A DNA stretch of 64,000 bases from Bacillota bacterium (GTDB taxonomy: Bacteria > Bacillota > Sulfobacillia > JAJYWN01 > JAJZPE01), in assembly GCA_021787335.1 (NCBI GenBank), contig JAJYMC010000019.1:6894-70893 (forward strand), read 5' to 3'. Below, piece by piece: positions 1 through 64,000 of the stretch (positions within the stretch are counted from its first letter, which is position 1; every line of letters begins with the position of its first letter). The position numbers were made by a program, and so were the translations under genes. The notes below the pieces were generated by a model that was not told the DNA's origin, made no database searches, and worked only from the letters and a program-made list of their open reading frames with translations.

Positions 1-1
1 C

Positions 2-241
2 AAGGCTGCCCGGGCTGGCATACCCGTTGTACGGGTGGATCCTCGTAAGACCAGCCAGACCTGTTCCAGGTGCGGCCACGCGGAGCGGGCGAATCGGAGT
101 ACGCAAGCCCTATTCAGGTGCAAGCGATGTGGGTTTGAAATCCACGCCGATTTGCAGGCCGCTCGGAACATTGCCGTGAAGGCACAATCACTCGTATCAG
201 GCTACATGTCTGGTACGATGGGCCTCCTGACAAGGCCCTGA
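2..241 (+). CDS. tnpB: TnpB (IS200/IS605 family RNA-guided nuclease), C-terminal end only
   Basis: The frame is open from the window edge, so the gene begins outside. The visible 79 residues carry the TnpB C-terminal hallmark: the zinc finger (CSRCGH ... CKRCGF) followed by the RuvC-III segment IHADLQAARNIA, whose Asp is one of the catalytic acidic residues. TnpB proteins are RNA-guided DNA nucleases that help maintain IS200/IS605 elements. The usable part starts upstream of the internal ATG at 35, because the preceding residues (KAARAGIPVVRV) also fit the family. The gene is followed directly by a hairpin-rich right end at 242-338. Whether the full protein is intact cannot be judged here. 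Confidence 0.85.
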   Translation, partial: KAARAGIPVVRVDPRKTSQTCSRCGHAERANRSTQALFRCKRCGFEIHADLQAARNIAVKAQSLVSGYMSGTMGLLTRP

Positions 242-338
242 AGCCCGGCACCCTACTCCTTTCGGAGTAAATCCCGACCGGGCAACCTGGCAACTTCCCT
301 TCGGGAATCCCACCCCTTGAGGGGTGGGAGGATGTCAA
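242..338 (+). ncRNA. Right end of the IS200/IS605 element, omega-RNA-like hairpin tail
   Basis: Immediately after the tnpB stop there are several stems. GCCCGG (243-248) pairs with CCGGGC (278-283) and encloses TACTCC/GGAGTA (254-269). TTCCC/GGGAA lies at 295-307. A perfect 8-bp stem CCCACCCC-ttga-GGGGTGGG lies at 309-328, followed by AGGATGTCAA. IS605-type transposases recognise subterminal hairpins of this kind, and TnpB guide RNAs are made from this right-end region plus flanking sequence. The RNA call is inference; the hairpins are seen directly. The element at 52798-52947 ends the same way. Confidence 0.55.
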
Positions 339-768
339 TGCGCTAGGATTTCGTGCCGAGGTGGGAAATTCCTTCCGTGTTTGTCGAACGATGCCGCCGG
401 TTCGCCGGCGCCCCGCCGCTCTGCGCCGGGGCGCCTTTCTTTGAACGAGCTCGGCGGCCTCGGGGCGGCGCCCTGCGGCCACGACATCCAGTTGCATGCA
501 TTCCGGCCATCGCGCGCCGGCAACGGCTTCGCCCGCCGCGCGGGCGATGGCGCGGGGCCAAGAGACTGGGGCGCCCGGGCCCGGCGATGCCCGTGAGGGC
601 CCAGAAGTTAAGAGAGCGAGCGAGCCCGAGGACCAGGCGACGCCATCGACCCGCGCGAGCCCAGGCATCGTGGGCTTTGGCGCCGCCCCGAGGGCCGCGA
701 GCTCGTACAATCCTGATTCGGCCCGAGGGCAAGCCCGGCCCGGGCCGACCCGCCCCCCGCCCGCTCCC
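339..768. other. No convincing gene; GC-rich intergenic stretch
   Basis: Open frames occur on both strands here, but none shows a ribosome site, a recognisable domain or a natural protein composition. They are arginine/proline-rich frames typical of chance openings in GC-rich DNA. The only structured item is a terminator-like hairpin at 407-442. Confidence 0.5.
407..442 (+). terminator. Possible rho-independent terminator
   Basis: GGCGCCCC (407-414) and GGGGCGCC (428-435) form a perfect 8-bp stem with a 13-nt loop, followed by TTTCTTT. It could end transcription leaving the TnpB element. Confidence 0.35.
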
Positions 769-2643
769 TCACACCCGCGCCATCGACCGGGCGTCGGTCA
801 TGCGCTTCTGGCGCTCTTCGCGGACGATCTTGACCATCGTCTCCTTCTCGAGTTCGTCCACCACGTAGAGCGTCCCGCGCGCCGCCTCGACCAGCTCCTG
901 CAGGTGTCGCCGGTTGGGCTCCAGGCCGATGCAGGCGAACTGGATGCGGGTCTGGCCCACCATGCGGGCCGCCTCGAGGGCGTCGGCCATCGGGTCAATG
1001 GTCCACTTCGGGATGGTCGGGATGCCGTCGGTGATGAGGACCATCAGCGGGTTGCGCACGCGGGCCTGCAGCATGTAGTCCCGGGCACCGATGAGTCCGT
1101 GGGCCAAGGGGGTCAGGCCGAGCGGCTGGATCCGCGCCAGGCTGGCCTGGGCGTCGCCGAAGTTGCGGGTGAAGGGCACCCAGAGCTGGCTTTCGCGCTC
1201 CTGGAAGACGATCACGGCCACCCGGTCGCGGGTCGACAGGAGCAGGTGGGCGGCCAGGAAACGCGCGGCCCGCAGGCGTTTTCCGGCCATGCTGGCGCTG
1301 GCGTCGATGAGCAGGCAGAGGTCGATGGGCAGGTAGCGGACTCGCTCGATGAGGTGGATGTCCTCGCGTTCGACGGCGAAGCGCCCCCCAGGACCCTGCC
1401 CCAGGCTGCGTTTGGCCGCGGCGACAACGGTCGCGGGGATGCAGATGTCATTGAGCCAAGCGTCGCGGGCCGCTGGGACGATGTTGAAGATCCGCCCCGA
1501 CCCCTGGCGGACCGGGTGGCTGCGGTCATACGAGGTCTTCCGGACGGGCTGCGCGGCCAGAGGCCGGCGCCGAACCGACTGGCGCAGGCGCAGTTCGATC
1601 TCGCGGAAGCGGACCTTCAGATAACGCTGCAGGCGCTCGCCCTCGCCGGTGAGCTTCAACCCGCCCGGCCCTTCGCTGACGAGGTTCTGCCGTTTCAGCT
1701 TCCGCACCAGACCGGAGCCGTTCTCCCAGCGGTCGAGGCGCATGGCCAGGTCCTGCCACTCGCGCTGTTCGGCGATGGCCTCGAGCACAGACCGAAGCTC
1801 CTCCACCGTCCCGAAGTCCTCGGTCAGCTCGGCGACCTGCCGCAGGCGGTTCTCGCCGTCCTCGTCGGGGTCGCCGATGGACGCGGCCTCCGGCCCAACG
1901 GCCCCGCCCTCGCGGGTCATCCGGGCGGCTTCCCCCGCCCCTCCTTGCTTCGGCTCCCTGATGAAGGAATCGGTATAGTCCGAGTAGGCCGACAGGTCGA
2001 CCTCGCCCCCGCCCGCCCCGCGCTCGTGGACGATGGCCTCGATCTTGCGGATTTGCCGGCCGGCGTCGGCGACGGCGCCCTCGACCGCCGCGACCAGATA
2101 GAAGACCAGCGGCAGATGCCGGGACTCGAGCAGCACGGCCAGGTGGACGTGGGTCAGATGGGCCTCGCGCAACGACTCCTTCTGGCCGTAGGCCAGGAGA
2201 CCGGTGGCCCGCCCGCCCCCGGTGGCCGTCTGGACGTCGAGGCGGTCGCCGAGCCGCCCGGCCGTCGGGGTGCGGACCGACCCGGCCAGCGCGTCCAGGC
2301 CGGCCGGCCCGAAGTCTTGAAGGTAGGCCTCGACCGCCCGCAGAACGGCGCGGGCCACGGCGCGGTGGTCGACCGGCGCCACCTCGTGGAAGACGTCCAG
2401 GTGGAGGATTTCGTCCGTGAGCCGCCGGCCATAGAAGACGCGACCGGCGTCGGCGTCGATGACCACCCGGACCTCGGTCGGGCGCGCCGGCGTGACGACA
2501 TGGACACGCCGACTGAGGACGGCCGTCTCGCCCAGGCGCACGCCGTGCCCGCAGGTCAGCTCCGCGCCGACCATCAAAGCGGCCCGCTCCCACTCTTTAC
2601 GGCGGACGCGGGCCTCAGGCAGATATCGGACTTTCAGAGCCAT
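769..2643 (-). CDS. VWA-domain protein (BchD/ChlD- or CoxE-like), partner of an AAA+ ATPase
   Basis: 624 residues. The C-terminal third is a von Willebrand factor A domain with a complete-looking MIDAS start, LLIDASASM (D-x-S-x-S), then a Thr in LGLTPLAHGL and an Asp in LITDGIPTIP. The N-terminal two thirds are not recognisable. The gene lies 26 bp downstream of an AAA+ ATPase gene of the MoxR/magnesium-chelatase type and is probably co-translated with it, since its own ribosome site is poor. Such pairs usually act as metal-insertion or protein-remodelling machines, the VWA protein binding the client. No chelatase pathway gene is nearby, so the substrate is unknown. Confidence 0.75.
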   Translation of the reverse strand: MALKVRYLPEARVRRKEWERAALMVGAELTCGHGVRLGETAVLSRRVHVVTPARPTEVRVVIDADAGRVFYGRRLTDEILHLDVFHEVAPVDHRAVARAVLRAVEAYLQDFGPAGLDALAGSVRTPTAGRLGDRLDVQTATGGGRATGLLAYGQKESLREAHLTHVHLAVLLESRHLPLVFYLVAAVEGAVADAGRQIRKIEAIVHERGAGGGEVDLSAYSDYTDSFIREPKQGGAGEAARMTREGGAVGPEAASIGDPDEDGENRLRQVAELTEDFGTVEELRSVLEAIAEQREWQDLAMRLDRWENGSGLVRKLKRQNLVSEGPGGLKLTGEGERLQRYLKVRFREIELRLRQSVRRRPLAAQPVRKTSYDRSHPVRQGSGRIFNIVPAARDAWLNDICIPATVVAAAKRSLGQGPGGRFAVEREDIHLIERVRYLPIDLCLLIDASASMAGKRLRAARFLAAHLLLSTRDRVAVIVFQERESQLWVPFTRNFGDAQASLARIQPLGLTPLAHGLIGARDYMLQARVRNPLMVLITDGIPTIPKWTIDPMADALEAARMVGQTRIQFACIGLEPNRRHLQELVEAARGTLYVVDELEKETMVKIVREERQKRMTDARSMARV

Positions 2644-2669
2644 GCTCTAGCCACCCGTCTTTCGCGGAC

Positions 2670-4280
2670 TCAAAGCCATTTCTTCCGCCAGGGCTCGCCG
2701 CCGACGATATCCCGCGAAGGCAGCTCCACCAGCGGCCGGGCGGGAATAGGCGAGGCCATCGGGGTCCCCCCGCCGTCCACTCCACCCGCGCCGCCGGCCA
2801 GCGGGTCGCCGGCCGCGGCGCTGCCCGCCTGCTCGCCCTGCCCGGCGCCCGTCGTCGAACGTCCGCCGCGCACCGGTGAGCCGCCGCCTGCCGCCTGGCG
2901 GTCGGTGCGCCGGTCGGAGGCGTCGACCGGGGTTTGCCCTTCCCCCGTCGCACCGCCCGCGTTGGCCAGCCGTTCCCGCCACTTGGCGAAGAGCTTGTGC
3001 CACTGGATGCCCCAGTCGGTCCGCTCGGTCTTCGGCTCCGGACCCGTCCCCTGGTTCTCGGCCTTGGCCACGGGCTGATCCGCCGCGGGATCCGCCGCGG
3101 GGTCGGCCGCGAGAACGTCGGCCGCGTCCCCACCGTCCGCACCGCGGTCGGCCGGAGCCCGCTGGGCCGCGGCGTTGGCCATCGCCGCCGCATAGGCCGC
3201 CGTGGCTTGAGCGGCGGCCACGGCCCCCGAGGCCATCCTGGCCTCGCGGCCCGCCGCCCGCTCCTCCAGGTACTCGATGGTCTGGCCGAGGGTCGAGAGG
3301 TCGACCCGGTGCTGCAGGACCATCTGGGCCACGGCCGTCAGGTCGGCCGAGGTGGCTTCGTTACGCCCATCGAGGATGGCCGACACGCAGGCCGCCAGGC
3401 CCAGGGCCTCGACGGCACGGAGGCTCTCCAGCCCGAAGTTGACGTACAGGTCGGCGATGACCTGCTTCACACCCTCCGTCAGGACCGCGGGGGGCGCGAC
3501 TATCTTCTCCTCCAGACGTTGCCGCGTCGACGCGGACTCGCCGTCGGCGGCCGCCGGCGCCGGCTCGGCCGGGGTCAGGATGTCGCGGACGACCGTCGCC
3601 CTGGCCGGGCGGGCCATGTTCACGACCAGGTCGAAGCGGTCGGAGAGCTGACGCCGGATGTTCTCCAGCGGACCCGGGTCCTCGTCCGGGTTCGAGGCCG
3701 CCCAGACCGAGGCGACGACGGGCATCTCCACTGTCGGCAACCCGGTCTCTTCGATCTGCATGCGCCCCGGCTTGGTCCCCATCACGTCGAGGAGGATGTC
3801 GGCCAGCTCCGGGGAGGTGTCGGCGAGCCGGTTGATCTCGTCGACGAGGATGATGCCCCGGTGGGCCCGGGGAATGGTCCCCGGGAGCATCGCCGCCAGC
3901 GGGTTCTCGCGATCGGTGATCCGGGCCAGGTCGATGGAGCCGGCCACGGTCCCGACCTTGGCCGAGTGGGAGATCTCGCAGAAGGGCATGTCGACGGTCT
4001 CCACGCCGATGGCCGCGAGTTGCTCCGCCGACAGCCCGCGGTGCTCCGGGCAGTGCGGCCGCGCCGGGTCGCAGTTGTAGAGGCAACCCTTGACCCGGAC
4101 TATCTTCGGCAGGATGGCCCTGGCGCTGCGGAGGATGGTCGTCTTGCCGGTCCCGCGCAGCCCCTCGGCATGCAGGTGGAGCGGTACGCCGCGCCCCGTC
4201 GAGACCAGCGACAGTTCGATGGCCTTGAACAACGAGGCGTTGCCGGGGTGGCGGATCAACTGCGAATACGATCTCATCAC
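2670..4280 (-). CDS. AAA+ ATPase, MoxR / magnesium-chelatase ChlI-like
   Basis: 536 residues, GTG start (an ATG follows at once) with GGAGGGGGA just upstream. Walker A is GLRGTGKTT near residue 40 and Walker B is GIILVDEIN near 145; ASNPDE and RRQLSDRFDL fit sensor and arginine-finger regions of the ChlI/MoxR clade. An unusual cysteine-containing insert (CLYNCDPARPHC) lies between Walker A and B and could bind a metal. The C-terminal 150 residues are Ala/Pro/Gly-rich and probably disordered. The next gene codes for its likely VWA partner. Function in the cell is not known. Confidence 0.8.
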   Translation of the reverse strand: MMRSYSQLIRHPGNASLFKAIELSLVSTGRGVPLHLHAEGLRGTGKTTILRSARAILPKIVRVKGCLYNCDPARPHCPEHRGLSAEQLAAIGVETVDMPFCEISHSAKVGTVAGSIDLARITDRENPLAAMLPGTIPRAHRGIILVDEINRLADTSPELADILLDVMGTKPGRMQIEETGLPTVEMPVVASVWAASNPDEDPGPLENIRRQLSDRFDLVVNMARPARATVVRDILTPAEPAPAAADGESASTRQRLEEKIVAPPAVLTEGVKQVIADLYVNFGLESLRAVEALGLAACVSAILDGRNEATSADLTAVAQMVLQHRVDLSTLGQTIEYLEERAAGREARMASGAVAAAQATAAYAAAMANAAAQRAPADRGADGGDAADVLAADPAADPAADQPVAKAENQGTGPEPKTERTDWGIQWHKLFAKWRERLANAGGATGEGQTPVDASDRRTDRQAAGGGSPVRGGRSTTGAGQGEQAGSAAAGDPLAGGAGGVDGGGTPMASPIPARPLVELPSRDIVGGEPWRKKWL

Positions 4281-4391
4281 GGACTCCCCCTCCGGGTCTT
4301 TCTATCGGCTAGTGTTTCCACCTCGCCCAACGGCAATGCCCGCGGAACATCTTCCCGGTCCCCATAATTGGCAGGTTAAGCTGGGGTTTGA

Positions 4392-5099
4392 TTACAGTGG
4401 AGGCGGCGGCGTAGCGGCCCTGGAAGAATCCACCACCGCCACCCGACCCATCAGGCCGTCGATGGCCCGCCGCGAGATGCGCACGGCCATGATCATGACG
4501 AAGACGCCGATGATGAAGCCGGCCGCCGGGTCCAGCCAGCGCAGGCCCAACCTGGCCCCGACGACGCTGAGGAGCGTGATCCCCGTCTTGAGGGCGCAGG
4601 TACGGTGTTCGGCCGCGGCCGCCGCCAGGGCCGGGTTGCCCTCGCGGGCGGCGAGCCAGGACTGGTAACGGTATATGCCTTCCTTGAGGACGATGGCGAC
4701 GCCGCCCACATAGAGAGCGAGGAGACCGGGCTCGGTCGGGCCGCTGGACCAGACCGCCACCACCGAATCGATGCCTATCTCCAGCCCGGCGACGGCCAGG
4801 ACGACCCCGACGATGAGGGCCGCCACCTCTTCAGCCTTGGCGTGACCATGCGGGTGGTCGGCGTCGGGCGGACGGCGGCCGACGCGGATGCCGATGCTCA
4901 CGGCCAAGGCCGCGGCGGCGTCGCCGGCCGAGTGGAGGCCGTCGGCGAGCATCGCCTGGCTCGGCGCGAGCAGGCCGGCGGCGACCTTGGCCGCCGCCAG
5001 GACGACGTTGAGGCCGAAACCGAGCCAGGCCGCCAGCATCACGGCCCCGCCGGCCCGGCCGAGGTCCGAATAGGAGACGCCGCCGTCGTCGTGGATCAC
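4392..5099 (-). CDS. Cation diffusion facilitator-type transporter, short form
   Basis: 235 residues with a GTG start at 5099 behind GGGGGGCGGGG. It has the CDF membrane-domain pattern: ADGLHSAGDA in helix 2, then HPHGHAKAEEVAAL in the following loop, and further hydrophobic helices. CDF proteins exchange protons for Zn, Fe, Mn or Co. Two oddities stand out. The usual second metal-binding H/D-x3-D pair in helix 5 reads EHRTCA, so the final Asp is Ala. The cytoplasmic C-terminal metal-sensing domain (about 80 residues) is missing, the protein ending in PPPPL. It sits 11 bp after the 154-residue membrane protein gene. Substrate is not predictable. Confidence 0.75.
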   Translation of the reverse strand: MIHDDGGVSYSDLGRAGGAVMLAAWLGFGLNVVLAAAKVAAGLLAPSQAMLADGLHSAGDAAAALAVSIGIRVGRRPPDADHPHGHAKAEEVAALIVGVVLAVAGLEIGIDSVVAVWSSGPTEPGLLALYVGGVAIVLKEGIYRYQSWLAAREGNPALAAAAAEHRTCALKTGITLLSVVGARLGLRWLDPAAGFIIGVFVMIMAVRISRRAIDGLMGRVAVVDSSRAATPPPPL

Positions 5100-5110
5100 G
5101 CCCCGCCCCC

Positions 5111-5575
5111 CTATCCGATGAAGACGCCCTTGAGCAAGACCACCGTCGCCGCGGCGACGAGGGCGAACTTGAAGGCCCGCCCGGCGATGAGGTACATCAG
5201 GACCCGCCCGCCACGGGAGAGCCTGGCGACGCCCACCGCGCCGCCGAGCGCCCGCCACAGGCCGATGCCGAACAATGGACCGACGAGCAGGCCGGCCACG
5301 AAGAGGGTCCCGAGACCGCCGGCCATCGAGTCGAAGAGCCTCCGCCAGTCGCCGCCATAGAGACGCCTGGCGATGCCCATCAAGATGGCCTCGCCCGCCA
5401 GGCCGACGACCGCCAGACCGATGGCGACCGAGGCTGGGTTCCGGGCCGCCGGCGCGAAATTGGAGCCCAAAACAAAGAGCGAGCCGGCCGAAACCAGTAA
5501 GGCCGGCCCGAGCCAACCGGGCCACACGGCTGTCGCCAGCCCGAACAGGGTGAGGATGACCACGACGAGCTTCAT
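5111..5575 (-). CDS. Hypothetical integral membrane protein
   Basis: 154 residues starting with ATG at 5575, with four to five hydrophobic segments and glycine-rich turns (VWPGWLGP near residue 20). I do not recognise the family with confidence; a distant likeness to DUF456-type small membrane proteins is possible. It is the first gene of a two-gene set with the CDF-type transporter and is divergent from the iron permease gene at 5754. Its own ribosome site is weak. No catalytic motif is visible. Confidence 0.6.
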   Translation of the reverse strand: MKLVVVILTLFGLATAVWPGWLGPALLVSAGSLFVLGSNFAPAARNPASVAIGLAVVGLAGEAILMGIARRLYGGDWRRLFDSMAGGLGTLFVAGLLVGPLFGIGLWRALGGAVGVARLSRGGRVLMYLIAGRAFKFALVAAATVVLLKGVFIG

Positions 5576-5686
5576 CTCGATTTAGGGTTTGAAGAGGTCA
5601 CCCCGGATATGCAGAGAAAGGCCGTCCGAGCGGGCAAAAAACGGCCACAGATTTCGGTTAAACGGGTCGAGCCGCCAAATTGGGAG

Positions 5687-5715
5687 TTGCTTTTACACAG
5701 CAAATGCTTTAGAAT
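5687..5715 (+). promoter_or_regulatory. Sigma-A type promoter of the FTR1 gene
   Basis: TTGCTT (5687-5692) and TAGAAT (5710-5715) are 17 bp apart. A Fur-like palindrome lies just downstream over the expected start point. Confidence 0.65.
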
Positions 5716-5720
5716 CTAAC

Positions 5721-5735
5721 TGAGAAATATTCTCA
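5721..5735 (+). promoter_or_regulatory. Fur-type operator
   Basis: TGAGAAATATTCTCA fits the 7-1-7 Fur box (TGATAATNATTATCA) with changes at only a few positions and has TGAGAA/TTCTCA arms. It covers about +1 to +15 of the promoter and ends just before the AAAGGAGG ribosome site (5738-5745). Iron-dependent repression of the permease is inferred. Confidence 0.6.
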
Positions 5736-5753
5736 TTAAAGGAGGCTTAACCA

Positions 5754-6575
5754 ATGCTGGGAGCTTTCGTCATCGCCCTGAGGGAGTCGCTCGAAGCGGC
5801 TCTCGTCATCGGGATCATTCTGGGCTACCTATCCAAGGTCGGACGCCCTCGTCTGGCCGGATCGGTCTGGGCCGGAGCGATCGCCGCCGTGGCGGCCAGC
5901 GCCATCACCGGCTACCTGTTCCAGCGGTTCACCGGCGGCTTCGACGGCCGGGCCGAGCAGATCTTCGAAGGCCTGGTCATGTCGGGCGCGGCGGTCATCC
6001 TCACCTTCATGGTCGTTTGGCTGCAAAAGCAGGGTCGCGCGATGAAGACCGAACTGGAATCGCGCGTCGGCGGAGCCTTGGGTTCCGACCCTGCCCTCAG
6101 CCTTGCCGGGCTGGCTTTTCTGACCGTCCTCCGAGAGGGGGTCGAGATGGTCCTCTTTCTCAAGGCCGCCCTGGTCTCGTCGAGCGGACGGGGAGTCTTC
6201 GTGGGCGGTCTGGCCGGCATCGGCGCCGCGGCTATCCTGGCCTGGCTGCTGTTCCGGACCGCGGTGCGGCTTGACCTGCGCAAGTTCTTCGCCGTCACCG
6301 GCGCCCTCTTGGTTCTCTTCGCCGCCGGCCTGGTGGCCAGGGGGCTTCACGAGTTTCAGGAGGCCGGCCTCGTGCCCGCCCTCATCGAGCATCTCTGGGA
6401 CAGCGGCCGCTGGCTGAGCGAAGAAGGGACGGCCGGGGCCCTCCTCGAATCCCTCTTCGGTTACAGCGCCAGTCCGTCGCTGCTGCAGGTCCTGGGCTGG
6501 TTGACCTATCTGCTGGTCTTCGGGGCTCGGTACGTCCACGGCTTGCGTGGCGCCGGTGACCAGTCTTCTACCTAG
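5754..6575 (+). CDS. FTR1-family high-affinity iron permease
   Basis: 273 residues with seven or so hydrophobic segments. The two signature motifs of FTR1/EfeU permeases are visible: RESLE at residues 10-14 and REGVE at 127-131; their acidic residues bind and pass iron. The protein has only the membrane domain, without the extra periplasmic domain found in some bacterial FtrC/EfeU relatives. The ATG follows AAAGGAGG by about 8 bp. A sigma-A promoter and a Fur-like box lie upstream, in line with induction under iron starvation. No EfeO/EfeB-type partner is visible in the window. Confidence 0.9.
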   Translation: MLGAFVIALRESLEAALVIGIILGYLSKVGRPRLAGSVWAGAIAAVAASAITGYLFQRFTGGFDGRAEQIFEGLVMSGAAVILTFMVVWLQKQGRAMKTELESRVGGALGSDPALSLAGLAFLTVLREGVEMVLFLKAALVSSSGRGVFVGGLAGIGAAAILAWLLFRTAVRLDLRKFFAVTGALLVLFAAGLVARGLHEFQEAGLVPALIEHLWDSGRWLSEEGTAGALLESLFGYSASPSLLQVLGWLTYLLVFGARYVHGLRGAGDQSST

Positions 6576-6678
6576 CGACATCTTCCCGCCAAAATGGCTT
6601 GCCGACCGCCTGCTGGTCGTCTGCAACACCGTGTTGGCCCTTGCCACCATTCTTCTCTTGGTGAGATTACTGGCCTAA
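6556..6678 (+). CDS. Possible small membrane protein overlapping the FTR1 gene end
   Basis: A 40-residue frame starts with GTG inside the 3' end of the permease gene and stops 1 bp before the next gene. Its second half is a clean single hydrophobic helix (VLALATILLLVRLLA) ending in Arg. No ribosome site is clear, so translation would depend on coupling. It could equally be a chance frame. Confidence 0.25.
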   Translation: MTSLLPSDIFPPKWLADRLLVVCNTVLALATILLLVRLLA

Positions 6679-6679
6679 G

Positions 6680-7501
6680 GTGGTGTCTCAGGTGAACGAG
6701 GTCCTGTTGTGCTCGAAGCGGGACGGCGTCATGGTGGTGACCATGAACCGGCCCCAGGCCTACAATGCCCTGAACCTCTCCCTCACACAAGCGTTGATCG
6801 AAGCGTTTCAGACGGCGGCGGACGACCCGGGGGTGAGGGCCGTGGTGCTGACCGGGAGCGGCCCCGCCTTCTGCGCCGGGGGGGACATGAAAGAAGCCCG
6901 CGACCGAGTGGCCGCGGGGGCCATGCCCCTTTTCAGGGAATTGACGAAGTTCCTGCACCGGCTGGTGCCGGACATCAGGCTCCTGCCCAAGCCGGTCATC
7001 GCGGCGGTGAACGGGCCCGCCGCCGGCGCGGGCTTCAGCCTGGCCATGGCCTGCGACCTGCGGGTGATGAGCGCAAGCGGCTGGTTCAAGCAGGCCTACA
7101 CCAGCATCGGCCTGTGCCCTGACGGCGGTTGGTCTTTGACCGTACCCGCGGCCATCGGCCCGGCCCGCGCTGCGCAGCTGATTTTCTTGGACGAGCAGGT
7201 GTCGGCCCAGACGGCCCTGGAATGGGGCCTCGTGACCCGCATCGTGCCTCAGGAACAGGTCGTTGATGAGGCCTCAGCCATCGCCGGGCGGCTGGCCGAT
7301 GGGCCGCAGGCGTCCTTCGCCGAAGCCAAGAGGCTGCTCAACGCCAGCGCTTACCCCAGTCTCGAATCCCACCTGGAACTCGAAAGGCAGGCCCTGATGC
7401 GCTGCGCCGGGACGCCTGATTTCGCCGAAGGTGTCGCCGCTTTCGTCGAAAAGCGTAGCCCGCGCTTCGGCCGCGCCGGTACCGGGGAAACGCGGACGTA
7501 G
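6680..7501 (+). CDS. Enoyl-CoA hydratase/isomerase (crotonase) family protein
   Basis: 273 residues. The crotonase oxyanion-hole motifs are present: SGPAFCAGGDMKEA near residue 65 and NGPAAGAGFSLAMACDL near 112, followed by TSIGLCPDGGWS, the region of catalytic acids. Such enzymes hydrate or isomerise enoyl-CoA thioesters; the exact substrate is open. GTG codons at 6680, 6683 and 6692 are all possible starts because no strong ribosome site is visible. No other beta-oxidation gene lies next to it, but two acyl-CoA ligases occur at 44-48 kb. A shared terminator follows at 7537. Confidence 0.85.
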   Translation: MVSQVNEVLLCSKRDGVMVVTMNRPQAYNALNLSLTQALIEAFQTAADDPGVRAVVLTGSGPAFCAGGDMKEARDRVAAGAMPLFRELTKFLHRLVPDIRLLPKPVIAAVNGPAAGAGFSLAMACDLRVMSASGWFKQAYTSIGLCPDGGWSLTVPAAIGPARAAQLIFLDEQVSAQTALEWGLVTRIVPQEQVVDEASAIAGRLADGPQASFAEAKRLLNASAYPSLESHLELERQALMRCAGTPDFAEGVAAFVEKRSPRFGRAGTGETRT

Positions 7502-7536
7502 GAACCTGCGCACTGAACCAGCCATGAAAGACATGA

Positions 7537-7570
7537 AGAGAGCGGCGGCCAACGGCCCCCGCTCTCTTTC
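7537..7570. terminator. Bidirectional terminator between convergent genes
   Basis: AGAGAGCGG (7537-7545) pairs perfectly with CCGCTCTCT (7559-7567), followed by TTTC. It separates the enoyl-CoA hydratase gene from the convergent MFS gene. Confidence 0.7.
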
Positions 7571-7597
7571 CATCTTCGTCGGTGCGGACCGGATTCG

Positions 7598-8881
7598 TCA
7601 GGTCTTCTCGATGTCGTCCTGCCCGGCTGGCAGCACCCGCAAGGCCGGGATGGGCGAGGCGACGACCCACGGCAAGGCGAGGAGCGTGCCCGCGGCGCAC
7701 ACGGCGATGGCCGCCCGCAGGCCGATGGCCTGGCCGAGGAAGCCCCCGAGAAGGGCCCCGACCGGCGCCGCGCCCATGGCGAAGAAACGGTAGCTGGCGT
7801 TGACCCGGGCGAACAGGTGGCGTGGGATGATCGCCTGCCGCAGGCTGACCACCTGGATGTTGGACAGGGACAGGCCTATGCCGCTGAAGAGGAAGGAGAC
7901 CGCCAGGACGCTCGCGGCGACGGGCACCGGCCCGCCGGCCAACGGGATGACCAGCGGGGCCGCGCAGGCCGCCACGTAGGCGGCGAAGAGGGTCCGGCCG
8001 TAGCCCAGACGCTTCGTCAGCGGCGCGGCCAAGAGGCTGCCGATGATCCAGGTGACACTCCCGACGGCCATCGCCGCGCCGAGGACAGCCGGGCGCAGTC
8101 CCAACTGCCGGGTGGCGAAGAGCGCCGTCAGGGTGCCGACGGCGGTGCCGAAGAGGTTGTAGGTCGCGGCCTCGCCGAGCATGGCTCGGAGGTAGCGGTC
8201 GCCGAGGGCGACGCGAAGGCCTTCCCCGATGGAGGACCACAGCGCCGGCCGCGACGCCTCTTTGGCGGGGGCCGTTTCGGGCTTGCGGATGAGGGCCTCG
8301 GCGGTCGCGGCGACGAAGAACGACGCGGCGTCGATGGCGACGGCCACGGGGGCGGTGATGAGCTCGACGAGCGGGCCGGCCACGCTGGGCCCGGCCACCG
8401 ACGCCGCCGAGGAACTCAACTGCATCTTGCTGTTGCCTTCGAGGATCTCCTCCCGCCCGACGAGGGACGGCATGTAGGCCTGATAGGCCAGCTGAAAGAG
8501 GACGTCGAGGATGCCCATGAGAAAGGCCACCGCGTAGAGGTGCCAGAGGCGCAGCCGGCCGAGCCAGGCCAGGACCGGGATGACGGCGAGGACCGTCCCC
8601 TGGCCGAGGTTCGTCCCGATGAGGGCGGGGCGCCGCTTGACGCGGTCGACCCAGACCCCGGCGAAGAGGGCCAGGAGGAAGAACGGGGCCTGCTGGGCGG
8701 CTTGCAGCCAGCCCATCTGGGCCGGTCCGGCGTTCAGCGTGTAGATGGCCGTCAGCGGCAGGGCCAGGGCCGTCACCTGGGAACCGAAGAGGGAGACGGT
8801 CTCGCCGAACCAGAGCTTCATGAAGTCGCGGTTGCCCCAGAGCCCGCGGCGCCAGAACGGGGACACGGAAGGTTCAGTCAT
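7598..8881 (-). CDS. MFS transporter, EntS/MFS_3-like exporter
   Basis: 427 residues with about 12 hydrophobic segments. The N-terminus (RDFMKLWFGETVSLFGSQV) and the loop WVDRVKRRPALIG are typical of the MFS_3 group, which includes the enterobactin exporter EntS and macrolide efflux proteins. These are proton-coupled exporters in the cytoplasmic membrane. The ATG at 8881 overlaps the end of the upstream Fe-S protein gene by 8 bp, so the two are translationally coupled. The substrate cannot be told from sequence. Confidence 0.85.
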   Translation of the reverse strand: MTEPSVSPFWRRGLWGNRDFMKLWFGETVSLFGSQVTALALPLTAIYTLNAGPAQMGWLQAAQQAPFFLLALFAGVWVDRVKRRPALIGTNLGQGTVLAVIPVLAWLGRLRLWHLYAVAFLMGILDVLFQLAYQAYMPSLVGREEILEGNSKMQLSSSAASVAGPSVAGPLVELITAPVAVAIDAASFFVAATAEALIRKPETAPAKEASRPALWSSIGEGLRVALGDRYLRAMLGEAATYNLFGTAVGTLTALFATRQLGLRPAVLGAAMAVGSVTWIIGSLLAAPLTKRLGYGRTLFAAYVAACAAPLVIPLAGGPVPVAASVLAVSFLFSGIGLSLSNIQVVSLRQAIIPRHLFARVNASYRFFAMGAAPVGALLGGFLGQAIGLRAAIAVCAAGTLLALPWVVASPIPALRVLPAGQDDIEKT

Positions 8882-10058
8882 GGATCGTCGCCGACCTTCC
8901 CTCGTCCGCCAGGGCCAGGGTCATCTCCTCGCGAGCCGTTGCGTCGGCCTCGATCGCCAGGGCTGTTCTGAGCGCCTCCCTGGCCGACGGCGTGGCCAGG
9001 CGTCCGAGGGCCCAGGCCGCGTGACCGCGGATGATCGGGCCGGGGTCGGCCAGAGCGGCCCGCAGCGACGGCTCAGCGGCCCGGTCGCCCAGGTTGCCGA
9101 GGGCGATGATGGCGTTGCGGCGCAGGTCATCGCGGTCGGAGTTGAAGACGAAGAGCGAGGACCAGACGGCCTCGTATTCCTCGGCCGTCACCGCGGACAG
9201 GCCCTCGAGGCTGAGATCGGGCCAGGTGAAGCCCTCGGTGGCCGCCGCCGGGTCTCCTCCCCCGCTCCCCGCCCGGACGACGCGGCGATTGTGCGGGCAG
9301 GCCTCCTGACAGGCGTCGCAGCCATAAACCCAGCCGCCGAGCCTCGACCTGATATCACGGGGCACGGCCTCGCCGCTGAGCGAGTTGTTCCGGTCGATGC
9401 AACGGCGAGGGTCCACCGTGAATGGGGCGACCAGGGCCCCGGTCGGGCAGGCGTCCAGGCATAGGCGGCAATCGCCGCATGGGTCGCGGCGTTCCGGCGG
9501 GTAGACGAAGTCCAGGGGCTCGCCCACGGCCGGGCCGGCGCCCGCCGCGCCACCGTCGAACCAGGCCCGCCACGGCTTCAACTCGGCCTCGACGGCCCAG
9601 GCGAAGAGGGCCACGAAGGAGTGCCCGCCGGGCAGGAAGCCCAGGCAGTTGCGGCGCTGAACGAGCAGGCCGGCGGCGACCGCCGTCTCCCGACGGGGGA
9701 CCCTCCGCGTGAACCGCCAGCCCAGGTGGCCGAAGAAGCCCTCCATGACCTGGGTGGCCGGCTGTCCCCCATAGTCTGGCAGGTCGCTCCGACTGAGGTA
9801 GAGGCGGGCCACCCGACCGCGGTACGAGGGCGGAACGGGCACGGCCGAGTAGTCCCACACGCCCATGACGATGCTCTTCGCCTCGGGCAGGGACGTCCGG
9901 GCGTCCTCGTTCCCCGGGAGGCTCTTGAAGCTGTCGTAGCCGGGCCGTTTCCGGACGTTGTCCCCCCAGGCCGTGAAGGCCGTGTACGGGACGACGGCCA
10001 TGGCCCTGAAGCCCGCCTTTCGAGCCGTCGACAGAAGGCTCTCCACGCTCTCGTCCAT
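8874..10058 (-). CDS. QueG-like double [4Fe-4S] protein with HEAT-type C-terminus
   Basis: 394 residues. Cysteines at about 194, 197, 200 and 204 (CGDCRLCLDACPTGA), together with C220 and C247/C250/C254 (CDACQEACPHN), form the two-cluster ferredoxin core of epoxyqueuosine reductases. The C-terminal 90 residues contain HEAT-like helices (AIIALGNLGDRAAEPSLR), also known from QueG. The B12-binding front half is divergent: the usual GWIGKN motif is not obvious (RRNCLGFLPGG in its place). It may therefore be a QueG paralogue with another reduction role. The start has GGGGGTGGAG upstream and a strong promoter at 10115-10144. Confidence 0.7.
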   Translation of the reverse strand: MDESVESLLSTARKAGFRAMAVVPYTAFTAWGDNVRKRPGYDSFKSLPGNEDARTSLPEAKSIVMGVWDYSAVPVPPSYRGRVARLYLSRSDLPDYGGQPATQVMEGFFGHLGWRFTRRVPRRETAVAAGLLVQRRNCLGFLPGGHSFVALFAWAVEAELKPWRAWFDGGAAGAGPAVGEPLDFVYPPERRDPCGDCRLCLDACPTGALVAPFTVDPRRCIDRNNSLSGEAVPRDIRSRLGGWVYGCDACQEACPHNRRVVRAGSGGGDPAAATEGFTWPDLSLEGLSAVTAEEYEAVWSSLFVFNSDRDDLRRNAIIALGNLGDRAAEPSLRAALADPGPIIRGHAAWALGRLATPSAREALRTALAIEADATAREEMTLALADEGRSATIHD

Positions 10059-10114
10059 GCTCCACCCCCGGGTTGATGTAACTCCCTATTGTCCCATCGC
10101 TGGTTACCACATCC

Positions 10115-10144
10115 AGTATAAGCGGATCCTGCTGTAATCGTCAA
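10115..10144 (-). promoter_or_regulatory. Sigma-A promoter for the QueG-like / MFS genes
   Basis: On the minus strand TTGACG (10139-10144) and TATACT (10115-10120) are 18 bp apart, about 55 bp before the start codon. Confidence 0.65.
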
Positions 10145-10229
10145 TAACCATTTTAGGGGTCACAAGGGACCCCGCCGGCAGGAACCGCCGCGGCGGGCTA
10201 GAATTCAGCCGAGTGGAGGTGGAGACCGC

Positions 10230-10826
10230 GTGGAATCACCGTGCCTGGACCTCCTCAACAGCGAGTGGCATGACTATCGTGGCAGCGGCCGGAGCGAGGA
10301 CCGTCTTCGCCAGCCGGCCTGGCTGAAGGACTTCGTGGGCCGCTGGGGCTTCGGCGCGGCCGGCCGGCCCGGCCCGGACGACATCGAAGCCCTGGCCAAC
10401 CTGCGGGCCCTGATCAGGCGGATGGTCGACCGGCTCAGCCATGGGCGCGCCCCGGCCGACCGCGACCTGGCGGCGCTCGACCGCGTCCTCGCCCGTGGGC
10501 CCGAGGTCGTCCGGCTGACAAAGGACGCCGACGGCTACCACCAGGGGAGCGTGCCCCTGCGGCAGGATTGGGACTGGGTGCTGGCCCGTATCGCCGCGTC
10601 CTTCGCCGACCTCTTGACCCACGGTGAGCCGGAACGGGTGAAGGTCTGTGAGAACCCTGACTGCGGCTGGGTCTTCTACGATGAGAGCAAGAACCGCACC
10701 CGGCGCTGGTGCGAAGACGTCTGCGGGAACCTGATGAAGGTCCGCCGTTTCCGCGAGCGGCGCAAGGCGGCGCCCTCCCCTCCCCCGGCCGGCGCGCCCG
10801 ATGAACCCGGAGGCGGCACGGCATGA
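10230..10826 (+). CDS. ABATE/CGNR zinc-finger domain regulator
   Basis: 198 residues, GTG start behind GGAGGTGGAG. The N-terminal part (DLLNSEW ... WLKDF) fits the stress-induced ABATE domain. The C-terminus has the CGNR zinc finger: C-x4-C in CENPDCGWVFYDES, then RRWCEDVCGNLMKVRRFRERRK. Such proteins are presumed DNA-binding regulators. The final Pro-rich tail overlaps the start of the GNAT gene (ATGA), so the pair forms an operon. Its targets are unknown. Confidence 0.85.
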   Translation: MESPCLDLLNSEWHDYRGSGRSEDRLRQPAWLKDFVGRWGFGAAGRPGPDDIEALANLRALIRRMVDRLSHGRAPADRDLAALDRVLARGPEVVRLTKDADGYHQGSVPLRQDWDWVLARIAASFADLLTHGEPERVKVCENPDCGWVFYDESKNRTRRWCEDVCGNLMKVRRFRERRKAAPSPPPAGAPDEPGGGTA

Positions 10827-11341
10827 GCGGCAGGCGTCAGGCCGGGCGACCGGACGGCAGCGGCAGGCGACGGGTCGGACGCCCGACCATCCGGCTGGCC
10901 GGTCCGGCGGATCTGGAACAGCTTGTCGAGCTGCGGCTGACCCTGCTCAGTGAGACCGGAGACCTGAGGCCCGGGATGGATGAGGCCGGTCTCGAAGCCG
11001 CCCTCCGGGCTTACCTGGCCGAGGCCGTGCCCAGCGGCCGGTTCGTGGCCTGGGTGGCCGTGGCCGACGGCCGGCTGGTGGCCACGTCGGGGATGGTCTT
11101 CTTCGAGCGCGTCCCGTACCCGGACAACCCCTCGGGCCTCGAAGCCTACGTCATGAACATGTACACGGCGCCCGCCTGGAGACGACAAGGCCTGGCGGCC
11201 ATCCTCCTGGAGCGGCTGCTCGACACCGCCAAGGAGAAAGGCGCCAGGCGCGTGTGGTTGACGGCGACCGACGAGGGCCGGCCGCTCTATCTGCGAAGGG
11301 GCTTCAGCGGCGGGCCACCGGAGCTGGAACTGCGGTGGTGA
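10823..11341 (+). CDS. GNAT family N-acetyltransferase
   Basis: 172 residues. A basic N-terminal tail (about 20 residues) precedes a GNAT fold: IRLAGPADLEQLVELR at the start, MNMYTAPAWRRQGLAAILLERLL (the acetyl-CoA-binding R/Q-x-x-G-x-A/G loop) near residue 115, and LYLRRGFSG near the end. It transfers an acetyl group from acetyl-CoA to an unidentified amine. Its ATG overlaps the CGNR gene stop by 4 bp. Confidence 0.85.
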   Translation: MSGRRQAGRPDGSGRRRVGRPTIRLAGPADLEQLVELRLTLLSETGDLRPGMDEAGLEAALRAYLAEAVPSGRFVAWVAVADGRLVATSGMVFFERVPYPDNPSGLEAYVMNMYTAPAWRRQGLAAILLERLLDTAKEKGARRVWLTATDEGRPLYLRRGFSGGPPELELRW

Positions 11342-11375
11342 CGATCAGGCCCCAGGGAGCTGACGGACAAGACAA

Positions 11376-11402
11376 GACGGCCGGGCGCGCTGCCCGGCCG
11401 TC
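11376..11402. terminator. Hairpin terminator between GNAT and secF (convergent)
   Basis: GACGGCCGGGC and GCCCGGCCGTC form an 11-bp perfect stem around GCGCT. In the secF direction it is followed by TTGTCTTGTC. Confidence 0.6.
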
Positions 11403-11434
11403 GACGTTCCCGTCTGAAGCTGTCTCCTTGGAGC

Positions 11435-12442
11435 TTACTTCGCGGTGGACTTGGCTGCCTTGGCCGACTTGGCCGAGGCCTTCTTGCCGCCGCCGGCGCT
11501 CGGCTTGCCCGCGGTCGCGGTCGGCGTCGCGGCCTTGCCCTTCGCGGCCGTCTTGGCCTGCAGCTTCTTGCGCTCGTCGGCGTTCCGCCACAGGACCCAG
11601 ATCGGGCTGGCGATGAAGATCGAGGAGTAGGTGCCCGAGGTGATGCCGATGAGGAGGGCCAGGGCGAAGTCCTTGGTGGTCGGGCCGCCGAAGACGTAGA
11701 CGGCGGCGATGGCCAGCAAGGTGGTTAGCGAGGTGCCGATGGACCGCCAGATGACCTCGCCGATGCTGCGGTCGACGAGTTCCTCGAGGCCCTCGCCCTT
11801 CTTGCATTTCTTGAGGTTCTCGCGGATGCGGTCGTAGACCACGATGGTGTCGTTGATCGAGTAACCGAGCATCGTCAGGAGGGCGGCGACGAAGGGGATG
11901 TTGATCTCCTTACCGATGAGCGAGAAGACACCGGTCAGGATGAGGGCGTCGTGGAGGAGGGCGATGATCCCGGCCGTGGCGAAGCGGTACTCGAACCTGA
12001 TGGTCATGTAGATCAGCATGCCGATCGAGGCCACGGCGACGGCCAACAGGGTGGTGTTGACGAGTTCCTTGCTGAACTCGGGGCCGACGTCGTCCATGGC
12101 CAGGACGTCGAACTTGCCGAGCTTGGCCTCGAGGCCGGCCTGCATCGTCCGGCGGTCCTCGGTGGACAGCGACCTGGTGACGATGATGACTTCGTGCTTA
12201 TCGGTGCCGACCACCTGGACCTTGGCGTCGCCGTGGCCGATGCCGACCAGGGCGTTACGGATATCGGCGGTGTTCATCTGGTGGCCGAAGGAGATGTCGA
12301 TGCGGGTCCCCGACTGAAAGTCGAGGCCGTAGTTGAGGCCACGGACTCCCATCGAGATCAGACCGGCCAGGGTGATGACCAACGAAATCCCGATGAAGAC
12401 CCACTTGGCCTTCATGTAGCTCAGCTTACGCAGGTTAAGCAT
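11435..12442 (-). CDS. secF: Protein translocase subunit SecF
   Basis: 335 residues with six membrane helices. GLDFQSGTRIDI after the first helix and the conserved segment LGYSINDTIVVYDRIRENL in the fourth region identify SecF. It forms the SecDF complex that uses the proton gradient to pull proteins out of SecYEG. The C-terminus is a long Lys/Ala-rich basic tail (about 50 residues), probably cytoplasmic and disordered. It overlaps secD by 8 bp. Confidence 0.96.
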   Translation of the reverse strand: MLNLRKLSYMKAKWVFIGISLVITLAGLISMGVRGLNYGLDFQSGTRIDISFGHQMNTADIRNALVGIGHGDAKVQVVGTDKHEVIIVTRSLSTEDRRTMQAGLEAKLGKFDVLAMDDVGPEFSKELVNTTLLAVAVASIGMLIYMTIRFEYRFATAGIIALLHDALILTGVFSLIGKEINIPFVAALLTMLGYSINDTIVVYDRIRENLKKCKKGEGLEELVDRSIGEVIWRSIGTSLTTLLAIAAVYVFGGPTTKDFALALLIGITSGTYSSIFIASPIWVLWRNADERKKLQAKTAAKGKAATPTATAGKPSAGGGKKASAKSAKAAKSTAK

Positions 12443-13709
12443 GGGTCGAACCTCCCCAGGCCCCGAAGAACCATCTGGGGGTCTTGATCAAGCCGGCGTT
12501 GACCATGTTCCGAATCAGGAACCGGCTGAGGACCACGGCCGTGAACATGCTCATCAGAACACCGATGCAGAGCGTGACGGCGAACCCGCGGATGGTGCCG
12601 GTGCCGTAGAAGAAGAGCACCGCGCCGGCGATGAGGGTCGTCACGTTGGAGTCGACGATGGTCCGCATGGCGTTGTTGTAACCGGTGTCGATGGCCGAGC
12701 GGAGGGTCCGGCCGAGCCTGAGCTCGTCCTTGATCCGCTCATAGGTGATGATGTTGGCGTCGACGGCCATACCGACCGAGAGGATGAATCCGGCGATGCC
12801 GTGCAGGGTCAGGGTGGCGTGCATGGCCACCAGGGTCAGGAGGGTCAGCCCGGCGTAGAGGGCCAGCGCGAAGCTGGCGACGGCGCCGGAACCCAGGTAG
12901 AAGAGGACCATGAAGGCGACGACGGCGGCCGCCCCGATGAGCCCGGCGGTCTTGCTCTTGGCCAGCGAGTCACGGCCGAGGGCGGCGCTGACCACGGTCG
13001 GCCGGCCGACGCTGATCTTGACCGGGATGGCGCCGGCGTTCAGCATGACCGCGATGTTCTGGGCCTCGCCGTAGGTCTGGTACGGGGAGATCTGCGCCTG
13101 GCCGCTGGTGATGGCCTCCTCGACGTTGGGGGCCTGGATGACCTGCTTGTCCAGGAGGATGTAGATCGGCTTGCCCACGTTGGCCGTGGTCGCCGCGGCG
13201 AACTTCTTCGCCCCTTCCGGCTTGAAGTCCAGGGTGACGGCGTTCTCGCCGGTCGACCGGATGACCGCGTCGGCCTTCTTCAGGTCGTCGCCGGTCAGGA
13301 CGGGCTTGGCCGTCGGGTCGTTGTTCTGCAGCTTGACGAAGTTCTCCTGATCGTAGAACTCGAGGAAGGCCGTCCGGCCGATGACGTCCAGAGCCTGCTC
13401 GTAGTCCTTGACCCCGGGCAGCTGGACGATGAGGCGCTTCGAGCCGGACTGGTAGATGGTGGGCTCGGTGACACCCAGCCCGTTGATTCGGTTATTGATG
13501 ACCTTGGTCAGCTTGGTCATGTCCTCGGCGGTGACCGGGTGATCGGGGGTATCGACGGCGTCGATGACGACTTCCATACCACCCTGAAGGTCAAGGCCCA
13601 GACGGACCTTGCCCAGGACGGGGTTCACCTTCGTGAAGTAACCCGCGGTCCCGGCAACGACGACGAGGAAGATTAGTAGGTAGACCAAGCTACGCTGGCT
13701 CAGGCCCAC
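12435..13709 (-). CDS. secD: Protein translocase subunit SecD
   Basis: 424 residues. The first helix is followed by LGLDLQGGMEVV, the SecD signature, then the extracytoplasmic P1 region (VINNRINGLGVTEP; SGSKRLIVQLPG) and five C-terminal helices with MAVDANIITYERIKDELR. GTG start at 13709, ribosome site GGAGGGAAG. It is about 200 residues shorter than E. coli SecD, as usual in Gram-positives. The gene is the first of the secD-secF operon and has its own consensus-like promoter. Confidence 0.96.
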   Translation of the reverse strand: MGLSQRSLVYLLIFLVVVAGTAGYFTKVNPVLGKVRLGLDLQGGMEVVIDAVDTPDHPVTAEDMTKLTKVINNRINGLGVTEPTIYQSGSKRLIVQLPGVKDYEQALDVIGRTAFLEFYDQENFVKLQNNDPTAKPVLTGDDLKKADAVIRSTGENAVTLDFKPEGAKKFAAATTANVGKPIYILLDKQVIQAPNVEEAITSGQAQISPYQTYGEAQNIAVMLNAGAIPVKISVGRPTVVSAALGRDSLAKSKTAGLIGAAAVVAFMVLFYLGSGAVASFALALYAGLTLLTLVAMHATLTLHGIAGFILSVGMAVDANIITYERIKDELRLGRTLRSAIDTGYNNAMRTIVDSNVTTLIAGAVLFFYGTGTIRGFAVTLCIGVLMSMFTAVVLSRFLIRNMVNAGLIKTPRWFFGAWGGSTHA

Positions 13710-13784
13710 TCTTCTTCCCTCCCAACTTAAAAGATGAGGACAAAAAAGATTGCCCGTTTATCTGGACAGATCCACAACAAACTG

Positions 13785-13814
13785 ATTATATCCTCGCCGC
13801 TAAATCATTGTCAA
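13785..13814 (-). promoter_or_regulatory. Strong sigma-A promoter of secDF
   Basis: Minus strand TTGACA (13809-13814) and TATAAT (13785-13790), both perfect consensus, are 18 bp apart, about 75 bp before the secD start. Confidence 0.8.
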
Positions 13815-13868
13815 TGAACCGCCGCTGGCGACGCTGGCAGAATGAAGCAGTCACGGTTCGGCGGCCGA

Positions 13869-14537
13869 CTACAACAACCGCGTCTCGTTGATGCTGAGTT
13901 CGAAGTTGCAGCCGAGAAAACTGGCGGCGCGGCGGCAGATGATCATCCGCGACAGGAAGATCTCGAAGTATTCCATCACGGGAGAGATCTTCGTGTCAAT
14001 CTTTAATTCGAGGGTGATCGTCTTCTTTTTGGCATCGACACGGACGAACGAGTATTCGGCGGCGTAGTTGACACGGTCATGGATGTCGAACGTGGCCGGG
14101 TCAGTGTTGCGGACACGCGTCCGATGCACGTCCGATTTGTCGGCGATGATCAGGGCCGCGCCGACATTGTTGACGACCTGGCCGACGTCTTCCTCGTGGT
14201 TGCCGATGGCGGCCATGATCGTGGCTGTCTCGTCGTACGGCATGCCGAAGCGGTCGAGGATGCGGCCGGCGATGATCGCCCCGATCTGCGGGTGGTCGGA
14301 CCGGCTGACGACGTTGCCGAGGTCGTGCATGTGACCGGCGATGGCCGCCAGCTCGCATTCGCGGGCCGGGAACCCCAGGTAGCTCAGGACGTTGCGGGAG
14401 ATGTTCGAGACCAGGTTGACGTGGCGGCTGGAGTGCTCGGTGTAGCCCATGGCCCCCAGGACCTCGTTGCCTTTCTGGATGTAGGTCTCGACTTCCGGGT
14501 CGCGTTTGATCTCGTCGAGGGTGACGAGGCGGGTCAT
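13869..14537 (-). CDS. HD-domain phosphohydrolase
   Basis: 222 residues; the ATG at 14537 is chosen because AAAGGAGG lies 8 bp upstream. HD signature: H39, then AGHMHDLGN (H71-D72), IGNHEED near 112 and ADKSDVHRTRVR near 130, the order of metal ligands in the HD superfamily. These are metal-dependent phosphatases or phosphodiesterases, often for nucleotides. The start overlaps the stop of the upstream P-loop gene, so the PP2C-like / P-loop / HD genes form one transcription unit. Its substrate is unknown. Confidence 0.8.
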   Translation of the reverse strand: MTRLVTLDEIKRDPEVETYIQKGNEVLGAMGYTEHSSRHVNLVSNISRNVLSYLGFPARECELAAIAGHMHDLGNVVSRSDHPQIGAIIAGRILDRFGMPYDETATIMAAIGNHEEDVGQVVNNVGAALIIADKSDVHRTRVRNTDPATFDIHDRVNYAAEYSFVRVDAKKKTITLELKIDTKISPVMEYFEIFLSRMIICRRAASFLGCNFELSINETRLL

Positions 14538-14932
14538 CGGGTGTCCTCCTTTGCGATGGTCGCCGTGGCGGCGTCGGCCTTGGCGGCGCCGGCGATGGCG
14601 GCAAGAGCCTGGGCGCGGACTTCGTCGATGGTCAGATCGTCCGTTGGCAGGAACAGGTCGCATTCCCGGCGGGCCAACGCCAGGCTTTGCAGCTGCGTGT
14701 CGAGCCTCTCCTGCCCCCAGGGCACGGGGCGGCGGCGCCGGATGGTCTCCAGCCTGGCGTCGAGCATCACGAGGAAGTCGGGCTCGACCCGCCGGTAGAG
14801 CCGCCGGATGTGGGAGTGCTCTTGGGGAACGGAGACCGCGTCGTAACCGAACGCCTTGAGCCCGTCGGCCAGCGTCGTCTTGCCGGCCGCGCAGACGCCG
14901 ACGATGGCGATGCGGAAGGCGGCGACCTCCAG
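14534..14932 (-). CDS. Small P-loop NTPase (kinase-like) with no standard start codon
   Basis: About 132 residues. The frame begins with a clear Walker A loop: RIAIVGVCAAGKTTL, then VSVPQEHSHIRRLYRR, EPDFLVMLDA (a Walker B-like strand) and basic helices. It resembles small nucleotide or shikimate-type kinases but I cannot name a family. From the nearest upstream stop to the P-loop there is no ATG, GTG or TTG in frame. CTG at 14930-14932, followed by EVAAFRIAIVG, is the best candidate; otherwise a frameshift has separated it from its start. An internal GTG at 14770 would remove the P-loop. It overlaps the HD gene by 4 bp. Confidence 0.55.
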   Translation of the reverse strand: MEVAAFRIAIVGVCAAGKTTLADGLKAFGYDAVSVPQEHSHIRRLYRRVEPDFLVMLDARLETIRRRRPVPWGQERLDTQLQSLALARRECDLFLPTDDLTIDEVRAQALAAIAGAAKADAATATIAKEDTR

Positions 14933-15006
14933 TGCCGGGGCCGATTGGAACGGGCGGTCACGGGGGTGCGTCGAAGGTGTCGGTCACAGAGAGTCGGAGC
15001 GGGCGG

Positions 15007-15705
15007 TCACACGGGGAAGGTCACGGCCAGGGTCCTGATGGGGGTCAGCCGGTCGCTCCCGGCGCCGACGGTCAGGACGGCCACGCTCATATCGTCGTGG
15101 GGCTTGCCGTGATCGGCCTTGACCGCCTCGTCGAGCAGCTTGGCGGCGACGGCGTCGGCCTGCTGCGGGCGGGCGGCGGCGACGATCTCGACCAGCCGGT
15201 CCTGCGGGGCGGCCAGGGCGCCGTCGGTGAAGGCGGCCACCACCAGTCCCGGGACCAGCGGCAGTTCGGCGATGGCCGGCTTCATCCGGTCGTAGACGCC
15301 GATGGGGGCCGAGTCCTCGCTGATGGACATGATCTCGGAGCCCTCCCCCGGCCTTGGCACGAGGGCCAGGACGGGCGGTTCACCGTTGCGCGAGATGACC
15401 ACGGTCTTCGTCCGCAGGTCGGCGGAGACGATGGCCAGCGTGGCCGAGACCTTGCCGTCCCGGGCGGCGAAGAGGAAGTCATGGACGGCGCGGGCGGCCG
15501 CCCCGTCGCGCGCGCCTTCGGCGATGAGGGCCATCGCCCGGCTGACGACCATCCGGCTGACGCCCTTGGCCGAACGGCCGTGGCCCTGGCCGTCGGCGAG
15601 GAGCACCGACAACCCGCCGTGGGGCCGCTCGACGACCTCCACCGTGTCTCCGCTCTCAGCCAGACCGAACTTGGGCGTCTTGGCCACTCCGACCCTGATC
15701 TCCAT
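15007..15705 (-). CDS. SpoIIE-like PP2C-family serine phosphatase
   Basis: 232 residues with ATG at 15705 behind AAGGAGG. It consists of the catalytic domain only. VLLADGQGHGRSAKG carries the first metal-binding Asp, AFTDGAL the middle one, and HGKPHDDMSVAVL the last Asp pair, as in SpoIIE/RsbU phosphatases. No membrane or sensor domain is attached. It lies 10 bp after selB and starts the PP2C-like / P-loop / HD set. A role in dephosphorylating an anti-sigma-type or spore regulator is inference. Confidence 0.8.
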   Translation of the reverse strand: MEIRVGVAKTPKFGLAESGDTVEVVERPHGGLSVLLADGQGHGRSAKGVSRMVVSRAMALIAEGARDGAAARAVHDFLFAARDGKVSATLAIVSADLRTKTVVISRNGEPPVLALVPRPGEGSEIMSISEDSAPIGVYDRMKPAIAELPLVPGLVVAAFTDGALAAPQDRLVEIVAAARPQQADAVAAKLLDEAVKADHGKPHDDMSVAVLTVGAGSDRLTPIRTLAVTFPV

Positions 15706-15715
15706 GCCGTCCTCC

Positions 15716-17629
15716 TTAGGCTTTCCCGATGATGGTCCGGGAGTCGCCGGCGCGCCGCGTGAAGCGGGCCTCGTCCAGCCGCTCGAGGAGCGGCACGGCC
15801 ACCCGGCGGGTGGTCCCCAGGACATCGCGGGCCTCGGCCGCCGTGAACGTCCGTCCGGTGAAGGCGGCCGCCAGGGCCCGCCTGGCCTCGGCAACCACGT
15901 CCTGGTGAAGGTACAGGTCGTCGCCCAGCTTGAGCAGATGCGGCGCGGCCAGGTTGGCGAAGACCTCGTCGGCCGGCCATTGGCCTGGGACGGCCGTCCG
16001 GGCCGCGCTCACGGCCTCTTCCACGGACGGCGGGTCGAGGAGGGCCTGGCGGTAGGCGCCCTCGAGGGCGGCCGCCGCGGCGGACTCGGCCGGCGCCGGA
16101 CGGACGGCCCACCCGTCCTCGGCGATGAGGTCGCGGTCGGCCCGAAAGCCCCGCGACTCCAGGTGGGAGACGAAGGCCGCGAACGGCTTGGGGGCGAGGC
16201 CCAGCCGGCTCCGAAGGTCTTCCTTGGGGTAACCGGTCCGCAGCGGGAAGCGCTGATGGTAATCGCCGACGGTGGCGGCGACGGCCGCCGCCAGACGCCC
16301 GAGGACGTCCGCGTCGCAGAGGTATTCGCCCCGCGCGTCGAGGGTGGTCGCGCGCCCTTGGGCGACCAGTGACCGCGCCGCCTCGGCCGCGACGGCCTCG
16401 GGGAGCGAGGTCGCCCGGGCCAGTTCGCCCACCGTGGTCGGGCCATTCCGGCGGCTCAGCGCCTCGGCCACGACGGCCTCCGGGGCCCCGCTCTCGACGG
16501 CCGACAGCCTGTCCAAGAGCGTCGCCCGCCGCCGCTCGGCGCGGTCGAGGGACGGTTCGATGACGACCCCGCCGCCGATGGTCGTCACCGGCGAATACGA
16601 ACGGATGACGAAGCGGTCCCCGCGCCCGGCCACCACGTCCTCTTCGGCGATGAGGACGGCCGGGGCGTCGGCGCCGGGGGTCAGCTCCTCGCGGTCGAGA
16701 AGCGAGACGCGGGCGATGACCTCGGTCGTGCCCAGGTGGAGGTGGACGCGGGCGGCTTGGACGAGCGGGCGCGGCGCCCCCGTCAGGAGGCGGACCCGGA
16801 CTCCGAGGCGGCGGGAGGCCCTGAAGCGACCCGGCTCGGCCAGGACCTGGCCGCGGTGCAGCCGGTCCGCGTCGACCCCGGACAGGTTGACGGCCACGCG
16901 CTGCCCGGCGAAAGCCCGCTCGACCTTGCGGTCATGGACCTCGAGCCCGCGAACGCGGGCGGCCAGGCCCTCCGGAAGGACCTCGATGGCCGCGTCACGG
17001 GTCACCGTGCCGGAGGTCAGCGTCCCGGTGACGACCGGGCCGAAGCCCGGGACGACGAAGGCGCGGTCGATGGGCAGGCGGGCGAAGCCGGTGGTGTCGC
17101 GCGGGGTGGCTTGGGCGACGACCTTCGCGATGGCCTCGGTCAGACCCGGCAGGCCCTCACCGGTGACCGCGGACACGGGCACCACCGGGGCGTCTTCGAG
17201 AAACGTCCCCCGGACCAGCTCCCGCACTTCTTCAATGATCAGGGTGAGCCAGTCGTGGTCGACCAGGTCGGCCTTGGTCACGGCGACGAGGCCGCGTTCG
17301 AGGCCCAGCAAGGACAGGATGTCCAAATGCTCGCGGGTCTGCGGCATGACCCCTTCGTCGGCCGCGATGACCAGGAGGACGAGGTCCACGCCGGTGGCCC
17401 CGGCCAGCATGTTCTTGATGAACTTCTCGTGCCCTGGGACGTCGACGAAGCTGACCGCGATCCCGCCGGGCAGGGCCAACCGGGCGAAGCCGAGGTCGAT
17501 GGAGATGCCGCGGGCCTTCTCCTCGGGCAGGCGGTCGGTATCGACCCCCGTCAGGGCTCGGATGAGGGCCGTCTTGCCGTGGTCGACGTGACCGGCCGTG
17601 CCCGCGACGACGTGGGCCGGAGCGCTCAT
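15716..17629 (-). CDS. selB: Selenocysteine-specific elongation factor SelB
   Basis: 637 residues. The GTPase domain has GTAGHVDHGKT (G1), DVPGHEKFI (G3) and TKAD (G4); EF-Tu-like domains 2-3 and an extended C-terminus of winged helices follow (PKEDLRSRLGL and FTAAEARDVLGTTRR are typical). SelB carries Sec-tRNA to UGA codons and binds the SECIS hairpin with its winged helices. The ATG overlaps the selA stop by 4 bp. Together with selA and the tRNA-Sec at 37.4 kb it shows a working selenocysteine pathway. Confidence 0.96.
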   Translation of the reverse strand: MSAPAHVVAGTAGHVDHGKTALIRALTGVDTDRLPEEKARGISIDLGFARLALPGGIAVSFVDVPGHEKFIKNMLAGATGVDLVLLVIAADEGVMPQTREHLDILSLLGLERGLVAVTKADLVDHDWLTLIIEEVRELVRGTFLEDAPVVPVSAVTGEGLPGLTEAIAKVVAQATPRDTTGFARLPIDRAFVVPGFGPVVTGTLTSGTVTRDAAIEVLPEGLAARVRGLEVHDRKVERAFAGQRVAVNLSGVDADRLHRGQVLAEPGRFRASRRLGVRVRLLTGAPRPLVQAARVHLHLGTTEVIARVSLLDREELTPGADAPAVLIAEEDVVAGRGDRFVIRSYSPVTTIGGGVVIEPSLDRAERRRATLLDRLSAVESGAPEAVVAEALSRRNGPTTVGELARATSLPEAVAAEAARSLVAQGRATTLDARGEYLCDADVLGRLAAAVAATVGDYHQRFPLRTGYPKEDLRSRLGLAPKPFAAFVSHLESRGFRADRDLIAEDGWAVRPAPAESAAAAALEGAYRQALLDPPSVEEAVSAARTAVPGQWPADEVFANLAAPHLLKLGDDLYLHQDVVAEARRALAAAFTGRTFTAAEARDVLGTTRRVAVPLLERLDEARFTRRAGDSRTIIGKA

Positions 17630-19065
17630 TGGGTCTCCCCCGCCCCGGGCGCGGGCGCGAGCCCGGCGAAGGCTTCGACGACCATGGAGACTTCCTCCCT
17701 GGCCAGCGTCCGGACATCGACGAGGACGCGTCCCTGACTGACCCGGACGAGCACCGGCGGATCGGCCCGGCGTAGGCCGGCCTCGATTTCGTTGGGCGTC
17801 ATTCCGTGGGCGGCCGGGGCGGCCGGCTCAAGGGCGATGACCCAGGTCGGCAGCTCCACCCCGGGCAGGGAACCGCCGCCGGCCGGTGAAGCGTCGGGCT
17901 CGGCGGTGAACCGGCCCAGGCCACCGGCCCGCAGGCGCAGGCGCGAGGCCAGCCGGCGGGCCTTGGCGGCGAGGGCCGTGGGCTCGGCCAGCAGAGCAGC
18001 TAAGGCCGGGACCTCGCGCTCGGCCCGCCCCGGCTCGAGGTAGGCGCGCAACGTGGCGACCAGCGCGGCGAGGGTCAGCTTGTCGATGCGGAGCGCCCGC
18101 ATCAGCTGGTTGGAGCGCATCCGGGCGATGACCTCGCGGCGCCCTACGGCGATGCCCGCCTGGGGCCCGCCGAGGAGCTTGTCCCCGCTGAAGGTGACGA
18201 CATCGGCGCCGGCCCTGACGCTCCGCTGCACGGTCGGCTCGGACGGCAGGCCGTGGGCGGCGAACTCGACCAGGGCGCCGCTACCGAGGTCCTCCATCAC
18301 CGGCAGGCCGCGGCGGCGACCGAGCTCGACCAGCTCGTCCAGGGCGACCTCGGCGACAAAGCCGATCACCCGGTAGTTGCTCGTATGCACCCGGAGCAGG
18401 AGCGCGGTCTCGGGGGTGATGGCCTCCTCGTAATCGCGCAGGTAGGTCTTGTTCGTCGTCCCCACCTCGACGAGCCGGGCGCCGCTTTTGGCCATCACCG
18501 CCGGGACGCGGAAGGCGCCGCCGATCTCGACCAGCTGGCCGCGGGAGACGATGACCTCTCGGCCCTCGGCCAACGTGTCGAGGGCCAGGAGGACGGCGGC
18601 GGCATTGTTGTTGACGACCAGGGCGGCCTCGGCCCCGGTCACCTCGCGGATGAGCCCCTCGACGTGATCGAGGCGAGACCCTCGCTCCCCGGTCGTCAGG
18701 TCCAGTTCAAGGTCGGAGTAACCGCCGGCGACGGAGGCCACCGCCTGGCGGGCGGCCTCCGACAACACGGCCCGGCCGAGGTTGGTGTGCAGGGCGACGC
18801 CCGTCCCGTTGATGACCCGGCGCGGTCCCCCCTTGCCCCTGGCCCGCAGGCGATCCTCGACCGTGGCGGCGATGGCCGACAGGACGGCCTCCCGCGAGCC
18901 GGCGGCGGTGGTCGCTGGGGCCTCCCCGGCCCGAGCGGCGTCGATGGCGTCACGGATCTCTCGGATGACGAGGGCGCGAGGATAAGCGTCGACCGCGCCC
19001 CGGGCCTCGAGGGCCCGCCAGACCCGGTCGACTGATGGGAGTTGGCGGAGTGCGTTCTTGGTCAA
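17626..19065 (-). CDS. selA: L-seryl-tRNA(Sec) selenium transferase SelA
   Basis: 479 residues. SelA is a PLP enzyme that turns Ser-tRNA(Sec) into Sec-tRNA(Sec) using selenophosphate. Seen: RQLPSVDRVWRAL at the start, INGTGVALHTNLGRA, and the PLP-lysine region VTFSGDKLLGGPQAG near residue 290. A longer frame opens at 19173, but TTG at 19065 is preferred: GGAGGT lies 9 bp upstream, the N-terminus then matches the family, and the -35 box of the likely promoter overlaps 19173. It heads the selA-selB unit. Confidence 0.93.
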   Translation of the reverse strand: MTKNALRQLPSVDRVWRALEARGAVDAYPRALVIREIRDAIDAARAGEAPATTAAGSREAVLSAIAATVEDRLRARGKGGPRRVINGTGVALHTNLGRAVLSEAARQAVASVAGGYSDLELDLTTGERGSRLDHVEGLIREVTGAEAALVVNNNAAAVLLALDTLAEGREVIVSRGQLVEIGGAFRVPAVMAKSGARLVEVGTTNKTYLRDYEEAITPETALLLRVHTSNYRVIGFVAEVALDELVELGRRRGLPVMEDLGSGALVEFAAHGLPSEPTVQRSVRAGADVVTFSGDKLLGGPQAGIAVGRREVIARMRSNQLMRALRIDKLTLAALVATLRAYLEPGRAEREVPALAALLAEPTALAAKARRLASRLRLRAGGLGRFTAEPDASPAGGGSLPGVELPTWVIALEPAAPAAHGMTPNEIEAGLRRADPPVLVRVSQGRVLVDVRTLAREEVSMVVEAFAGLAPAPGAGETQ

Positions 19066-19145
19066 ACCGGTGGGACCTCCGTTCGGCGCTTGCCGCCCGC
19101 CTTTTGGGACGCCTTCTACTTCTCCCTTTGGTTTGGGTTTCCTTT

Positions 19146-19173
19146 TTATTATCCCTTGACGGGGCTCGGTCAA
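19146..19173 (-). promoter_or_regulatory. Probable promoter of selAB
   Basis: Minus strand TTGACC (19168-19173) and TAATAA (19146-19151) are 16 bp apart, between the amidase terminator and the selA start. Confidence 0.45.
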
Positions 19174-19196
19174 ACAAGCCCCGGGGCCCGACGACG

Positions 19197-19220
19197 AAAA
19201 AGCCGCCCTAGGCGGGCGGC
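19197..19220 (-). terminator. Terminator of the amidase gene
   Basis: Minus strand GCCGCCC-GCCTA-GGGCGGC (19220-19202) is followed by TTTTT. It lies 23 bp after the second amidase stop (19243) but 240 bp after the first one (19462), which argues that the gene really ends at 19243. Confidence 0.75.
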
Positions 19221-19242
19221 CAAGCGGAAGACGTTCGACGGC

Positions 19243-19464
19243 TCAAACGCTCCTGGGCGGCCAGGGCTTCCAGACCTGCGGTCCCGGCGGCGTCCTGATC
19301 TCCTCGCCCCGGGCTTGTGCGGTCTCGGGCCGCGCCGTTTCGGCTGGCGAGTCGGGCTTGTCGGGCGGCCCGGGCTGTTCGACGGGCGGCCACGGTTGCT
19401 TGTCGGGTACCTGCCACGGCACGTTCTTCGTGGCTTCCAGCCACCTTTGCGCGGCGGCCCCTCA
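19243..19464 (-). other. In-frame continuation of the amidase beyond a TGA codon (possible selenocysteine or nonsense mutation)
   Basis: After TGA at 19462-19464 the same frame runs 72 codons to TGA at 19243-19245. Its codons are G/C-ending and its composition continues the Pro-rich tail of the amidase, with a Trp/Pro pattern (VPWQVPDKQPWPPVE ... VWKPWPP). The transcription terminator comes only 23 bp after the second stop. It may be read by selenocysteine insertion, or the gene may carry a recent nonsense mutation. Confidence 0.5.
19430..19444 (-). promoter_or_regulatory. SECIS-like hairpin after the in-frame TGA
   Basis: Minus strand GTGGCT-GGA-AGCCAC is a perfect 6-bp stem with a G-first triloop, starting 18 nt after the TGA. 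Spacing and a G at the loop start agree with the loose bacterial SECIS model; the loop is shorter than in well-studied cases. Confidence 0.35.
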
Positions 19465-20697
19465 ACCGTGGGGCCTCACCGGCGAGCCGGCGGGCTTCGG
19501 CCGTGGCCAGCGGATGAATTCCTCCGGCATTGGCGGCATTCCGGTATCCTGGGGCTTCCCGTCGATGACCTCGGCGGCACGGTCGCTCACCCCGACGCTG
19601 GAGAGGACCGGCCCCGGCGGGGCCACCTGGAGAATCTGGCCACCGGCAAAGGCCAATGCAGGCACCGGACGGGCATGCGGCTGAGGTTGGCTCATGCCCA
19701 TTTGGCGGCGCGCCGTCACCTGGGTCATGGTAACCGGCCCCGGTTGAGCCGGAGCGGCCTGGGTGGGCGGCCCGGGCGCGACTTCGGCAGGCGGCATCGG
19801 CGCGGCTTCGGCAGGCGGCATCGGCGCGGCTTCGGCAGGCGGCATCGGCGCGGCTTCGGCCCGCGCCACGGCCACGGCCAGCTGTGCCTGGGGATGCCCG
19901 GACGCGTCGGCCGGAGGCCCGGCGGGCCGCCCGGTATGGCGCAGTTCCTCGGTGGTCTCAACGAAGTCCTCCATCTCGGCCCCGAAGTGCCGGCAGAGAC
20001 CGCGGTAGATGGACCGGGCGCAGAGCTTGAGGTAATCCTCGTTGAGGAGGAGCCGCTCCTGCTCCGGGTAGTGGTGGCTGGCGCACTCGATGACCACGGC
20101 CGGAACGCCGGATCCCAGGAGAAGCCCGTTGTACCCGCCGATGTCCCGGGCCCTCAGGCGGAAGCGCCGAAGGAACGGCGGCATCCCGCCATAGGTGACC
20201 ATCGCCGCGGCGATGCAGCCGGCCAGCCGGAACGAGGCTAGCGGCCGCCGGTAGTTGTAGACGACGGCCGGACGCAGACCACCGCTGGCCGGGAGACCTT
20301 CGGTGTGCAAGAGGATGAAGACGTCAGGGCGTTCTCTCTTGACGATGGCCAGCCGCTCCTCGAGCGGCAGCGTCTCGTCCTGAGCCCTGGTCAGGACGAC
20401 CCTCGCTCCGGCCGAACGTAACAACGCCGCCAGCGCCCGGGCGATGCCCAGGACGCCTTCGGCCTCGCAGTACCCCGTCACTCCATGGCCGCCACGGTCT
20501 CTGCCCCCGTGGCCCGGGTCGATGACCACCGTCCGTCCCTGGACGACCGAGTTGAGATGCACGGTGTTGGAGTCGACGTCATAGAAGAACGGGACTCCCA
20601 GCCCCCGCCCGGCGGCCCAAAGAGTCTCTGGGAGGTCGGAGAACAGCCCATCCGGATGAGCGATCTCGGAGTTCCTGATGACCAGCCTGACCAACAA
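19462..20697 (-). CDS. N-acetylmuramoyl-L-alanine amidase (CwlD-like, Amidase_3)
   Basis: 411 residues up to the first TGA. VVIDPGHGGRDRGGHG, EAEGVLGIARALAA, LLHTEG and VVIECASHH give the zinc ligands (His, Glu, His) and catalytic Glu of Amidase_3 enzymes, which cut the peptide from muramic acid in peptidoglycan. CwlD members act in spore cortex formation. An N-terminal 75 residues precede the catalytic domain; no signal peptide is obvious. The tail is Pro/Ala-rich with three exact PPAEAAPM-type repeats. The first TGA (19462-19464) is followed by 72 more coding-like codons in the same frame (see 19243-19464). TTG start behind GGGGGTGGG. Confidence 0.85.
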   Translation of the reverse strand: MLVRLVIRNSEIAHPDGLFSDLPETLWAAGRGLGVPFFYDVDSNTVHLNSVVQGRTVVIDPGHGGRDRGGHGVTGYCEAEGVLGIARALAALLRSAGARVVLTRAQDETLPLEERLAIVKRERPDVFILLHTEGLPASGGLRPAVVYNYRRPLASFRLAGCIAAAMVTYGGMPPFLRRFRLRARDIGGYNGLLLGSGVPAVVIECASHHYPEQERLLLNEDYLKLCARSIYRGLCRHFGAEMEDFVETTEELRHTGRPAGPPADASGHPQAQLAVAVARAEAAPMPPAEAAPMPPAEAAPMPPAEVAPGPPTQAAPAQPGPVTMTQVTARRQMGMSQPQPHARPVPALAFAGGQILQVAPPGPVLSSVGVSDRAAEVIDGKPQDTGMPPMPEEFIRWPRPKPAGSPVRPHG

Positions 20698-20793
20698 GAC
20701 CCACCCCCATGGCCTGTGACACTTGCCCTATAATCTATGTCCCGTCCCATGGGGGTGTTCGGGCGGGGCGGGCCCACTTCCGGACAAGAGACA

Positions 20794-20819
20794 ACCGGCC
20801 CCGGTGAGCCGGGGCCGGT
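20794..20819 (-). terminator. Terminator of the CAP-domain gene
   Basis: An 11-bp perfect stem ACCGGCCCCGG / CCGGGGCCGGT with a 4-nt loop, 48 bp after the stop of the CAP gene. The tail is TGTCTCTTGTC. Confidence 0.65.
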
Positions 20820-20867
20820 CGGTCCTTGCGCTTGTCAGTTATCTTCGTCCCAGGTCCCCGCAGCCTA

Positions 20868-21728
20868 TCAGTTCCCGATGAAGAACTGGGCCACCATCGC
20901 GCCAGAGGGCGACATGTCGATGACGCCGATCCCGACCTCGGTGTAGGTCGAGTTCAGGAGGTTCATCCGGTGCGTCGGGCTGGCCAGGAGCCGTAAGTGC
21001 ACGGAATAGACGCTGTTGGCCTCGCCGAGGTTCTCACCGGCGGTGGTGAAGTGGACGCCGGCCTTCTTCATCATGTCGAAGGCCGTTCCGAGGGTCGGCG
21101 AGGTGTGGGCGAAGTAGTTGTTGGTCACCATGTCCTGAGCCTTCTGACGAGCGAGGGCCGTCAGGGTCAGGTTGAGCTTGAGGGGCGGCAGTCCGTTGTC
21201 GGCCCGGGCCTGGTTGACGGCGTTGAGCATCCACGTCTCCTCAGCCGTCGGGGTGACCTGCGCGGGCTGCGGCGCCGGGGTGGGCGTCGGAGCGGGCGCG
21301 GGCGCGGGGGCCGGCGCCGGTTGCGGAGCCGGAGTCGGGGCCGGAGCGGGCGCGGGCGCGGGGGCCGGCGCCGGTTGCGGAGCCGGGGTCGGGGCCGGAG
21401 CGGGCGCGGGGGCCGGCGCCGGTTGCGGCGCCGGGGTCGGCGCCGGAGCGGGCGCGGGCGCGGGGGCCGGCGCCGGTTGCGGCGTCGTATGGGTGCGCCA
21501 ATGCCAGAGTGAGTACCAGGTGTACCAGCCACCGTACCGGTAGACCGGAGCCTGGGTCGTGGTTGGTTGCGCGACCGGCCGGCCTTGAATGGTGCCAATC
21601 GAGGCTCCATGGTAGTAATACGTGAGGTACCAGGATGCAGCCGCGGGACGTGCCGGTGCCAGAGCCAGCAACACGAACGCCGCCAGCAAGACCGCAAAGA
21701 GCTTAACTGACCATGCTCTCTTCTTCAA
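20868..21728 (-). CDS. Secreted CAP (SCP/YkwD) domain protein with Pro-Ala linker
   Basis: 286 residues from TTG at 21728, chosen because GAGGGGAGCG precedes it and a signal peptide then begins at once (LKKRAWSVKLFAVLLAA ... AAAS). Next comes a Tyr/Trp-rich segment (YRYGGWYTWYSLWHW), then a linker of four near-identical PAPAPAPTPAPQ units. The C-terminal CAP domain contains MLNAVNQARADNGL, YFAHTSP and AGENLGE, like YkwD/SafA-associated proteins of spore formers. CAP domains are extracellular; their activity in bacteria is unclear. A decayed copy of part of this gene lies at 26093-26160. Confidence 0.88.
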   Translation of the reverse strand: MKKRAWSVKLFAVLLAAFVLLALAPARPAAASWYLTYYYHGASIGTIQGRPVAQPTTTQAPVYRYGGWYTWYSLWHWRTHTTPQPAPAPAPAPAPAPTPAPQPAPAPAPAPAPTPAPQPAPAPAPAPAPAPTPAPQPAPAPAPAPAPTPTPAPQPAQVTPTAEETWMLNAVNQARADNGLPPLKLNLTLTALARQKAQDMVTNNYFAHTSPTLGTAFDMMKKAGVHFTTAGENLGEANSVYSVHLRLLASPTHRMNLLNSTYTEVGIGVIDMSPSGAMVAQFFIGN

Positions 21729-22051
21729 ATTCGCTCCCCTCTCGGACTTGGATTTCGCGGACAAGCCCGTCATCCTGAGGGTAGCCGATTTCCCGGCGAC
21801 ATGTCAAAATGCCAAACGGTTCAGGGTTTGACGAAAGGTGACATAGATACCAGCCTAATTCTGTAAACCACCAATTGACGTTATTTTAGACAGTGCTGGA
21901 AACAAAAGGGCAGCGTAAATGGCTTATGTCGAGCACCATTATCTGGCACCGTTCATAACATGAAGCGGGATTGGGGAATCACCCCGTCCCGCTTCACGCA
22001 TGACGCTGGGTATATAGTCTAAAAAAGGAAGGAGGTGTAAGCCAACAAACC
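21729..22051. other. Intergenic region between divergent CAP and coat-like genes
   Basis: No gene is seen in these 323 bp. They should hold promoters for both neighbours; a minus-strand TTGACA lies in it (about 21801-21806), but no good -10 box goes with it. A strong hairpin is at 21961-21996 and the coat-like gene has GGAAGGAGGTG about 14 bp before its ATG. Confidence 0.5.
21961..21996. promoter_or_regulatory. Strong inverted repeat upstream of the coat-like gene
   Basis: TGAAGCGGGA pairs with TCCCGCTTCA around an inner GGGG-AATCA-CCCC stem. There is no U-run, so it may be an RNA leader hairpin or operator rather than a terminator. Confidence 0.4.
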
Positions 22052-22762
22052 ATGGATATCCAGAAGCCCATCAGGGGGGGCAACGGAGTCGTCCCAGGGC
22101 CGTGTACCGAGACCGCGCCGTGCCCGCCGATCACCGAGATCGTCTGCGTTGACGTGAAGAAGGTCTTCGATTCCTGCTCCAACGTACAGTGCGAGGAGTT
22201 CTGCGTCGAGTTCACCGCCCCCGGTGTCGTCATCACCCCGGCGGCGCCGGCGCCCACCCCGCCCTTCACCTTCGTCAGCTGCACCGCGGGGCCGGCTTCG
22301 GTCGGCCCGATCTCGGAGTCCGCGGTCCCGGGGGAACCGCTCCTGCAGCGGATCACCGCCACCATCTGCGGACCGGCGAGCGTCGTTTTCACCGACTCCT
22401 TGGGGGTCACGTACACCATCTCCATCCCGGAAACCTACATTTGCTTCGACAAAGACGTCCTCCTGTACATGCCCAACCCGTCGATGATGTTCGGCCGGAT
22501 CGAAGTGGTGACCTTCACCTGCCTTGGCGCCCGTTTCACGACCACCGACACCGTCCCGACCGTCTGCGTCACCATCGGCCTACGGGCGATTGTCAAGAGC
22601 GAGGGGCGCGTGCAGCTCTTGATCGGCGCCTACGGGTACTGCCCGGTCCCGCCGGCCTGCCGCGAACTCGGCACCCTCTGCGAGTCGTTCGAGGCCGCCC
22701 CGTTCCCGACCGTCTATCCGCCGCAGATCTTCGATGTGCCAACGGATGAACCAGAGGGGTAG
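22052..22762 (+). CDS. Cysteine-rich, spore-coat-like hypothetical protein
   Basis: 236 residues, no signal peptide and no membrane helix, with about 15 cysteines. Residues 25-55 read ITEIVCVDVKKVFDSC followed by NVQCEEFCVEF. A V-x-KV(F/Y)DSC motif of this kind recurs, as I recall, in clostridial cysteine-rich coat-type proteins; I cannot confirm the family. The rest is beta-rich with repeated Val/Thr strands. A strong GGAAGGAGGTG precedes the ATG. The neighbours (CwlD-like amidase, YkwD-like CAP protein, HtrA-like protease) agree with an envelope or spore role. Confidence 0.6.
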   Translation: MDIQKPIRGGNGVVPGPCTETAPCPPITEIVCVDVKKVFDSCSNVQCEEFCVEFTAPGVVITPAAPAPTPPFTFVSCTAGPASVGPISESAVPGEPLLQRITATICGPASVVFTDSLGVTYTISIPETYICFDKDVLLYMPNPSMMFGRIEVVTFTCLGARFTTTDTVPTVCVTIGLRAIVKSEGRVQLLIGAYGYCPVPPACRELGTLCESFEAAPFPTVYPPQIFDVPTDEPEG

Positions 22763-22793
22763 TCCAGGACGGAGCCCCGACCGCACGGAATGG

Positions 22794-22829
22794 ACGACCG
22801 CCGGGGATGGTGACAGCCCCGGCGGTCGT
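22794..22829. terminator. Bidirectional terminator between coat-like and protease genes
   Basis: ACGACCGCCGGGG and CCCCGGCGGTCGT form a 13-bp perfect stem with a 10-nt loop between two convergent genes. Confidence 0.7.
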
Positions 22830-22874
22830 TGTCGCTGTCTCGGCAGGAGCCCGCTTCCGGCGATGCCGTCGGCT

Positions 22875-24611
22875 CTACCTGAGCCGTCCGACCTCCACCG
22901 GGATGCTGATGACCCGGCCCCCCGGCAGGGTTATCTGCACCGTGAAGTCGCGGTCCGGGTCGAGGCCCCAGGTGTGGAAACGGTGATACTGGGTCCAGCG
23001 GACGGCCGGCGGCTCAGGGCTGTAGACCGACTTGGCGATGTCCGGTGTGGTCGAGGCTTCGGGGTAGAGCGACGTGCTCCCCTGGACGAGCTTGACCGCG
23101 GTGCCGGTGAGGGCGTCGGCCGAGTCCTCGAGGACGCTCACGTGGACGAAGAGCGTGTTGGCATAAAGGGACCGCTTGGCCTCGAGGTCCGCCACGGTCA
23201 GGGACCGGCCGGCCTCCTCGGCGTCGTAGGAATCCAGGGCCACGCTCAGGTAGGGCGTGACCACCGTGACGTAGGCGTAGCCGTCGGCGAACGTGAACGG
23301 CTCGGTGAGGTCGAAGGTGTCCTTATGCTTGTATCCCTGATTGCCGTAGTCGGCGGCGGCCGCGGCCTCATCGGCCGACAGCGACGTCCAGAAGCCGCCA
23401 TAGTAACCGGCGTCCTCGCGGAAGTACTCGTTGACCGCCGGGGCCCACGGCCGGTTGCGGAGGAGCACGCTGACCATGCGCGGCGCGCCGTCCTTGGATT
23501 GGACGCTCATGGTCACCGTGTCGCCCGGCGCGCAGGCGGCCAGGGCCTGGGTGAAGTCGTTGCGTTGGGAAACCGGCCGCCCGTTGAAAGCCATGATCCG
23601 GTCGCCTGGGATGAGCCCGGCCTTCTCGGCGGCCGAGCCCACCGTCACCGCGCCTATCTCCAGGCCCGGCTCGGACGGCAGGCCGACCGCGGCCTCCCAC
23701 GATTCGATGGTGGCCACGCCCAGGAACGGGCGCAGGATCAGGCCGTCCTTCTGGAAGTGAGCGTAGGCGTCCTCAAGGGTCTCGCTGGGAATGAGGAACC
23801 CGAACCCCTCGACGTCGACGCCGACCATCTTCCAGGTGGCGATGCCGATGACGTTGCCGTCGAGGTCGAAGACCGGGCCACCGCTGTTGCCCGGGTTTAT
23901 CGGCGCGTCGGTCTGGATGTAAGGCACCCACCCGTCGGTGGCGACGCCGACGCCGCTGATGACGCCGGCCGAGACGGTGTTGAAGAACTGCAGGCCCTCG
24001 GGGCTGCCCATGGCCGCCACCTGTTCACCGATGGCCGATGAGTCGACCTTGCGGAGGTTCGGCACCGTCAGACCGGCCGCGTCGATCTGGAGCAGGGCCA
24101 GGTCGTCGAGGCTGTCGTAGTTGTCGACCTTCGCCGAGTAGACCTGATGGTCCGCGGTCATCACCTTGATCTCCGCCGCCCCCTCGACCACGTGGTAATT
24201 GGTCCAGATGTAGCCGTCCTGGTGGGCGACGAACCCCGAGCCCGTGAAGGTGACGTAGGTCGGCCAACCCTGATCGTCTATGGCCGGGCGCCGGACGACG
24301 ATCCCGACCACCGACGGCCGGATGATGTCGGCCGCTCGTTTGACGGCCAGCTTCGGGTCCTTGGTCGAGACGCGGACGCTGGATGTGGCGTCGTCCCAGA
24401 CGAGCTGCCAGTCGAGCTGGTCCGACAGTGCCCGCAGGGGGACCATGGTCGTGCCGTCGACGCTGACCCCCTGGATGGTCTGGCCATCGAGGATCACCGG
24501 CACGGTCGTCATCGCGGCCAGGGCGGGCCGTGGGACGAGGATCAAGGCCAGCCCGACGGCCAGGACGGCGGCCAGGACGGCGAGGATGAAGGCTTTGGCT
24601 TGGCGGTTCAC
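22875..24611 (-). CDS. HtrA/DegP-like serine protease with copper-amine-oxidase-N stalk and PDZ domain
   Basis: 578 residues, GTG at 24611 behind AAGGGGGC. A signal peptide (residues 1-33) leads to a stalk domain typical of clostridial surface proteins (VPVILDGQTIQGVSVDGTTM ... MVPLRAL), then a trypsin-like domain with H140 (TNYHVV), D169/D170 (DDLALL) and S243 (PGNSGGP). A PDZ domain follows (GLIPGDRIMAFNGRPV), and an extra 180-residue C-terminal domain of unknown fold. It is an extracytoplasmic quality-control or processing protease. Most HtrA proteins stop after PDZ, so the C-terminal domain is unusual. Confidence 0.9.
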   Translation of the reverse strand: MNRQAKAFILAVLAAVLAVGLALILVPRPALAAMTTVPVILDGQTIQGVSVDGTTMVPLRALSDQLDWQLVWDDATSSVRVSTKDPKLAVKRAADIIRPSVVGIVVRRPAIDDQGWPTYVTFTGSGFVAHQDGYIWTNYHVVEGAAEIKVMTADHQVYSAKVDNYDSLDDLALLQIDAAGLTVPNLRKVDSSAIGEQVAAMGSPEGLQFFNTVSAGVISGVGVATDGWVPYIQTDAPINPGNSGGPVFDLDGNVIGIATWKMVGVDVEGFGFLIPSETLEDAYAHFQKDGLILRPFLGVATIESWEAAVGLPSEPGLEIGAVTVGSAAEKAGLIPGDRIMAFNGRPVSQRNDFTQALAACAPGDTVTMSVQSKDGAPRMVSVLLRNRPWAPAVNEYFREDAGYYGGFWTSLSADEAAAAADYGNQGYKHKDTFDLTEPFTFADGYAYVTVVTPYLSVALDSYDAEEAGRSLTVADLEAKRSLYANTLFVHVSVLEDSADALTGTAVKLVQGSTSLYPEASTTPDIAKSVYSPEPPAVRWTQYHRFHTWGLDPDRDFTVQITLPGGRVISIPVEVGRLR

Positions 24612-24724
24612 GCGGATGCCCCCTTGGGGTGAAAGCTGCTGGTCCGGTCGGCGCGCCGGGGTCCGGCGGCCGTACGTCACCCAATATATCGGAAAAAGCG
24701 GGCCTAAATGAGAGCGGACCGGCC

Positions 24725-24754
24725 TTGCCACCCCCCGCGGCGCGGTGGTATATT
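24725..24754 (+). promoter_or_regulatory. Sigma-A type promoter of the GTPase leader
   Basis: TTGCCA (24725-24730) and TATATT (24749-24754) are 18 bp apart. The transcript would have a leader of about 330 nt before the GTPase start. Confidence 0.55.
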
Positions 24755-24789
24755 GACCTTGAAGGTTCCTTGCGGAGGAGGGTTGACCG

Positions 24790-24936
24790 GTGTACGTCGC
24801 GCGTCGTGGCTTCAGAGTCAAGTCCAACACGGGTTTCCACGGCGTCACCCACCGCCGCGCGGGACTCTTCGCGGCTGCCCTGGGCGAACTATGCCCATTT
24901 TCAGGCGCAGTCGCTACCCGGCCCGCTCTCGGCTGA
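24790..24936 (+). CDS. Possible 48-residue leader peptide
   Basis: GTG at 24790 follows GGAGGAGGG by a good distance and the frame runs to TGA at 24934, ending 22 bp before the first hairpin. The peptide is Arg/Gly/Ala-rich (VYVARRGFRVKSNTGFHG) and is not recognised. It could be a leader peptide controlling the hairpins, or a chance frame. Confidence 0.3.
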   Translation: MYVARRGFRVKSNTGFHGVTHRRAGLFAAALGELCPFSGAVATRPALG

Positions 24937-24958
24937 CCATCAGCCAGGAGTCGCTATC

Positions 24959-24990
24959 AAGGCCACGGGTGCTCTGGCGCCTGTGGCCTT
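24959..24990 (+). terminator. First of two tandem terminator-like hairpins (attenuator?)
   Basis: AAGGCCAC and GTGGCCTT form the stem with further G-C/G-T pairs inside; CTTCGTT follows. Its left arm AAGGCCACGGGTG is repeated exactly in the second hairpin. Confidence 0.45.
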
Positions 24991-25027
24991 CTTCGTTGGG
25001 CCGGCGTCTTCGCCGCCTCCAAATGAC

Positions 25028-25069
25028 AAGGCCACGGGTGCCGCTGCGCAACCCCGTGGCCTTTGGCTT
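25028..25069 (+). terminator. Second tandem terminator-like hairpin (attenuator?)
   Basis: AAGGCCACGGG pairs with CCCGTGGCCTT (ending 25063), followed by TGGCTTTT. It ends about 10 bp before the GTPase ribosome site, where a simple terminator would block the gene. Confidence 0.5.
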
Positions 25070-25091
25070 TTCATGAGGAGGTTGACGAGAC

Positions 25092-26036
25092 ATGCCCATT
25101 CCCCATCAGGAGATGCGCCGGATCATCCGGCGTCGGATAACCGGACTGGAAGGCCATGCGCGAATCAGGGTCCTGCAGGAGGCCCTCGAGCAGTTCCCAG
25201 GCTACTATCAGGGACCCTACGGAGAGCTTCGGAAGTGGGTCCTCGGCCTCATCGACGAGGCCAAGTTGCGCAAGGCGGTCAGGCATCAGGACCAGTTCTT
25301 CATCGCCAAGGAGGGCGCGGCCCAGGTCGTCCTGGTGGGCGCGCCCAACGCCGGCAAGTCCTCGCTGCTGAAGACTTTGACGGGACGGGCCGTGGCCATC
25401 GGCGACTACCCGTTCACCACCCTGAGGCCCGCGGCCGGGATGGTCAAGTTCGGCGGGGCGGTCGTCCAACTGGTCGACCTGCCCGGGCTGCTGGATGGCG
25501 CCGTGGACGGCAAGGGCGGTGGGCGAGCCCTGTTGGGCTGCGTCCGGATGGCCGACGCCGCCCTCTTCGTGGTGGCCCTGGACGATGACGGGGTCGCCGG
25601 CTTCCGACGCGTCCTCTCGGAGGTGACCGCGGAGGCGGGTATCGACCTCCCCTACGGGCTCATCGGCGCCAAGGCCGACCTGGCCGGCGCCCCGGCGCGC
25701 TTCGCGGCCCTCCGCGACTCCCTCCCCCACCTCCCCACGGCCGCTTGCTCCACCGCCACGGGCGAGGGCCTCGACGCGGTCCGCCAGATCCTCTGGGACC
25801 TCTGCGGACTGAAGCGGGTTTACTGCAAGCCCAGGGGCAAGGACGTCTCGCCCGAGGCCATCGTCTTGCCGCCGGAGGCCACGGTCGAGGACTTCATCAA
25901 CGCGTTGAACCGAGCCTGGCTGGGACGGTTCAAAGGGGCCCGAGTCACGGGACCGAGCGCCCGCTTCCCCGGGCAGGCGGTGGGCCTCGGCCATATCCTG
26001 GCCGACGGGGATACGGTCGAGTTGTCAGGGCGTTGA
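25092..26036 (+). CDS. DRG/Obg-like GTPase with C-terminal TGS domain
   Basis: 314 residues, ATG behind GAGGAGG. After 75 residues of helical N-terminus (the DRG-type pattern ARIRVLQEAL) come G1 GAPNAGKSSLLKTL, a Thr in DYPFTTLRP (G2), DLPGLLDGA (G3) and GAKADL in the G4 position. The last 70 residues form a TGS domain (VYCKPRGKDVS ... GQAVGLGHILADGDTVEL). DRG proteins are typical of archaea and eukaryotes and occur in some bacteria; they bind ribosomes or RNA. The structured leader with two hairpins suggests control by premature termination. Confidence 0.85.
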   Translation: MPIPHQEMRRIIRRRITGLEGHARIRVLQEALEQFPGYYQGPYGELRKWVLGLIDEAKLRKAVRHQDQFFIAKEGAAQVVLVGAPNAGKSSLLKTLTGRAVAIGDYPFTTLRPAAGMVKFGGAVVQLVDLPGLLDGAVDGKGGGRALLGCVRMADAALFVVALDDDGVAGFRRVLSEVTAEAGIDLPYGLIGAKADLAGAPARFAALRDSLPHLPTAACSTATGEGLDAVRQILWDLCGLKRVYCKPRGKDVSPEAIVLPPEATVEDFINALNRAWLGRFKGARVTGPSARFPGQAVGLGHILADGDTVELSGR

Positions 26037-26082
26037 AAAAGCCGGCCCCGGCCTGCATCGGCGCAGGCGGGGCCGGCTTCGA
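26036..26082 (+). terminator. Terminator of the DRG-like GTPase gene
   Basis: AGCCGGCCCC (26040-26049) pairs with GGGGCCGGCT (26069-26078), with an inner GCCTGC/GCAGGC stem. The run of A before it gives a U-run on the other strand. Confidence 0.6.
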
Positions 26083-26092
26083 TATTGGGCGG

Positions 26093-26160
26093 GTGCGGGC
26101 GAAGTGGTTGTTGGTCACCATGTCCTTGAGCCTTGTCTGAGGAGCGAGGTTGAGCTTGGA
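26093..26160 (-). pseudogene. Decayed fragment of the CAP-domain gene
   Basis: The plus-strand text around GTTGTTGGTCACCATGTCC repeats bases 21102-21183 of the CAP gene with small deletions. Read on the minus strand it gives KLNLAPQTRLKDMVTNNHFA against KLNL...QKAQDMVTNNYFA in the intact gene. No start, signal or remaining domain is left. Confidence 0.6.
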
Positions 26161-26249
26161 ACCTCTTCCGACGGCCAAACTGCAGCTACAGTCAGTCTAT
26201 TTAGCCTGTTTTGAATTGCAGAACTTTAGGTATTGAACGTTGACCCCTC

Positions 26250-26278
26250 TTGTCGAAGACGTGCAGTCGCTGTATAAT
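26250..26278 (+). promoter_or_regulatory. Sigma-A promoter of the hydrogenase operon
   Basis: TTGTCG (26250-26255) and a perfect TATAAT (26273-26278) are 17 bp apart, about 215 bp upstream of hyhB. Confidence 0.7.
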
Positions 26279-26286
26279 CCGGGTGA

Positions 26287-26304
26287 GAGTGAAAGTGCGC
26301 ACAA
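26287..26304 (+). promoter_or_regulatory. Rex-like box 1
   Basis: GAGTGAAAGTGCGCACAA matches 10 of the 14 fixed bases of the Rex operator (TTGTGAA-N4-TTCACAA). It covers the expected transcription start, a natural place for a repressor. Confidence 0.45.
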
Positions 26305-26357
26305 ACACTTTACATGCTACAGTCTATATTAATTGCGTTTCACCGTTGTAGCCCTGA

Positions 26358-26375
26358 TTGTGAAGGTGCTCACAA
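26358..26375 (+). promoter_or_regulatory. Rex-like box 2
   Basis: TTGTGAAGGTGCTCACAA matches 13 of the 14 fixed bases of the Rex operator consensus. It lies 71 bp downstream of box 1. Rex senses the NADH/NAD+ ratio and often controls hydrogenases in Gram-positive anaerobes. Confidence 0.6.
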
Positions 26376-26499
26376 GTCGTGCATGAGTTCCGCAATATGT
26401 GCCGTTACCTGTCCTAGTTTTCGCCCCCGAAGGGAGGGGTCACCACTCACCTTATTCGGTGCCAGTTCGACCGTACGAGATGTGGGAGGTGAAACTGGG

Positions 26500-27567
26500 T
26501 TGGAAAAGCTGGAGATCAAGTTGGGCAACGTCCGCATCCTCCCCAAGGAGAATTTCCCGCGCTTTGTCGCCGGGCTAGGCTCCTTCGGGGAGGTTTTTGC
26601 TCCTTTGCGGAGGCCGGACGGGGTCAGGTCCTTTTCCCGCGTCGGAAAGGGGGATGGCGATGTCGGGGCCATCGACCTTCGCCACCCGAGGACGATGTTG
26701 CCGCCCAAGAAGTTCCTTTTCCCGCCGGAGATGGAAATGTACCGCTTCTCGGCGGACGGAGGGTTCACCGACCCTCCGCCCAACGGTGAGGACGGGCCGA
26801 AGGTCCTCCTTGGCGTTCACCCGTGTGACATCAACGGGCTGCTGATCCTGGACGAGGTCTTTCGCCGTTACTACGTCGACCCTCATTACTTCGCCAAGCG
26901 TGAGCGCCTGGTGATCATCGGCGCCAACTGTGAGCCGGACGACAAATGCTTTTGCAAGTCAATGCGCTCCGAGTATGTCGACAAAGGCTTCGACCTGTTC
27001 CTGACCGACATCGGTGACGCCTATTTCCTTCGCATGGGCACCAGCCTCGGCAGCGACATCGTCGTCGCCGACCCCGACGCCTTCCGGCCGGTCGAAAGGG
27101 CGGACGTCCGGGTCTACAAAGAGGCCGAGAACCGCCGCGCCCAGGCCTTGAAGAGTCAGGTCGAACTGGATAGCCTGCCGCAGATCCTCGAACTGGAATA
27201 CGACAGCGAGGTCTGGGAAGAGGCGGGCGGAAGGTGCCTTTCCTGCAGCACCTGTTCGTCGGTCTGCCCGACCTGCTACTGCTACGATGTCTTCGACCAC
27301 CTGAACCTCGACGGGGCCAGCGGTAGCCGGGTGCGACGATGGGATTAGTGCCTCTTACGCGACCACGCCCTGGTGTCTGGGGGGCATAATTTCCGCGAAG
27401 ACCGGGACAGCCGCGTCAAGAACAGGTATTTCCACAAGCAGGTCGGCTTCGTCGACGAGTACGGGCGCCCGAGCTGTGTCGGCTGCGGACGCTGCATCGA
27501 GGCTTGCCCAGCGAGCATCAACATCATCGAGATCATCAGCCGTATCCGCGAAGAGGTGAAAGTGTAA
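26500..27567 (+). CDS. hyhB: Hydrogenase beta subunit (HyhB-like, 4Fe-4S), interrupted by an in-frame TAG
   Basis: 355 codons. TTG at 26500 is preferred (GGAGGT 9 bp upstream), although the frame is open further. The protein matches beta subunits of NAD(P)-linked group 3b hydrogenases: HPCDINGLLILDEVF, NCEPDDKCFCKSM, cluster Cys in CLSCSTCSSVCPTCYCYDV, then GGHNFREDRDSRV and CVGCGRCIEACP. TAG at 27346-27348 falls between WD and CLLRDHALVSGGHNF, where relatives read WDSC; the frame is otherwise intact to 27567. Translation would stop after 282 residues and lose the last cluster-binding motif. Nonsense mutation, sequencing error or suppression are possible. It overlaps hyhG by 1 bp. Confidence 0.85.
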
Positions 27568-28433
27568 TGCTGACGGAACACGACCTCGCCCGGCAAGCCG
27601 ACCCGCTCCGTCCGCTGCCCGCGCGGCTCGTGGCCAGCGAAGCCCTGGCCTCCGACCACCGCCTGTTCCAGTTCCGTTTCGTCGACCAGGAGCTTAACCG
27701 CGACTGGAGCCATCGGCCCGGTCAGTTCGTCATGCTCTCCGTGCTCGGCACCGGGGAGGCCCCCATCTCCATCAGTTCCTCCCCCACCCGCGGCGGCGTC
27801 ATCGAACTGTGCGTCCGCAAGGCCGGTCGGGTCACCGGCGCCCTCTACCGTCTCAAGGAAAACGCCATCGTCGGCCTGCGCGGCCCGTACGGCAACGGAT
27901 TCCCCATCGACCAGATGAAGGGCCACGATGTCGTCATCATCGCCGGCGGTCTGGGCATGGCTCCCCTGCGGTCGTTGCTCTGGCACATGCTCGATAACCG
28001 CGAGGATTTCGGTCATCTGGCCCTGCTCTACGGGACCCGGGCGCCGGAGGATATGCTTTTCAAGCAGGAGGTGACGGGCCTCGTCGAGCGCACCGACATC
28101 GACACCTACCTGACTGTGGACAAGGTCCCCGAAGGGCAGGAGTGGAGCCATGACGTCGGCGTCGTCACCAAGCTGTTCCCGCACGTGAAGAGCCGGATCG
28201 ACCCGGACAACGCCTACGCCGCCGTATGCGGTCCCCCGGTGATGTACAAATTCGTCCTCCGCGAGTTGCTGGACATGGGCTTTGGCAAGGACCGCATCCT
28301 CATGTCCCTCGAACGCCGGATGAAATGCGGCATCGGCAAGTGCAGTCACTGCGGCGTCGGCTACAAATACACCTGCATCCATGGCCCCATCTTCACCTAC
28401 TGGGACGCCATGAACCTGCCGGAAATGGTCTAG
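27567..28433 (+). CDS. hyhG: Hydrogenase gamma subunit (HyhG-like, FAD/NAD(P)-binding)
   Basis: 288 residues, ATG overlapping the hyhB TAA. It is a ferredoxin-NADP reductase-type fold: FAD site near GQFVMLSVLG and ISISSSPTRGG, NAD(P) site IIAGGLGMAPLRSLLW, and VCGPPVMYKFVL. The C-terminus binds a [2Fe-2S] cluster (CGIGKCSHCGVGYKYTC). It passes electrons between NAD(P)H and the Fe-S chain of the group 3b enzyme, as in Pyrococcus sulfhydrogenase. It belongs to the same operon as the other subunits. Confidence 0.93.
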   Translation: MLTEHDLARQADPLRPLPARLVASEALASDHRLFQFRFVDQELNRDWSHRPGQFVMLSVLGTGEAPISISSSPTRGGVIELCVRKAGRVTGALYRLKENAIVGLRGPYGNGFPIDQMKGHDVVIIAGGLGMAPLRSLLWHMLDNREDFGHLALLYGTRAPEDMLFKQEVTGLVERTDIDTYLTVDKVPEGQEWSHDVGVVTKLFPHVKSRIDPDNAYAAVCGPPVMYKFVLRELLDMGFGKDRILMSLERRMKCGIGKCSHCGVGYKYTCIHGPIFTYWDAMNLPEMV

Positions 28434-28446
28434 GGGGGTGACGAGC

Positions 28447-29199
28447 GTGGCCAAACCAAAAGTCGGCATCTTCGGCCTGACCTCCTGCGCCGGGGACCAG
28501 CTTGTCGTGGTCAACCTGGAGGACGAGCTTCTCGACGTGGTCGGGGCCATCGACCTGCGTTCCTTCATCATGGCCGCTTCCAACCCCGTCGAGGATGAGT
28601 TCGACGTCGCCCTGGTCGAGGGGTCGGTGGTGACCGCCGAAGACGAGGAACGTCTGCGTGAGATCCGCGCCAAGTCCAAGCTCCTGGTGGCCATCGGCAC
28701 CTGCGCCGTCTGGGGCGGGATTCCCGGGGCCCTGAACGACCTCGGCCGCAACACCCTCTACCGGATCGTCTACGGCACCGATGAGGACCTGTTTAAGGCC
28801 AGTGTCGCCCGGCCTCTCAAGGCCGTCGTGCCGGTGGACTTCGCCCTGCCGGGCTGCCCCATCGAAAAGCACCAGTTCCTCGAAGCTCTGGCGTCGCTGC
28901 TTCACGGCGACCTGCCCATCGCCCACAACACCCCGGTCTGCCTGGACTGCCGGTTCAACGAAAACCTCTGCCTCCTGAAAGCCAAGGGTCAGCTCTGCCT
29001 GGGGCCGGTCACCGCCGGCGGCTGCCGCGCCCGCTGCCCGTCCCACGGCCTGCCTTGCGAGGGGTGCCACGGTCCGGTGGAAGAAGCCAATTTCGCCTCG
29101 GAGGTGGCCATCCTTCAGGAAAAGGGCTTTTCGCGGGAACGCGTCGCCCGGGCCATCAGGAATTTCGCCCACCAGGCCGACCTGGCCCGGACCAGTTAG
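28447..29199 (+). CDS. hyhS: [NiFe] hydrogenase small (delta) subunit, group 3b-like
   Basis: 250 residues from GTG at 28447, preferred over GTG 28438 because of spacing from GGGGGG. It is the electron-transfer subunit: LTSCAGDQLV at residues 12-21, IGTCAVWGGIPG, PGCPIEKHQF, then a run of cysteines (CLDCRFNENLCLL, CLGPVTAGGCRARC, CEGCHGP) for the medial and distal clusters. The second Cys of the usual proximal-cluster CxxC is Asp (C-A-G-D). An Asp ligand at a proximal cluster is known in the F420-reducing hydrogenase FrhG. No Tat signal, so it is cytoplasmic. Confidence 0.92.
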   Translation: MAKPKVGIFGLTSCAGDQLVVVNLEDELLDVVGAIDLRSFIMAASNPVEDEFDVALVEGSVVTAEDEERLREIRAKSKLLVAIGTCAVWGGIPGALNDLGRNTLYRIVYGTDEDLFKASVARPLKAVVPVDFALPGCPIEKHQFLEALASLLHGDLPIAHNTPVCLDCRFNENLCLLKAKGQLCLGPVTAGGCRARCPSHGLPCEGCHGPVEEANFASEVAILQEKGFSRERVARAIRNFAHQADLARTS

Positions 29200-29249
29200 G
29201 GCGGGCGGACCCCAGAGAACGGTAAGGAAGGAAAGGAGGCGGACCCACC

Positions 29250-30578
29250 ATGCCGCGAACCATCGACGTCAAACACCTCTCCCGGGTCGAGGGCCACGGA
29301 CGGATCCTGGTCGAGATCGACGACCGCAACCGTCTCGAGCGCGCCCAGTTCAGCCTGGTCGAGGGGCCGCGTTTCTTTGAGGCCCTGGCCCGGGGGCGCG
29401 ACTTCCGCGACATCCCGATGATGGTCTCCCGCATCTGCGCCATCTGTTCGGTGGGCCACAAGCTCACCTCGGTTCTGGCCCTCGAGGACGCTCTGGGCCT
29501 GACGGTCTCCCGCCAGACCCAGCTCCTCCGAGACCTGCTCTTCCAAGGCATGTCCATCGAGAGCCACGTCCTGCACACCTATTTCCTGGCCCTGCCAGAC
29601 TTCCTGGGTGCCGGCAGCGCGATCGAACTGGTGCCCCGGCTGCCGAACGAAGTCAAGCTGGGCCTGGCCATGAAAAAATTGGGCAACACCATCCAGGAAC
29701 TCGTCGGCGGCCGGGCCATCCACCCCGTCAACGCGATCATCGGCGGTTTCGGGCGCGTCCCGACCCGAGACGAACTGCTGACGGTGCGCAAGCGCCTCGT
29801 CGAACTGCTGCCGGGGGCCGAAAAGACGGTGGAGATCTTCGGCGGCCTCACCTACCCCGATGACACCGTGCCGGCCGACGGAGCGCGGCCCACCAGCTTC
29901 GTCGCCCTGGCGCCCGACGGGGATCAGTTCAGCTTCTTCGGGCGGCGCATCGCCACCTCGGCCGCCCCGGAGACGGTCCTGCCGGTGGAGGAGTACAAGG
30001 CCATCGCCGACGAACGGGTCGTTCCCCACTCCTCGGCCAAACACAGCCTGCCGGGCGGCGAGCCGTACTTCACCGGGGCCCTGGCCAGGGTCAACCTGTT
30101 CTTCAACAAGCTGACGCCGCGGGCCAAGGCGGCCGCCCTGGCCACCGGGGTCAGGTTCCCGTCGGCCAACTCGCTCCACAACAACCTGTGCCAGGCTATC
30201 GAGAATCTCTACAGCTTCGAGCGGGCCATCGAGGTCATCGACCTTCTCCTTGAGGACGGCGGGCCGCGGCCCGAAGCGCCGGCGGACGTCGAGGCCAAGG
30301 TGCGAGCCGGACGGGGCGTCGCGGCCACGGAGGTCCCGCGCGGTACCCTCTATCACGAGTACGAACTGGACGACGCCGGCCAGGTGGTCTACGCCAACAT
30401 CATCACCCCGACGGCCCAGAACCAGGCCAACGTAGAAAAAGATTTCGGCAGCTACCTACACCGGCATCCCGAGGCCGACGACGCGACCATCGCCTTCAAC
30501 CTGGAGATGATCGCCCGAGCCTACGATCCTTGCATCTCCTGCGCCGCCCATTACGTGGAAGTCAAGCGGCGGTCCTGA
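29250..30578 (+). CDS. hyhL: [NiFe] hydrogenase large (alpha) subunit, group 3b-like
   Basis: 442 residues, ATG behind GGAAAGGAGG. The nickel-binding Cys pairs are complete: C63/C66 in SRICAICSVGH and the C-terminal DPCISCAAH. Eight residues (YVEVKRRS) follow the final His and are the likely peptide removed by the maturation protease encoded next. SRVEGHGRI at the N-terminus is the L0 motif. No selenocysteine is used at the active site although the cell has Sec machinery. It produces or consumes H2 with NAD(P)H through the other three subunits. Confidence 0.95.
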   Translation: MPRTIDVKHLSRVEGHGRILVEIDDRNRLERAQFSLVEGPRFFEALARGRDFRDIPMMVSRICAICSVGHKLTSVLALEDALGLTVSRQTQLLRDLLFQGMSIESHVLHTYFLALPDFLGAGSAIELVPRLPNEVKLGLAMKKLGNTIQELVGGRAIHPVNAIIGGFGRVPTRDELLTVRKRLVELLPGAEKTVEIFGGLTYPDDTVPADGARPTSFVALAPDGDQFSFFGRRIATSAAPETVLPVEEYKAIADERVVPHSSAKHSLPGGEPYFTGALARVNLFFNKLTPRAKAAALATGVRFPSANSLHNNLCQAIENLYSFERAIEVIDLLLEDGGPRPEAPADVEAKVRAGRGVAATEVPRGTLYHEYELDDAGQVVYANIITPTAQNQANVEKDFGSYLHRHPEADDATIAFNLEMIARAYDPCISCAAHYVEVKRRS

Positions 30579-30581
30579 GCC

Positions 30582-31181
30582 ATGTCACCGCCACTGTCAC
30601 CACGCCAACGTCTGGCCGAATTCCTTGGGGGCTCTGGTCCGACGGCCATCGTCGGCGTGGGCAACGAGGACCGCGGCGACGACGGCTTCGGCCCGGCGGT
30701 CGTCGCTTTGCTCGGCCAGAAGCTGGGCGACGTCAAAGCGCTGGTGGCGCCGGTCGTCCTCATCGACGCCGGAATCCGTCCGGAGAATTGTCTTGAGGCC
30801 GTGGCCGCGGCCGGGGCCGCGCGGGTGCTCTTCGTCGACGCGGCGGCGACGACCCACCGCCCGATGGCACCAGGCCATCGCGCCGGCCATCCGGGCTTGA
30901 TCTGGCTGGAACCGGGGGAGCTGGTGGGAACGAGCGTCTCGTCTCACCGGCTCCCTCTCCCCCTCGTCGCCGCGCTCCTGCGGGTCGAGACGGAAGCGGC
31001 CGAGGCCGCGGTCCTGGCCTATCCGATCGAGGATGGAGAGGCGGCCACGGCCAGGTTCAGCCCGCTGTCGGCCGCCGGGAGGCGGGCGGCGGAGGCGGCG
31101 GCTGAACTGCTCGCCGGCGAGATTCGCCGCCGCTGGGACAGTGACCCTCGAGGAGGTGACGGGCCGCCGCGCCATGCATGA
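30582..31181 (+). CDS. Hydrogenase maturation protease (M52, HyaD/HycI family)
   Basis: 199 residues, start 3 bp after hyhL. GVGNEDRGDDGFGPAVV is the M52 motif whose Glu and Asp bind the nickel of the precursor; SSHRLPLPLV supplies the His. The protease clips the C-terminal peptide of the large subunit once the NiFe(CN)2CO site is built. Length is slightly above the usual 150-170 residues because of an Arg/Gly-rich tail, which overlaps hypA by 8 bp. Confidence 0.9.
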   Translation: MSPPLSPRQRLAEFLGGSGPTAIVGVGNEDRGDDGFGPAVVALLGQKLGDVKALVAPVVLIDAGIRPENCLEAVAAAGAARVLFVDAAATTHRPMAPGHRAGHPGLIWLEPGELVGTSVSSHRLPLPLVAALLRVETEAAEAAVLAYPIEDGEAATARFSPLSAAGRRAAEAAAELLAGEIRRRWDSDPRGGDGPPRHA

Positions 31182-31542
31182 ACTTTCCCTGGCCCAGGAA
31201 GTCCTCCGCACCGTCAACGACAGCGCCCGGGATAACGGCATCCGCCGAGTCACCCGGATAAGACTGGTCATTGGCAAGATGAGTGGCGTTCTCCCCGAGG
31301 CCCTGCGGTTCTCTTTCGACGCCGGGCGGGAAATCGTCCCCGCCTGGACGCCCGGCCTCTTTGCGGCCGCCCGTCTGGACATCGTGGAAAAAGAGGCTAC
31401 GGCCAAGTGCCGCCGGTGCGGAGAGGCCTTTCCCGTGGGCGACCTCCTTGACCTACCCCGCCCCTGCCCGGCCTGCGGTTCCACGGACCTGTCGCTCGAC
31501 GGTGGTCTTGAGATGTTCATCGACCTCTTCGAAGGGGATTGA
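31174..31542 (+). CDS. hypA: Hydrogenase nickel incorporation protein HypA
   Basis: 122 residues. It begins MHELSLAQEV, whose N-terminal Met-His-Glu binds nickel, and carries the zinc site CRRCGEAF and CPACGS. ATG at 31174 is fixed by this N-terminus; the frame is open further upstream but that part is protease sequence in another frame. AGGAGG lies about 15 bp before. HypA works with HypB to deliver nickel to the large subunit. It overlaps the protease gene. Confidence 0.95.
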   Translation: MHELSLAQEVLRTVNDSARDNGIRRVTRIRLVIGKMSGVLPEALRFSFDAGREIVPAWTPGLFAAARLDIVEKEATAKCRRCGEAFPVGDLLDLPRPCPACGSTDLSLDGGLEMFIDLFEGD

Positions 31543-31553
31543 GGTGAGCGCCC

Positions 31554-32237
31554 ATGCAGGTAAAGCTCGTCTCCAACGTCCTCAAAGCCAACGACCAGAT
31601 CGCCGCGGATAACCGGCGGCTCTTGGCCCGTGGCCGGACCCTGGTGGTCAACCTGATGAGCTCTCCCGGCTCGGGCAAGACAACGCTCCTCGAGCGGACC
31701 ATCGCCGAGCTGGGCGAGGCGTGTCCGATGGCCGTGGTCGAGGGCGATCTCTTCACCACCCGCGACGCCGACCGCATCGAACGCCTCGGCGTGCCGGTGG
31801 TCCAGATCAACACCGAGGGCGGCTGCCACCTTGACGCCCAGATGGTCCGGGCCGCCCTGCAAGACCTCCCCTGGGAGGGCAGGGACATCCTGTTCATCGA
31901 AAACGTCGGCAACCTCGTCTGCCCTGCCGCCTGGGACTTGGGCGAGGATTTGCGGGTAGCCATGGTCTCGGTGTCCGAAGGCGATGACAAACCGGCCAAG
32001 TATCCCCGGATGTTCCGCGAGGCGGCGGCCGTCGTCGTCAACAAACTGGACCTCCTGTCCATGACCGATTTCTCCCTGGACCGGCTGGAAGAAGACCTGC
32101 GCCTGCTCAACCCGGCGGCCCCGATCTTCTGTCTCTCGGCCCGCACCGGCGAGGGGCTGGCCGCCTGGGTCGCCTGGCTCAAGGGACGCGTCGCGGCCAA
32201 GAGGGACGGCGCGGCGACGGTGGGGGTGGCGCCATGA
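31554..32237 (+). CDS. hypB: Hydrogenase nickel incorporation GTPase HypB
   Basis: 227 residues. P-loop NLMSSPGSGKTTLLE near residue 40, VVEGDLFTTRDADR, the metal-binding INTEGGCHLD and ENVGNLVCPA, and NKLD (G4). The N-terminal His-rich nickel-storage stretch found in some HypB proteins is absent. ATG follows GAGGTGAGCGCC. It drives nickel transfer from HypA by GTP hydrolysis. The end overlaps hypF by 4 bp. Confidence 0.95.
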   Translation: MQVKLVSNVLKANDQIAADNRRLLARGRTLVVNLMSSPGSGKTTLLERTIAELGEACPMAVVEGDLFTTRDADRIERLGVPVVQINTEGGCHLDAQMVRAALQDLPWEGRDILFIENVGNLVCPAAWDLGEDLRVAMVSVSEGDDKPAKYPRMFREAAAVVVNKLDLLSMTDFSLDRLEEDLRLLNPAAPIFCLSARTGEGLAAWVAWLKGRVAAKRDGAATVGVAP

Positions 32238-34744
32238 AGGCTGTGTCGGCCCCTGAAGCCGGGACGGCTACGCAAGTCGCGCCGGCCACGCAAGTCGCGC
32301 CGGCCGCCCCCGCCAACGAGGACCGTCAGCGCTGGGCGCTCCAGGTCAAAGGCATGGTCCAGGGCGTCGGCTTTCGTCCCCACGTCTTCCGGCTGGCCAA
32401 AGACCACGACCTCGCCGGCTGGGTCCTCAACTCGGCCCGCGGCCTGACCATCGAGGTGGAGGGCCGGCCCGAGGAGCTGGCGGCCTTCTTGGCCGAACTC
32501 CGCGCCCACCCGCCCCGTCTGGCCCGCATCGATTGGTGGGACCGTCAGGTCCTGGCGCCGGCGGGTTACGGGGGGTTTGCCATCCGCGAGAGCCGGGAGG
32601 ACGAGGAAAAGGAAGTCCTCGTCTCGCCGGACGTGGCCATCTGCCCAGACTGCCGCCGCGAGATCTTCGATGCGGCCGACCGGCGCTACCACTACCCCTT
32701 CACCAACTGTACCAATTGCGGACCGCGCTTCACCATCATCGAAGACGTCCCCTATGACCGGGAAAAGACTACCATGCGCGTCTTTCCCATGTGCCCCGAC
32801 TGCGGCCGCGAGTACCACGACCCCACCGACCGCCGTTTCCACGCTCAGCCCGTCGCCTGCCCCAGCTGCGGGCCAGAGGTCTGGCTGGTGGACGCCAAAG
32901 GCCGGCCGGTGGGGGCCGGCGGCCAATGGCTGAATGAGGTCCGCAGCCTGCTGCGGAACGGAGCCATCGTCGCCCTCAAGGGGCTGGGAGGATTTCATCT
33001 GGCCTGTGACGCGACGAGCGAGGCGGCCGTCGCCCGCCTGCGCCAACGCAAGCGGCGCCCGGCCAAGCCCTTTGCCGTCATGGCCCGCGACCCTGAGGTC
33101 ATCCGGGGCTTCGCCCGGCTGTCGGCCGAGGAGGAGCAGCTTCTTCGCAGCCCCGCTTCGCCTATCGTCATCGTCGACCGGCTGCCCGGCGACTCCCGAC
33201 TGGCCGCTTCGGTCGCCCCGGGACTGGGCAGCGTCGGGGTGATGATCCCCTACACCCCGCTGCATGCGCTGATCTTCGGTGAAGGGCAGGACGGGCCGCG
33301 GGGGGAGGCGCCGGACATCTTGGTCATGACCAGCGGCAACGTCTCCGACCTGCCCCTGGTCAAGGATAACGCCGCCGCCCTCGCCGAGCTCGGGACCATC
33401 GCCGACCATTTCCTCCTGCACAACCGGGACATCCGCCACCGCTGCGACGACTCGGTGGTCCGCGTCGTCGGCGGGGAGATGCAGTTCGTGCGGCGGTCCC
33501 GCGGCTACGTGCCCCAGCCGTTGACGGTGCCCGTGCCGCCGGTGGCGGCGGAGGGGACCGCGGCGGCGGCGGTGGCGGCGGTGAACGCGGCGGCAGACAG
33601 CCGGGACGCCGTCCCCGTCATCCTCGGCGCCGGGGCCGAGATCAAGAACACCTCTTGCCTGCTCCGTGGCGATCAGGCCTTCCTGTCGCCCCACATCGGC
33701 GAAGTGGCCTACCGCGAGGGGCTCGCGCACTATCGGGAAGCCCTGGAGACCATGGAGAGCATGGTCTTCGCCCGGGCGGCTGCGGTGGCCTATGATCTCC
33801 ACCCCGGCTACCAGGTCTCCGCCCTCGCCCGCGAACTGCGCCCCGGCCCGGCCGTGGGCGTGCAGCACCATCACGCCCACCTGGCCGCGCTGATGGCCGA
33901 CAACAGTCTTACCGGCGAGATCGTCGGGATCATCGCCGACGGCACTGGCTACGGCGAGGACGGCACGATCTGGGGCGGCGAGATCCTGGTCGGTGGTTAT
34001 CGGGAGTTTCGCCGGGCCTTTCACCTGGCCCCGGTGCGCTTGCCCGGCGGCGACCGCGCCGTCGTCGACCCCGTGCGCCTGGCCCTGGCCCACCTGATGG
34101 CGGCCCACGGGCCGGAGGAGGGGCTCGCCGTGGCCGACAGGCTCTTCCCCGGCCGGACGGCAGACCTGCGAGTGGTGGCGCGGCTGGTGACGACGGGCTT
34201 CAACTCGCCCTGGACCAGCAGTTGCGGCCGGCTGTTTGACGCCGCCTCCGCCCTCCTCGGGATCGCCGACCGGGCGACCTATGAGGGACAGGCCGCGGTG
34301 GAACTCGCCGAGTTGGCCGAGACGGCCGGGGGGGCCAGCGCGACCGCGGCCCGGCCCGAACCGTTCCCCGTGGAAACACGCGGCGATGTCCTGGAGACCG
34401 CCCCCATCATCCGGGGGCTGGTCGCGGAGATCCAAGCGGCCGGGCTTGACCGGCTGGCCTCCGACGCCAGGCGCCAGGCCGCTGCCCGGCTGGCCGCGAG
34501 ATTTCAGGAGACCGTCGCCCAGTTGCTGGTCCGCGGGGCGGTCGAGGCCGCTCGGCAGAGCGGCCTGACGCGGGTGGGCCTCTCCGGAGGCGTCTTCCAG
34601 AACCGCGCTCTGGTCTTCCGCTGCCGCGAGGAACTGCGGCGGGCGGGACTTGAGGTCTACTGCCACCGTCGCGTGCCGCCCAACGACGGCGGGCTGGCCC
34701 TCGGCCAGGCCGTCGTCGCCCGCTGGCGGCTGGCGGGCCGGTGA
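32234..34744 (+). CDS. hypF: Carbamoyltransferase HypF
   Basis: 836 residues, longer than the usual 750-770. Domains in order: acylphosphatase (VQGVGFRPHVFRL), two zinc fingers (CPDCRREIFD ... CTNCGPRF; CPDCGREYHD ... CPSCGP), a YrdC-type domain (LKGLGGFHLACDA), and a Kae1-like domain with VQHHHAHLAALMA. HypF makes the cyanide ligands of the active site from carbamoyl phosphate with HypE. Extra length lies in an N-terminal Ala/Pro tail with an exact 18-bp tandem repeat (32270-32305) and an Ala-rich linker near residue 445. Confidence 0.95.
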   Translation: MKAVSAPEAGTATQVAPATQVAPAAPANEDRQRWALQVKGMVQGVGFRPHVFRLAKDHDLAGWVLNSARGLTIEVEGRPEELAAFLAELRAHPPRLARIDWWDRQVLAPAGYGGFAIRESREDEEKEVLVSPDVAICPDCRREIFDAADRRYHYPFTNCTNCGPRFTIIEDVPYDREKTTMRVFPMCPDCGREYHDPTDRRFHAQPVACPSCGPEVWLVDAKGRPVGAGGQWLNEVRSLLRNGAIVALKGLGGFHLACDATSEAAVARLRQRKRRPAKPFAVMARDPEVIRGFARLSAEEEQLLRSPASPIVIVDRLPGDSRLAASVAPGLGSVGVMIPYTPLHALIFGEGQDGPRGEAPDILVMTSGNVSDLPLVKDNAAALAELGTIADHFLLHNRDIRHRCDDSVVRVVGGEMQFVRRSRGYVPQPLTVPVPPVAAEGTAAAAVAAVNAAADSRDAVPVILGAGAEIKNTSCLLRGDQAFLSPHIGEVAYREGLAHYREALETMESMVFARAAAVAYDLHPGYQVSALARELRPGPAVGVQHHHAHLAALMADNSLTGEIVGIIADGTGYGEDGTIWGGEILVGGYREFRRAFHLAPVRLPGGDRAVVDPVRLALAHLMAAHGPEEGLAVADRLFPGRTADLRVVARLVTTGFNSPWTSSCGRLFDAASALLGIADRATYEGQAAVELAELAETAGGASATAARPEPFPVETRGDVLETAPIIRGLVAEIQAAGLDRLASDARRQAAARLAARFQETVAQLLVRGAVEAARQSGLTRVGLSGGVFQNRALVFRCREELRRAGLEVYCHRRVPPNDGGLALGQAVVARWRLAGR

Positions 34745-34795
34745 CGGTCGGGCTGCCTTTCGCGCTACCACGACCGCAAAAGAGGAGGATAACCC

Positions 34796-35050
34796 ATGTG
34801 TCTTGCGGTTCCCGGCCTGGTCGTCGCCGTGGCCGGCGAGTTCGCCGACATCGACATCCAGGGCAACCGCCTGCGCGCCCAGGCTTCACTGGTGCCCGAC
34901 CTCGCCGTCGGGGACTACGTCCTGGTCCACGCGGGCTTCATCCTCAACAAGATCGACCCCGCCGAGGCCCGCGAGACGCTGAGGCTCATCGAGGAGGCAT
35001 ACGCCGATGGCCACCGTGGCGGAACCGGCCCGGGAAGCCCGCAACCCTGA
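34796..35050 (+). CDS. hypC: Hydrogenase assembly chaperone HypC
   Basis: 84 residues starting MCLAVPG, where Cys2 is the essential Fe-ligand of HypC. LVHAGFILNKIDPAEA is the conserved C-terminal region. It carries the Fe(CN)2CO unit with HypD to the large subunit. AAGAGGAGG precedes the ATG. Its last 44 bp overlap hypD in another frame. Confidence 0.95.
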   Translation: MCLAVPGLVVAVAGEFADIDIQGNRLRAQASLVPDLAVGDYVLVHAGFILNKIDPAEARETLRLIEEAYADGHRGGTGPGSPQP

Positions 35051-36134
35051 CCTGACCCGGGAATTTCGCCGTCCTGACCTGGCCCGGGCCATTCTCGACC
35101 GGATCAAAGCCAGGCTGACGGCGGCCCAGCCCCTCCGGCTGATGGAAGTCTGCGGTACCCATACCGTCGCCATCTCGCGGTCCGGGCTCCGCTCCCTGCT
35201 GGGTCCGGAAGTGGACCTGGTCAGCGGCCCGGGATGTCCGGTCTGCGTCACCTCGCAGGGGGACATCGACGCCATGCTCGAGCTGGCCGGCCGTTCCGGC
35301 GTGATCGTAGCCACCTACGGCGACATGGTCCGCGTGCCCGGTTCGCGCCGTTCGCTCCTCGAGGCACGCGCCGCCGGGGCGCGGGTCGAGGTGGTCTACT
35401 CGGCCCTGGACGCCGTCCGCCTGGCTGCCGCCAACCCCGGGGACAAGGTCGTCTTTCTGGGCGTCGGCTTCGAGACCACCGCCCCCGGGACGGCCCTGGC
35501 CATGGAGGCCGCCGAACACGAGGGCGTGCGCAATTTCCTGATCTATTCGGCCCACAAGCTGGTCCCGCCGGCCCTGGCTGCCCTGGTGGCCGACCCGGAA
35601 CTGGGCATCGCCGGGTTCATCCTGCCAGGTCACGTCAGCGTGGTCATCGGCCGCCGTGCCTATCTCGAACCTCTGGCCGCGCGGCGGATCCCGGCGGCCA
35701 TCGCCGGGTTCGAGCCGGTGGACATCCTGCTGGCCGTCGACCGGATGGCCGAGATGCTCGGCGCGGGGCGGACGGAAGTGGCCAACGCCTATGCGCGGGC
35801 GGTGGCCGAGGAGGGTAACCCCCTGGCCCGGGCGGCCATCGAACGGTGCTTCGTGCCGGTGACGGCCACCTGGCGCGGCCTCGGCGAGATTCCCGGGTCG
35901 GGCCTGGCCCTCCGCCCCCACCTGGCGGCCCGCGACGCGCGGGAGAAACTGGGCGTGGCCGCGCGGGAGGCCCCGGACCCGCCCGGATGTTCCTGCGGCG
36001 ACGTGTTGCGGGGCAAGATCAAACCGACGGCCTGTCCCCTCTTTGGCGGCCCGTGCACCCCGACCGCGCCCGTCGGACCGTGCATGGTCTCGACCGAAGG
36101 GGCCTGCGCCGCATACTACCGCTACGAACGGTGA
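35007..36134 (+). CDS. hypD: Hydrogenase assembly protein HypD
   Basis: 375 residues. MEVCGTHT, GPGCPVC and VGFETTAPGTA are the HypD signatures; the C-terminal CSCGDVLRGKIKPTACPLFG and CTPTAPVGPCMVS hold the [4Fe-4S] cluster and thiol pair. HypD with HypC builds the Fe(CN)2CO unit. The start overlaps hypC by 44 bp, an unusually long overlap. An internal start cannot be excluded, but the family N-terminus begins near RRPDLARAIL. Confidence 0.95.
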   Translation: MATVAEPAREARNPDLTREFRRPDLARAILDRIKARLTAAQPLRLMEVCGTHTVAISRSGLRSLLGPEVDLVSGPGCPVCVTSQGDIDAMLELAGRSGVIVATYGDMVRVPGSRRSLLEARAAGARVEVVYSALDAVRLAAANPGDKVVFLGVGFETTAPGTALAMEAAEHEGVRNFLIYSAHKLVPPALAALVADPELGIAGFILPGHVSVVIGRRAYLEPLAARRIPAAIAGFEPVDILLAVDRMAEMLGAGRTEVANAYARAVAEEGNPLARAAIERCFVPVTATWRGLGEIPGSGLALRPHLAARDAREKLGVAAREAPDPPGCSCGDVLRGKIKPTACPLFGGPCTPTAPVGPCMVSTEGACAAYYRYER

Positions 36135-36147
36135 GAGGATGGTGCGG

Positions 36148-37224
36148 ATGATGGCCAACCACAGCCACGGCACGGTTGAGGGCCCCGACGACGGCGGCGC
36201 GAGCGGCGGGCGCGCCGACCGCATCCTCCTGGCCCACGGCGACGGCGGGCTGCTCACCGCCAATCTGGTTGAAGAGGTTTTCCTGCCCTACCTCGGCGGT
36301 CAGCAGAGCGAGAAATTGCTCGACGCGGCGGTCATCCAGCCGAAAGGGTGCGGACGCCTGGCCCTGACCACCGATTCCTTCGTCGTCAAACCGGTCTTTT
36401 TCCCCGGGGGCGACATCGGGTCCTTGGCCGTCCACGGGACGGTCAACGACCTGGCCGCCGTCGGCGCCCGGCCGGTGGCCATCACCGCCGGGTTCATCCT
36501 CGAAGAAGGGTTGGACCTCGACACCCTCGTCGCCGTTGTCCGGTCCATGGGCCAGGCCGCGGCCACAGCCGGTGTGCGCGTCGTCGCCGGGGACACCAAG
36601 GTCGTCGAACGCGACGCCGCCGATCAGCTCTTCATCAACACCACCGGCCTCGGAGAAGTCCTGCCCCAGGCCGACCTGGCCTTCGCGCACATCGCCCCCG
36701 GCGACCGGGTGCTGGTCACCGGCACCGTCGGCGACCACGGGGTGGCCGTCGTCTCGCGCCGGCGGGGCCTGGCCTTCGACACCCCGGTCCGGTCGGATTC
36801 GGCTCCCCTCTTCGACCTGGTGGCGCCGGTGCTCGAAGAGGTGCCCGGCGTCAAGTTCCTGCGCGACCCGACGCGGGGCGGCCTGGCGACGACCCTCAAG
36901 GAGATCGCTCTTTCCGCCGGGGTGGAGATCGTCATCGACGAGGAACGGATCCCGGTGAACGACGCCGTCCGAGGGGCCTGCGATATCCTCGGACTCGACC
37001 CTCTCTACCTGGCCAACGAGGGGAAGATGCTTCTGGTGGTGGCCCCGGAGGCCGTCGCCCCCACCCTACAGCGGCTGCGCCGCCACCCGCTGGGGGCGAC
37101 GGCGGCCGAGATCGGTGTGGTCCAGGCGTGGGCGGGCAAAGGCGAACTGTGGCTGCGGACGCCCCTGGGCGGCACGAAACGGCTGGACCGGCTGGCGGGG
37201 GAACAGTTGCCGAGGATCTGCTGA
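36148..37224 (+). CDS. hypE: Hydrogenase expression/formation protein HypE
   Basis: 358 residues from ATG at 36148, 9 bp after GAGAGG. HypE belongs to the PurM-like superfamily: ILLAHGDGG, LTTDSFVVKPVFFPGGDIG, DPTRGGLATTLKE and GKMLLVV are visible. It ends in PRIC; the terminal Cys is carbamoylated by HypF and dehydrated to thiocyanate. It is the last gene of the hydrogenase operon, which ends in the terminator at 37307. SelD belongs to the same superfamily, but the C-terminus shows this is HypE. Confidence 0.95.
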   Translation: MMANHSHGTVEGPDDGGASGGRADRILLAHGDGGLLTANLVEEVFLPYLGGQQSEKLLDAAVIQPKGCGRLALTTDSFVVKPVFFPGGDIGSLAVHGTVNDLAAVGARPVAITAGFILEEGLDLDTLVAVVRSMGQAAATAGVRVVAGDTKVVERDAADQLFINTTGLGEVLPQADLAFAHIAPGDRVLVTGTVGDHGVAVVSRRRGLAFDTPVRSDSAPLFDLVAPVLEEVPGVKFLRDPTRGGLATTLKEIALSAGVEIVIDEERIPVNDAVRGACDILGLDPLYLANEGKMLLVVAPEAVAPTLQRLRRHPLGATAAEIGVVQAWAGKGELWLRTPLGGTKRLDRLAGEQLPRIC

Positions 37225-37306
37225 GCAGAAGATCATCGAGGTGGCCGACCCGCTCCTCGCGAGCGGGGTGGTCTTCCAGCCGTTCAATGGGCGGTAGAAA
37301 CAACAG

Positions 37307-37362
37307 GGAGCCGTTCTCCACCTGGAATCGACAGGCGGAGAAACGGCTCCGAATGTTTTTTT
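37307..37362 (+). terminator. Terminator of the hydrogenase operon
   Basis: GGAGCCGTTCTCCACCTG pairs with CAGGCGGAGAAACGGCTCC (ending 37350) with one bulge, followed by GAATGTTTTTTT. It is very stable and may also serve the opposite strand after tRNA-Sec. Confidence 0.85.
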
Positions 37363-37458
37363 GGCGGGAGTATGTGGGAATCGAACCCACCACCCGCGGG
37401 ATCACCGCAGGCCGCCGGCTTTGAAGGCCGGGAGACCCACCAGGACCCAGCTACTCCC
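37362..37458 (-). tRNA. selC: tRNA-Sec (anticodon UCA)
   Basis: 97 nt on the minus strand. The anticodon loop CTTCAAA holds UCA in a CCGGC/GCCGG stem. A 6-bp D stem with only a 4-nt loop, a long variable arm (CCTGCGG / CCGCGGG) and T arm GTGGG-TTCGATT-CCCAC are typical of bacterial tRNA-Sec. The acceptor pairs GGGAGTA with TACTCCC, then G73 and an encoded CCA; the eighth pair would be a G-A mismatch. The 3' end touches the poly-T of the hydrogenase terminator. It lies 18 kb from selAB. Confidence 0.93.
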
Positions 37459-37530
37459 GAAAGCGCTCGAGACCAGTATTCCCGAGATCGGTCGCGCCAC
37501 GGATTCCACGAACCCATCGCGACAAGAACG

Positions 37531-37559
37531 ATGTTACCACAGAAGCGCGAGGCCCGCAA
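37531..37559 (-). promoter_or_regulatory. Probable promoter of tRNA-Sec
   Basis: Minus strand TTGCGG (37554-37559) and TAACAT (37531-37536) are 17 bp apart, about 73 bp before the tRNA 5' end. Confidence 0.45.
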
Positions 37560-37624
37560 ACGCGACGACGTCGAAGCCTCCCGCGTTTCTGGCCTTTTCG
37601 TCGCGAGCAGGTCGGCGCGAGCGT

Positions 37625-37948
37625 CTAGAGCGCCGCTTCGACCTTCCTCTTCATCGTCTCGCGGGGCAGGGCCCCGACGATCTTCTGGACGACCTTGCCG
37701 TCTTTGAAGACGGCCACGGTCGGGATGCCCATGATGCCGTAGGTCGACGCGGTCGCCGGGTTGTCATCGACGTTCAGCTTGCAGACCTTGAGCCGCCCAT
37801 CGTATTCCTCGGCCATGGCCTCGACGGTCGGGGCGACCATCTTGCACGGGCCGCACCACGGCGCCCAGAAGTCCACGAGGACGGGGATGTTCGAATGGAG
37901 GACCTCAAGGTCGAAGTCGGCATCGCTGATCGTAAAGATATTGGCCAT
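37625..37948 (-). CDS. trxA: Thioredoxin
   Basis: 107 residues with the redox motif WAPWCGPCK near residue 30 and the cis-proline loop MGIPTVAVF. It reduces protein disulfides in the cytoplasm using electrons from thioredoxin reductase, encoded 3 bp upstream. Ribosome site GAGGTGTG. It is the last gene of the csoR-like / trxB / trxA unit. Confidence 0.95.
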   Translation of the reverse strand: MANIFTISDADFDLEVLHSNIPVLVDFWAPWCGPCKMVAPTVEAMAEEYDGRLKVCKLNVDDNPATASTYGIMGIPTVAVFKDGKVVQKIVGALPRETMKRKVEAAL

Positions 37949-37951
37949 CGT

Positions 37952-38878
37952 TCACACCTCCTCGAGATGCTTGGCGGCCGCCATCGCCGCGACGGCCCCG
38001 TCGGACACCGCCGTGACCACCTGGCGCAGCGGCTTCTGGCGGCAATCGCCGGCCGCGAAGACCCCGGGCTTCGAGGTCAGGGTGTCCTCGCCGGCCCTGA
38101 CGTAACCCTGCGCGTCCATCTCGATCTGGCCCTTGAGCAGGGCCGTGTTCGGGACGAGCCCGACGTAGATGAAGATACCGGCGGCCGGGATGGTCGTCTT
38201 CTCGCCGGTCTTGACATTCTTGACGACGACGCCCTCGACGTGCTTCTCGCCCTTTATCTCGTCGACGACGGAGTCCCAGACGAAGGCGACCTTGTCGTTG
38301 GCCTTGGCCCGCTCCTGGATCACGGGAGCCGCCCGGAGCTGGGTGCGCCGGTGGACGATGGAGACCTTCTTGGCATAGCGGGTCAGGAAGAGGGCCTCCT
38401 CGACCGCGGCGTCACCGCCGCCGACGACCACGACCTCCTGGTCCTTGAAGAACGCGCCGTCGCAGGTGGCGCAGTAGGACACGCCGCGGCCGCGCAGTTC
38501 CTCCTCGCCATTGACGCCGAGCTTCTTCGGGTCGGCGCCGGTGGCCAGGATGAGGGTGCGACCCTTATAGTCGCCTTCGTAAGCCTTCACCGTGAACTGG
38601 TCGCCGGAGAGGTCGACCCCTTCTATCTCCGTCTGGACGAACTCGGCCCCGAAGTTGGCGGCCTGCTTCTCGAGAGCCTGCCCGAGGTCCGGGCCGAGGA
38701 TGCCGTCCGGGAAGCCGGGGTAGTTCTCGATCTTGTTGGTCGTGGCCGCCTGTCCGCCGGCCATCCCACGCTCGAGGACGACCGTCTTCAGCCGTGACCT
38801 CGCCGCGTATAGCGCGGCGGTCAGCCCCGCGGGGCCGCCGCCGATGATGAGCACGTCGTAGACCTTGTCGTCAGCCAT
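37952..38878 (-). CDS. trxB: Thioredoxin-disulfide reductase
   Basis: 308 residues. FAD site IIGGGPAGLTAALYAARS at the N-terminus, the redox pair CATC in SYCATCDGAFF near residue 133, NADP(H) site VVGGGDAAVEEALFL, and the C-terminal FAD motif GVFAAGDC. It reduces TrxA (next gene) with NADPH. Start ATG at 38878. Confidence 0.95.
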   Translation of the reverse strand: MADDKVYDVLIIGGGPAGLTAALYAARSRLKTVVLERGMAGGQAATTNKIENYPGFPDGILGPDLGQALEKQAANFGAEFVQTEIEGVDLSGDQFTVKAYEGDYKGRTLILATGADPKKLGVNGEEELRGRGVSYCATCDGAFFKDQEVVVVGGGDAAVEEALFLTRYAKKVSIVHRRTQLRAAPVIQERAKANDKVAFVWDSVVDEIKGEKHVEGVVVKNVKTGEKTTIPAAGIFIYVGLVPNTALLKGQIEMDAQGYVRAGEDTLTSKPGVFAAGDCRQKPLRQVVTAVSDGAVAAMAAAKHLEEV

Positions 38879-38930
38879 TGCCGCGTCGCCTCCGTTGACG
38901 AACGGGATCGGGTCCCGATCAGTCTGGTGG

Positions 38931-39317
38931 TCAGGAGAACTTCATCAGGATGTTCAGGGCCCGTTCGAGGCCCTCCTTGCCGGACTTGCCCTGGGCGATG
39001 TCCTCGCGGAGGCATTTCTCCATGTACTTGCCGATGACCACCATGCCGACCTTGCTGATGGCCTCGCGCATCGCCGCCAGCTGGATGATGAGGTCCTCGC
39101 ACTCGCGGCCCTCGACGAGCATCTTCTGGAGCCCCCGGGCCTGGCCTTCGACCCGGCGCAGGCGCTTGACGAGGCCCTCGGCGACCTCCGGCCCGGTCCC
39201 CGCGGGACCGGCGTCGGCCGGTTCGCCGATCAGGTCATCAAGCGACTCACGCGTCTCGATGGTCACCGGGGCGTTGGTGCGCCGCGCGGCCGCTCCCTCA
39301 CGAGTCTTCCTGGGCAT
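38931..39317 (-). CDS. CsoR/DUF156-family repressor, CstR-like ligand set
   Basis: 128 residues from ATG at 39317, behind GGGAGGGG. The DUF156 fold is clear (LVKRLRRVEGQARGLQKML ... QLAAMREAISKVG). The metal or sulfur sensor positions read Cys in GRECEDLI and, in the second helix, Y-M-E-K-C: the His of the copper site (HxxxC) is Tyr while the Cys remains. Two cysteines without His is the pattern of persulfide-sensing CstR. It precedes trxB-trxA, so control of thiol redox by sulfane sulfur is a reasonable guess. About 45 residues of extra N-terminus. Confidence 0.8.
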   Translation of the reverse strand: MPRKTREGAAARRTNAPVTIETRESLDDLIGEPADAGPAGTGPEVAEGLVKRLRRVEGQARGLQKMLVEGRECEDLIIQLAAMREAISKVGMVVIGKYMEKCLREDIAQGKSGKEGLERALNILMKFS

Positions 39318-39391
39318 TCCGTCCCCTCCCGCAGTCACTTCTCGGCGTCGGCCGCACCGCCCAGCCGCAAGGTCTCGGGGGTGCGGTGCTT

Positions 39392-39407
39392 ATACCGGGT
39401 AGGGTAT
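39392..39407 (-). promoter_or_regulatory. CsoR-family type operator
   Basis: Minus strand ATACCCTACCCGGTAT has ATACC/GGTAT arms around a C-rich core, like known CsoR-class operators. It lies just downstream of the -10 box of the csoR-like/trx promoter, so autoregulation is likely. Confidence 0.5.
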
Positions 39408-39419
39408 CGCGCCAGATTC

Positions 39420-39448
39420 ATGATAGCACCCGTCGGATGAGCTGTCAA
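39420..39448 (-). promoter_or_regulatory. Sigma-A promoter of the csoR-like/trxB/trxA operon
   Basis: Minus strand TTGACA (39443-39448) and TATCAT (39420-39425) are 17 bp apart. Confidence 0.75.
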
Positions 39449-39638
39449 GACCGCCAGGAACTGGCATTTTTCATCGTGGTGGCTCGTCCGCGGCGCCGTC
39501 GCAGGATGACGAAAACGCCCGCGGGCCTAGCTTGTCCGGCCCCGGGGCGCGTATTCCGGCGGCCCCGGCGGCGAACCAGCGTGCCATCGTGAAGCGGGCC
39601 CGCGTCGCACCGGCATCGCGTCGGCTTCAGCGCCCGCT

Positions 39639-40400
39639 TCAATGGGCCTTTGACCGGGCGCGCCGGATGGCCGCTTCGTGCGCGCGCCGCTCGACCGTGT
39701 CATCGAGCGGCCGCAGTTCGGCCACCCCGTGCCGACGCACCAGGGCTCGGCGCAGTAGGAAGTCGGTCACGTCCGGGTTCTTCGGCAGGAGCGAGCCGTG
39801 CAGGTAGGTCCCGAGGGTGTTGCGGTAGAGGACCCCTTCCCCGCCGTCCTCGCCGTTGTTGCCATACCCGTTGATCACCCGCCCGAAGGGCCGCAACCCC
39901 CCGCCCAGGTAGGTCTTCCCCGAGTGGTTCTCGAAGCCGACGACGGTCCGCGGCCCTGGCCCTTCGATGACGTCGGTCTCGATGACGACGTTGCCGATGA
40001 GCCGCTTCTTCCCGGCCACGGTCCAGACGTCGACGACACCGATGCCCGGCAACTGCTCCCCGTCGCCGGTCTGGTAGTAGCGCCCGAGGAGCTGGTAGCC
40101 GCCGCAGATGGCGAGGAGGACGACGCCGTCCTCGACCGCCTCGGCCAACGACGACCCCTTGACCTTCTGGAAGTCGAGGCAGATCAGCTGCTGCTCACGG
40201 TCCTGCCCGCCGCCGATGAAGATGACGTCATAGAGCCGGAAGTCCGGCTTGGCCTCCAGAGAGACCTCGTCGACCACCGGCCGCAGGCCGTACCATTCCG
40301 CCCGGCGCTTGAGGGCGATGACGTTGCCCCGGTCGCCGTACAGGTTCATCAGGTCGGGATAGAGGTGGCAGATCTTTATCTCCGGGCCGATGCCGATCAC
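39639..40400 (-). CDS. gatD: Lipid II isoglutaminyl synthase, glutaminase subunit GatD
   Basis: 253 residues of the CobB/CobQ-like class I amidotransferase type: ICHLYPDLMNLYGDRGN, GGGQDREQ, the nucleophile in LAICGGYQLLG, and the catalytic His in TYLHGSLLPKNP. GatD supplies ammonia to MurT, encoded 29 bp upstream, to amidate the D-Glu of lipid II. This pair is a Gram-positive hallmark. The last 25 residues are basic and variable. Confidence 0.93.
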   Translation of the reverse strand: MIGIGPEIKICHLYPDLMNLYGDRGNVIALKRRAEWYGLRPVVDEVSLEAKPDFRLYDVIFIGGGQDREQQLICLDFQKVKGSSLAEAVEDGVVLLAICGGYQLLGRYYQTGDGEQLPGIGVVDVWTVAGKKRLIGNVVIETDVIEGPGPRTVVGFENHSGKTYLGGGLRPFGRVINGYGNNGEDGGEGVLYRNTLGTYLHGSLLPKNPDVTDFLLRRALVRRHGVAELRPLDDTVERRAHEAAIRRARSKAH

Positions 40401-40429
40401 CCCGCAGGCCGGCCGGAGCCGGTCGGTAG

Positions 40430-41824
40430 TCAGGCTTGCCAGAACGGCCTGGCATGGCCCAGGTGGGCGACCACCCGGCGGACCTCGAGCATGGCCGTGT
40501 AGGTCGGCAGGATGTAGAGGGTCTGGCCGGAGGCGGTCTCCCTGAGGGCCCGGGCGAGCCCGGCGGTGAGGTCGTCTTCAACCGTGATTTTATTCGTCTC
40601 GACCCCGCCGTATTTTAGCCGAACGGCCATATCTTCCGCGCGGGTCCCGGAAGTGACGATGAAATCGATGCCGTCGCCGGCGGCGGCCAGCCGTTCGAAG
40701 TCCACGTCCCAGAGCCAGGAGATGTCCTTGCCGTCCGCATCGTTGTCGTTGATGGCGATGACCAGCCGGATGGGGTCCGGGTCGCCGAGGATGGTCCGGA
40801 CGACCTCGTTGAACCCAGCCGGGTTCTTCACCAGGGCGATGAGGATGCGGCGGCCCGAGATGCTGATGGGCTCCATCCGCCCGAAGGAGCTGGTGACCTG
40901 GGCGAGACCGGCGGCGATGGCCTCCGGCTCGACCGCCGCGGCCAGGCCGGCAGCCGTCGCCGCGAGGACGTTATAGGCGTTGTAGAGCCCCGGCAGGGCG
41001 GCGCGGACGGTGAAGGCGCCGCGCGGCGAACGGACGGCCAGCTCCAGGCCGCGAGCGTCGACGAAATCGACCCGGGTGGCGGCGACGTCGACCTGGGGCC
41101 GTTCCTGGCCGCACTTCGGGCAACGGTAATGGCCCAGATGGGCGTAGAAGTAACGGCTGTATTCATAGGGTTCGCCGCATCCCAGGCAGTGCTTGGCCTC
41201 GCGGGACTGGGCCATCTCCCTGACCCCGTGGCGGCCGTCCTCGAGTCCGTAGTAGGTCGCCGGCAGGCTGACCGACCGGCCGATGCCGGCCACCAGCGGG
41301 TCGTCCGCGTTGAGGAGCAGCCCGGCGTCGGGCCCCAGCCGGGCCGCGCCGCTCCGGACGAGCTCGACGGTGTGGGCCAGTTCGCCGAACCGGTCGAGCT
41401 GGTCGCGGAAGAAGTTGGTCACCAACATCACCCGCACGGGCAGCTCGCCGACGGCCCGCGGGACGGTCGCCTCGTCGCACTCGACCAGGCCGATGTCCGC
41501 CCGCAGACGGCCGCGCCAATCGGTCCCGGCGATGAAGGCGGCGGTCACCCCGGTGATGAGGTTGGCCCCCGAGCGGTTATGGACGACCCGCAGCCCGGCC
41601 GCGCCGAGGACGGCGGCGATCATCCGGGCCGTCGTCGTCTTCCCGTTGGTCCCGGTGACGAGGATGACGCCGCGGGGCAGTTGGACGCCGAGCGTTAGCA
41701 GGATGCCCGGGGCGACGCGCCGGGCCAGGGTCCCCGGGAACGTCGACCCCCCGCGTCCGAAGACGCGGCTCACCCGGACGGCGAGCTTGGCTATCCAGAT
41801 GGCGAGGAGCTTCCTCAGTCCCAT
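40430..41824 (-). CDS. murT: Lipid II isoglutaminyl synthase, Mur ligase subunit MurT
   Basis: 464 residues from ATG at 41824; the upstream in-frame extension is Pro/Ser-rich and unlike MurT. ATP loop VTGTNGKTTTARM, TNFFRDQLDRFGE, and the zinc ribbon characteristic of MurT (CLGCGEPYEYS ... YRCPKCGQ). The C-terminal DUF1727 region is present (INDNDADGKDISWLWDVDFE). It amidates lipid II with GatD. The polysaccharide deacetylase gene 43 bp upstream suggests a cell-wall operon. Confidence 0.93.
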   Translation of the reverse strand: MGLRKLLAIWIAKLAVRVSRVFGRGGSTFPGTLARRVAPGILLTLGVQLPRGVILVTGTNGKTTTARMIAAVLGAAGLRVVHNRSGANLITGVTAAFIAGTDWRGRLRADIGLVECDEATVPRAVGELPVRVMLVTNFFRDQLDRFGELAHTVELVRSGAARLGPDAGLLLNADDPLVAGIGRSVSLPATYYGLEDGRHGVREMAQSREAKHCLGCGEPYEYSRYFYAHLGHYRCPKCGQERPQVDVAATRVDFVDARGLELAVRSPRGAFTVRAALPGLYNAYNVLAATAAGLAAAVEPEAIAAGLAQVTSSFGRMEPISISGRRILIALVKNPAGFNEVVRTILGDPDPIRLVIAINDNDADGKDISWLWDVDFERLAAAGDGIDFIVTSGTRAEDMAVRLKYGGVETNKITVEDDLTAGLARALRETASGQTLYILPTYTAMLEVRRVVAHLGHARPFWQA

Positions 41825-41867
41825 GCTCGGTGGTTCACCGCCGGGCGGCGCCCCTCCCATCCGCCGT

Positions 41868-43811
41868 TCACCTGGGCTGGAGGGTGCCGAACTCGAACCC
41901 TTCTTCGCGGAGGCCCCTGATGATGGCCGGCAGGGCCTCGGCCGTGGACTCATGCCCCGGCCCGTCGTGCATCAGGACGACCGGGGCACGCCGGCCCCTG
42001 ACCCCAGCCAGGACGTTGGCGGCGATGACCTCGGGGCCCGGGCGGGACGGGTCGGTGTCGGCCGCCGTGACGTCCCAGTCGTAGACGGCGTAGCTGTTCT
42101 CCGCCAACAACGCGTAGTATTCCCTGGTGAAGTGCCCCTTCGAACCGCCGGGTGCGCGGGTGACCGCCGGGCGGACGCCGGTCGCGTCGAAGATGGCCTG
42201 GCCGGCCTGCTCCAACGAGGTCAGGAAGGCCTCCGGCGACCGGTAGACGGTCGCCATGTCGTGGTCGTAGGTATGGTTGCCGATGACGTGGCCGTCCTTG
42301 ACCGTCAGGCGCAGGGTATCGGCGTAGGCGTGAACGCGGTTGCCGATGACGAAGAAGGTGGCCTGGACGCCCTCGTCGCGGAGGACCTGAAGGACCTGGC
42401 GGGTGACGGCGCTGGGGCCGTCGTCGAAGGTGAGATAGACGACGCGGCGATCCTCGGTCGCCGGGGGCAGCGTGGCCGGGCCCCCCGGCTTGACCTCGCC
42501 GGCGGCGACGAAGGACGGCGCCATGGCCGGGAGGGCCGGCGTCGCTCCGCCCTCGGGCTCGGCCGCGGACGCCAGCAAGGCCGCGGCCTCGCGGCCGATG
42601 AAGTCGGGACGCCCATCCTGATCGGCGTCGGCCAGAAGGGTTGGCAGAAGCGCCGACCAGGGGAGCGGGGTGGCCGGACCGGCCTCAGACCCCGGCCCGT
42701 AGAAATGATCGAAGACATCATCAAGATTGCGGGCGACGGCCGCAATGACCGTCTGGCGGAGCCAGAACGGGTCGAGCCGGGCCCCGGCCCCATAGGCGCT
42801 GAGGTAGCGGAGGACCTCATCGAACCCGACCCGCCCGTCGGTCCTCTCTCTCATCGCCTCGTTGATGGCGAGGGCCAGTGCTTCGCCGCGCGCGGCCGAG
42901 ACGGACAGGTCGGCGGCCAGTTCCTCAAGATAAGCCTCGGGCTCCGCCGAGGTGGCGGCCAGGCTCAGCAGGGCCGTGCCCCGGAGCCATCCCTCCTGGT
43001 CCTCGCCGAGGTCCCAGTCCAGGGCGGCCCCCCAGAACTGGGCGGCCAGGTCGATCGGGCCTGGCGCGATCCCTTCGGTCCCCGCGGCGTCCTGGTCGAC
43101 ATCGTCCCCTGGGGCGGCCACCAGGATCAGCCGGTCGCGGCCGAAGAGCCCGTATTCACGGGCCAATCGGGCCACCTCAGCCAGACCGGCGGGGGGCTTG
43201 GTCCCGGCCGAGTAGGCGTCGACCCGGCCGCCGGCCACGGCCAGCCGCCACCGCAACAGGGGCGCGCCCGGCCCGCGGACCAAAAAGCCTTGTCCGGCCA
43301 AGGGGCTCCCGACCACGTAGGCCGCCGGCCTCCCCGCGGCCGTCAGCCCGCCCGGCCGGAAGACCCCCTGCGGGCTCGGCGAGATCGCCGACAGCGGCGT
43401 CCATGACCACGGCCCGACCGTCCGCCAGAGCGGACAGACTTCGGTGGTGACCACGGCCTTCTCAGCACCGAGATGACAGACCAGGGCGGCCGGCTCCCCG
43501 TCGGGGCCGGCGTCAAAAGACGACTGGACCGAGCCGGGCGACACCCTCAGGTCCTGGAACGACCGCGGCAGGTTGAGCCGGAGCTCGGCCCCGGCCGGCC
43601 CGCGCACGGTAGCCGTCACCCGCACGCGGTCATCGGCCAGGGTGACATAGGCGAAATCCACGGACGGGACGGCCGGCGACCCGGTCGAACCGCCCGCGGC
43701 CGAAGCGGTCCGGACCAACGGCGAAAAAGGCAGCCCGGCGGTGGCTGCCACGACGATCATCAGGACGACCAGGGCGCGGCTCGTCAGGCCCTGCCCCTTC
43801 CCACGTCTCAC
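41868..43811 (-). CDS. Secreted polysaccharide deacetylase (CE4) with long N-terminal region
   Basis: 647 residues. GTG at 43811 is chosen so that a basic stretch and signal peptide begin the protein (SRALVVLMIVVAATAG ... ASAA); longer starts up to 44000 exist. About 430 residues without recognisable domain precede the CE4 catalytic domain: VYLTFDDGPS (Asp pair), GNHTYDH (metal His), TRAPGGSKGHF and VVLMHDGPGH. CE4 enzymes remove N-acetyl groups from peptidoglycan or other glycans. A calcium-binding-like DADQDGRPD lies just before. It is the first gene before murT-gatD. Confidence 0.85.
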   Translation of the reverse strand: MRRGKGQGLTSRALVVLMIVVAATAGLPFSPLVRTASAAGGSTGSPAVPSVDFAYVTLADDRVRVTATVRGPAGAELRLNLPRSFQDLRVSPGSVQSSFDAGPDGEPAALVCHLGAEKAVVTTEVCPLWRTVGPWSWTPLSAISPSPQGVFRPGGLTAAGRPAAYVVGSPLAGQGFLVRGPGAPLLRWRLAVAGGRVDAYSAGTKPPAGLAEVARLAREYGLFGRDRLILVAAPGDDVDQDAAGTEGIAPGPIDLAAQFWGAALDWDLGEDQEGWLRGTALLSLAATSAEPEAYLEELAADLSVSAARGEALALAINEAMRERTDGRVGFDEVLRYLSAYGAGARLDPFWLRQTVIAAVARNLDDVFDHFYGPGSEAGPATPLPWSALLPTLLADADQDGRPDFIGREAAALLASAAEPEGGATPALPAMAPSFVAAGEVKPGGPATLPPATEDRRVVYLTFDDGPSAVTRQVLQVLRDEGVQATFFVIGNRVHAYADTLRLTVKDGHVIGNHTYDHDMATVYRSPEAFLTSLEQAGQAIFDATGVRPAVTRAPGGSKGHFTREYYALLAENSYAVYDWDVTAADTDPSRPGPEVIAANVLAGVRGRRAPVVLMHDGPGHESTAEALPAIIRGLREEGFEFGTLQPR

Positions 43812-44036
43812 TCTCCCCAACCCGCCTACCCCATTTCCGACAAATCCTGGTCTTTGGCGGTTAAAGGGTATGCGAGGCTGGGCTTGATTATGCTCCCGCG
43901 GGGCTGGGCTCAGGCGGGCCTGGCCGCGTCGGTCAGGGCTTTTTGGTTGACCAGAATTATGACCAAGAGCCAAGGTTGGCCGAAAGTTTTCCCTCGTCAT
44001 CCATTTCTATCCGGCAGGGAAAGGGCGTAGTTTGTA

Positions 44037-44060
44037 GTACCTTAAGATTCAGAAAGGTAC
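44037..44060. promoter_or_regulatory. Inverted repeat (possible operator) upstream of the first acyl-CoA ligase
   Basis: GTACCTT-N10-AAGGTAC, 7-bp perfect arms, ends 28 bp before the ATG. It may be a regulator site; the regulator is not identified. Confidence 0.4.
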
Positions 44061-44088
44061 TAATCTTTAGGGGAGGCGAAGGGGTTCT

Positions 44089-45786
44089 ATGGGTGAAAGA
44101 ATCTGGCTCAAGAGCTATGAACCTGAGGTCCGCCCGGCTCTCGACTACCCCGAAGTCCCGATCTACCAATTCGTTTACGACTCGGCCGCGAAACGGCCCA
44201 ATGGCGATGCCATCATCTTCTTCCACCGCAAGTTCTCTTATAGCTGGCTCAAGAACCAGATCGACCGGTTCGCGACGGCCCTCGCCGCCATGGGGGTCAA
44301 GAAGGGCGACCGGGTGGCCCTGATGCTCCCCAACTGCCCGCAGATCGTCATCGGTTACTACGGCGCCCTCCGCCTCGGGGCCGTCGTCGTCCTGACCAAC
44401 CCGATGTACGTCGAGCGCGAGCTGGAGTACCAGATGAACGACTCCGGCGCCCAGACCATCGTCACCCTGGACCACTTCTGGCCCCGCATCGCCAAGGTCA
44501 AGGACAAGACCCCGCTGAAGAACATCATCATCACCGGCATGGCCGACTACCTGCCCTTCCCCCTGAGTACCCTCTATCCCATCAAGGCGAAGCGCGACAA
44601 GCTCGTCGTCGGCGTCCAGCCGGGGAGCGGCGCCATCGCCTTCAAGCAGATGCTGGCGACGACCGGCGCGACGCCGCCCGCCGTGACCCACGACTGGGCC
44701 AACGACGTGGCCGTCCTGCAGTACACCGGGGGCACGACCGGCCTCTCCAAGGGGGCCATGCTGACCCACAAGAACCTCGTCTCCAACGTCACCCAGTGCC
44801 GGGCCGTGTTCCACAAGACGCGCTGGGGCGAGGAGGTCATGCTCGGCGCGATCCCGCTCTTCCACTCCTACGGCATGACCACGGTCATGAACATGGGCAC
44901 CGCCCTGGCTTCGGCGATGGTCCTCCTGCCTCGGTTCGTGGTCAAGGACGTCCTGGAGAACATCCAGCGGCACAAGGCGACCGTCTTCTGCGGCGCCCCG
45001 ACGATGTATGTGGCCTGCAACAACTACCCGGAGATCAAGAAGTACAACCTGAAGTCAATCGAGTCGTGCGTCAGCGGCTCGGCCGCCCTGATGGCCGAGA
45101 CGCAGACCAGGTTCCAGGAGATCACCGGGGGCAAGCTGGTCGAGGGGTACGGCCTCTCGGAGACCTCGCCGGTCACCCACACCAACCCCATCTGGGGCAG
45201 GTGCAAGATCGGCTCCATCGGCCTGCCGGTGCCGGACACCGACTCCAAGATCGTCGACCTCGAGACCGGCGAGAAGGATCTGCCGCCCGGTGAGGTCGGT
45301 GAGCTCATCATCAAGGGGCCGCAGGTGATGAAGGGCTACTGGAACAAGCCCGAGGAGACGGCCAAGAGCCTGCGCGACGGCTGGCTCTACACCGGCGACA
45401 TCGCCAAGATGGACGAGGAAGGCTACTTCTACATCGTCGACCGCAAGAAGGACATGATCATCGCCGGCGGCTTCAACATCTACCCGCGGGACGTCGAAGA
45501 GGTCCTCTTCGAGCACCCGAAGGTCATGGAAGCGGCCGTGGCCGGCATTCCCGACCCGTATCGCGGCGAGACGGTCAAGGCTTACGTGGTCCTCAAGCCG
45601 GGCGAGACGGCCACCGAGGAGGAGATCATCGCCTTCTGCCGCGAACGGATGGCCGCCTTCAAGGCCCCGCGGATGGTCGAGTTCCGCGCCGCTCTGCCCA
45701 AGACCATGGTCGGCAAGGTCCTGCGCCGCGTCCTGATCGAGGAGGAGAAGGCCAAGCTGGCCAAGGAGGGCGAGGGCATCGCCTGA
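44089..45786 (+). CDS. Long-chain fatty-acid-CoA ligase (first of a tandem pair)
   Basis: 565 residues of the AMP-forming ANL family. P-loop YTGGTTGLSKGAMLTH near residue 210, YGLSETSP near 360, and the C-terminal hinge and catalytic region DGWLYTGDIAKMDEEGY, DRKKDMIIAGGFNIYPRDVE and PKTMVGKVLRR (catalytic Lys). It makes acyl-CoA from fatty acid, ATP and CoA. ATG behind GGGGAGGCG. It is the same length as, and very close to, the next gene, so the pair is a recent tandem duplication. A terminator follows. Confidence 0.92.
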   Translation: MGERIWLKSYEPEVRPALDYPEVPIYQFVYDSAAKRPNGDAIIFFHRKFSYSWLKNQIDRFATALAAMGVKKGDRVALMLPNCPQIVIGYYGALRLGAVVVLTNPMYVERELEYQMNDSGAQTIVTLDHFWPRIAKVKDKTPLKNIIITGMADYLPFPLSTLYPIKAKRDKLVVGVQPGSGAIAFKQMLATTGATPPAVTHDWANDVAVLQYTGGTTGLSKGAMLTHKNLVSNVTQCRAVFHKTRWGEEVMLGAIPLFHSYGMTTVMNMGTALASAMVLLPRFVVKDVLENIQRHKATVFCGAPTMYVACNNYPEIKKYNLKSIESCVSGSAALMAETQTRFQEITGGKLVEGYGLSETSPVTHTNPIWGRCKIGSIGLPVPDTDSKIVDLETGEKDLPPGEVGELIIKGPQVMKGYWNKPEETAKSLRDGWLYTGDIAKMDEEGYFYIVDRKKDMIIAGGFNIYPRDVEEVLFEHPKVMEAAVAGIPDPYRGETVKAYVVLKPGETATEEEIIAFCRERMAAFKAPRMVEFRAALPKTMVGKVLRRVLIEEEKAKLAKEGEGIA

Positions 45787-45839
45787 CCCTCCGAGACGCC
45801 TGACCCGCCTCGTAAGTCCAGCGCCTGTCATGACAAGTG

Positions 45840-45877
45840 AGCCCCGCCCCGGCCTTCGCTGCCGGAGCGGGGCTTTT
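45840..45877 (+). terminator. Terminator of the first acyl-CoA ligase gene
   Basis: AGCCCCGC and GCGGGGCT form the stem around an inner CCGG...CCGG loop, followed by TTTTCATT. Confidence 0.75.
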
Positions 45878-45909
45878 CATTCTCGGGGTCAGATATCGGC
45901 GGACATCGT

Positions 45910-45980
45910 GGGCCCCGGCGGTTTTCCGGTCGGCGGGCCCCGGCGGTTTTCCGGTCGGCGGGCCCCGGCGGTTTTTCGCT
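45910..45980 (+). repeat. Three tandem 25-bp GC-rich repeats
   Basis: Units start at 45910, 45935 and 45960 with GGGCCCCGGCGGTTTTCCGG; the first two are identical, and the third diverges after GGTTTT. They lie between the two acyl-CoA ligase genes, after the terminator and before the next promoter region. Confidence 0.8.
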
Positions 45981-46069
45981 CAGGCCGCCGGCCTTCTGCA
46001 GGAATCCGAACCGCAAAAGGCGTAATCGAATATTTGGAATGGTGTGTAAGTTCATGGGAGGGGTGGCGA

Positions 46070-47767
46070 ATGGAAGAACGCGTGTGGCACAAGAACTATG
46101 AACCCGAAGTGCCCCGTTCCCTCGACTATCCCCAGGTCCCTGTCTACCAGTTCCTCTATGAGGCGGCGTCCAGGAAACCGGACGGGCAGGCCATCATCTT
46201 CTTCGGCCGCAAGTTCACCTTCGCCTGGCTCAAGGAGCAGGTGGAGCGCTTCGCGACGGCCCTCGCCGCGATGGGGGTCAAGGAGGGCGACCGGGTCGCT
46301 CTGATGCTCCCCAACTGCCCGCAGATCGTCATCGGGTACTACGGCGCCCTCCGGGCCGGGGCAGTGGTCGTCCTGACCAACCCGATGTACGTGGAACGCG
46401 AGATCGAGCATCAGATGAACGACTCGGGGACCGAGACCATCGTCGCCCTGGACCACCTCTGGCCGCGGATCGCCAAGGTCAAGGACAAGACGCCCCTCAA
46501 GAACGTCATCCTGACCGGGATGGCCGACTACATGCCCTTCCCGCTCAGCTTCCTCTACCCCATGAAGGCCAAGCGCGACAAGCTCACCGTCGGCATCCCG
46601 CCGGGGAGCGGCGCCGTCTCTTTCAAGAACCTTCTGGCCACGACCGGCGCGACGCCGCCCGCCGTGACCCACGACCTGGCCGACGACCCGGCGGTCTTCC
46701 AGTACACCGGCGGGACCACCGGCCTCTCCAAGGGGGCCGTCCTGACCCACCGGAACCTGGTCGCCAACGCCCTGCAGAACAGGGCCTGGGTTCACCAGGC
46801 GCGCTGGGGCGAAGAGGTCGTCCTGGGGGTCCTGCCGCTCTTCCACTCCTACGGGATGACCTGCGTCATGAACATCGCCGTCGTCCTGGCTTCGCCGATG
46901 ATCCTCCTGCCGCGCTTCGTCGTCCCCGATCTCCTGAAGGCCATCTCCAAATACAAGGTCAGGCTGTTCCCCGGGACGCCGACGATGTATGTGGCCATCA
47001 ACAACTACCCCGACCTCAAGAAGTACGACCTGAGCTCGATCGAGGCCTGCAACAGCGGGGCGGCGCCGCTCATGGCCGAGACCCAGACCAGGTTCCAGGA
47101 GATCACCGGCGGCAGACTGGTCGAGGGCTACGGCCTCTCGGAGACCTCGCCGACCACGCACGCCAACCCGATGTGGGGGAAGAGCAAGATCGGTTCGATC
47201 GGCGTGCCTTACCCCGATACGGAGGCCAAGATCGTCGACCTCGAGACCGGCGAGAAAGAGCTGCCGCCCGGCGAGGTCGGTGAGCTCATCATCAGGGGCC
47301 CGCAGGTGATGAAGGGCTACTGGAACAAGCCCGAGGAGACGGCCAGGACGCTGCGCGACGGTTGGCTCTACACGGGCGACATCGCCAGGATGGACGAGGA
47401 GGGTTACTTCTACATCGTCGACCGGAAGAAGGACCTGATCATCGCCGGCGGCTTCAACATCTACCCACGTGACGTCGAAGAGGTCCTCTTCGAGCACCCG
47501 AAGGTCCTCGAGGCGGCCGTGGCCGGCATCCCCGACCCCTACCGCGGCGAGACGGTCAAGGCTTATGTGGTCCTGAAGCCGGGCGAGACGGCGACCGAGG
47601 AGGATATCATCGCCTTCTGCCGCGAGCGGATGGCGGCCTTCAAGGCCCCGCGGATGGTCGAGTTCCGGGCCTCCCTGCCGAAGACGATGGTCGGCAAGGT
47701 CCTCCGCCGAGTTTTGGTCGAAGAGGAGCAGGCCAAGCTGGCCAAGGAAGGCGAAGGAATCGCCTGA
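46070..47767 (+). CDS. Long-chain fatty-acid-CoA ligase (second of a tandem pair)
   Basis: 565 residues. ATG at 46070 follows GGGAGGGG and aligns with the start of the first copy; the upstream open frame is the repeat region and not coding. The same ANL motifs are present (YTGGTTGLSKGAVLTH, YGLSETSPTTHANP, DRKKDLIIAGGFNIYPRD, PKTMVGKVLRR). Differences cluster in residues 60-340, the substrate-binding part, which could mean different acyl-chain preference. A strong terminator follows at 47798. Confidence 0.92.
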   Translation: MEERVWHKNYEPEVPRSLDYPQVPVYQFLYEAASRKPDGQAIIFFGRKFTFAWLKEQVERFATALAAMGVKEGDRVALMLPNCPQIVIGYYGALRAGAVVVLTNPMYVEREIEHQMNDSGTETIVALDHLWPRIAKVKDKTPLKNVILTGMADYMPFPLSFLYPMKAKRDKLTVGIPPGSGAVSFKNLLATTGATPPAVTHDLADDPAVFQYTGGTTGLSKGAVLTHRNLVANALQNRAWVHQARWGEEVVLGVLPLFHSYGMTCVMNIAVVLASPMILLPRFVVPDLLKAISKYKVRLFPGTPTMYVAINNYPDLKKYDLSSIEACNSGAAPLMAETQTRFQEITGGRLVEGYGLSETSPTTHANPMWGKSKIGSIGVPYPDTEAKIVDLETGEKELPPGEVGELIIRGPQVMKGYWNKPEETARTLRDGWLYTGDIARMDEEGYFYIVDRKKDLIIAGGFNIYPRDVEEVLFEHPKVLEAAVAGIPDPYRGETVKAYVVLKPGETATEEDIIAFCRERMAAFKAPRMVEFRASLPKTMVGKVLRRVLVEEEQAKLAKEGEGIA

Positions 47768-47797
47768 GCAGGCAGTATAGCAGCGGTTCAGCTAGAG

Positions 47798-47840
47798 AAA
47801 GGGCCCTGGGGTCCCGTCTGAGACCCCAGCGGCCCTTCCA
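47798..47840 (+). terminator. Terminator of the second acyl-CoA ligase gene
   Basis: AAGGGCC-CTGGGGTC pairs with GACCCCAG-C-GGCCCTT; the tail is only moderately T-rich (CCATTAATCC). Confidence 0.65.
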
Positions 47841-48009
47841 TTAATCCTGTCGGAATTGTGACGGTGTTTGGAAGGAATCTGTCCGCCGAAGGCGAAATTG
47901 CCCGATAAAACTGTGACTTGACAGCGTTAAGAGGTGACGGCCTCGGAGGCAAAGGGGATCGGTGGTTCGCCGTACGATGTTCCTCATATCAGAGAAAGGT
48001 CGTGAACTC

Positions 48010-48804
48010 ATGTTGCGTGATCGTCGGATACTTCGAATTTTCGCCCTGGTCACCGCGGTGTTCATGGTGACGATCCTGGCTGCCGGTTGCGGCGGCGGCA
48101 AGAAGGACCTGCTCAGCCAGATCAAGAAGGCAGGCGTCATGACGTTTGCCACCGATGGCGCCTATCCTCCGATGGAGTTCCAGGACCCCAAGAACCCCGG
48201 CCAGCTGATCGGCTTTGACATCGACCTTGGCAAGGCCATCGCCAAGAAGATCGGCGTCAAGTATGAGACCAAGGTCGTCGACTGGGACGGCATCATCCCT
48301 GGCCTCGCGGCTTACAAGTATAACGTGATCATGAGTTCGATGAACATCACCGATGAGCGTTCCAAGACCGTCGACTTCGTCCACTACTTCGACATGGGCC
48401 AGCTGATCGTGGTCAAGAAGGGTAACCCCAAGAAGATTACCAAGCTGGACGACCTGCAGGGCAAGACGATCGCCGTCCAGATCAGCACGACCAACGAGGA
48501 CGTGGCCCGCAAGATCAAGGGCGCCAAGGTCACCACCTTCCAGACCTTCCCCGACGCCCTGCTGGAAGTGGGCAACGGCCGGGCCGACGCGACCATCCTC
48601 GATGAGCCGGTCGCCCGCTACTACGCCAAGATCGACGGCGACAAGTACGAGATCACCGGCGCCGCCTTCGAGCAGGCCCCGGTCGGCATCGCCGTCCCGA
48701 AGAACGAGACAAAGCTGTTCGACGCGATCACCAAGGCCCTGGCCGAACTCAAGGCCGACGGGACCTACGACAAGATCTTCGCTGACTGGTTCGGCGGCAA
48801 GTAA
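48010..48804 (+). CDS. Polar amino-acid ABC transporter, substrate-binding lipoprotein
   Basis: 264 residues. The signal peptide ends in the lipobox LAAGC, so the protein is lipid-anchored outside. GVMTFATDGAYPPMEF, GFDIDLGKAIAKKIG, MSSMNITDERSKTVDF and TILDEPVARYY are typical of SBP family 3 (glutamine, arginine, cystine types). ATG at 48010 follows AGAAAGG; the frame is open 16 codons further. Downstream genes encode the permease and ATPase. Confidence 0.92.
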   Translation: MLRDRRILRIFALVTAVFMVTILAAGCGGGKKDLLSQIKKAGVMTFATDGAYPPMEFQDPKNPGQLIGFDIDLGKAIAKKIGVKYETKVVDWDGIIPGLAAYKYNVIMSSMNITDERSKTVDFVHYFDMGQLIVVKKGNPKKITKLDDLQGKTIAVQISTTNEDVARKIKGAKVTTFQTFPDALLEVGNGRADATILDEPVARYYAKIDGDKYEITGAAFEQAPVGIAVPKNETKLFDAITKALAELKADGTYDKIFADWFGGK

Positions 48805-48944
48805 TACGCCCGCGGCATAGCCGACCGCCGGTCAATCTAGCAAGCCGTGCGTCAGCGCCGCGGGTTTGACCCGTGGCGCTGATGTTCGGCCGGTGGTCGC
48901 GGGATCCCCTCGCCTCGCCCACAAACCTACTAAGGGGGGCGGAC

Positions 48945-49614
48945 ATGCCTCGTCAAGGCTTGGTCGACCTGGGACCCATCGGGGCCTTATTCAGAGTGGC
49001 CCCTTACCTCACTCGCTCCTTCGTCGTCACCATTGAATTCACCGTGGTCGCGGCCATCTTCGGCCTGGCGGTCGGTCTCATCATCGCCCTGCTGAAGATG
49101 TCCCGCTACCGCCCGTTCAAGGTCCTCGGCACCCTTTACACATGGTTCTTCCGGGGCACCCCGCTGCTGGTCCAGATCTTCCTGGTCTACTTCGGCCTAC
49201 CCCAGTACGGCATCAACCTGCCGCCGTTCCTGGCCGGCGCCCTGGCCCTGAGCCTGAACTCGGGCGCCTATCTGTCCGAGATCATCCGGGCCGGCATCGA
49301 GTCCATCCCGGTCGGACAGATGGAAGCCGCCCGGTCGATGGGCATGAGCTACGGCCTGGCCATGCGCCGGGTGATCATCCCGCAGGCCTATCGGCGGATG
49401 CTGCCACCCATCGTCAACGAGTTCGTCGCCCTGCTGAAGGATTCGTCGTTGGTCTCCGTCATCGGAGCGGTGGAGCTGATGCTCGCCTCCCGGCAGCTGT
49501 CCTCGGCGACCGCGCGGCCGTTCTGGTTCTACACTTACGCCGCCGTCTACTACCTCATTGGAACATCCGTCTTCACGCAGCTCGGCACGTGGTTGGAAAG
49601 GCGGTTGAAGGACT

Positions 49615-49622
<8 letters not shown>
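48945..49622 (+). CDS. Polar amino-acid ABC transporter permease
   Basis: 225 residues, ATG behind AAGGGGGGCGG. HisM/GlnP-type permease with four to five helices; the EAA loop EAARSMGMSYGLAMRRVIIPQA contacts the ATPase. WFFRGTPLLVQIFLVYFG near residue 70 is typical of the family. A single permease implies a homodimer. The end overlaps the ATPase gene by 8 bp. Confidence 0.93.
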
Positions 49623-50412
<790 letters not shown>

Positions 50413-50436
50413 CCGACTCGGATCCCGGGACTGAAA

Positions 50437-50472
50437 GTGCCGGAGGGCATATCCCTCCGGCACCTTGATTTT
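50437..50472 (+). terminator. Terminator of the amino-acid ABC operon
   Basis: GTGCCGGAGGG and CCCTCCGGCAC form an 11-bp perfect stem with a 5-nt loop, followed by CTTGATTTT. Confidence 0.85.
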
Positions 50473-50532
50473 GGGGAGAGAAGGCGGGCAGTGAGCCTCG
50501 GGCGGCGGCCCATCCTGCCCCGCCCTCCGTCA

Positions 50533-51378
50533 CTAGACCGTCGCGGCTGGCTCATCGGCTTGCGGTCTCTCGGCCTCCGCCTCGGAACAGGCCAGGTGCC
50601 GCTGGTACCCGAACTCGTTGGCCAAGAGCTTTCGATTCTGCGGCAAGGAGCCGAAGCCCCCGACATAGCGCCATTCGTTGGTGACCAGGCTGGCGATGAC
50701 GCGTCCGAACCCGAACGGAAACTCGACCATCACCGGCTTTTTCAGGTTCAACTGGCCTCCCTCACGGACGGCCAGGATGACCCGTGTTCCGGTCGGAAGA
50801 TCGGTGAAGTATCCGTGGGAGGACGCCCCCCAGCCGTCCAGGTCGGCCAGGGGCCCCACGTCCTTGATCGGCCCGCCACTGCAGGCGCCGAAGGTCCCCG
50901 TGATGATGGGGTCCCTCGGATCGGCGATACCATTGTCATTGGACGTGTCGAAGACATGTTGTACGCCGGTCAGAAAGACCCGACTGCCCCAGTTGCCTCC
51001 CCCACCGGGGCCCGAAGCATAATCAGTGAGATTGGCGCTGAGAATGCCGCCCCCCTGAGCCCAGTCCACCAAGGGGTAAGCGATGAAGCCGCCGGGGAAG
51101 AGGTTGTCGTAGAAGCGCTGGGTCTGGGCCGCTGAAATGATGATCTCCCGGTACTGGTTGAGGGCGATGACCCCGATGAGGCGCGAGGGGACCAGGTCGA
51201 ATTTCTCATCCATGCATTCGAGCTGCGTGACGTTCGCGCCCAGCGGGCTCTGGTTCGGGGCCGAGGCCCAGGGGACGACATCCTGGATCAAGAGGACTTT
51301 CGCGCCGGGAGTGAAAATGGGGCTGGACGGGGCCGTCTCTTTCGCGGTGGGCTGGCTGTCCGTAAAGTACGACTCCAA
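50533..51378 (-). CDS. Hypothetical protein, possible ThuA/GATase-like fold
   Basis: 281 residues, no signal peptide or membrane helix. I do not recognise the family. Visible: KVLLIQDVVPW near residue 28, IGVIALNQYREIIISAAQ, FIAYPLVDWAQGGGIL, HGYFTDLPTGTRVILAV and VMVEFPFGFGRVIASL. The order of a beta strand, a Gly-rich turn and a late 'pure gain' strand followed by FGFGRV recalls ThuA-like trehalose-utilisation and DUF4350 proteins, but this is weak. The last 25 residues are Glu/Ala-rich. It stands alone between the ABC operon terminator and the IS remnant. Confidence 0.6.
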   Translation of the reverse strand: MESYFTDSQPTAKETAPSSPIFTPGAKVLLIQDVVPWASAPNQSPLGANVTQLECMDEKFDLVPSRLIGVIALNQYREIIISAAQTQRFYDNLFPGGFIAYPLVDWAQGGGILSANLTDYASGPGGGGNWGSRVFLTGVQHVFDTSNDNGIADPRDPIITGTFGACSGGPIKDVGPLADLDGWGASSHGYFTDLPTGTRVILAVREGGQLNLKKPVMVEFPFGFGRVIASLVTNEWRYVGGFGSLPQNRKLLANEFGYQRHLACSEAEAERPQADEPAATV

Positions 51379-51538
51379 GGCCGTCTCCTCTCTGTCTCGT
51401 GTGTGGAATCAACACGAGAGCGTTTGATTTCCGTGTTCTACCATATGCGGGAGAGCCCAGGGTGTGCGCCTCCGGGTGGCCCTGGCGCGTTCGGTGTTAT
51501 ATTGAACTCCGGCGAAAACCCCGGGATTCATTTCGAGG

Positions 51539-51700
51539 ATGAAGTCGGCCCGGATCTTGCTGAAAGAGTTTCCGACCTTGGCTCACAAGACTGGGCGCGG
51601 GACGCTGTGGGCACCTTCGTACTTCGCCAGTTCCGCTGGCGACGTGTCCGCTGAAATCATCCAACGGTACATCGAAGAGCAAGGGCGAGGTGAGTTAGGC
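51539..51700 (+). pseudogene. tnpA: Truncated TnpA (IS200-type Y1 transposase), C-terminal part
   Basis: Read in this frame: SARILLKEFPTL, LWAPSYFASSAGDVS and AEIIQRYIEEQ. These are the end of the IS200 Y1 transposase, including the catalytic Tyr of the YIEEQ helix. The first 80 or so residues with the HUH motif are missing, and the bases upstream do not match in any frame. It is therefore not functional. The tnpB remnant starts 1 bp later. Confidence 0.75.
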
Positions 51701-51701
51701 C

Positions 51702-52797
51702 TTGCAGCGAGCGTACCGATTCCGGTTCTACCCGACTCCTGAGCAGACGCTCCTGTTGTCCAGGACATTCGGCTGTGTTCGATGGGTCTACAACAAGGCC
51801 CTTGCGAACCGAGAGCGGCTTTACCAGGAAACGGGTAAGGGAAGCAGATACAACCGGGACGCTGGACTCCTCACCGAATGGAAGAGGGAAGCCCCTTGGT
51901 TGAGCGAAGTCTCCGCGGTACCACTTCAGCAGGCCTTGCGTCACCTTCAGACCGCCTATGCCGCGTTCTTTACGAAGCGAGCCAAGAAGCCACAGTTCAA
52001 GAGCAGGAAAGACAGGCAATCCGCCAGTTTCATGAAGAGCGCCTTCCGTTGGGACGGCGCGAACCTGTGGCTGGCGAAGATGGATGAGCCTCTGTCAATT
52101 CGGTAGAGTCGCCGATTTAGCGGCAATCCCTCTTCGGTCACGGTGACGCTGGACAAGGCGGAAAGATATCACGTCTCCTATACTGGTCGATGAGGAGATC
52201 AGACCACTTCCTCCCGTTAAGCAGACGGTCGGTATCGATTGTGGTTTGAAACAGGCCATCATCCCCAGTCATGGAGAACCCGTGGGCAATCCTAAGTTCT
52301 TCGCAAGGGACGAGAAGCGGCTTGCCAGGGCCCAACGTCGGCTGGCAAAGAAGCAGAAAGGGTCCAAGAACCGCGCAAAGGCTTGCCTGAAGGTCGCTCG
52401 CATTCACGCAAGGATTGCCGACCGCCGCGAGGACTGGCTTCACAAGCTGACGACTCAACTCATCCGCGAAAACCAAGTGGTGTGCGTGGAGTCGCTGGCC
52501 GTGAAGAACATGGTCCGGAACCATACGCTGGCAAAGGCGATCCATGATGTGGGATGGGGCGAGCTCATCCGACAACTGGAGTATAGGGCCGGGTGGTATG
52601 GCAGGACGCTGGTGGAACTCGACCGTTGGTTCCCGTCCAGCAAACTATGCCACGTCTGCGGCCACAAGATGGATCAGATGCCTCTGTTCGTTCGCCGGTG
52701 GACCTGCCCAGAATGCGGCGTGATCCATGACCGGGACGTGAACGCCGCTCAAAACATCGAGTCGGAAGGGCTCCGACTCCTGAGTGTTTCGGCCTAA
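51702..52797 (+). pseudogene. tnpB: TnpB, broken by an in-frame TAG and a frameshift
   Basis: The two parts join into one TnpB of about 365 residues. The first (TTG at 51702) has YRFRFYPTPEQTLLLSRTFGCVRWVYNKAL. TAG at 52104-52106 replaces what is normally a Trp-type position (PLSIR-*-SRRFSGNP), and a single-base shift near 52185 moves the frame before LVDEEIRPLPPVKQTVGIDCGLK (RuvC-I Asp). RuvC-II (VVCVESLAVKNM), the zinc finger (CHVCGH ... CPECGV) and RuvC-III (HDRDVNAAQNI) are kept. All catalytic residues remain in the fragments, so decay is recent. Confidence 0.85.
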
Positions 52798-52947
52798 CAA
52801 GGTCTGCACCGCGGGACACGCGGGAAGTGCCTGTGGAGCCACGGTAAGACCAAAGCCTATTTGACAGGCACGGCACGGGCGATGAAGCAGGAACCGGAGG
52901 GCGCGAGCCTCCGGGAATCCTCGGACTTCAGTCCGGGGAGTTGTCAA
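52798..52947 (+). ncRNA. Right end of the second IS200/IS605 element, omega-RNA-like tail
   Basis: CCGGAGG/CCTCCGG lies at 52894-52914, and a terminal 8-bp stem CCTCGGAC-ttca-GTCCGGGG at 52919-52938 is followed by AGTTGTCAA. Both the flanking GGGAATCC and the final TGTCAA are shared with the right end at 309-338. The omega-RNA role is inferred from the family. Confidence 0.5.
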
Positions 52948-53190
52948 CCAGATGAGGATGACCCCGCCGATGGCGTTGAGGTAGCGGACCTTCATCATCA
53001 GGGTGGCCGCGGCCGTGAAGGCGACCCGTACGGCGATGGCCCCCGAGGCCCCCACGAAGGCCGCCCGCCTGGCCAGCTTGGGAGGGAGCTCCCGGATGGC
53101 GAGGCCGATGATGGCGGCGTTGTCGCCGGAGAGCGAGAGGTCGATGAGGATGATGGCGATAAGCGAGGTCAGCAAGGAGAAACCGTGCAT
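52948..53190 (-). pseudogene. TerC/YjbE-family membrane protein, 3' part removed by the IS element
   Basis: ATG at 53190 with GGAGGG upstream. The first 81 residues are a normal TerC family start: LIAIILIDLSLSGDNAAIIG with the conserved SGDNA, then RRAAFVGASGAIAVRV and further helices. Sequence identity ends exactly at the right end of the IS element; the frame then runs into IS sequence until 52645. No remainder of terC is found on the other side, so the insertion was followed by a deletion. TerC proteins act in Mn export or tellurite resistance. Confidence 0.75.
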
Positions 53191-53302
53191 TGTGCCCTCC
53201 GTGGGATGGCACGTCATCCGCCGGCTTGACGTGAAGACTCGACCGGCGCAGTCTACTTTTCCACCTGCGGCTCGACTCCTGCCGCAGGTAGGCGAAAAGA
53301 TG

Positions 53303-53332
53303 TTGGCAACGCGGCCGGGGTAGACATAAGAT
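53303..53332 (+). promoter_or_regulatory. Possible promoter of the 147-residue protein gene
   Basis: TTGGCA (53303-53308) and TAAGAT (53327-53332) are 18 bp apart, about 40 bp before the start codon. Confidence 0.35.
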
Positions 53333-53373
53333 GTGTCAAACCCGGAATTGACGCTTGGAGGGATTCAAGAGAG

Positions 53374-53817
53374 ATGCCTCCATGTTGCGGAGCGGCGGCC
53401 AATCGGGCCGCCATGTCCAAGCAAATCACCGACGCCCTCTCGACCGGGGTCAACCTGGTGACCTCGGTCCCCTTGCCCAGCCAGCTGAACACCGCCGCCG
53501 TGACCGCCGCCGTCAGGGCCGTCGCCACCCACCCAACGGCCCGTCTGACGGCCATCGACTACGGCGCCTGCGGCTCCGCCAGCCATGCCTTCAAAGAGGC
53601 CCTCAAGTCCGCCGCCGCCGGCGTCCTGACCCCCGGCCGGGCGGCCGTCGTCAAGGACCCGCAGCTGATCAGGCGCTTCTCCCCCGCCTCAGCCTATTTC
53701 ACCTGCTCGAAGAATCCCGGCTCCGATGGCTTCCTCTTGCCCGCCCGCGAGGCCGGGCTGACCATCATCGACGTGCCGACCGTCGAGAACCTGCGGGCCT
53801 TCCTGGGAGCCCACTGA
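53374..53817 (+). CDS. Hypothetical protein
   Basis: 147 residues, ATG at 53374 about 11 bp after GGAGGG; an internal ATG at 53413 is also possible. I do not recognise it. It starts MPPCCGAAANR, has an alternating strand/helix pattern (LTAIDYGACGSASHAFKEAL; GRAAVVKDPQLIRRF; AGLTIIDVPTVENLRAFLGAH) that could be a small Rossmann-like fold, and no membrane segment. It is flanked by its own promoter-like and terminator-like sequences. Confidence 0.6.
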   Translation: MPPCCGAAANRAAMSKQITDALSTGVNLVTSVPLPSQLNTAAVTAAVRAVATHPTARLTAIDYGACGSASHAFKEALKSAAAGVLTPGRAAVVKDPQLIRRFSPASAYFTCSKNPGSDGFLLPAREAGLTIIDVPTVENLRAFLGAH

Positions 53818-53863
53818 CGCCCGGACGCATCCGCACCGCGAGTCTGCCCCGCCCCCCATCAAG

Positions 53864-53900
53864 GAAGCACCCGGTGCCGCCCCGGCCCCGGGTGCTTCTC
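53864..53900 (+). terminator. Terminator of the hypothetical gene
   Basis: GAAGCACCCGG (53864-53874) pairs perfectly with CCGGGTGCTTC (53888-53898), followed by TCCGTTCC. Confidence 0.55.
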
Positions 53901-53942
53901 CGTTCCGTCCCAGGGCGGCTGCTCGGCGACCGGGGACCCCCC

Positions 53943-53972
53943 TTGACGCGATGCCACCACTCAGTGTACAGT
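53943..53972 (+). promoter_or_regulatory. Promoter of the trmB-like gene
   Basis: TTGACG (53943-53948) and TACAGT (53967-53972) are 18 bp apart; the palindromic operator follows directly. Confidence 0.5.
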
Positions 53973-53974
53973 CG

Positions 53975-53998
53975 TAGTGACTACCAAGGTAACTACTA
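53975..53998 (+). promoter_or_regulatory. Palindromic operator (probable autoregulatory site)
   Basis: TAGTGACTACC-AA-GGTAACTACTA has TAGT...TACC and GGTA...ACTA arms (8 of 11 positions symmetric), right at the expected transcription start of the regulator gene. Confidence 0.5.
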
Positions 53999-54026
53999 TT
54001 GACTGACCTCAGAGGAGTCTTAACCC

Positions 54027-54860
54027 GTGGATGTCTTGGTCGGCTTGCTGCAGCTGGGGTTCACTGAGTACGAGGCCCGGGCCTATGTCGCCCTGTTGTC
54101 CAACCCCGGGGGCACCGGCTATGAAGTCGCCAAATATTCGGGGATCCCCCGGGCGAAAATCTACGAAGTCCTGGGTTCCCTCGTCGCCCGCGGGGTGGTT
54201 TCCACGAGCCAGAGCGACGGCCGTGCCTTGCACCATGCCCTCGATCCCGAATCATTGCTCCGTCGTCAGGTCGGGCAGGTCGAGAGGCTCCGGGACGACC
54301 TCGTGCCCGTCCTTTCGGCCCTGGCCGCCCAGGAAGTACTGCCCCCGCTGGTCACGATCAAGACATATCCGAACATCATCGCCGGCGCCCGGGACATCGT
54401 CGCCACCGCCCGTCGGCAACTGTTCGTCTCCGGCTGGTGGAACGAGGTCGAAGCCATCCTCGCCGAGCTGACCATGGCCCGCAAGAGGAAGGTCGACACC
54501 TATGTCGTGGTCTACGGCGAGGCCCCGCCTGCCAGGCCGCGCTGGCGGCACTGGTACTCCCACGAAATCGACAATCGGCGCAGGATCAGCGGACCCCCGT
54601 GGTTCATCGTCGCCGCCGACCATGCCGAGGCCCTCATCGGCGAGCCCACTCCCGGAAGTCGGGCTGTGGCCCTGCGGACGCGCAACCGCGGAGTGGCGAT
54701 CGTCGCGTCCGAGTACATCAAGCACGACATCTTCCTCCTCGAAGCATCTCGGATCATGGATGAGAAAGGCATCAACCTGAACCACGACCTGGCTCACCTG
54801 CAGTCGATGTGGTTTGGGCGTCGGGATTCGGACCTCGGAGGTGATGGGTCAGATGAGTGA
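54027..54860 (+). CDS. TrmB-family transcriptional regulator
   Basis: 277 residues, GTG start behind GAGGAG. The N-terminal winged helix (LGFTEYEARAYVALL ... IPRAKIYEVLGSLVARGVV) and the following coiled region (LLRRQVGQVERLRDDL) are typical of TrmB regulators. The C-terminal half is a PLD-like ligand-binding region (ARRQLFVSGWWNEVEAIL). TrmB proteins are commonest in archaea and respond to sugars or other metabolites. It overlaps the hydrolase gene by 8 bp, so it probably controls it. Confidence 0.85.
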   Translation: MDVLVGLLQLGFTEYEARAYVALLSNPGGTGYEVAKYSGIPRAKIYEVLGSLVARGVVSTSQSDGRALHHALDPESLLRRQVGQVERLRDDLVPVLSALAAQEVLPPLVTIKTYPNIIAGARDIVATARRQLFVSGWWNEVEAILAELTMARKRKVDTYVVVYGEAPPARPRWRHWYSHEIDNRRRISGPPWFIVAADHAEALIGEPTPGSRAVALRTRNRGVAIVASEYIKHDIFLLEASRIMDEKGINLNHDLAHLQSMWFGRRDSDLGGDGSDE

Positions 54861-56484
54861 CGGCGTCAGGTCGATGGAAGCACGCGTGCCGATGCCCGAC
54901 GGTGTCGAGCTCATGGCCGACGTCTATCTTCCCGGCCCGGCCCAGGGATCGGGGCCCTGGCCGGTGATCATCGTCAGGACGCCCTATGCCCGCCAGGGGT
55001 TGGCCGGCGTGGGGCAGTTCGCCGCGGCCGGGTATGCCGTGTTCATCCAGGACGTGCGCGGTCGCGGCGCCTCCGGAGGAACCTTCGGCTTCCTGGCCCA
55101 GGAGCCCGCAGACGCCGTGGCGACCGCCCGTTGGCTCATCGACCAGCCCTGGTGCGACGGCCGCTTCGCCATCCTGGGGATATCGTACCTGGCGGCTGCC
55201 TCCCTCCCCATCGCCGTCGCCTTCCCCGAACGGGTCAAGGCGGCGGTCTGGATAACCGTTCCCGTGGACGCCAATCACCTGTCGTTCAGGCATGGAGTCT
55301 TTCGTCTGCATCATTCCCTGCCGTGGTCAGTCCTGGGGCGAACGCCGCTCAACCAACACCCATGGTCGAAACTCTATGCGAACCTGCCCGTGGCGCGGGC
55401 CCTGGCCGATCACGGCCTGTCCTCGCCGGTGTGGGACGCCCTGGCAGGTGGCGGCACCCCCGACGCGCCCTTCTGGCGAGTCAACGACCTGTCACCGTTG
55501 CTCGATCAGGTCCGCGTCCCCGGCCTGCATTTCGGGGGCTGGTGGGATTTCCTCCTCGATGCCACCCTGGAGCCCTTCGAGCGCATGCGCCAGAGCGGAG
55601 TCGCTCAGCATCTGGTCCTGGGACCGTGGAGCCACAACGGGACCGTCAGCGAGTTGACCGGCACGAAGTATGAGGAGTACGCCCCCGATGCTTCGAGCCG
55701 CTTCGCTGAGGAGGCCCGGCACTGGTTCGACCGCTGGTTCAAGGGTTGGGACGGCGATTCGGCCACGCCTAACGGCGATGCCCCGGTGAGGGCGTTCCTG
55801 ACCGGCCCAGGCGGCGGCTGGCGCTCGTCCGGGAATTGGCCGATGCCCGAAGGCCGTGAGACTCGTCTTCACCTCGGCTCCGGGGGCAGGCTATCGATGG
55901 TGGCCGGCGACGACGCCATCGACGGCTTCACCTACGATCCGCTCAACCCGGTGCCGACTGAGGGAGGCGCGGTCTGGGAGTTCCCCGTGGCCGGCCTCGA
56001 GCCCGGCCCAGCGCCTCAGTCCAGCTCCGGACGCCCCGACGTCCTGACCTATGACTCCGATCCCCTGAAGGCCCCGGTCGCCTATTGCGGACCGCTTGCC
56101 GCCGAGCTCCACGCGGGCACCGATGCCCCGGAGACCGCGCTCGCGGCCAAGCTGTGCGACGTTGACGCGGGCGGCACGTCCCGCATCGTGGCGGACGGCA
56201 TCGCCGTCCTGAGGCGGTCGGAATCCAACCCTTCCGCCGGCTTTACCCGCGTCAGAGTCGATATGGGCGCCTGCGGTCACGTCTTTGCCGCCGATCATGT
56301 CATCCGTCTGGAGGTATCCAGTAGCAACTTCCCGAAATACGTGCGTGCCCTGAACAGCGGGGAGAACCCTATTTTCGGCACCTCCTCGAAGGTCGCCAGG
56401 CAGAGGGTGGCCCATGGCCGCTCCCATGGTTCGTGTCTCGTCCTCTGGGAACTCCCCTCCGGCGGCGCCGGAACGGGAGCATAG
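54853..56484 (+). CDS. CocE/NonD family hydrolase (X-Pro dipeptidyl-peptidase S15 type)
   Basis: 543 residues from ATG at 54853, which is better spaced from GGAGGTG than the ATG at 54844. The alpha/beta-hydrolase domain begins MPDGVELMADVYLP, has the oxyanion segment RTPYAR, the nucleophile in LGISYLAAAS, and VPGLHFGGWWDFLL and GPWSH near Asp and His. The C-terminal jelly-roll of the family follows (VRLEVSSSNFPKYVRALNSGENP). Members hydrolyse acyl or peptide bonds such as cocaine esters, X-Pro peptides or glutaryl-acyl groups. The substrate is unknown; no signal peptide. Confidence 0.87.
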   Translation: MSDGVRSMEARVPMPDGVELMADVYLPGPAQGSGPWPVIIVRTPYARQGLAGVGQFAAAGYAVFIQDVRGRGASGGTFGFLAQEPADAVATARWLIDQPWCDGRFAILGISYLAAASLPIAVAFPERVKAAVWITVPVDANHLSFRHGVFRLHHSLPWSVLGRTPLNQHPWSKLYANLPVARALADHGLSSPVWDALAGGGTPDAPFWRVNDLSPLLDQVRVPGLHFGGWWDFLLDATLEPFERMRQSGVAQHLVLGPWSHNGTVSELTGTKYEEYAPDASSRFAEEARHWFDRWFKGWDGDSATPNGDAPVRAFLTGPGGGWRSSGNWPMPEGRETRLHLGSGGRLSMVAGDDAIDGFTYDPLNPVPTEGGAVWEFPVAGLEPGPAPQSSSGRPDVLTYDSDPLKAPVAYCGPLAAELHAGTDAPETALAAKLCDVDAGGTSRIVADGIAVLRRSESNPSAGFTRVRVDMGACGHVFAADHVIRLEVSSSNFPKYVRALNSGENPIFGTSSKVARQRVAHGRSHGSCLVLWELPSGGAGTGA

Positions 56485-56501
56485 GGAAGGAGGCCCCAAT
56501 A

Positions 56502-58019
56502 GTGCCCAAAGTCGTCGAATGCGTCCCCAACTTCAGCGAAGGCCGCCGCTCGGAGGTCATCGAGGCCATCCTCGATGAGATCCGCGCGGTTCAGGGGTGC
56601 AAGCTCCTGGACGCGGCCCCGGACGCCGATCACAACCGGGTCGTCGTGACCTTCATCGGCGAGCCGCCGGCCGTCGAGGAGGCCGCCTTCCGGGCCTGCA
56701 AGAGGGCCACCGCGCTGATCGACATGGAGCAGCACCACGGCGAGCACCCGCGGATGGGGGCCACCGACGTCGTCCCCTTCATCCCGCTCTCCGGCGTGGA
56801 GATGGACGAGTGCGTCCAGATGTCCCGCCGCGTCGGACGGCGCATCGCTGATGAGCTGGGCATTCCGGTCTACCTGTACGCCGAGTCGGCGACGACCCCG
56901 GCCCGGTGCCGTCTGCCCGACGTGCGGCGCGGTGAGTACGAAGGCCTCAAGTCGGCCATCGCCGAGCCCGATCGACGCCCGGACTTCGGGCCCGCGCGGA
57001 TGCACCCGACCGCGGGGGCCACGGCCGTCGGCGCCCGGCCGCCCCTGGTCGCCTTCAACGCCAATCTCAGCACCGGCGACATCGACCGAGCCCGGGCCGC
57101 GGCCAGGGCCGTCCGTGAGTCATCCGGCGGTCTCGTCAACGTGCAGGCCAAGGGCGTCACCCTGGAGGCCACCGGCCGGACGCAGGTGACCATGAACCTG
57201 ACCAACTACCGCAAGACGCCCATCCACCGGGCCTTGGAGCTGGTCGAACGGGAGGCGCAGCGGCAGGGGGCGACGGTGACCGATACCGAACTGGTCGGCT
57301 TGGTCCCCCTCGACGCCCTCCTCCGCAGCGCCCGCTGGTACCTCAAGCTCAAGGGCTTCAAGCGGCGCCAGATCATCGACTTCCAGTTCGGCGAGGCCGG
57401 GCGGCTCGACCGCTTCGTCGACGAGGTGGCCAGCCCCAGCCCGGCCCCTGGCGGCGGCGCCGTCTCGGCGATGAACGGGCTGATGGGGTCGTCCCTCTTC
57501 GCCATGGTCGCCCGCCTGACCATGACCGGCAAGAAGTACGCCGCCGCCCACCCGCTGATGGCCGAGGTCGCCGAGCGCGCAAACGCCCGGATGGAGGGCT
57601 TCCGCGCCCTCATGGAGGAGGACACCGAGGCCTATGAGGCCGTCGCCGTGGCCTACAAGCTGCCGCGCGAGACCGAGGCCGAAAAGGCCCACCGGGCCGA
57701 GGCCATCCAGGCCGGCCTGAAGGCCGCCGTGGCCGCGCCCCTGAAGACCTGCCGCCTGTGCGCCGAGGCTCTGGCCGACGCCGGGCTTCTCCTGGAAAAG
57801 GGAAACCCCAACGCCGTGACTGACGTCGGGGTCGGGGTCATGCTCTATGAGGCCGGGTTCAAGGGCGCGCGGCTGAACGTGGACATCAACCTGGGGACCA
57901 TCCAGGACGCGGCCTTCGTGGAACGGACGCAGGCCGAGGTGGCAAAGCTTCAGGAGAAGGTGGACGGGCTGGTCGCCGCGGCGCGGGAGAGGATCGCGGC
58001 GCGGGGGTTGAGGATCTAG
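56502..58019 (+). CDS. ftcD: Bifunctional glutamate formiminotransferase / formiminotetrahydrofolate cyclodeaminase
   Basis: 505 residues, GTG start behind GGAAGGAGG. N-terminal formiminotransferase: VVECVPNFSEGRR, DADHNRVVVTFIG, EHPRMGATDVVPFIPL. C-terminal cyclodeaminase, from about residue 310: VASPSPAPGGGAVSAM and YEAVAVAYKLPR. The fused form moves the formimino group of formiminoglutamate to THF and deaminates it, giving methenyl-THF, in histidine or purine breakdown. No hut genes are adjacent. It is 17 bp after the CocE-type gene. Confidence 0.93.
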   Translation: MPKVVECVPNFSEGRRSEVIEAILDEIRAVQGCKLLDAAPDADHNRVVVTFIGEPPAVEEAAFRACKRATALIDMEQHHGEHPRMGATDVVPFIPLSGVEMDECVQMSRRVGRRIADELGIPVYLYAESATTPARCRLPDVRRGEYEGLKSAIAEPDRRPDFGPARMHPTAGATAVGARPPLVAFNANLSTGDIDRARAAARAVRESSGGLVNVQAKGVTLEATGRTQVTMNLTNYRKTPIHRALELVEREAQRQGATVTDTELVGLVPLDALLRSARWYLKLKGFKRRQIIDFQFGEAGRLDRFVDEVASPSPAPGGGAVSAMNGLMGSSLFAMVARLTMTGKKYAAAHPLMAEVAERANARMEGFRALMEEDTEAYEAVAVAYKLPRETEAEKAHRAEAIQAGLKAAVAAPLKTCRLCAEALADAGLLLEKGNPNAVTDVGVGVMLYEAGFKGARLNVDINLGTIQDAAFVERTQAEVAKLQEKVDGLVAAARERIAARGLRI

Positions 58020-58064
58020 GCGAGGGCTAAGGGTCCTTTTGGCGCCATCCAGACAAAAGTGATG

Positions 58065-58090
58065 AAGGCCCCGCCTGGGGCCTTCTTGGC
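58065..58090 (+). terminator. Terminator of ftcD
   Basis: AAGGCCCC-GCCT-GGGGCCTT is an 8-bp perfect hairpin followed by CTTGG, 45 bp after the ftcD stop. Confidence 0.6.
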
Positions 58091-58190
58091 TATCGTCTCG
58101 AAAAAGGCACACCATCGCGAAGTCGTCGATGATGATGGTCCCGGGGATAATAGGCCTGTCTCCTCCAATCGTCATCGAGAGGTGGTCCTG

Positions 58191-59828
58191 GTGTTGAGGG
58201 TGAGCCGATCGCGCCATGCCTGCGGTGCCGTCATCGACTTTGTCGCCGTTTCGGCTCTGGTCACCGTCCTGGTCCTTTCGACCCTCGGGGGCTGTTCCCT
58301 GCTGGGCTGGGGCAAGCCCGCGCCCGCCCCCACCCCGTCTCCGTCGCCCTCGCCCAATCCCCCACCCACGCCCACGCCGCCGCCGGTGGGCAAGGTCATC
58401 AAAGTCAAGAGCACCTTCCCCCTGACCGCGATGACCGAGGTGCCCCTCAACGCCGGCGTCGTCATCTCCTTTGACGCCCCGGTCGACGCGGCTTCGCTGG
58501 CCAAGGGCGCGGCCTTCGCCCCGGAGACGGCCGGCACCTGGGAGCCATACGGCACCAAGGACCGCATGGTGTTCAAGGCCGGCCCTTCCTGGCAGCCCCT
58601 GACCACCTACACGCTAACCCTGACCTCCGTCCGCGGCGAGGACGGGAGCGCCCTGGCCGAGCCGTTCAAGCTGACCTTCCGCACCGGGTCCGGCCTGGCC
58701 GGTTACCCTTCCGCGTTGTCGGCGCTCCCCGCTCCAGCCTGGTCGCCCGATGGCAAGCACGTGGCCTCCCTGGCCCCGCCCGACCCCGACGTGAGCGGCG
58801 GCGCCGGACCGGCGAGCTACGCCATCGAGAGTTACGCCCTCAACCTCGTCACCCTCGGGAAGCGCGAAGTGACCCGCCTCACCAACTCGGCCGACCGTTG
58901 GCAGTCGCCGGCCTTCATGTCCGCCGGGCGGACCGTGGTCTACGCGTCGGCGGTCGCGCCCGCGTCAGGGGGCAAGTACAACCCGGACGAGGTCTGGGCC
59001 GTGCAGGCCCTCAGCGAGGCCGGCGCGCCCGTCACCCAGCCTGTCCCCAAGGCTCTGGTGCACGCGGCGGACTTCCGCAACCCGTCGTGGCTGGCCGCCT
59101 ACCAGAGCCCGGACGGCCGCCTCCTGGCCGTGGTCGGGAACTACGGCGGGATCGACGCCCACTCCGACGTGATCCAGAACCTCTTCATCGCCGACGCGAC
59201 CGGCAAGCGGCTGCGCGACGTCGGCTCGACCGGCGGCACCCAGCACTTCCTGGGCTGGGTCGGCTCCGGCCGCTTCCTCTTCCTCGAGACCTACGACCAG
59301 AAGAACAACGGCCACTACTTCGCCTATGACCTGCGCGAGGCCGACGCGGCCACCGGCCAGACGCACACCCTGCTGACCGGAGGCCCGGTGGTCGGCTTCG
59401 CGGGCGGCGGGGTCAGCGCCGACGGCTCGCTCATCGCCGTGACGACCTGGAAAGCCTACGACACCGGCAACAGCGTCGCCCACATGCCGACCGATCTGGT
59501 GATCATCCGGAAGGACGCCAAGGCCGCCGGCGGTTACAGCGTCAAGAAGGTCGAGCTGCCCGGCGCGGCGGCCTGGGCCGCGCCGTCGCCGGATGGCCGC
59601 CAGGTCGCCTTCGCCTCCGATGACCGAGGCCATTGGGACCTCTGGCTCCTCGACGTCGCGACCATGGCCGCCTCCCGCCTGACCTCCGGGTCCGATGATG
59701 CGGTCACGCCGGCCTGGTCGCCGGATGGGAAACTCATCGCTTTCGTCCAGAGAATCAAGGACGGGGCGGACCTGAAGCTCGTCCGCCCCGACACGAAGGA
59801 AGTCCTCGATTACTGGCAGGCCCGTTGA
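58191..59828 (+). CDS. Lipoprotein with Ig-like domain and TolB-type beta-propeller
   Basis: 545 residues from GTG at 58191, about 8 bp after GAGAGGTGG. The signal peptide ends in a lipobox (LSTLGGC), followed by a Pro/Ser/Thr linker. Next is a Big_5-type Ig-like domain (FPLTAMTEVPLNAGVVISFDAPVD), then WD40-like PD40 repeats (APAWSPDGKHVASL, APSPDGRQVAFASDD, TPAWSPDGKLIAFVQ) forming a beta-propeller. Likely an extracellular binding protein; no catalytic motif is visible. It is convergent with argD, 33 bp away, without a clear terminator between. Confidence 0.82.
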   Translation: MLRVSRSRHACGAVIDFVAVSALVTVLVLSTLGGCSLLGWGKPAPAPTPSPSPSPNPPPTPTPPPVGKVIKVKSTFPLTAMTEVPLNAGVVISFDAPVDAASLAKGAAFAPETAGTWEPYGTKDRMVFKAGPSWQPLTTYTLTLTSVRGEDGSALAEPFKLTFRTGSGLAGYPSALSALPAPAWSPDGKHVASLAPPDPDVSGGAGPASYAIESYALNLVTLGKREVTRLTNSADRWQSPAFMSAGRTVVYASAVAPASGGKYNPDEVWAVQALSEAGAPVTQPVPKALVHAADFRNPSWLAAYQSPDGRLLAVVGNYGGIDAHSDVIQNLFIADATGKRLRDVGSTGGTQHFLGWVGSGRFLFLETYDQKNNGHYFAYDLREADAATGQTHTLLTGGPVVGFAGGGVSADGSLIAVTTWKAYDTGNSVAHMPTDLVIIRKDAKAAGGYSVKKVELPGAAAWAAPSPDGRQVAFASDDRGHWDLWLLDVATMAASRLTSGSDDAVTPAWSPDGKLIAFVQRIKDGADLKLVRPDTKEVLDYWQAR

Positions 59829-59861
59829 GACCGCCGGCGGCCTACCAGAGGCCCGCCGCGC

Positions 59862-61166
59862 CTATTGCCCAGCCAGCTGCGCCCGGCCCACCGCGGCCCG
59901 TAGGACCGACGCCGCCCGGCGCACCTCCGCCCGGCTCACGTTCAGCGGCGGCAGCAGCCGGATCACCGTGTCGGCCGTCCGGTTGACCAGCAGCCCGCCC
60001 TCACGGCACTCGTCGAGGACCCGCTTGGCCAGGTCGACCGAGGCCATGTCGAGGGCCGCCATCAGGCCCTTGCCCCGGGCGGCGCGAACGGCCTTGGGGT
60101 TGGCCGCGGCGATGTCCGCCAGGAGGGCGTTCAACGCCCCGCCCGTCTCCCGCACGCTTGACAGGAACCCCGGCTTGAGAACTTCACGCACCGTCACCGA
60201 GGCCGCCGCGCAGGCGACCGGGTTGGCTCCGAAGGTGGAGCCGTGATCGCCCGGCCGCAGTGCGGCGGCCACGTTGTCGCTAGCCGAGAAGAAGCCGATG
60301 GGCAGGCCGCCGCCCAGGCCCTTGGCCGCGGTCATGATGTCCGGCTTCACCGCCGTGTCCTGGAACGACCAGAACGAGCCGGTCCGGCCCATACCGGTCT
60401 GGATCTCGTCGATGATGAGGAGGGACCCGTGGCGGTCGCAGAGCGCCCGGGCCGCCCCGAGGAACTCCGCCGACAGCGGCCTGATGCCGCCCTCACCCTG
60501 GATGACCTCGATGATGACCGCGCACGGGGCGTCCCCGGCCGCATCGCCGGCCGCCGCTCCGGCCCCATAGCTGAACGCCTTCTCCAGGGCGGCCACGTCG
60601 TTCAGGGGGACGTGGACGAAGCCCGGCGGGAGCGGCTCGAAGCCTTGCCAGAACTGAGGCTTGCCGGTCGCCGCCAGGGCCGCCATGGTCCGGCCGTGGA
60701 AACCGCCCTCGACGGCGACGATGCGGCGGCCCTTCTTCCCGTTCGTCGCGGCGTATTTACGGGCCAGCTTGATGGCCCCTTCGACGGCCTCGGTCCCGCT
60801 GTTGCAGAAGAAGACCGGGCCCGGCAGGCCGGTCTCGGCCAGTAGCTCGGCCAACTCGACGTAGGGTAGCGTGTAGAAGAGGTTCGAGGCGTGGATGAGC
60901 GTCTTGGCCTGCTTCGCGATGGCCGCGCTGACCGCCGGATGGCAGTGCCCGAGGACGTTGACGGCGATGCCGCCGATGAAGTCCAGGTACGACCGTCCGT
61001 CCGTGTCCCAGACCCGCGTCCCCCGGCCCCGTACCAGGGCCAGCGGATAGCGGCCGTACGTGCCGATGACGTGCTCCTGGTCCGCCTGGCGGATGGCCTC
61101 GAAGGTCACCGCCGGGGCCGTCGCCGAACCGTTCGCCTGCGGGACGGCCGTCTCCTTGATCGCCAT
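59862..61166 (-). CDS. argD: Acetylornithine aminotransferase
   Basis: 434 residues. Class III PLP aminotransferase: YLDFIGGIAVNVLGHCHP, NSGTEAVEGAIKLARKY, GGFHGRT, IIDEIQTGMGRTG, and the PLP lysine in TAAKGLGGGLPIG. It converts N-acetylglutamate semialdehyde to N-acetylornithine. ATG behind GAGGAGCGAG. Last gene of the arg operon here, 67 bp after argB. A Gly/Ala insert (YGAGAAAGDAAGDAP) near residue 205 is unusual. Confidence 0.92.
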   Translation of the reverse strand: MAIKETAVPQANGSATAPAVTFEAIRQADQEHVIGTYGRYPLALVRGRGTRVWDTDGRSYLDFIGGIAVNVLGHCHPAVSAAIAKQAKTLIHASNLFYTLPYVELAELLAETGLPGPVFFCNSGTEAVEGAIKLARKYAATNGKKGRRIVAVEGGFHGRTMAALAATGKPQFWQGFEPLPPGFVHVPLNDVAALEKAFSYGAGAAAGDAAGDAPCAVIIEVIQGEGGIRPLSAEFLGAARALCDRHGSLLIIDEIQTGMGRTGSFWSFQDTAVKPDIMTAAKGLGGGLPIGFFSASDNVAAALRPGDHGSTFGANPVACAAASVTVREVLKPGFLSSVRETGGALNALLADIAAANPKAVRAARGKGLMAALDMASVDLAKRVLDECREGGLLVNRTADTVIRLLPPLNVSRAEVRRAASVLRAAVGRAQLAGQ

Positions 61167-61233
61167 GACTCGCTCCTCCTCATGTCGTCACAGGAATGTC
61201 AGCCGGGCCGCCGGGGCCCGGTGCTTTATCGCT

Positions 61234-62220
61234 CTAAAGCGTGATGAGCGTCCCGGCCACTTCGCCGCCGATGACCCCAGCCAGGCGCGGGGGCGCCGAG
61301 CCGCCGTTCACCGCGCCGGCACCCGCCGCGCCGTCCCCCGGCCCGCTCATGATCCTGGCCGCGGCCGCGCCACCCCGCAGGGCCAGCAGGCACGCCTCGA
61401 CCTTGGGGACCATCCCGCCGCCGACCCGGCCCCGGGCGATGAGCGCGTCCACCTCGGCCCGCGTGGCCGTGGCCAGCAGGCTCGCCGGGTCCGCCGGGTC
61501 GAGCAGGAGGCCCGGGACGTCCGACAGGAGGACGAAGCAGTCCGCGTGAAGGGCGGCGGCCAGGGCCCCGGCCATCGTGTCGGCGTTGATGTTATAGGGG
61601 AGCCCGGTCCGGTCGGCGGCCACCGGGGCCACCACCGGCACGTAGCCGCCTTCGAGCAGGGTCAGGAGCAGGCTCGGGTCGACCTCAGCCACCTCGCCCA
61701 CCTGGCCCAGGTCGACCGGCCGTCCGGCCGCGTCGCGGTCGAGCCGCTTCTCGGCCACCGCCAGCGCGGCGTCCTGCCCGCAGAGGCCGACAGCCCGCAG
61801 CCCGGCCGCGTTGAGGCCGCGGACGATGGCCCGGTTGACCCGCCCGACCAGCGCCATCTGGACGATGTCCATGCTCTCGGGGTCGGTGACCCGTCGCCCG
61901 TTGACGAAGACGGGCTCCTTGCCGAGGGCCCGCATCATCTCGGAGATCTCGCGGCCGCCCCCGTGGACGACGACCGTCGCCAGGCCAAGGGCGCCAAGCC
62001 CCCGCAGGTCCTCGGCGAACTCGGCCACCGCCGCCTCGAAGCCGGCGGACCCGGCCGGCGGCAGGGCCGCCCCGCCGTACTTGACGACGACCAGGCCGCG
62101 CCGGGCCGCGGCCGGCGAAAAGGCCGCGGCCGGCGAGGGCGCCCGCCCAGCCCGCTCAGGCCCCGAGGTAGCGGATGACGGCGATCTCTTCGCAGTTCTG
62201 GAAGCGGTCACAGTAGACAC
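61234..62220 (-). CDS. argB: Acetylglutamate kinase
   Basis: 328 residues. VVKYGGAAL at about residue 46, VVHGGGREIS, and INADTMAGALA are the ArgB motifs. The 40-residue N-terminal tail is Ser/Ala/Pro-rich. No ATG, GTG or TTG lies between that tail and the kinase core, so the start must be GTG 62220 or 62211, inside argA (55-65 bp overlap). It phosphorylates N-acetylglutamate. An Ala/Gly-rich insert sits near the C-terminus (GPGDGAAGAGAVNGG). Confidence 0.9.
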   Translation of the reverse strand: MSTVTASRTAKRSPSSATSGPERAGRAPSPAAAFSPAAARRGLVVVKYGGAALPPAGSAGFEAAVAEFAEDLRGLGALGLATVVVHGGGREISEMMRALGKEPVFVNGRRVTDPESMDIVQMALVGRVNRAIVRGLNAAGLRAVGLCGQDAALAVAEKRLDRDAAGRPVDLGQVGEVAEVDPSLLLTLLEGGYVPVVAPVAADRTGLPYNINADTMAGALAAALHADCFVLLSDVPGLLLDPADPASLLATATRAEVDALIARGRVGGGMVPKVEACLLALRGGAAAARIMSGPGDGAAGAGAVNGGSAPPRLAGVIGGEVAGTLITL

Positions 62221-62695
62221 ATTCCTTCCACACCTTCTGAGGGAGTTCGTCCTTCTCGATGACGTTGAACCCGCAGGCGGCGAAGAACTCTTGCTGGTAG
62301 GTCAGGGCGAAGATGCGGACCAGCCCCATCTGACGGGCCTCATCCAACATGTACTCGACCATCCGCCGGCCGATGCCCTGGCCCCGGAAATCGTCGGCCA
62401 CGGCCAGGGACCGGACCTCGGCCAGGTCGTTCCACATCACGTGCAACCCGCCGACGGCCACGACCCGGCCGCCCACGTCGGCGATGACGAGGTCCCGGAT
62501 GGTCTCATAGAGGAGGGTCAGGGGGCGCTTGAGCATCAGCCCCTGCCGGGCGTAAGCGTCGATGATGGCGTGGGCCCGCGGGATGTCGCTCACGTGGGCC
62601 TTGCGGATGGTCAGGCCCTCCGCCTCCGCCGCTACTTTCGTCTCCTGAAGCCCGCCCCCCGCCGTCCGCTCTTTGGTCGTATGAAGTACCTTCAT
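62156..62695 (-). CDS. argA: N-acetylglutamate synthase, short GNAT type
   Basis: 179 residues. A GNAT fold without the amino-acid-kinase domain of classical ArgA: LTIRKAHVSDIPRAHAII, EVRSLAVADDFRGQGIGRRMVEYML (acetyl-CoA loop), and FFAACGFNVIEKDELPQKVW. This short form is known from Gram-positives and makes N-acetylglutamate from glutamate. Its presence explains the lack of argJ between argC and argB. ATG overlaps the argC stop by 4 bp. The C-terminus has a Cys motif (CVYCDRFQNC). Confidence 0.88.
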   Translation of the reverse strand: MKVLHTTKERTAGGGLQETKVAAEAEGLTIRKAHVSDIPRAHAIIDAYARQGLMLKRPLTLLYETIRDLVIADVGGRVVAVGGLHVMWNDLAEVRSLAVADDFRGQGIGRRMVEYMLDEARQMGLVRIFALTYQQEFFAACGFNVIEKDELPQKVWKECVYCDRFQNCEEIAVIRYLGA

Positions 62696-63750
62696 GGGTA
62701 TACCGGCGCGAGGTCCAGACCCGTCCGCTCGTCGAGGCCGAGCATGAGGTTCATGTTCTGGACGGCCTGGCCGGCCGCTCCTTTCACCAGATTGTCGATG
62801 ACCGAGACCACCAGCACGCGCCCGGTGCGCTCGTCGACCCGCGGGGCGAGGTCGCAGTAGTTGGAGCCGAGGACCTCCTTGGTCTGCGGGAGGCCCGCCG
62901 TCCTGACCCGCACGAACGGCTTGCCGTGGTAATGCTCGGTGAAGAGGGCGATCACCTCGGCCGTGGTCGCCGGGCGCCGCAGCGTGAAATAGGCCGTCGT
63001 CAGGATGCCGCGGGTCATCGGGACGAGGTGCGGGGTGAAGCTGACGAGGATGTCCTCGCCGGCCAGGTCGCTCAGGGTCTGCTCGATCTCCGGCGTGTGC
63101 CGGTGCTCACCGGCGACGCTGTAGGCCTTCAGGTTCTCGTTGACCTCGCCGAAGTGGACCCCCAGGCCCGGGGAGCGACCGGCCCCGGAGACGCCCGACT
63201 TGGAGTCGAAGATGATCCCGCGGGTCTCGACGAGGCCCGAGCTGAGCAGCGGGGCCGCGGCCAAGGCGCAGGAGGTCGGGTAGCAGCCCGGGTTGGCGAC
63301 CAGCGAGGCCGCCGCCACACCCTCGCCGTACAGTTCGGGCAGGCCATAGACGGCGCCGGCCAGGGCGTCGACCGCCGTGTGCTCGACCTTGTACCATCTG
63401 GTGTAGACCGCGGCCGACCGCAGGCGGAAGTCGGCGCCGAGGTCGACGACCTTCTTCCCCGCGGCCAGCAGGGCCGGGGCGAGCTTCATCGCCGCCCCGT
63501 GCGGGAGGGCCATGAAGACGACGTCGCAGCGGTCGGCCAACCATTCGGCCTCGGTCGGCCCGGCGACGAGTCCGCCCGCCAACCCCTCGCTCGAGTACAG
63601 GCCGGTCGTGTGCGGGAAGACCTCGCTGAGCGGTTTGCCCTGATTGCTCTCGGCGGTCACCGCGGCCACCCGCGCCGCCGGATGTCCCCTGAGTAGCCGG
63701 AGCAGCTCTATACCAACGTATCCAGTCGCGCCGGCCACGCCGACTCGCAC
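62692..63750 (-). CDS. argC: N-acetyl-gamma-glutamyl-phosphate reductase
   Basis: 352 residues from GTG 63750 (TTG 63753 is equally possible), behind GGGGGAGGGG. NADP site VGVAGATGYVGIELLRLL; catalytic Cys in VANPGCYPTSCALA; GEHRHTPEIEQ near 215. It reduces acetylglutamyl phosphate to the semialdehyde. First gene of argC-argA-argB-argD, with a consensus-like promoter overlapped by tandem ARG boxes. Confidence 0.94.
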   Translation of the reverse strand: MRVGVAGATGYVGIELLRLLRGHPAARVAAVTAESNQGKPLSEVFPHTTGLYSSEGLAGGLVAGPTEAEWLADRCDVVFMALPHGAAMKLAPALLAAGKKVVDLGADFRLRSAAVYTRWYKVEHTAVDALAGAVYGLPELYGEGVAAASLVANPGCYPTSCALAAAPLLSSGLVETRGIIFDSKSGVSGAGRSPGLGVHFGEVNENLKAYSVAGEHRHTPEIEQTLSDLAGEDILVSFTPHLVPMTRGILTTAYFTLRRPATTAEVIALFTEHYHGKPFVRVRTAGLPQTKEVLGSNYCDLAPRVDERTGRVLVVSVIDNLVKGAAGQAVQNMNLMLGLDERTGLDLAPVYP

Positions 63751-63836
63751 CAACGGGCTTCCCCTCCCCCTGGACCTCTGGCCGCGCCCAGCTAAATCCA
63801 CGTCCGACCGGCTGCGGTGTTCCGGATAATAAGAGG

Positions 63837-63865
63837 ATTATAGCCCCTGCCGCATAAATATGCAA
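63837..63865 (-). promoter_or_regulatory. Sigma-A promoter of the arg operon
   Basis: Minus strand TTGCAT (63860-63865) and perfect TATAAT (63837-63842) are 17 bp apart. Confidence 0.75.
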
Positions 63866-63884
63866 TCCCCTGAATGTATTTCCC
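63851..63884 (-). promoter_or_regulatory. Tandem ARG boxes (ArgR/AhrC operator)
   Basis: Box 1, TGCATATTTATGCG (63851-63864), fits TGNATWWWWATNCA with one mismatch and covers the -35. Box 2, GGGAAATACATTCA (63871-63884), keeps one full half-site. The 20-bp centre spacing is that of paired ARG boxes bound by an ArgR hexamer, so arginine repression is expected. Confidence 0.6.
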
Positions 63885-63886
63885 GG

Positions 63887-64000
63887 CCCGGTTTCGGCCA
63901 AGAAATAATTTACCATGCTGGGGGCGCCAATGCCGGGAACCTTTTGAGCGACTCCAGCGACTAATAGACTAGGACGCGGACAAGACTCTCTGAACGCAAG
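63887..64000. other. No gene seen at the right edge
   Basis: 114 bp upstream of the arg operon promoter without a convincing reading frame or structured element. Confidence 0.5.

Follow-up and report, generated by a model that had tools for sequence, protein, structure and literature searches.

Bacterial selenoproteins of the SelB/SECIS type, such as SelD and GrdB, have in common an in-frame TGA, a hairpin whose small loop begins with G and lies 16-37 nt downstream, and the presence of selA, selB and tRNA-Sec. Nearly all known selenoproteins have homologues with Cys at the selenocysteine (Sec) site. In animals, thioredoxin reductase ends with Gly-Cys-Sec-Gly. According to the bacterial SECIS (bSECIS) model (PMC13188914), the RNA element consists of a stem of 4-16 bp and a loop of 3-9 nt, with a G in the first two loop positions, at a distance of 16-37 nt from the UGA. 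A review on the selenoproteomes of prokaryotes from 2026 (PMC13188914) does not contain the terms amidase, peptidoglycan, cell wall or spore, and our searches of the literature turned up no selenoprotein that is a peptidoglycan amidase.

The closest described amidases are CwlD (TIGR02883; PDB 7rag, CwlD-GerS) and mycobacterial Rv3717 (PDB 4m6g, 4m6h and 4m6i). The amidase analyzed here shares with CwlD the Amidase_3 fold, the zinc ligands, the catalytic Glu and spore-forming hosts, but it differs in an additional N-terminal region and in a tail that is rich in Pro and contains an in-frame TGA. With Rv3717 it also shares the Amidase_3 fold, but Rv3717 is without Sec and belongs to another subfamily, for which the present amidase, at 30 bits, stays below the cut-off of 335. 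The PDB entries of Rv3717 are titled "reduced" forms, a sign that the redox state of the Cys was taken into account. We propose that the gene very probably founds a new selenoprotein family, in which an Amidase_3 enzyme is predicted from sequence to carry Sec in a flexible C-terminal tail. Compared with SelD and GrdB, such a protein would have a peptidoglycan amidase domain rather than a redox domain and its Sec in the C-terminal tail, and no Cys homologue of it was found. It would resemble animal thioredoxin reductase in having Sec near the C-terminus, after a Gly and in a mobile tail, but without the Cys-Sec pair or a reductase domain, and with a bacterial SECIS that adjoins the codon.

The amidase gene and its two in-frame TGA codons

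The gene lies on the minus strand of the window, which is the whole 64,000-nt stretch of DNA analyzed. It starts with TTG at 20697 and runs for 411 codons (20697-19465) to a first TGA at 19462-19464, beyond which the same frame stays open for 72 codons (19246-19461) to a second TGA at 19243-19245. When the first TGA is read through, the product (19246-20697) has 484 residues with U at position 412, exactly as the first-pass annotation had described the frame, both TGAs, the continuation and the product. TGA terminates several other genes of the window and thus is not reassigned.

Residues 57-235 match the Amidase_3 profile (PF01520, E 2.7e-28), and the zinc ligands His63, Glu78 and His131 and the catalytic Glu204 are intact in the window protein and its two close orthologues. 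The predicted structure of the domain (pLDDT 86) has the Amidase_3 fold, with CwlD and other amidases of known structure as its nearest neighbours, while the tail that holds the proposed Sec is predicted to be disordered and outside the catalytic domain. A fold of the full protein predicted from three alignment rows was useless (pLDDT 32). The first-pass annotation called the amidase CwlD-like; the protein is not a CwlD equivalog, as it scores 68.4 bits for TIGR02883 against a cut-off of 221.55. A paralogue in the same genome (L005) is nearer to CwlD, with 181.4 bits over the matched stretch.

Among 60 relatives, full orthologues were found only in G001, of the same genus (72% identical), and in G002, of the same family (about 55%); these two and the window genome are referred to as f1. 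Both orthologues have TGA at the same residue and also end the long frame with TGA. The three proteins share KPAGS..(R/K)PHG-U-G(A/G/S)A..WLEA, then a variable linker and QVWKPWPP(R/K), with the second TGA within 2-6 codons. The linker is in frame but differs greatly in length, so that the tails comprise 72, 53 and 152 codons. The long tail was found in these three genomes only, a search of the class (154 genomes) having found it in none besides, and scans of genome contigs and viral contigs matched only the known G001 contig.

The first-pass annotation had named a recent nonsense mutation, for example CGA to TGA, as the main alternative. The same TGA and tail recur in the independently assembled orthologues, which are 72% and about 55% identical, and neither close relative has CGA, TGG or any other sense codon at this position; the TGA, the tail and the hairpin described below are all kept. 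By these comparisons the window TGA is not a recent nonsense mutation, and a mutation or sequencing error confined to one genome has a negligible probability.

Translation of the f1 tail is well supported. The GC contents at the three codon positions are 0.72/0.62/0.85 in the tail, 0.80/0.61/0.80 in the coding linker and 0.51/0.66/0.60 past the second stop; the tail pattern is thus coding-like and unlike that of the DNA past the second stop, which bears out the coding-type third positions noticed earlier. The dN/dS values past the TGA are 0.43-0.55, slightly higher than in the linker before it. Little is conserved in control frames past the stops of neighbouring genes, apart from short matches after selA, which overlaps selB, and after secF. 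The same evidence bears on the possibility that the first TGA is an ordinary stop, so that the protein ends in P-x-G-TGA everywhere and the conserved DNA beyond it is a non-coding 3'-end element. Such a reading would fit the TGA that directly follows Gly in every orthologue, the extensions of only five codons and one codon in two further lineages (G037 and G021, respectively) and the common use of TGA as a normal stop in this genome. Against it, the QVWKPWPP end block is kept in phase over 72, 53 and 152 open codons with differences at third positions only, the codon-position GC is of the coding type, and a terminator follows the second stop but none follows the first. We therefore regard an ordinary stop as quite unlikely.

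Downstream hairpins and deeper relatives

A SECIS-like hairpin, GUGGCU[GGA]AGCCAC (19433-19447, minus strand), follows the first TGA of the window gene, with a perfect 6-bp stem that starts at +18 and the loop GGA at +24, in agreement with the perfect hairpin with a G-first loop claimed at 18 nt past the TGA. Its energy of -7.2 kcal/mol narrowly misses the -7.5 required of such elements. The hairpins of G001 and G002 both have 7 bp; the loop is at +24 in G001 and, despite a codon deletion before the hairpin, at +21 in G002. A long alternative fold of the region was not common to the three genomes, and the local hairpin was used. In this GC-rich window the loose bSECIS geometry is found after about 70% of all TGAs, and such a fit alone is hence no evidence; a strict form, defined as a perfect stem of at least 6 bp with a 3-nt G-first loop at +16 to +37, follows 3.4% of them. 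Compared with synonymous recoding of the peptides, the three f1 hairpins gave a joint P of 0.00125, for three related sequences whose rows are not independent. Part of their conservation is due to the peptide, as the hairpin sits on the conserved WLEA codons.

SelA, SelB, SelD and tRNA-Sec are all encoded in the genome, and SelB was found in all 11 genomes tested, all of them from the same class. SelD contains TGA in G000-G003 and GrdB does so in G001, and the hairpins of both have 8 bp and 3-nt G-first loops. As further comparators, FdhA and MvhD were rejected because their matches in these genomes are without TGA, as was HdrA, which seems to have Cys.

Four further lineages encode proteins that share the N-terminal region, the amidase domain and the Pro-rich tail and have Gly-TGA near the C-terminus. 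In genus f28 (G029, G047 and G059) the proteins end in PFG-TGA-HRRAYGREPExxx-TGA. Between G047 and G059, 28/30 nt are identical after the TGA and 23/30 before it, compared with 6-24/30 after the stops of neighbouring genes. The orthologue of G319, from another class, ends in PSG-TGA-GKKRVPGREPGEV-TGA; its short extension, written as PSG-U-GKKRVPGREPGE, is conserved with PFG-U-HRRAYGREPE of f28. The likeness of the two GREP tails has a match P of 0.00045, and their score was reached by 0 of 515 control extensions. The GREP codons themselves form the hairpin, CGGC[CGUGA]GCCG in f28 and TGCCCGGC[CGGGA]GCCGGGTG in G319, so that selection on the RNA may explain the likeness of the peptides. The f28 hairpin is short, with 4 bp and a shuffle P of 0.14-0.28 in G029 and G047. 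The protein of G021 ends in RSG-TGA-D-TGA, with a 7-bp hairpin, GCGGGCA[UGGAU]UGCCCGC, beyond the one-residue extension, and that of G037 ends in PFG-TGA-RKPWS-TAG, with a weak hairpin (P 0.29). Between RKPWS and the f1 end KPWPP there is no significant likeness (P 0.16). No second clear amidase orthologue was found in the class of G319.

By the bSECIS-type criterion the hairpins of f1, f28, G319 and G021 fit, while that of G037 is weak. Combined over the five lineages, the hairpins have a shuffle P of 5e-5 to 2e-4. The hairpin core has two-sided changes at all seven pairs and a covariation score of 0.719, compared with 0.176 for shuffled sequences, in a set whose registers were picked by hand and that includes a neighbouring gene of G319. 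Judged by its distribution among these sequences, the TGA site is old and C-terminal. No Cys was found in place of Sec among the nine orthologues examined; the sequence of G043 is interrupted by Ns.

We infer from the genomic context, the hairpins and the recurrence of the codon in Sec-decoding genomes that the residue inserted at the UGA is, with good probability, Sec. Readthrough of the UGA without selenium, in which a near-cognate tRNA or weak termination would add the tail to some of the protein, would also account for a tail that is coding in the three f1 genomes, and the inserted residue cannot be read from sequence alone. Against it speak the selAB genes that adjoin the amidase in f1 and the occurrence, in several lineages, of SECIS-like hairpins with the spacing required, in genomes that all decode Sec where tested. 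We consider selenium-free readthrough unlikely.

In G319, the gene directly after the amidase and on the same strand (L134) encodes a thioredoxin-like protein that weakly resembles DUF1462/YuzD. It has an in-frame TGA (TEQCYG-U-HGT) followed by a hairpin, GGCCUCU[GGA]AGAGGUC, at +21, and is a second candidate selenoprotein. Our literature searches found no YuzD selenoprotein.

Genomic surroundings and transcription signals

The amidase gene is followed by selA for selenocysteine synthase (17626-19173; PF03841, E 3.6e-145) and selB for the Sec-specific elongation factor (15716-17629; SelB winged-helix domains, TIGR00475 over cut-off), both on the minus strand, and a tRNA-Sec gene with anticodon tca was called at 37362-37458 of the same strand. 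The first-pass annotation was correct in placing selA-selB next to the amidase and tRNA-Sec within the window. Upstream of the amidase is a gene for a CAP-domain protein (20868-21773, minus strand; PF00188, E 1.6e-16). The order CAP-amidase-selA-selB is common to all three f1 genomes, with tRNA-Sec a few kb away at most in G001 and G002, and the CAP gene is also upstream of the amidase in G037 and G319.

An intrinsic terminator (19201-19221, minus strand) starts 21 nt past the second stop, and a similar stem with a T-run is found in G001 and G002; its presence had been predicted correctly, while the distance had been given as 23 bp. Another terminator (20792-20821, minus strand) separates the amidase from the CAP gene. 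With terminators on both sides, the amidase appears to form a separate unit, the end of which is marked by the second stop.

In each of the three f1 genomes the amidase immediately precedes selA-selB, a placement that would also be expected of a Sec-sensing leader, in which readthrough at the UGA reports the Sec supply and regulates the downstream selA. The terminator between the amidase and selA speaks against such a leader, and no selA was found in the stretches fetched around the orthologues of the other lineages. Because these distant orthologues keep the TGA and no selA was found near them, a selA-regulatory role is very unlikely, and the adjacency of selA, found only in f1, is not needed for the trait.

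A sigma-K-type promoter motif, GAACA-N16-CATANNNTA (20731-20760, minus strand), lies upstream of the amidase and is the one match in the window, with 0.00 expected; the sigma-K consensus was used for this motif. It occurs with equal spacing upstream of the amidase in G002 and G001, with G for A as the last base in G001, and CATANNNTA is also found upstream of the amidase in G319 but was not found there in f28, G021 or G037. A sigK gene scores over cut-off in G000 and G002, while none does so in the fragmented G001. Neither the amidase nor selA was found to have a sigma-70 promoter. The sigma-K-type promoter suggests that the amidase may be expressed late in the mother cell.

Several other features were observed around the gene. 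The selA leader (about 19100-19160 of the window) contains a run that the three f1 genomes have conserved, ATAATAAAAA(A)GGAAACCC(A/C)AACCAAAGGGAGAA(A)GTAGA, with G and C runs in a pseudoknot-like arrangement, which may be a promoter or a regulatory element. A 236-aa Cys-containing protein without a Pfam match, possibly a spore protein, is encoded at 22052-22762 and is conserved in G002 and G037, where it likewise lies close to the CAP gene. Directly after selB, at 15007-15600, is a SpoIIE-type phosphatase domain.

Predicted mechanism and implications

Based on these results, we propose that the product is a zinc-dependent N-acetylmuramoyl-L-alanine amidase with a long Pro/Ala-rich C-terminal tail and one selenocysteine. 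The hairpin at 18-32 nt past the UGA (19462-19464) would recruit SelB and Sec-tRNA, Sec would be inserted and translation would then proceed to the second TGA, while ribosomes that stop at the first UGA would yield a tail-less amidase. Three points count against insertion of Sec: no Cys homologue was found, the residue would lie in a tail predicted to be disordered, and P-x-G-TGA may be an ancestral stop in those lineages whose extensions are shortest.

The role of the tail Sec is a guess. Cys226, in the last helix, is present in 7/9 family members but in 0/21 other amidases, and Cys205, beside the catalytic Glu, is present in 4/9 and 2/21, respectively; we conjecture that the two are candidate partners of the tail Sec. 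If expression takes place late in the mother cell, as the sigma-K-type promoter may indicate, the tail Sec might form a redox link, for instance by bonding to coat proteins or by pairing as a selenenylsulfide with Cys226 of the amidase domain, which is specific to the family, and such a link would switch or anchor the amidase in the spore envelope. It is thus possible, though doubtful, that the family is an old one whose late-sporulation mother-cell product is tethered or redox-switched in the spore envelope by its C-terminal Sec, and which would be the first spore-wall selenoprotein. In the f28 orthologues (L078, L079 and L080), Tyr replaces the catalytic Glu204 and the zinc ligands remain, so that the f28 protein may bind rather than cut.

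If Sec is inserted as proposed, the amidases would be a selenoprotein family not described before, with Sec in an unusual place. Selenoproteins without Cys homologues slip past searches for Cys/Sec pairs and are annotated as ending at the UGA, and other C-terminal Sec sites have perhaps been overlooked as stop codons. Selenium biochemistry would then reach from redox enzymes to the remodelling of the cell or spore wall.
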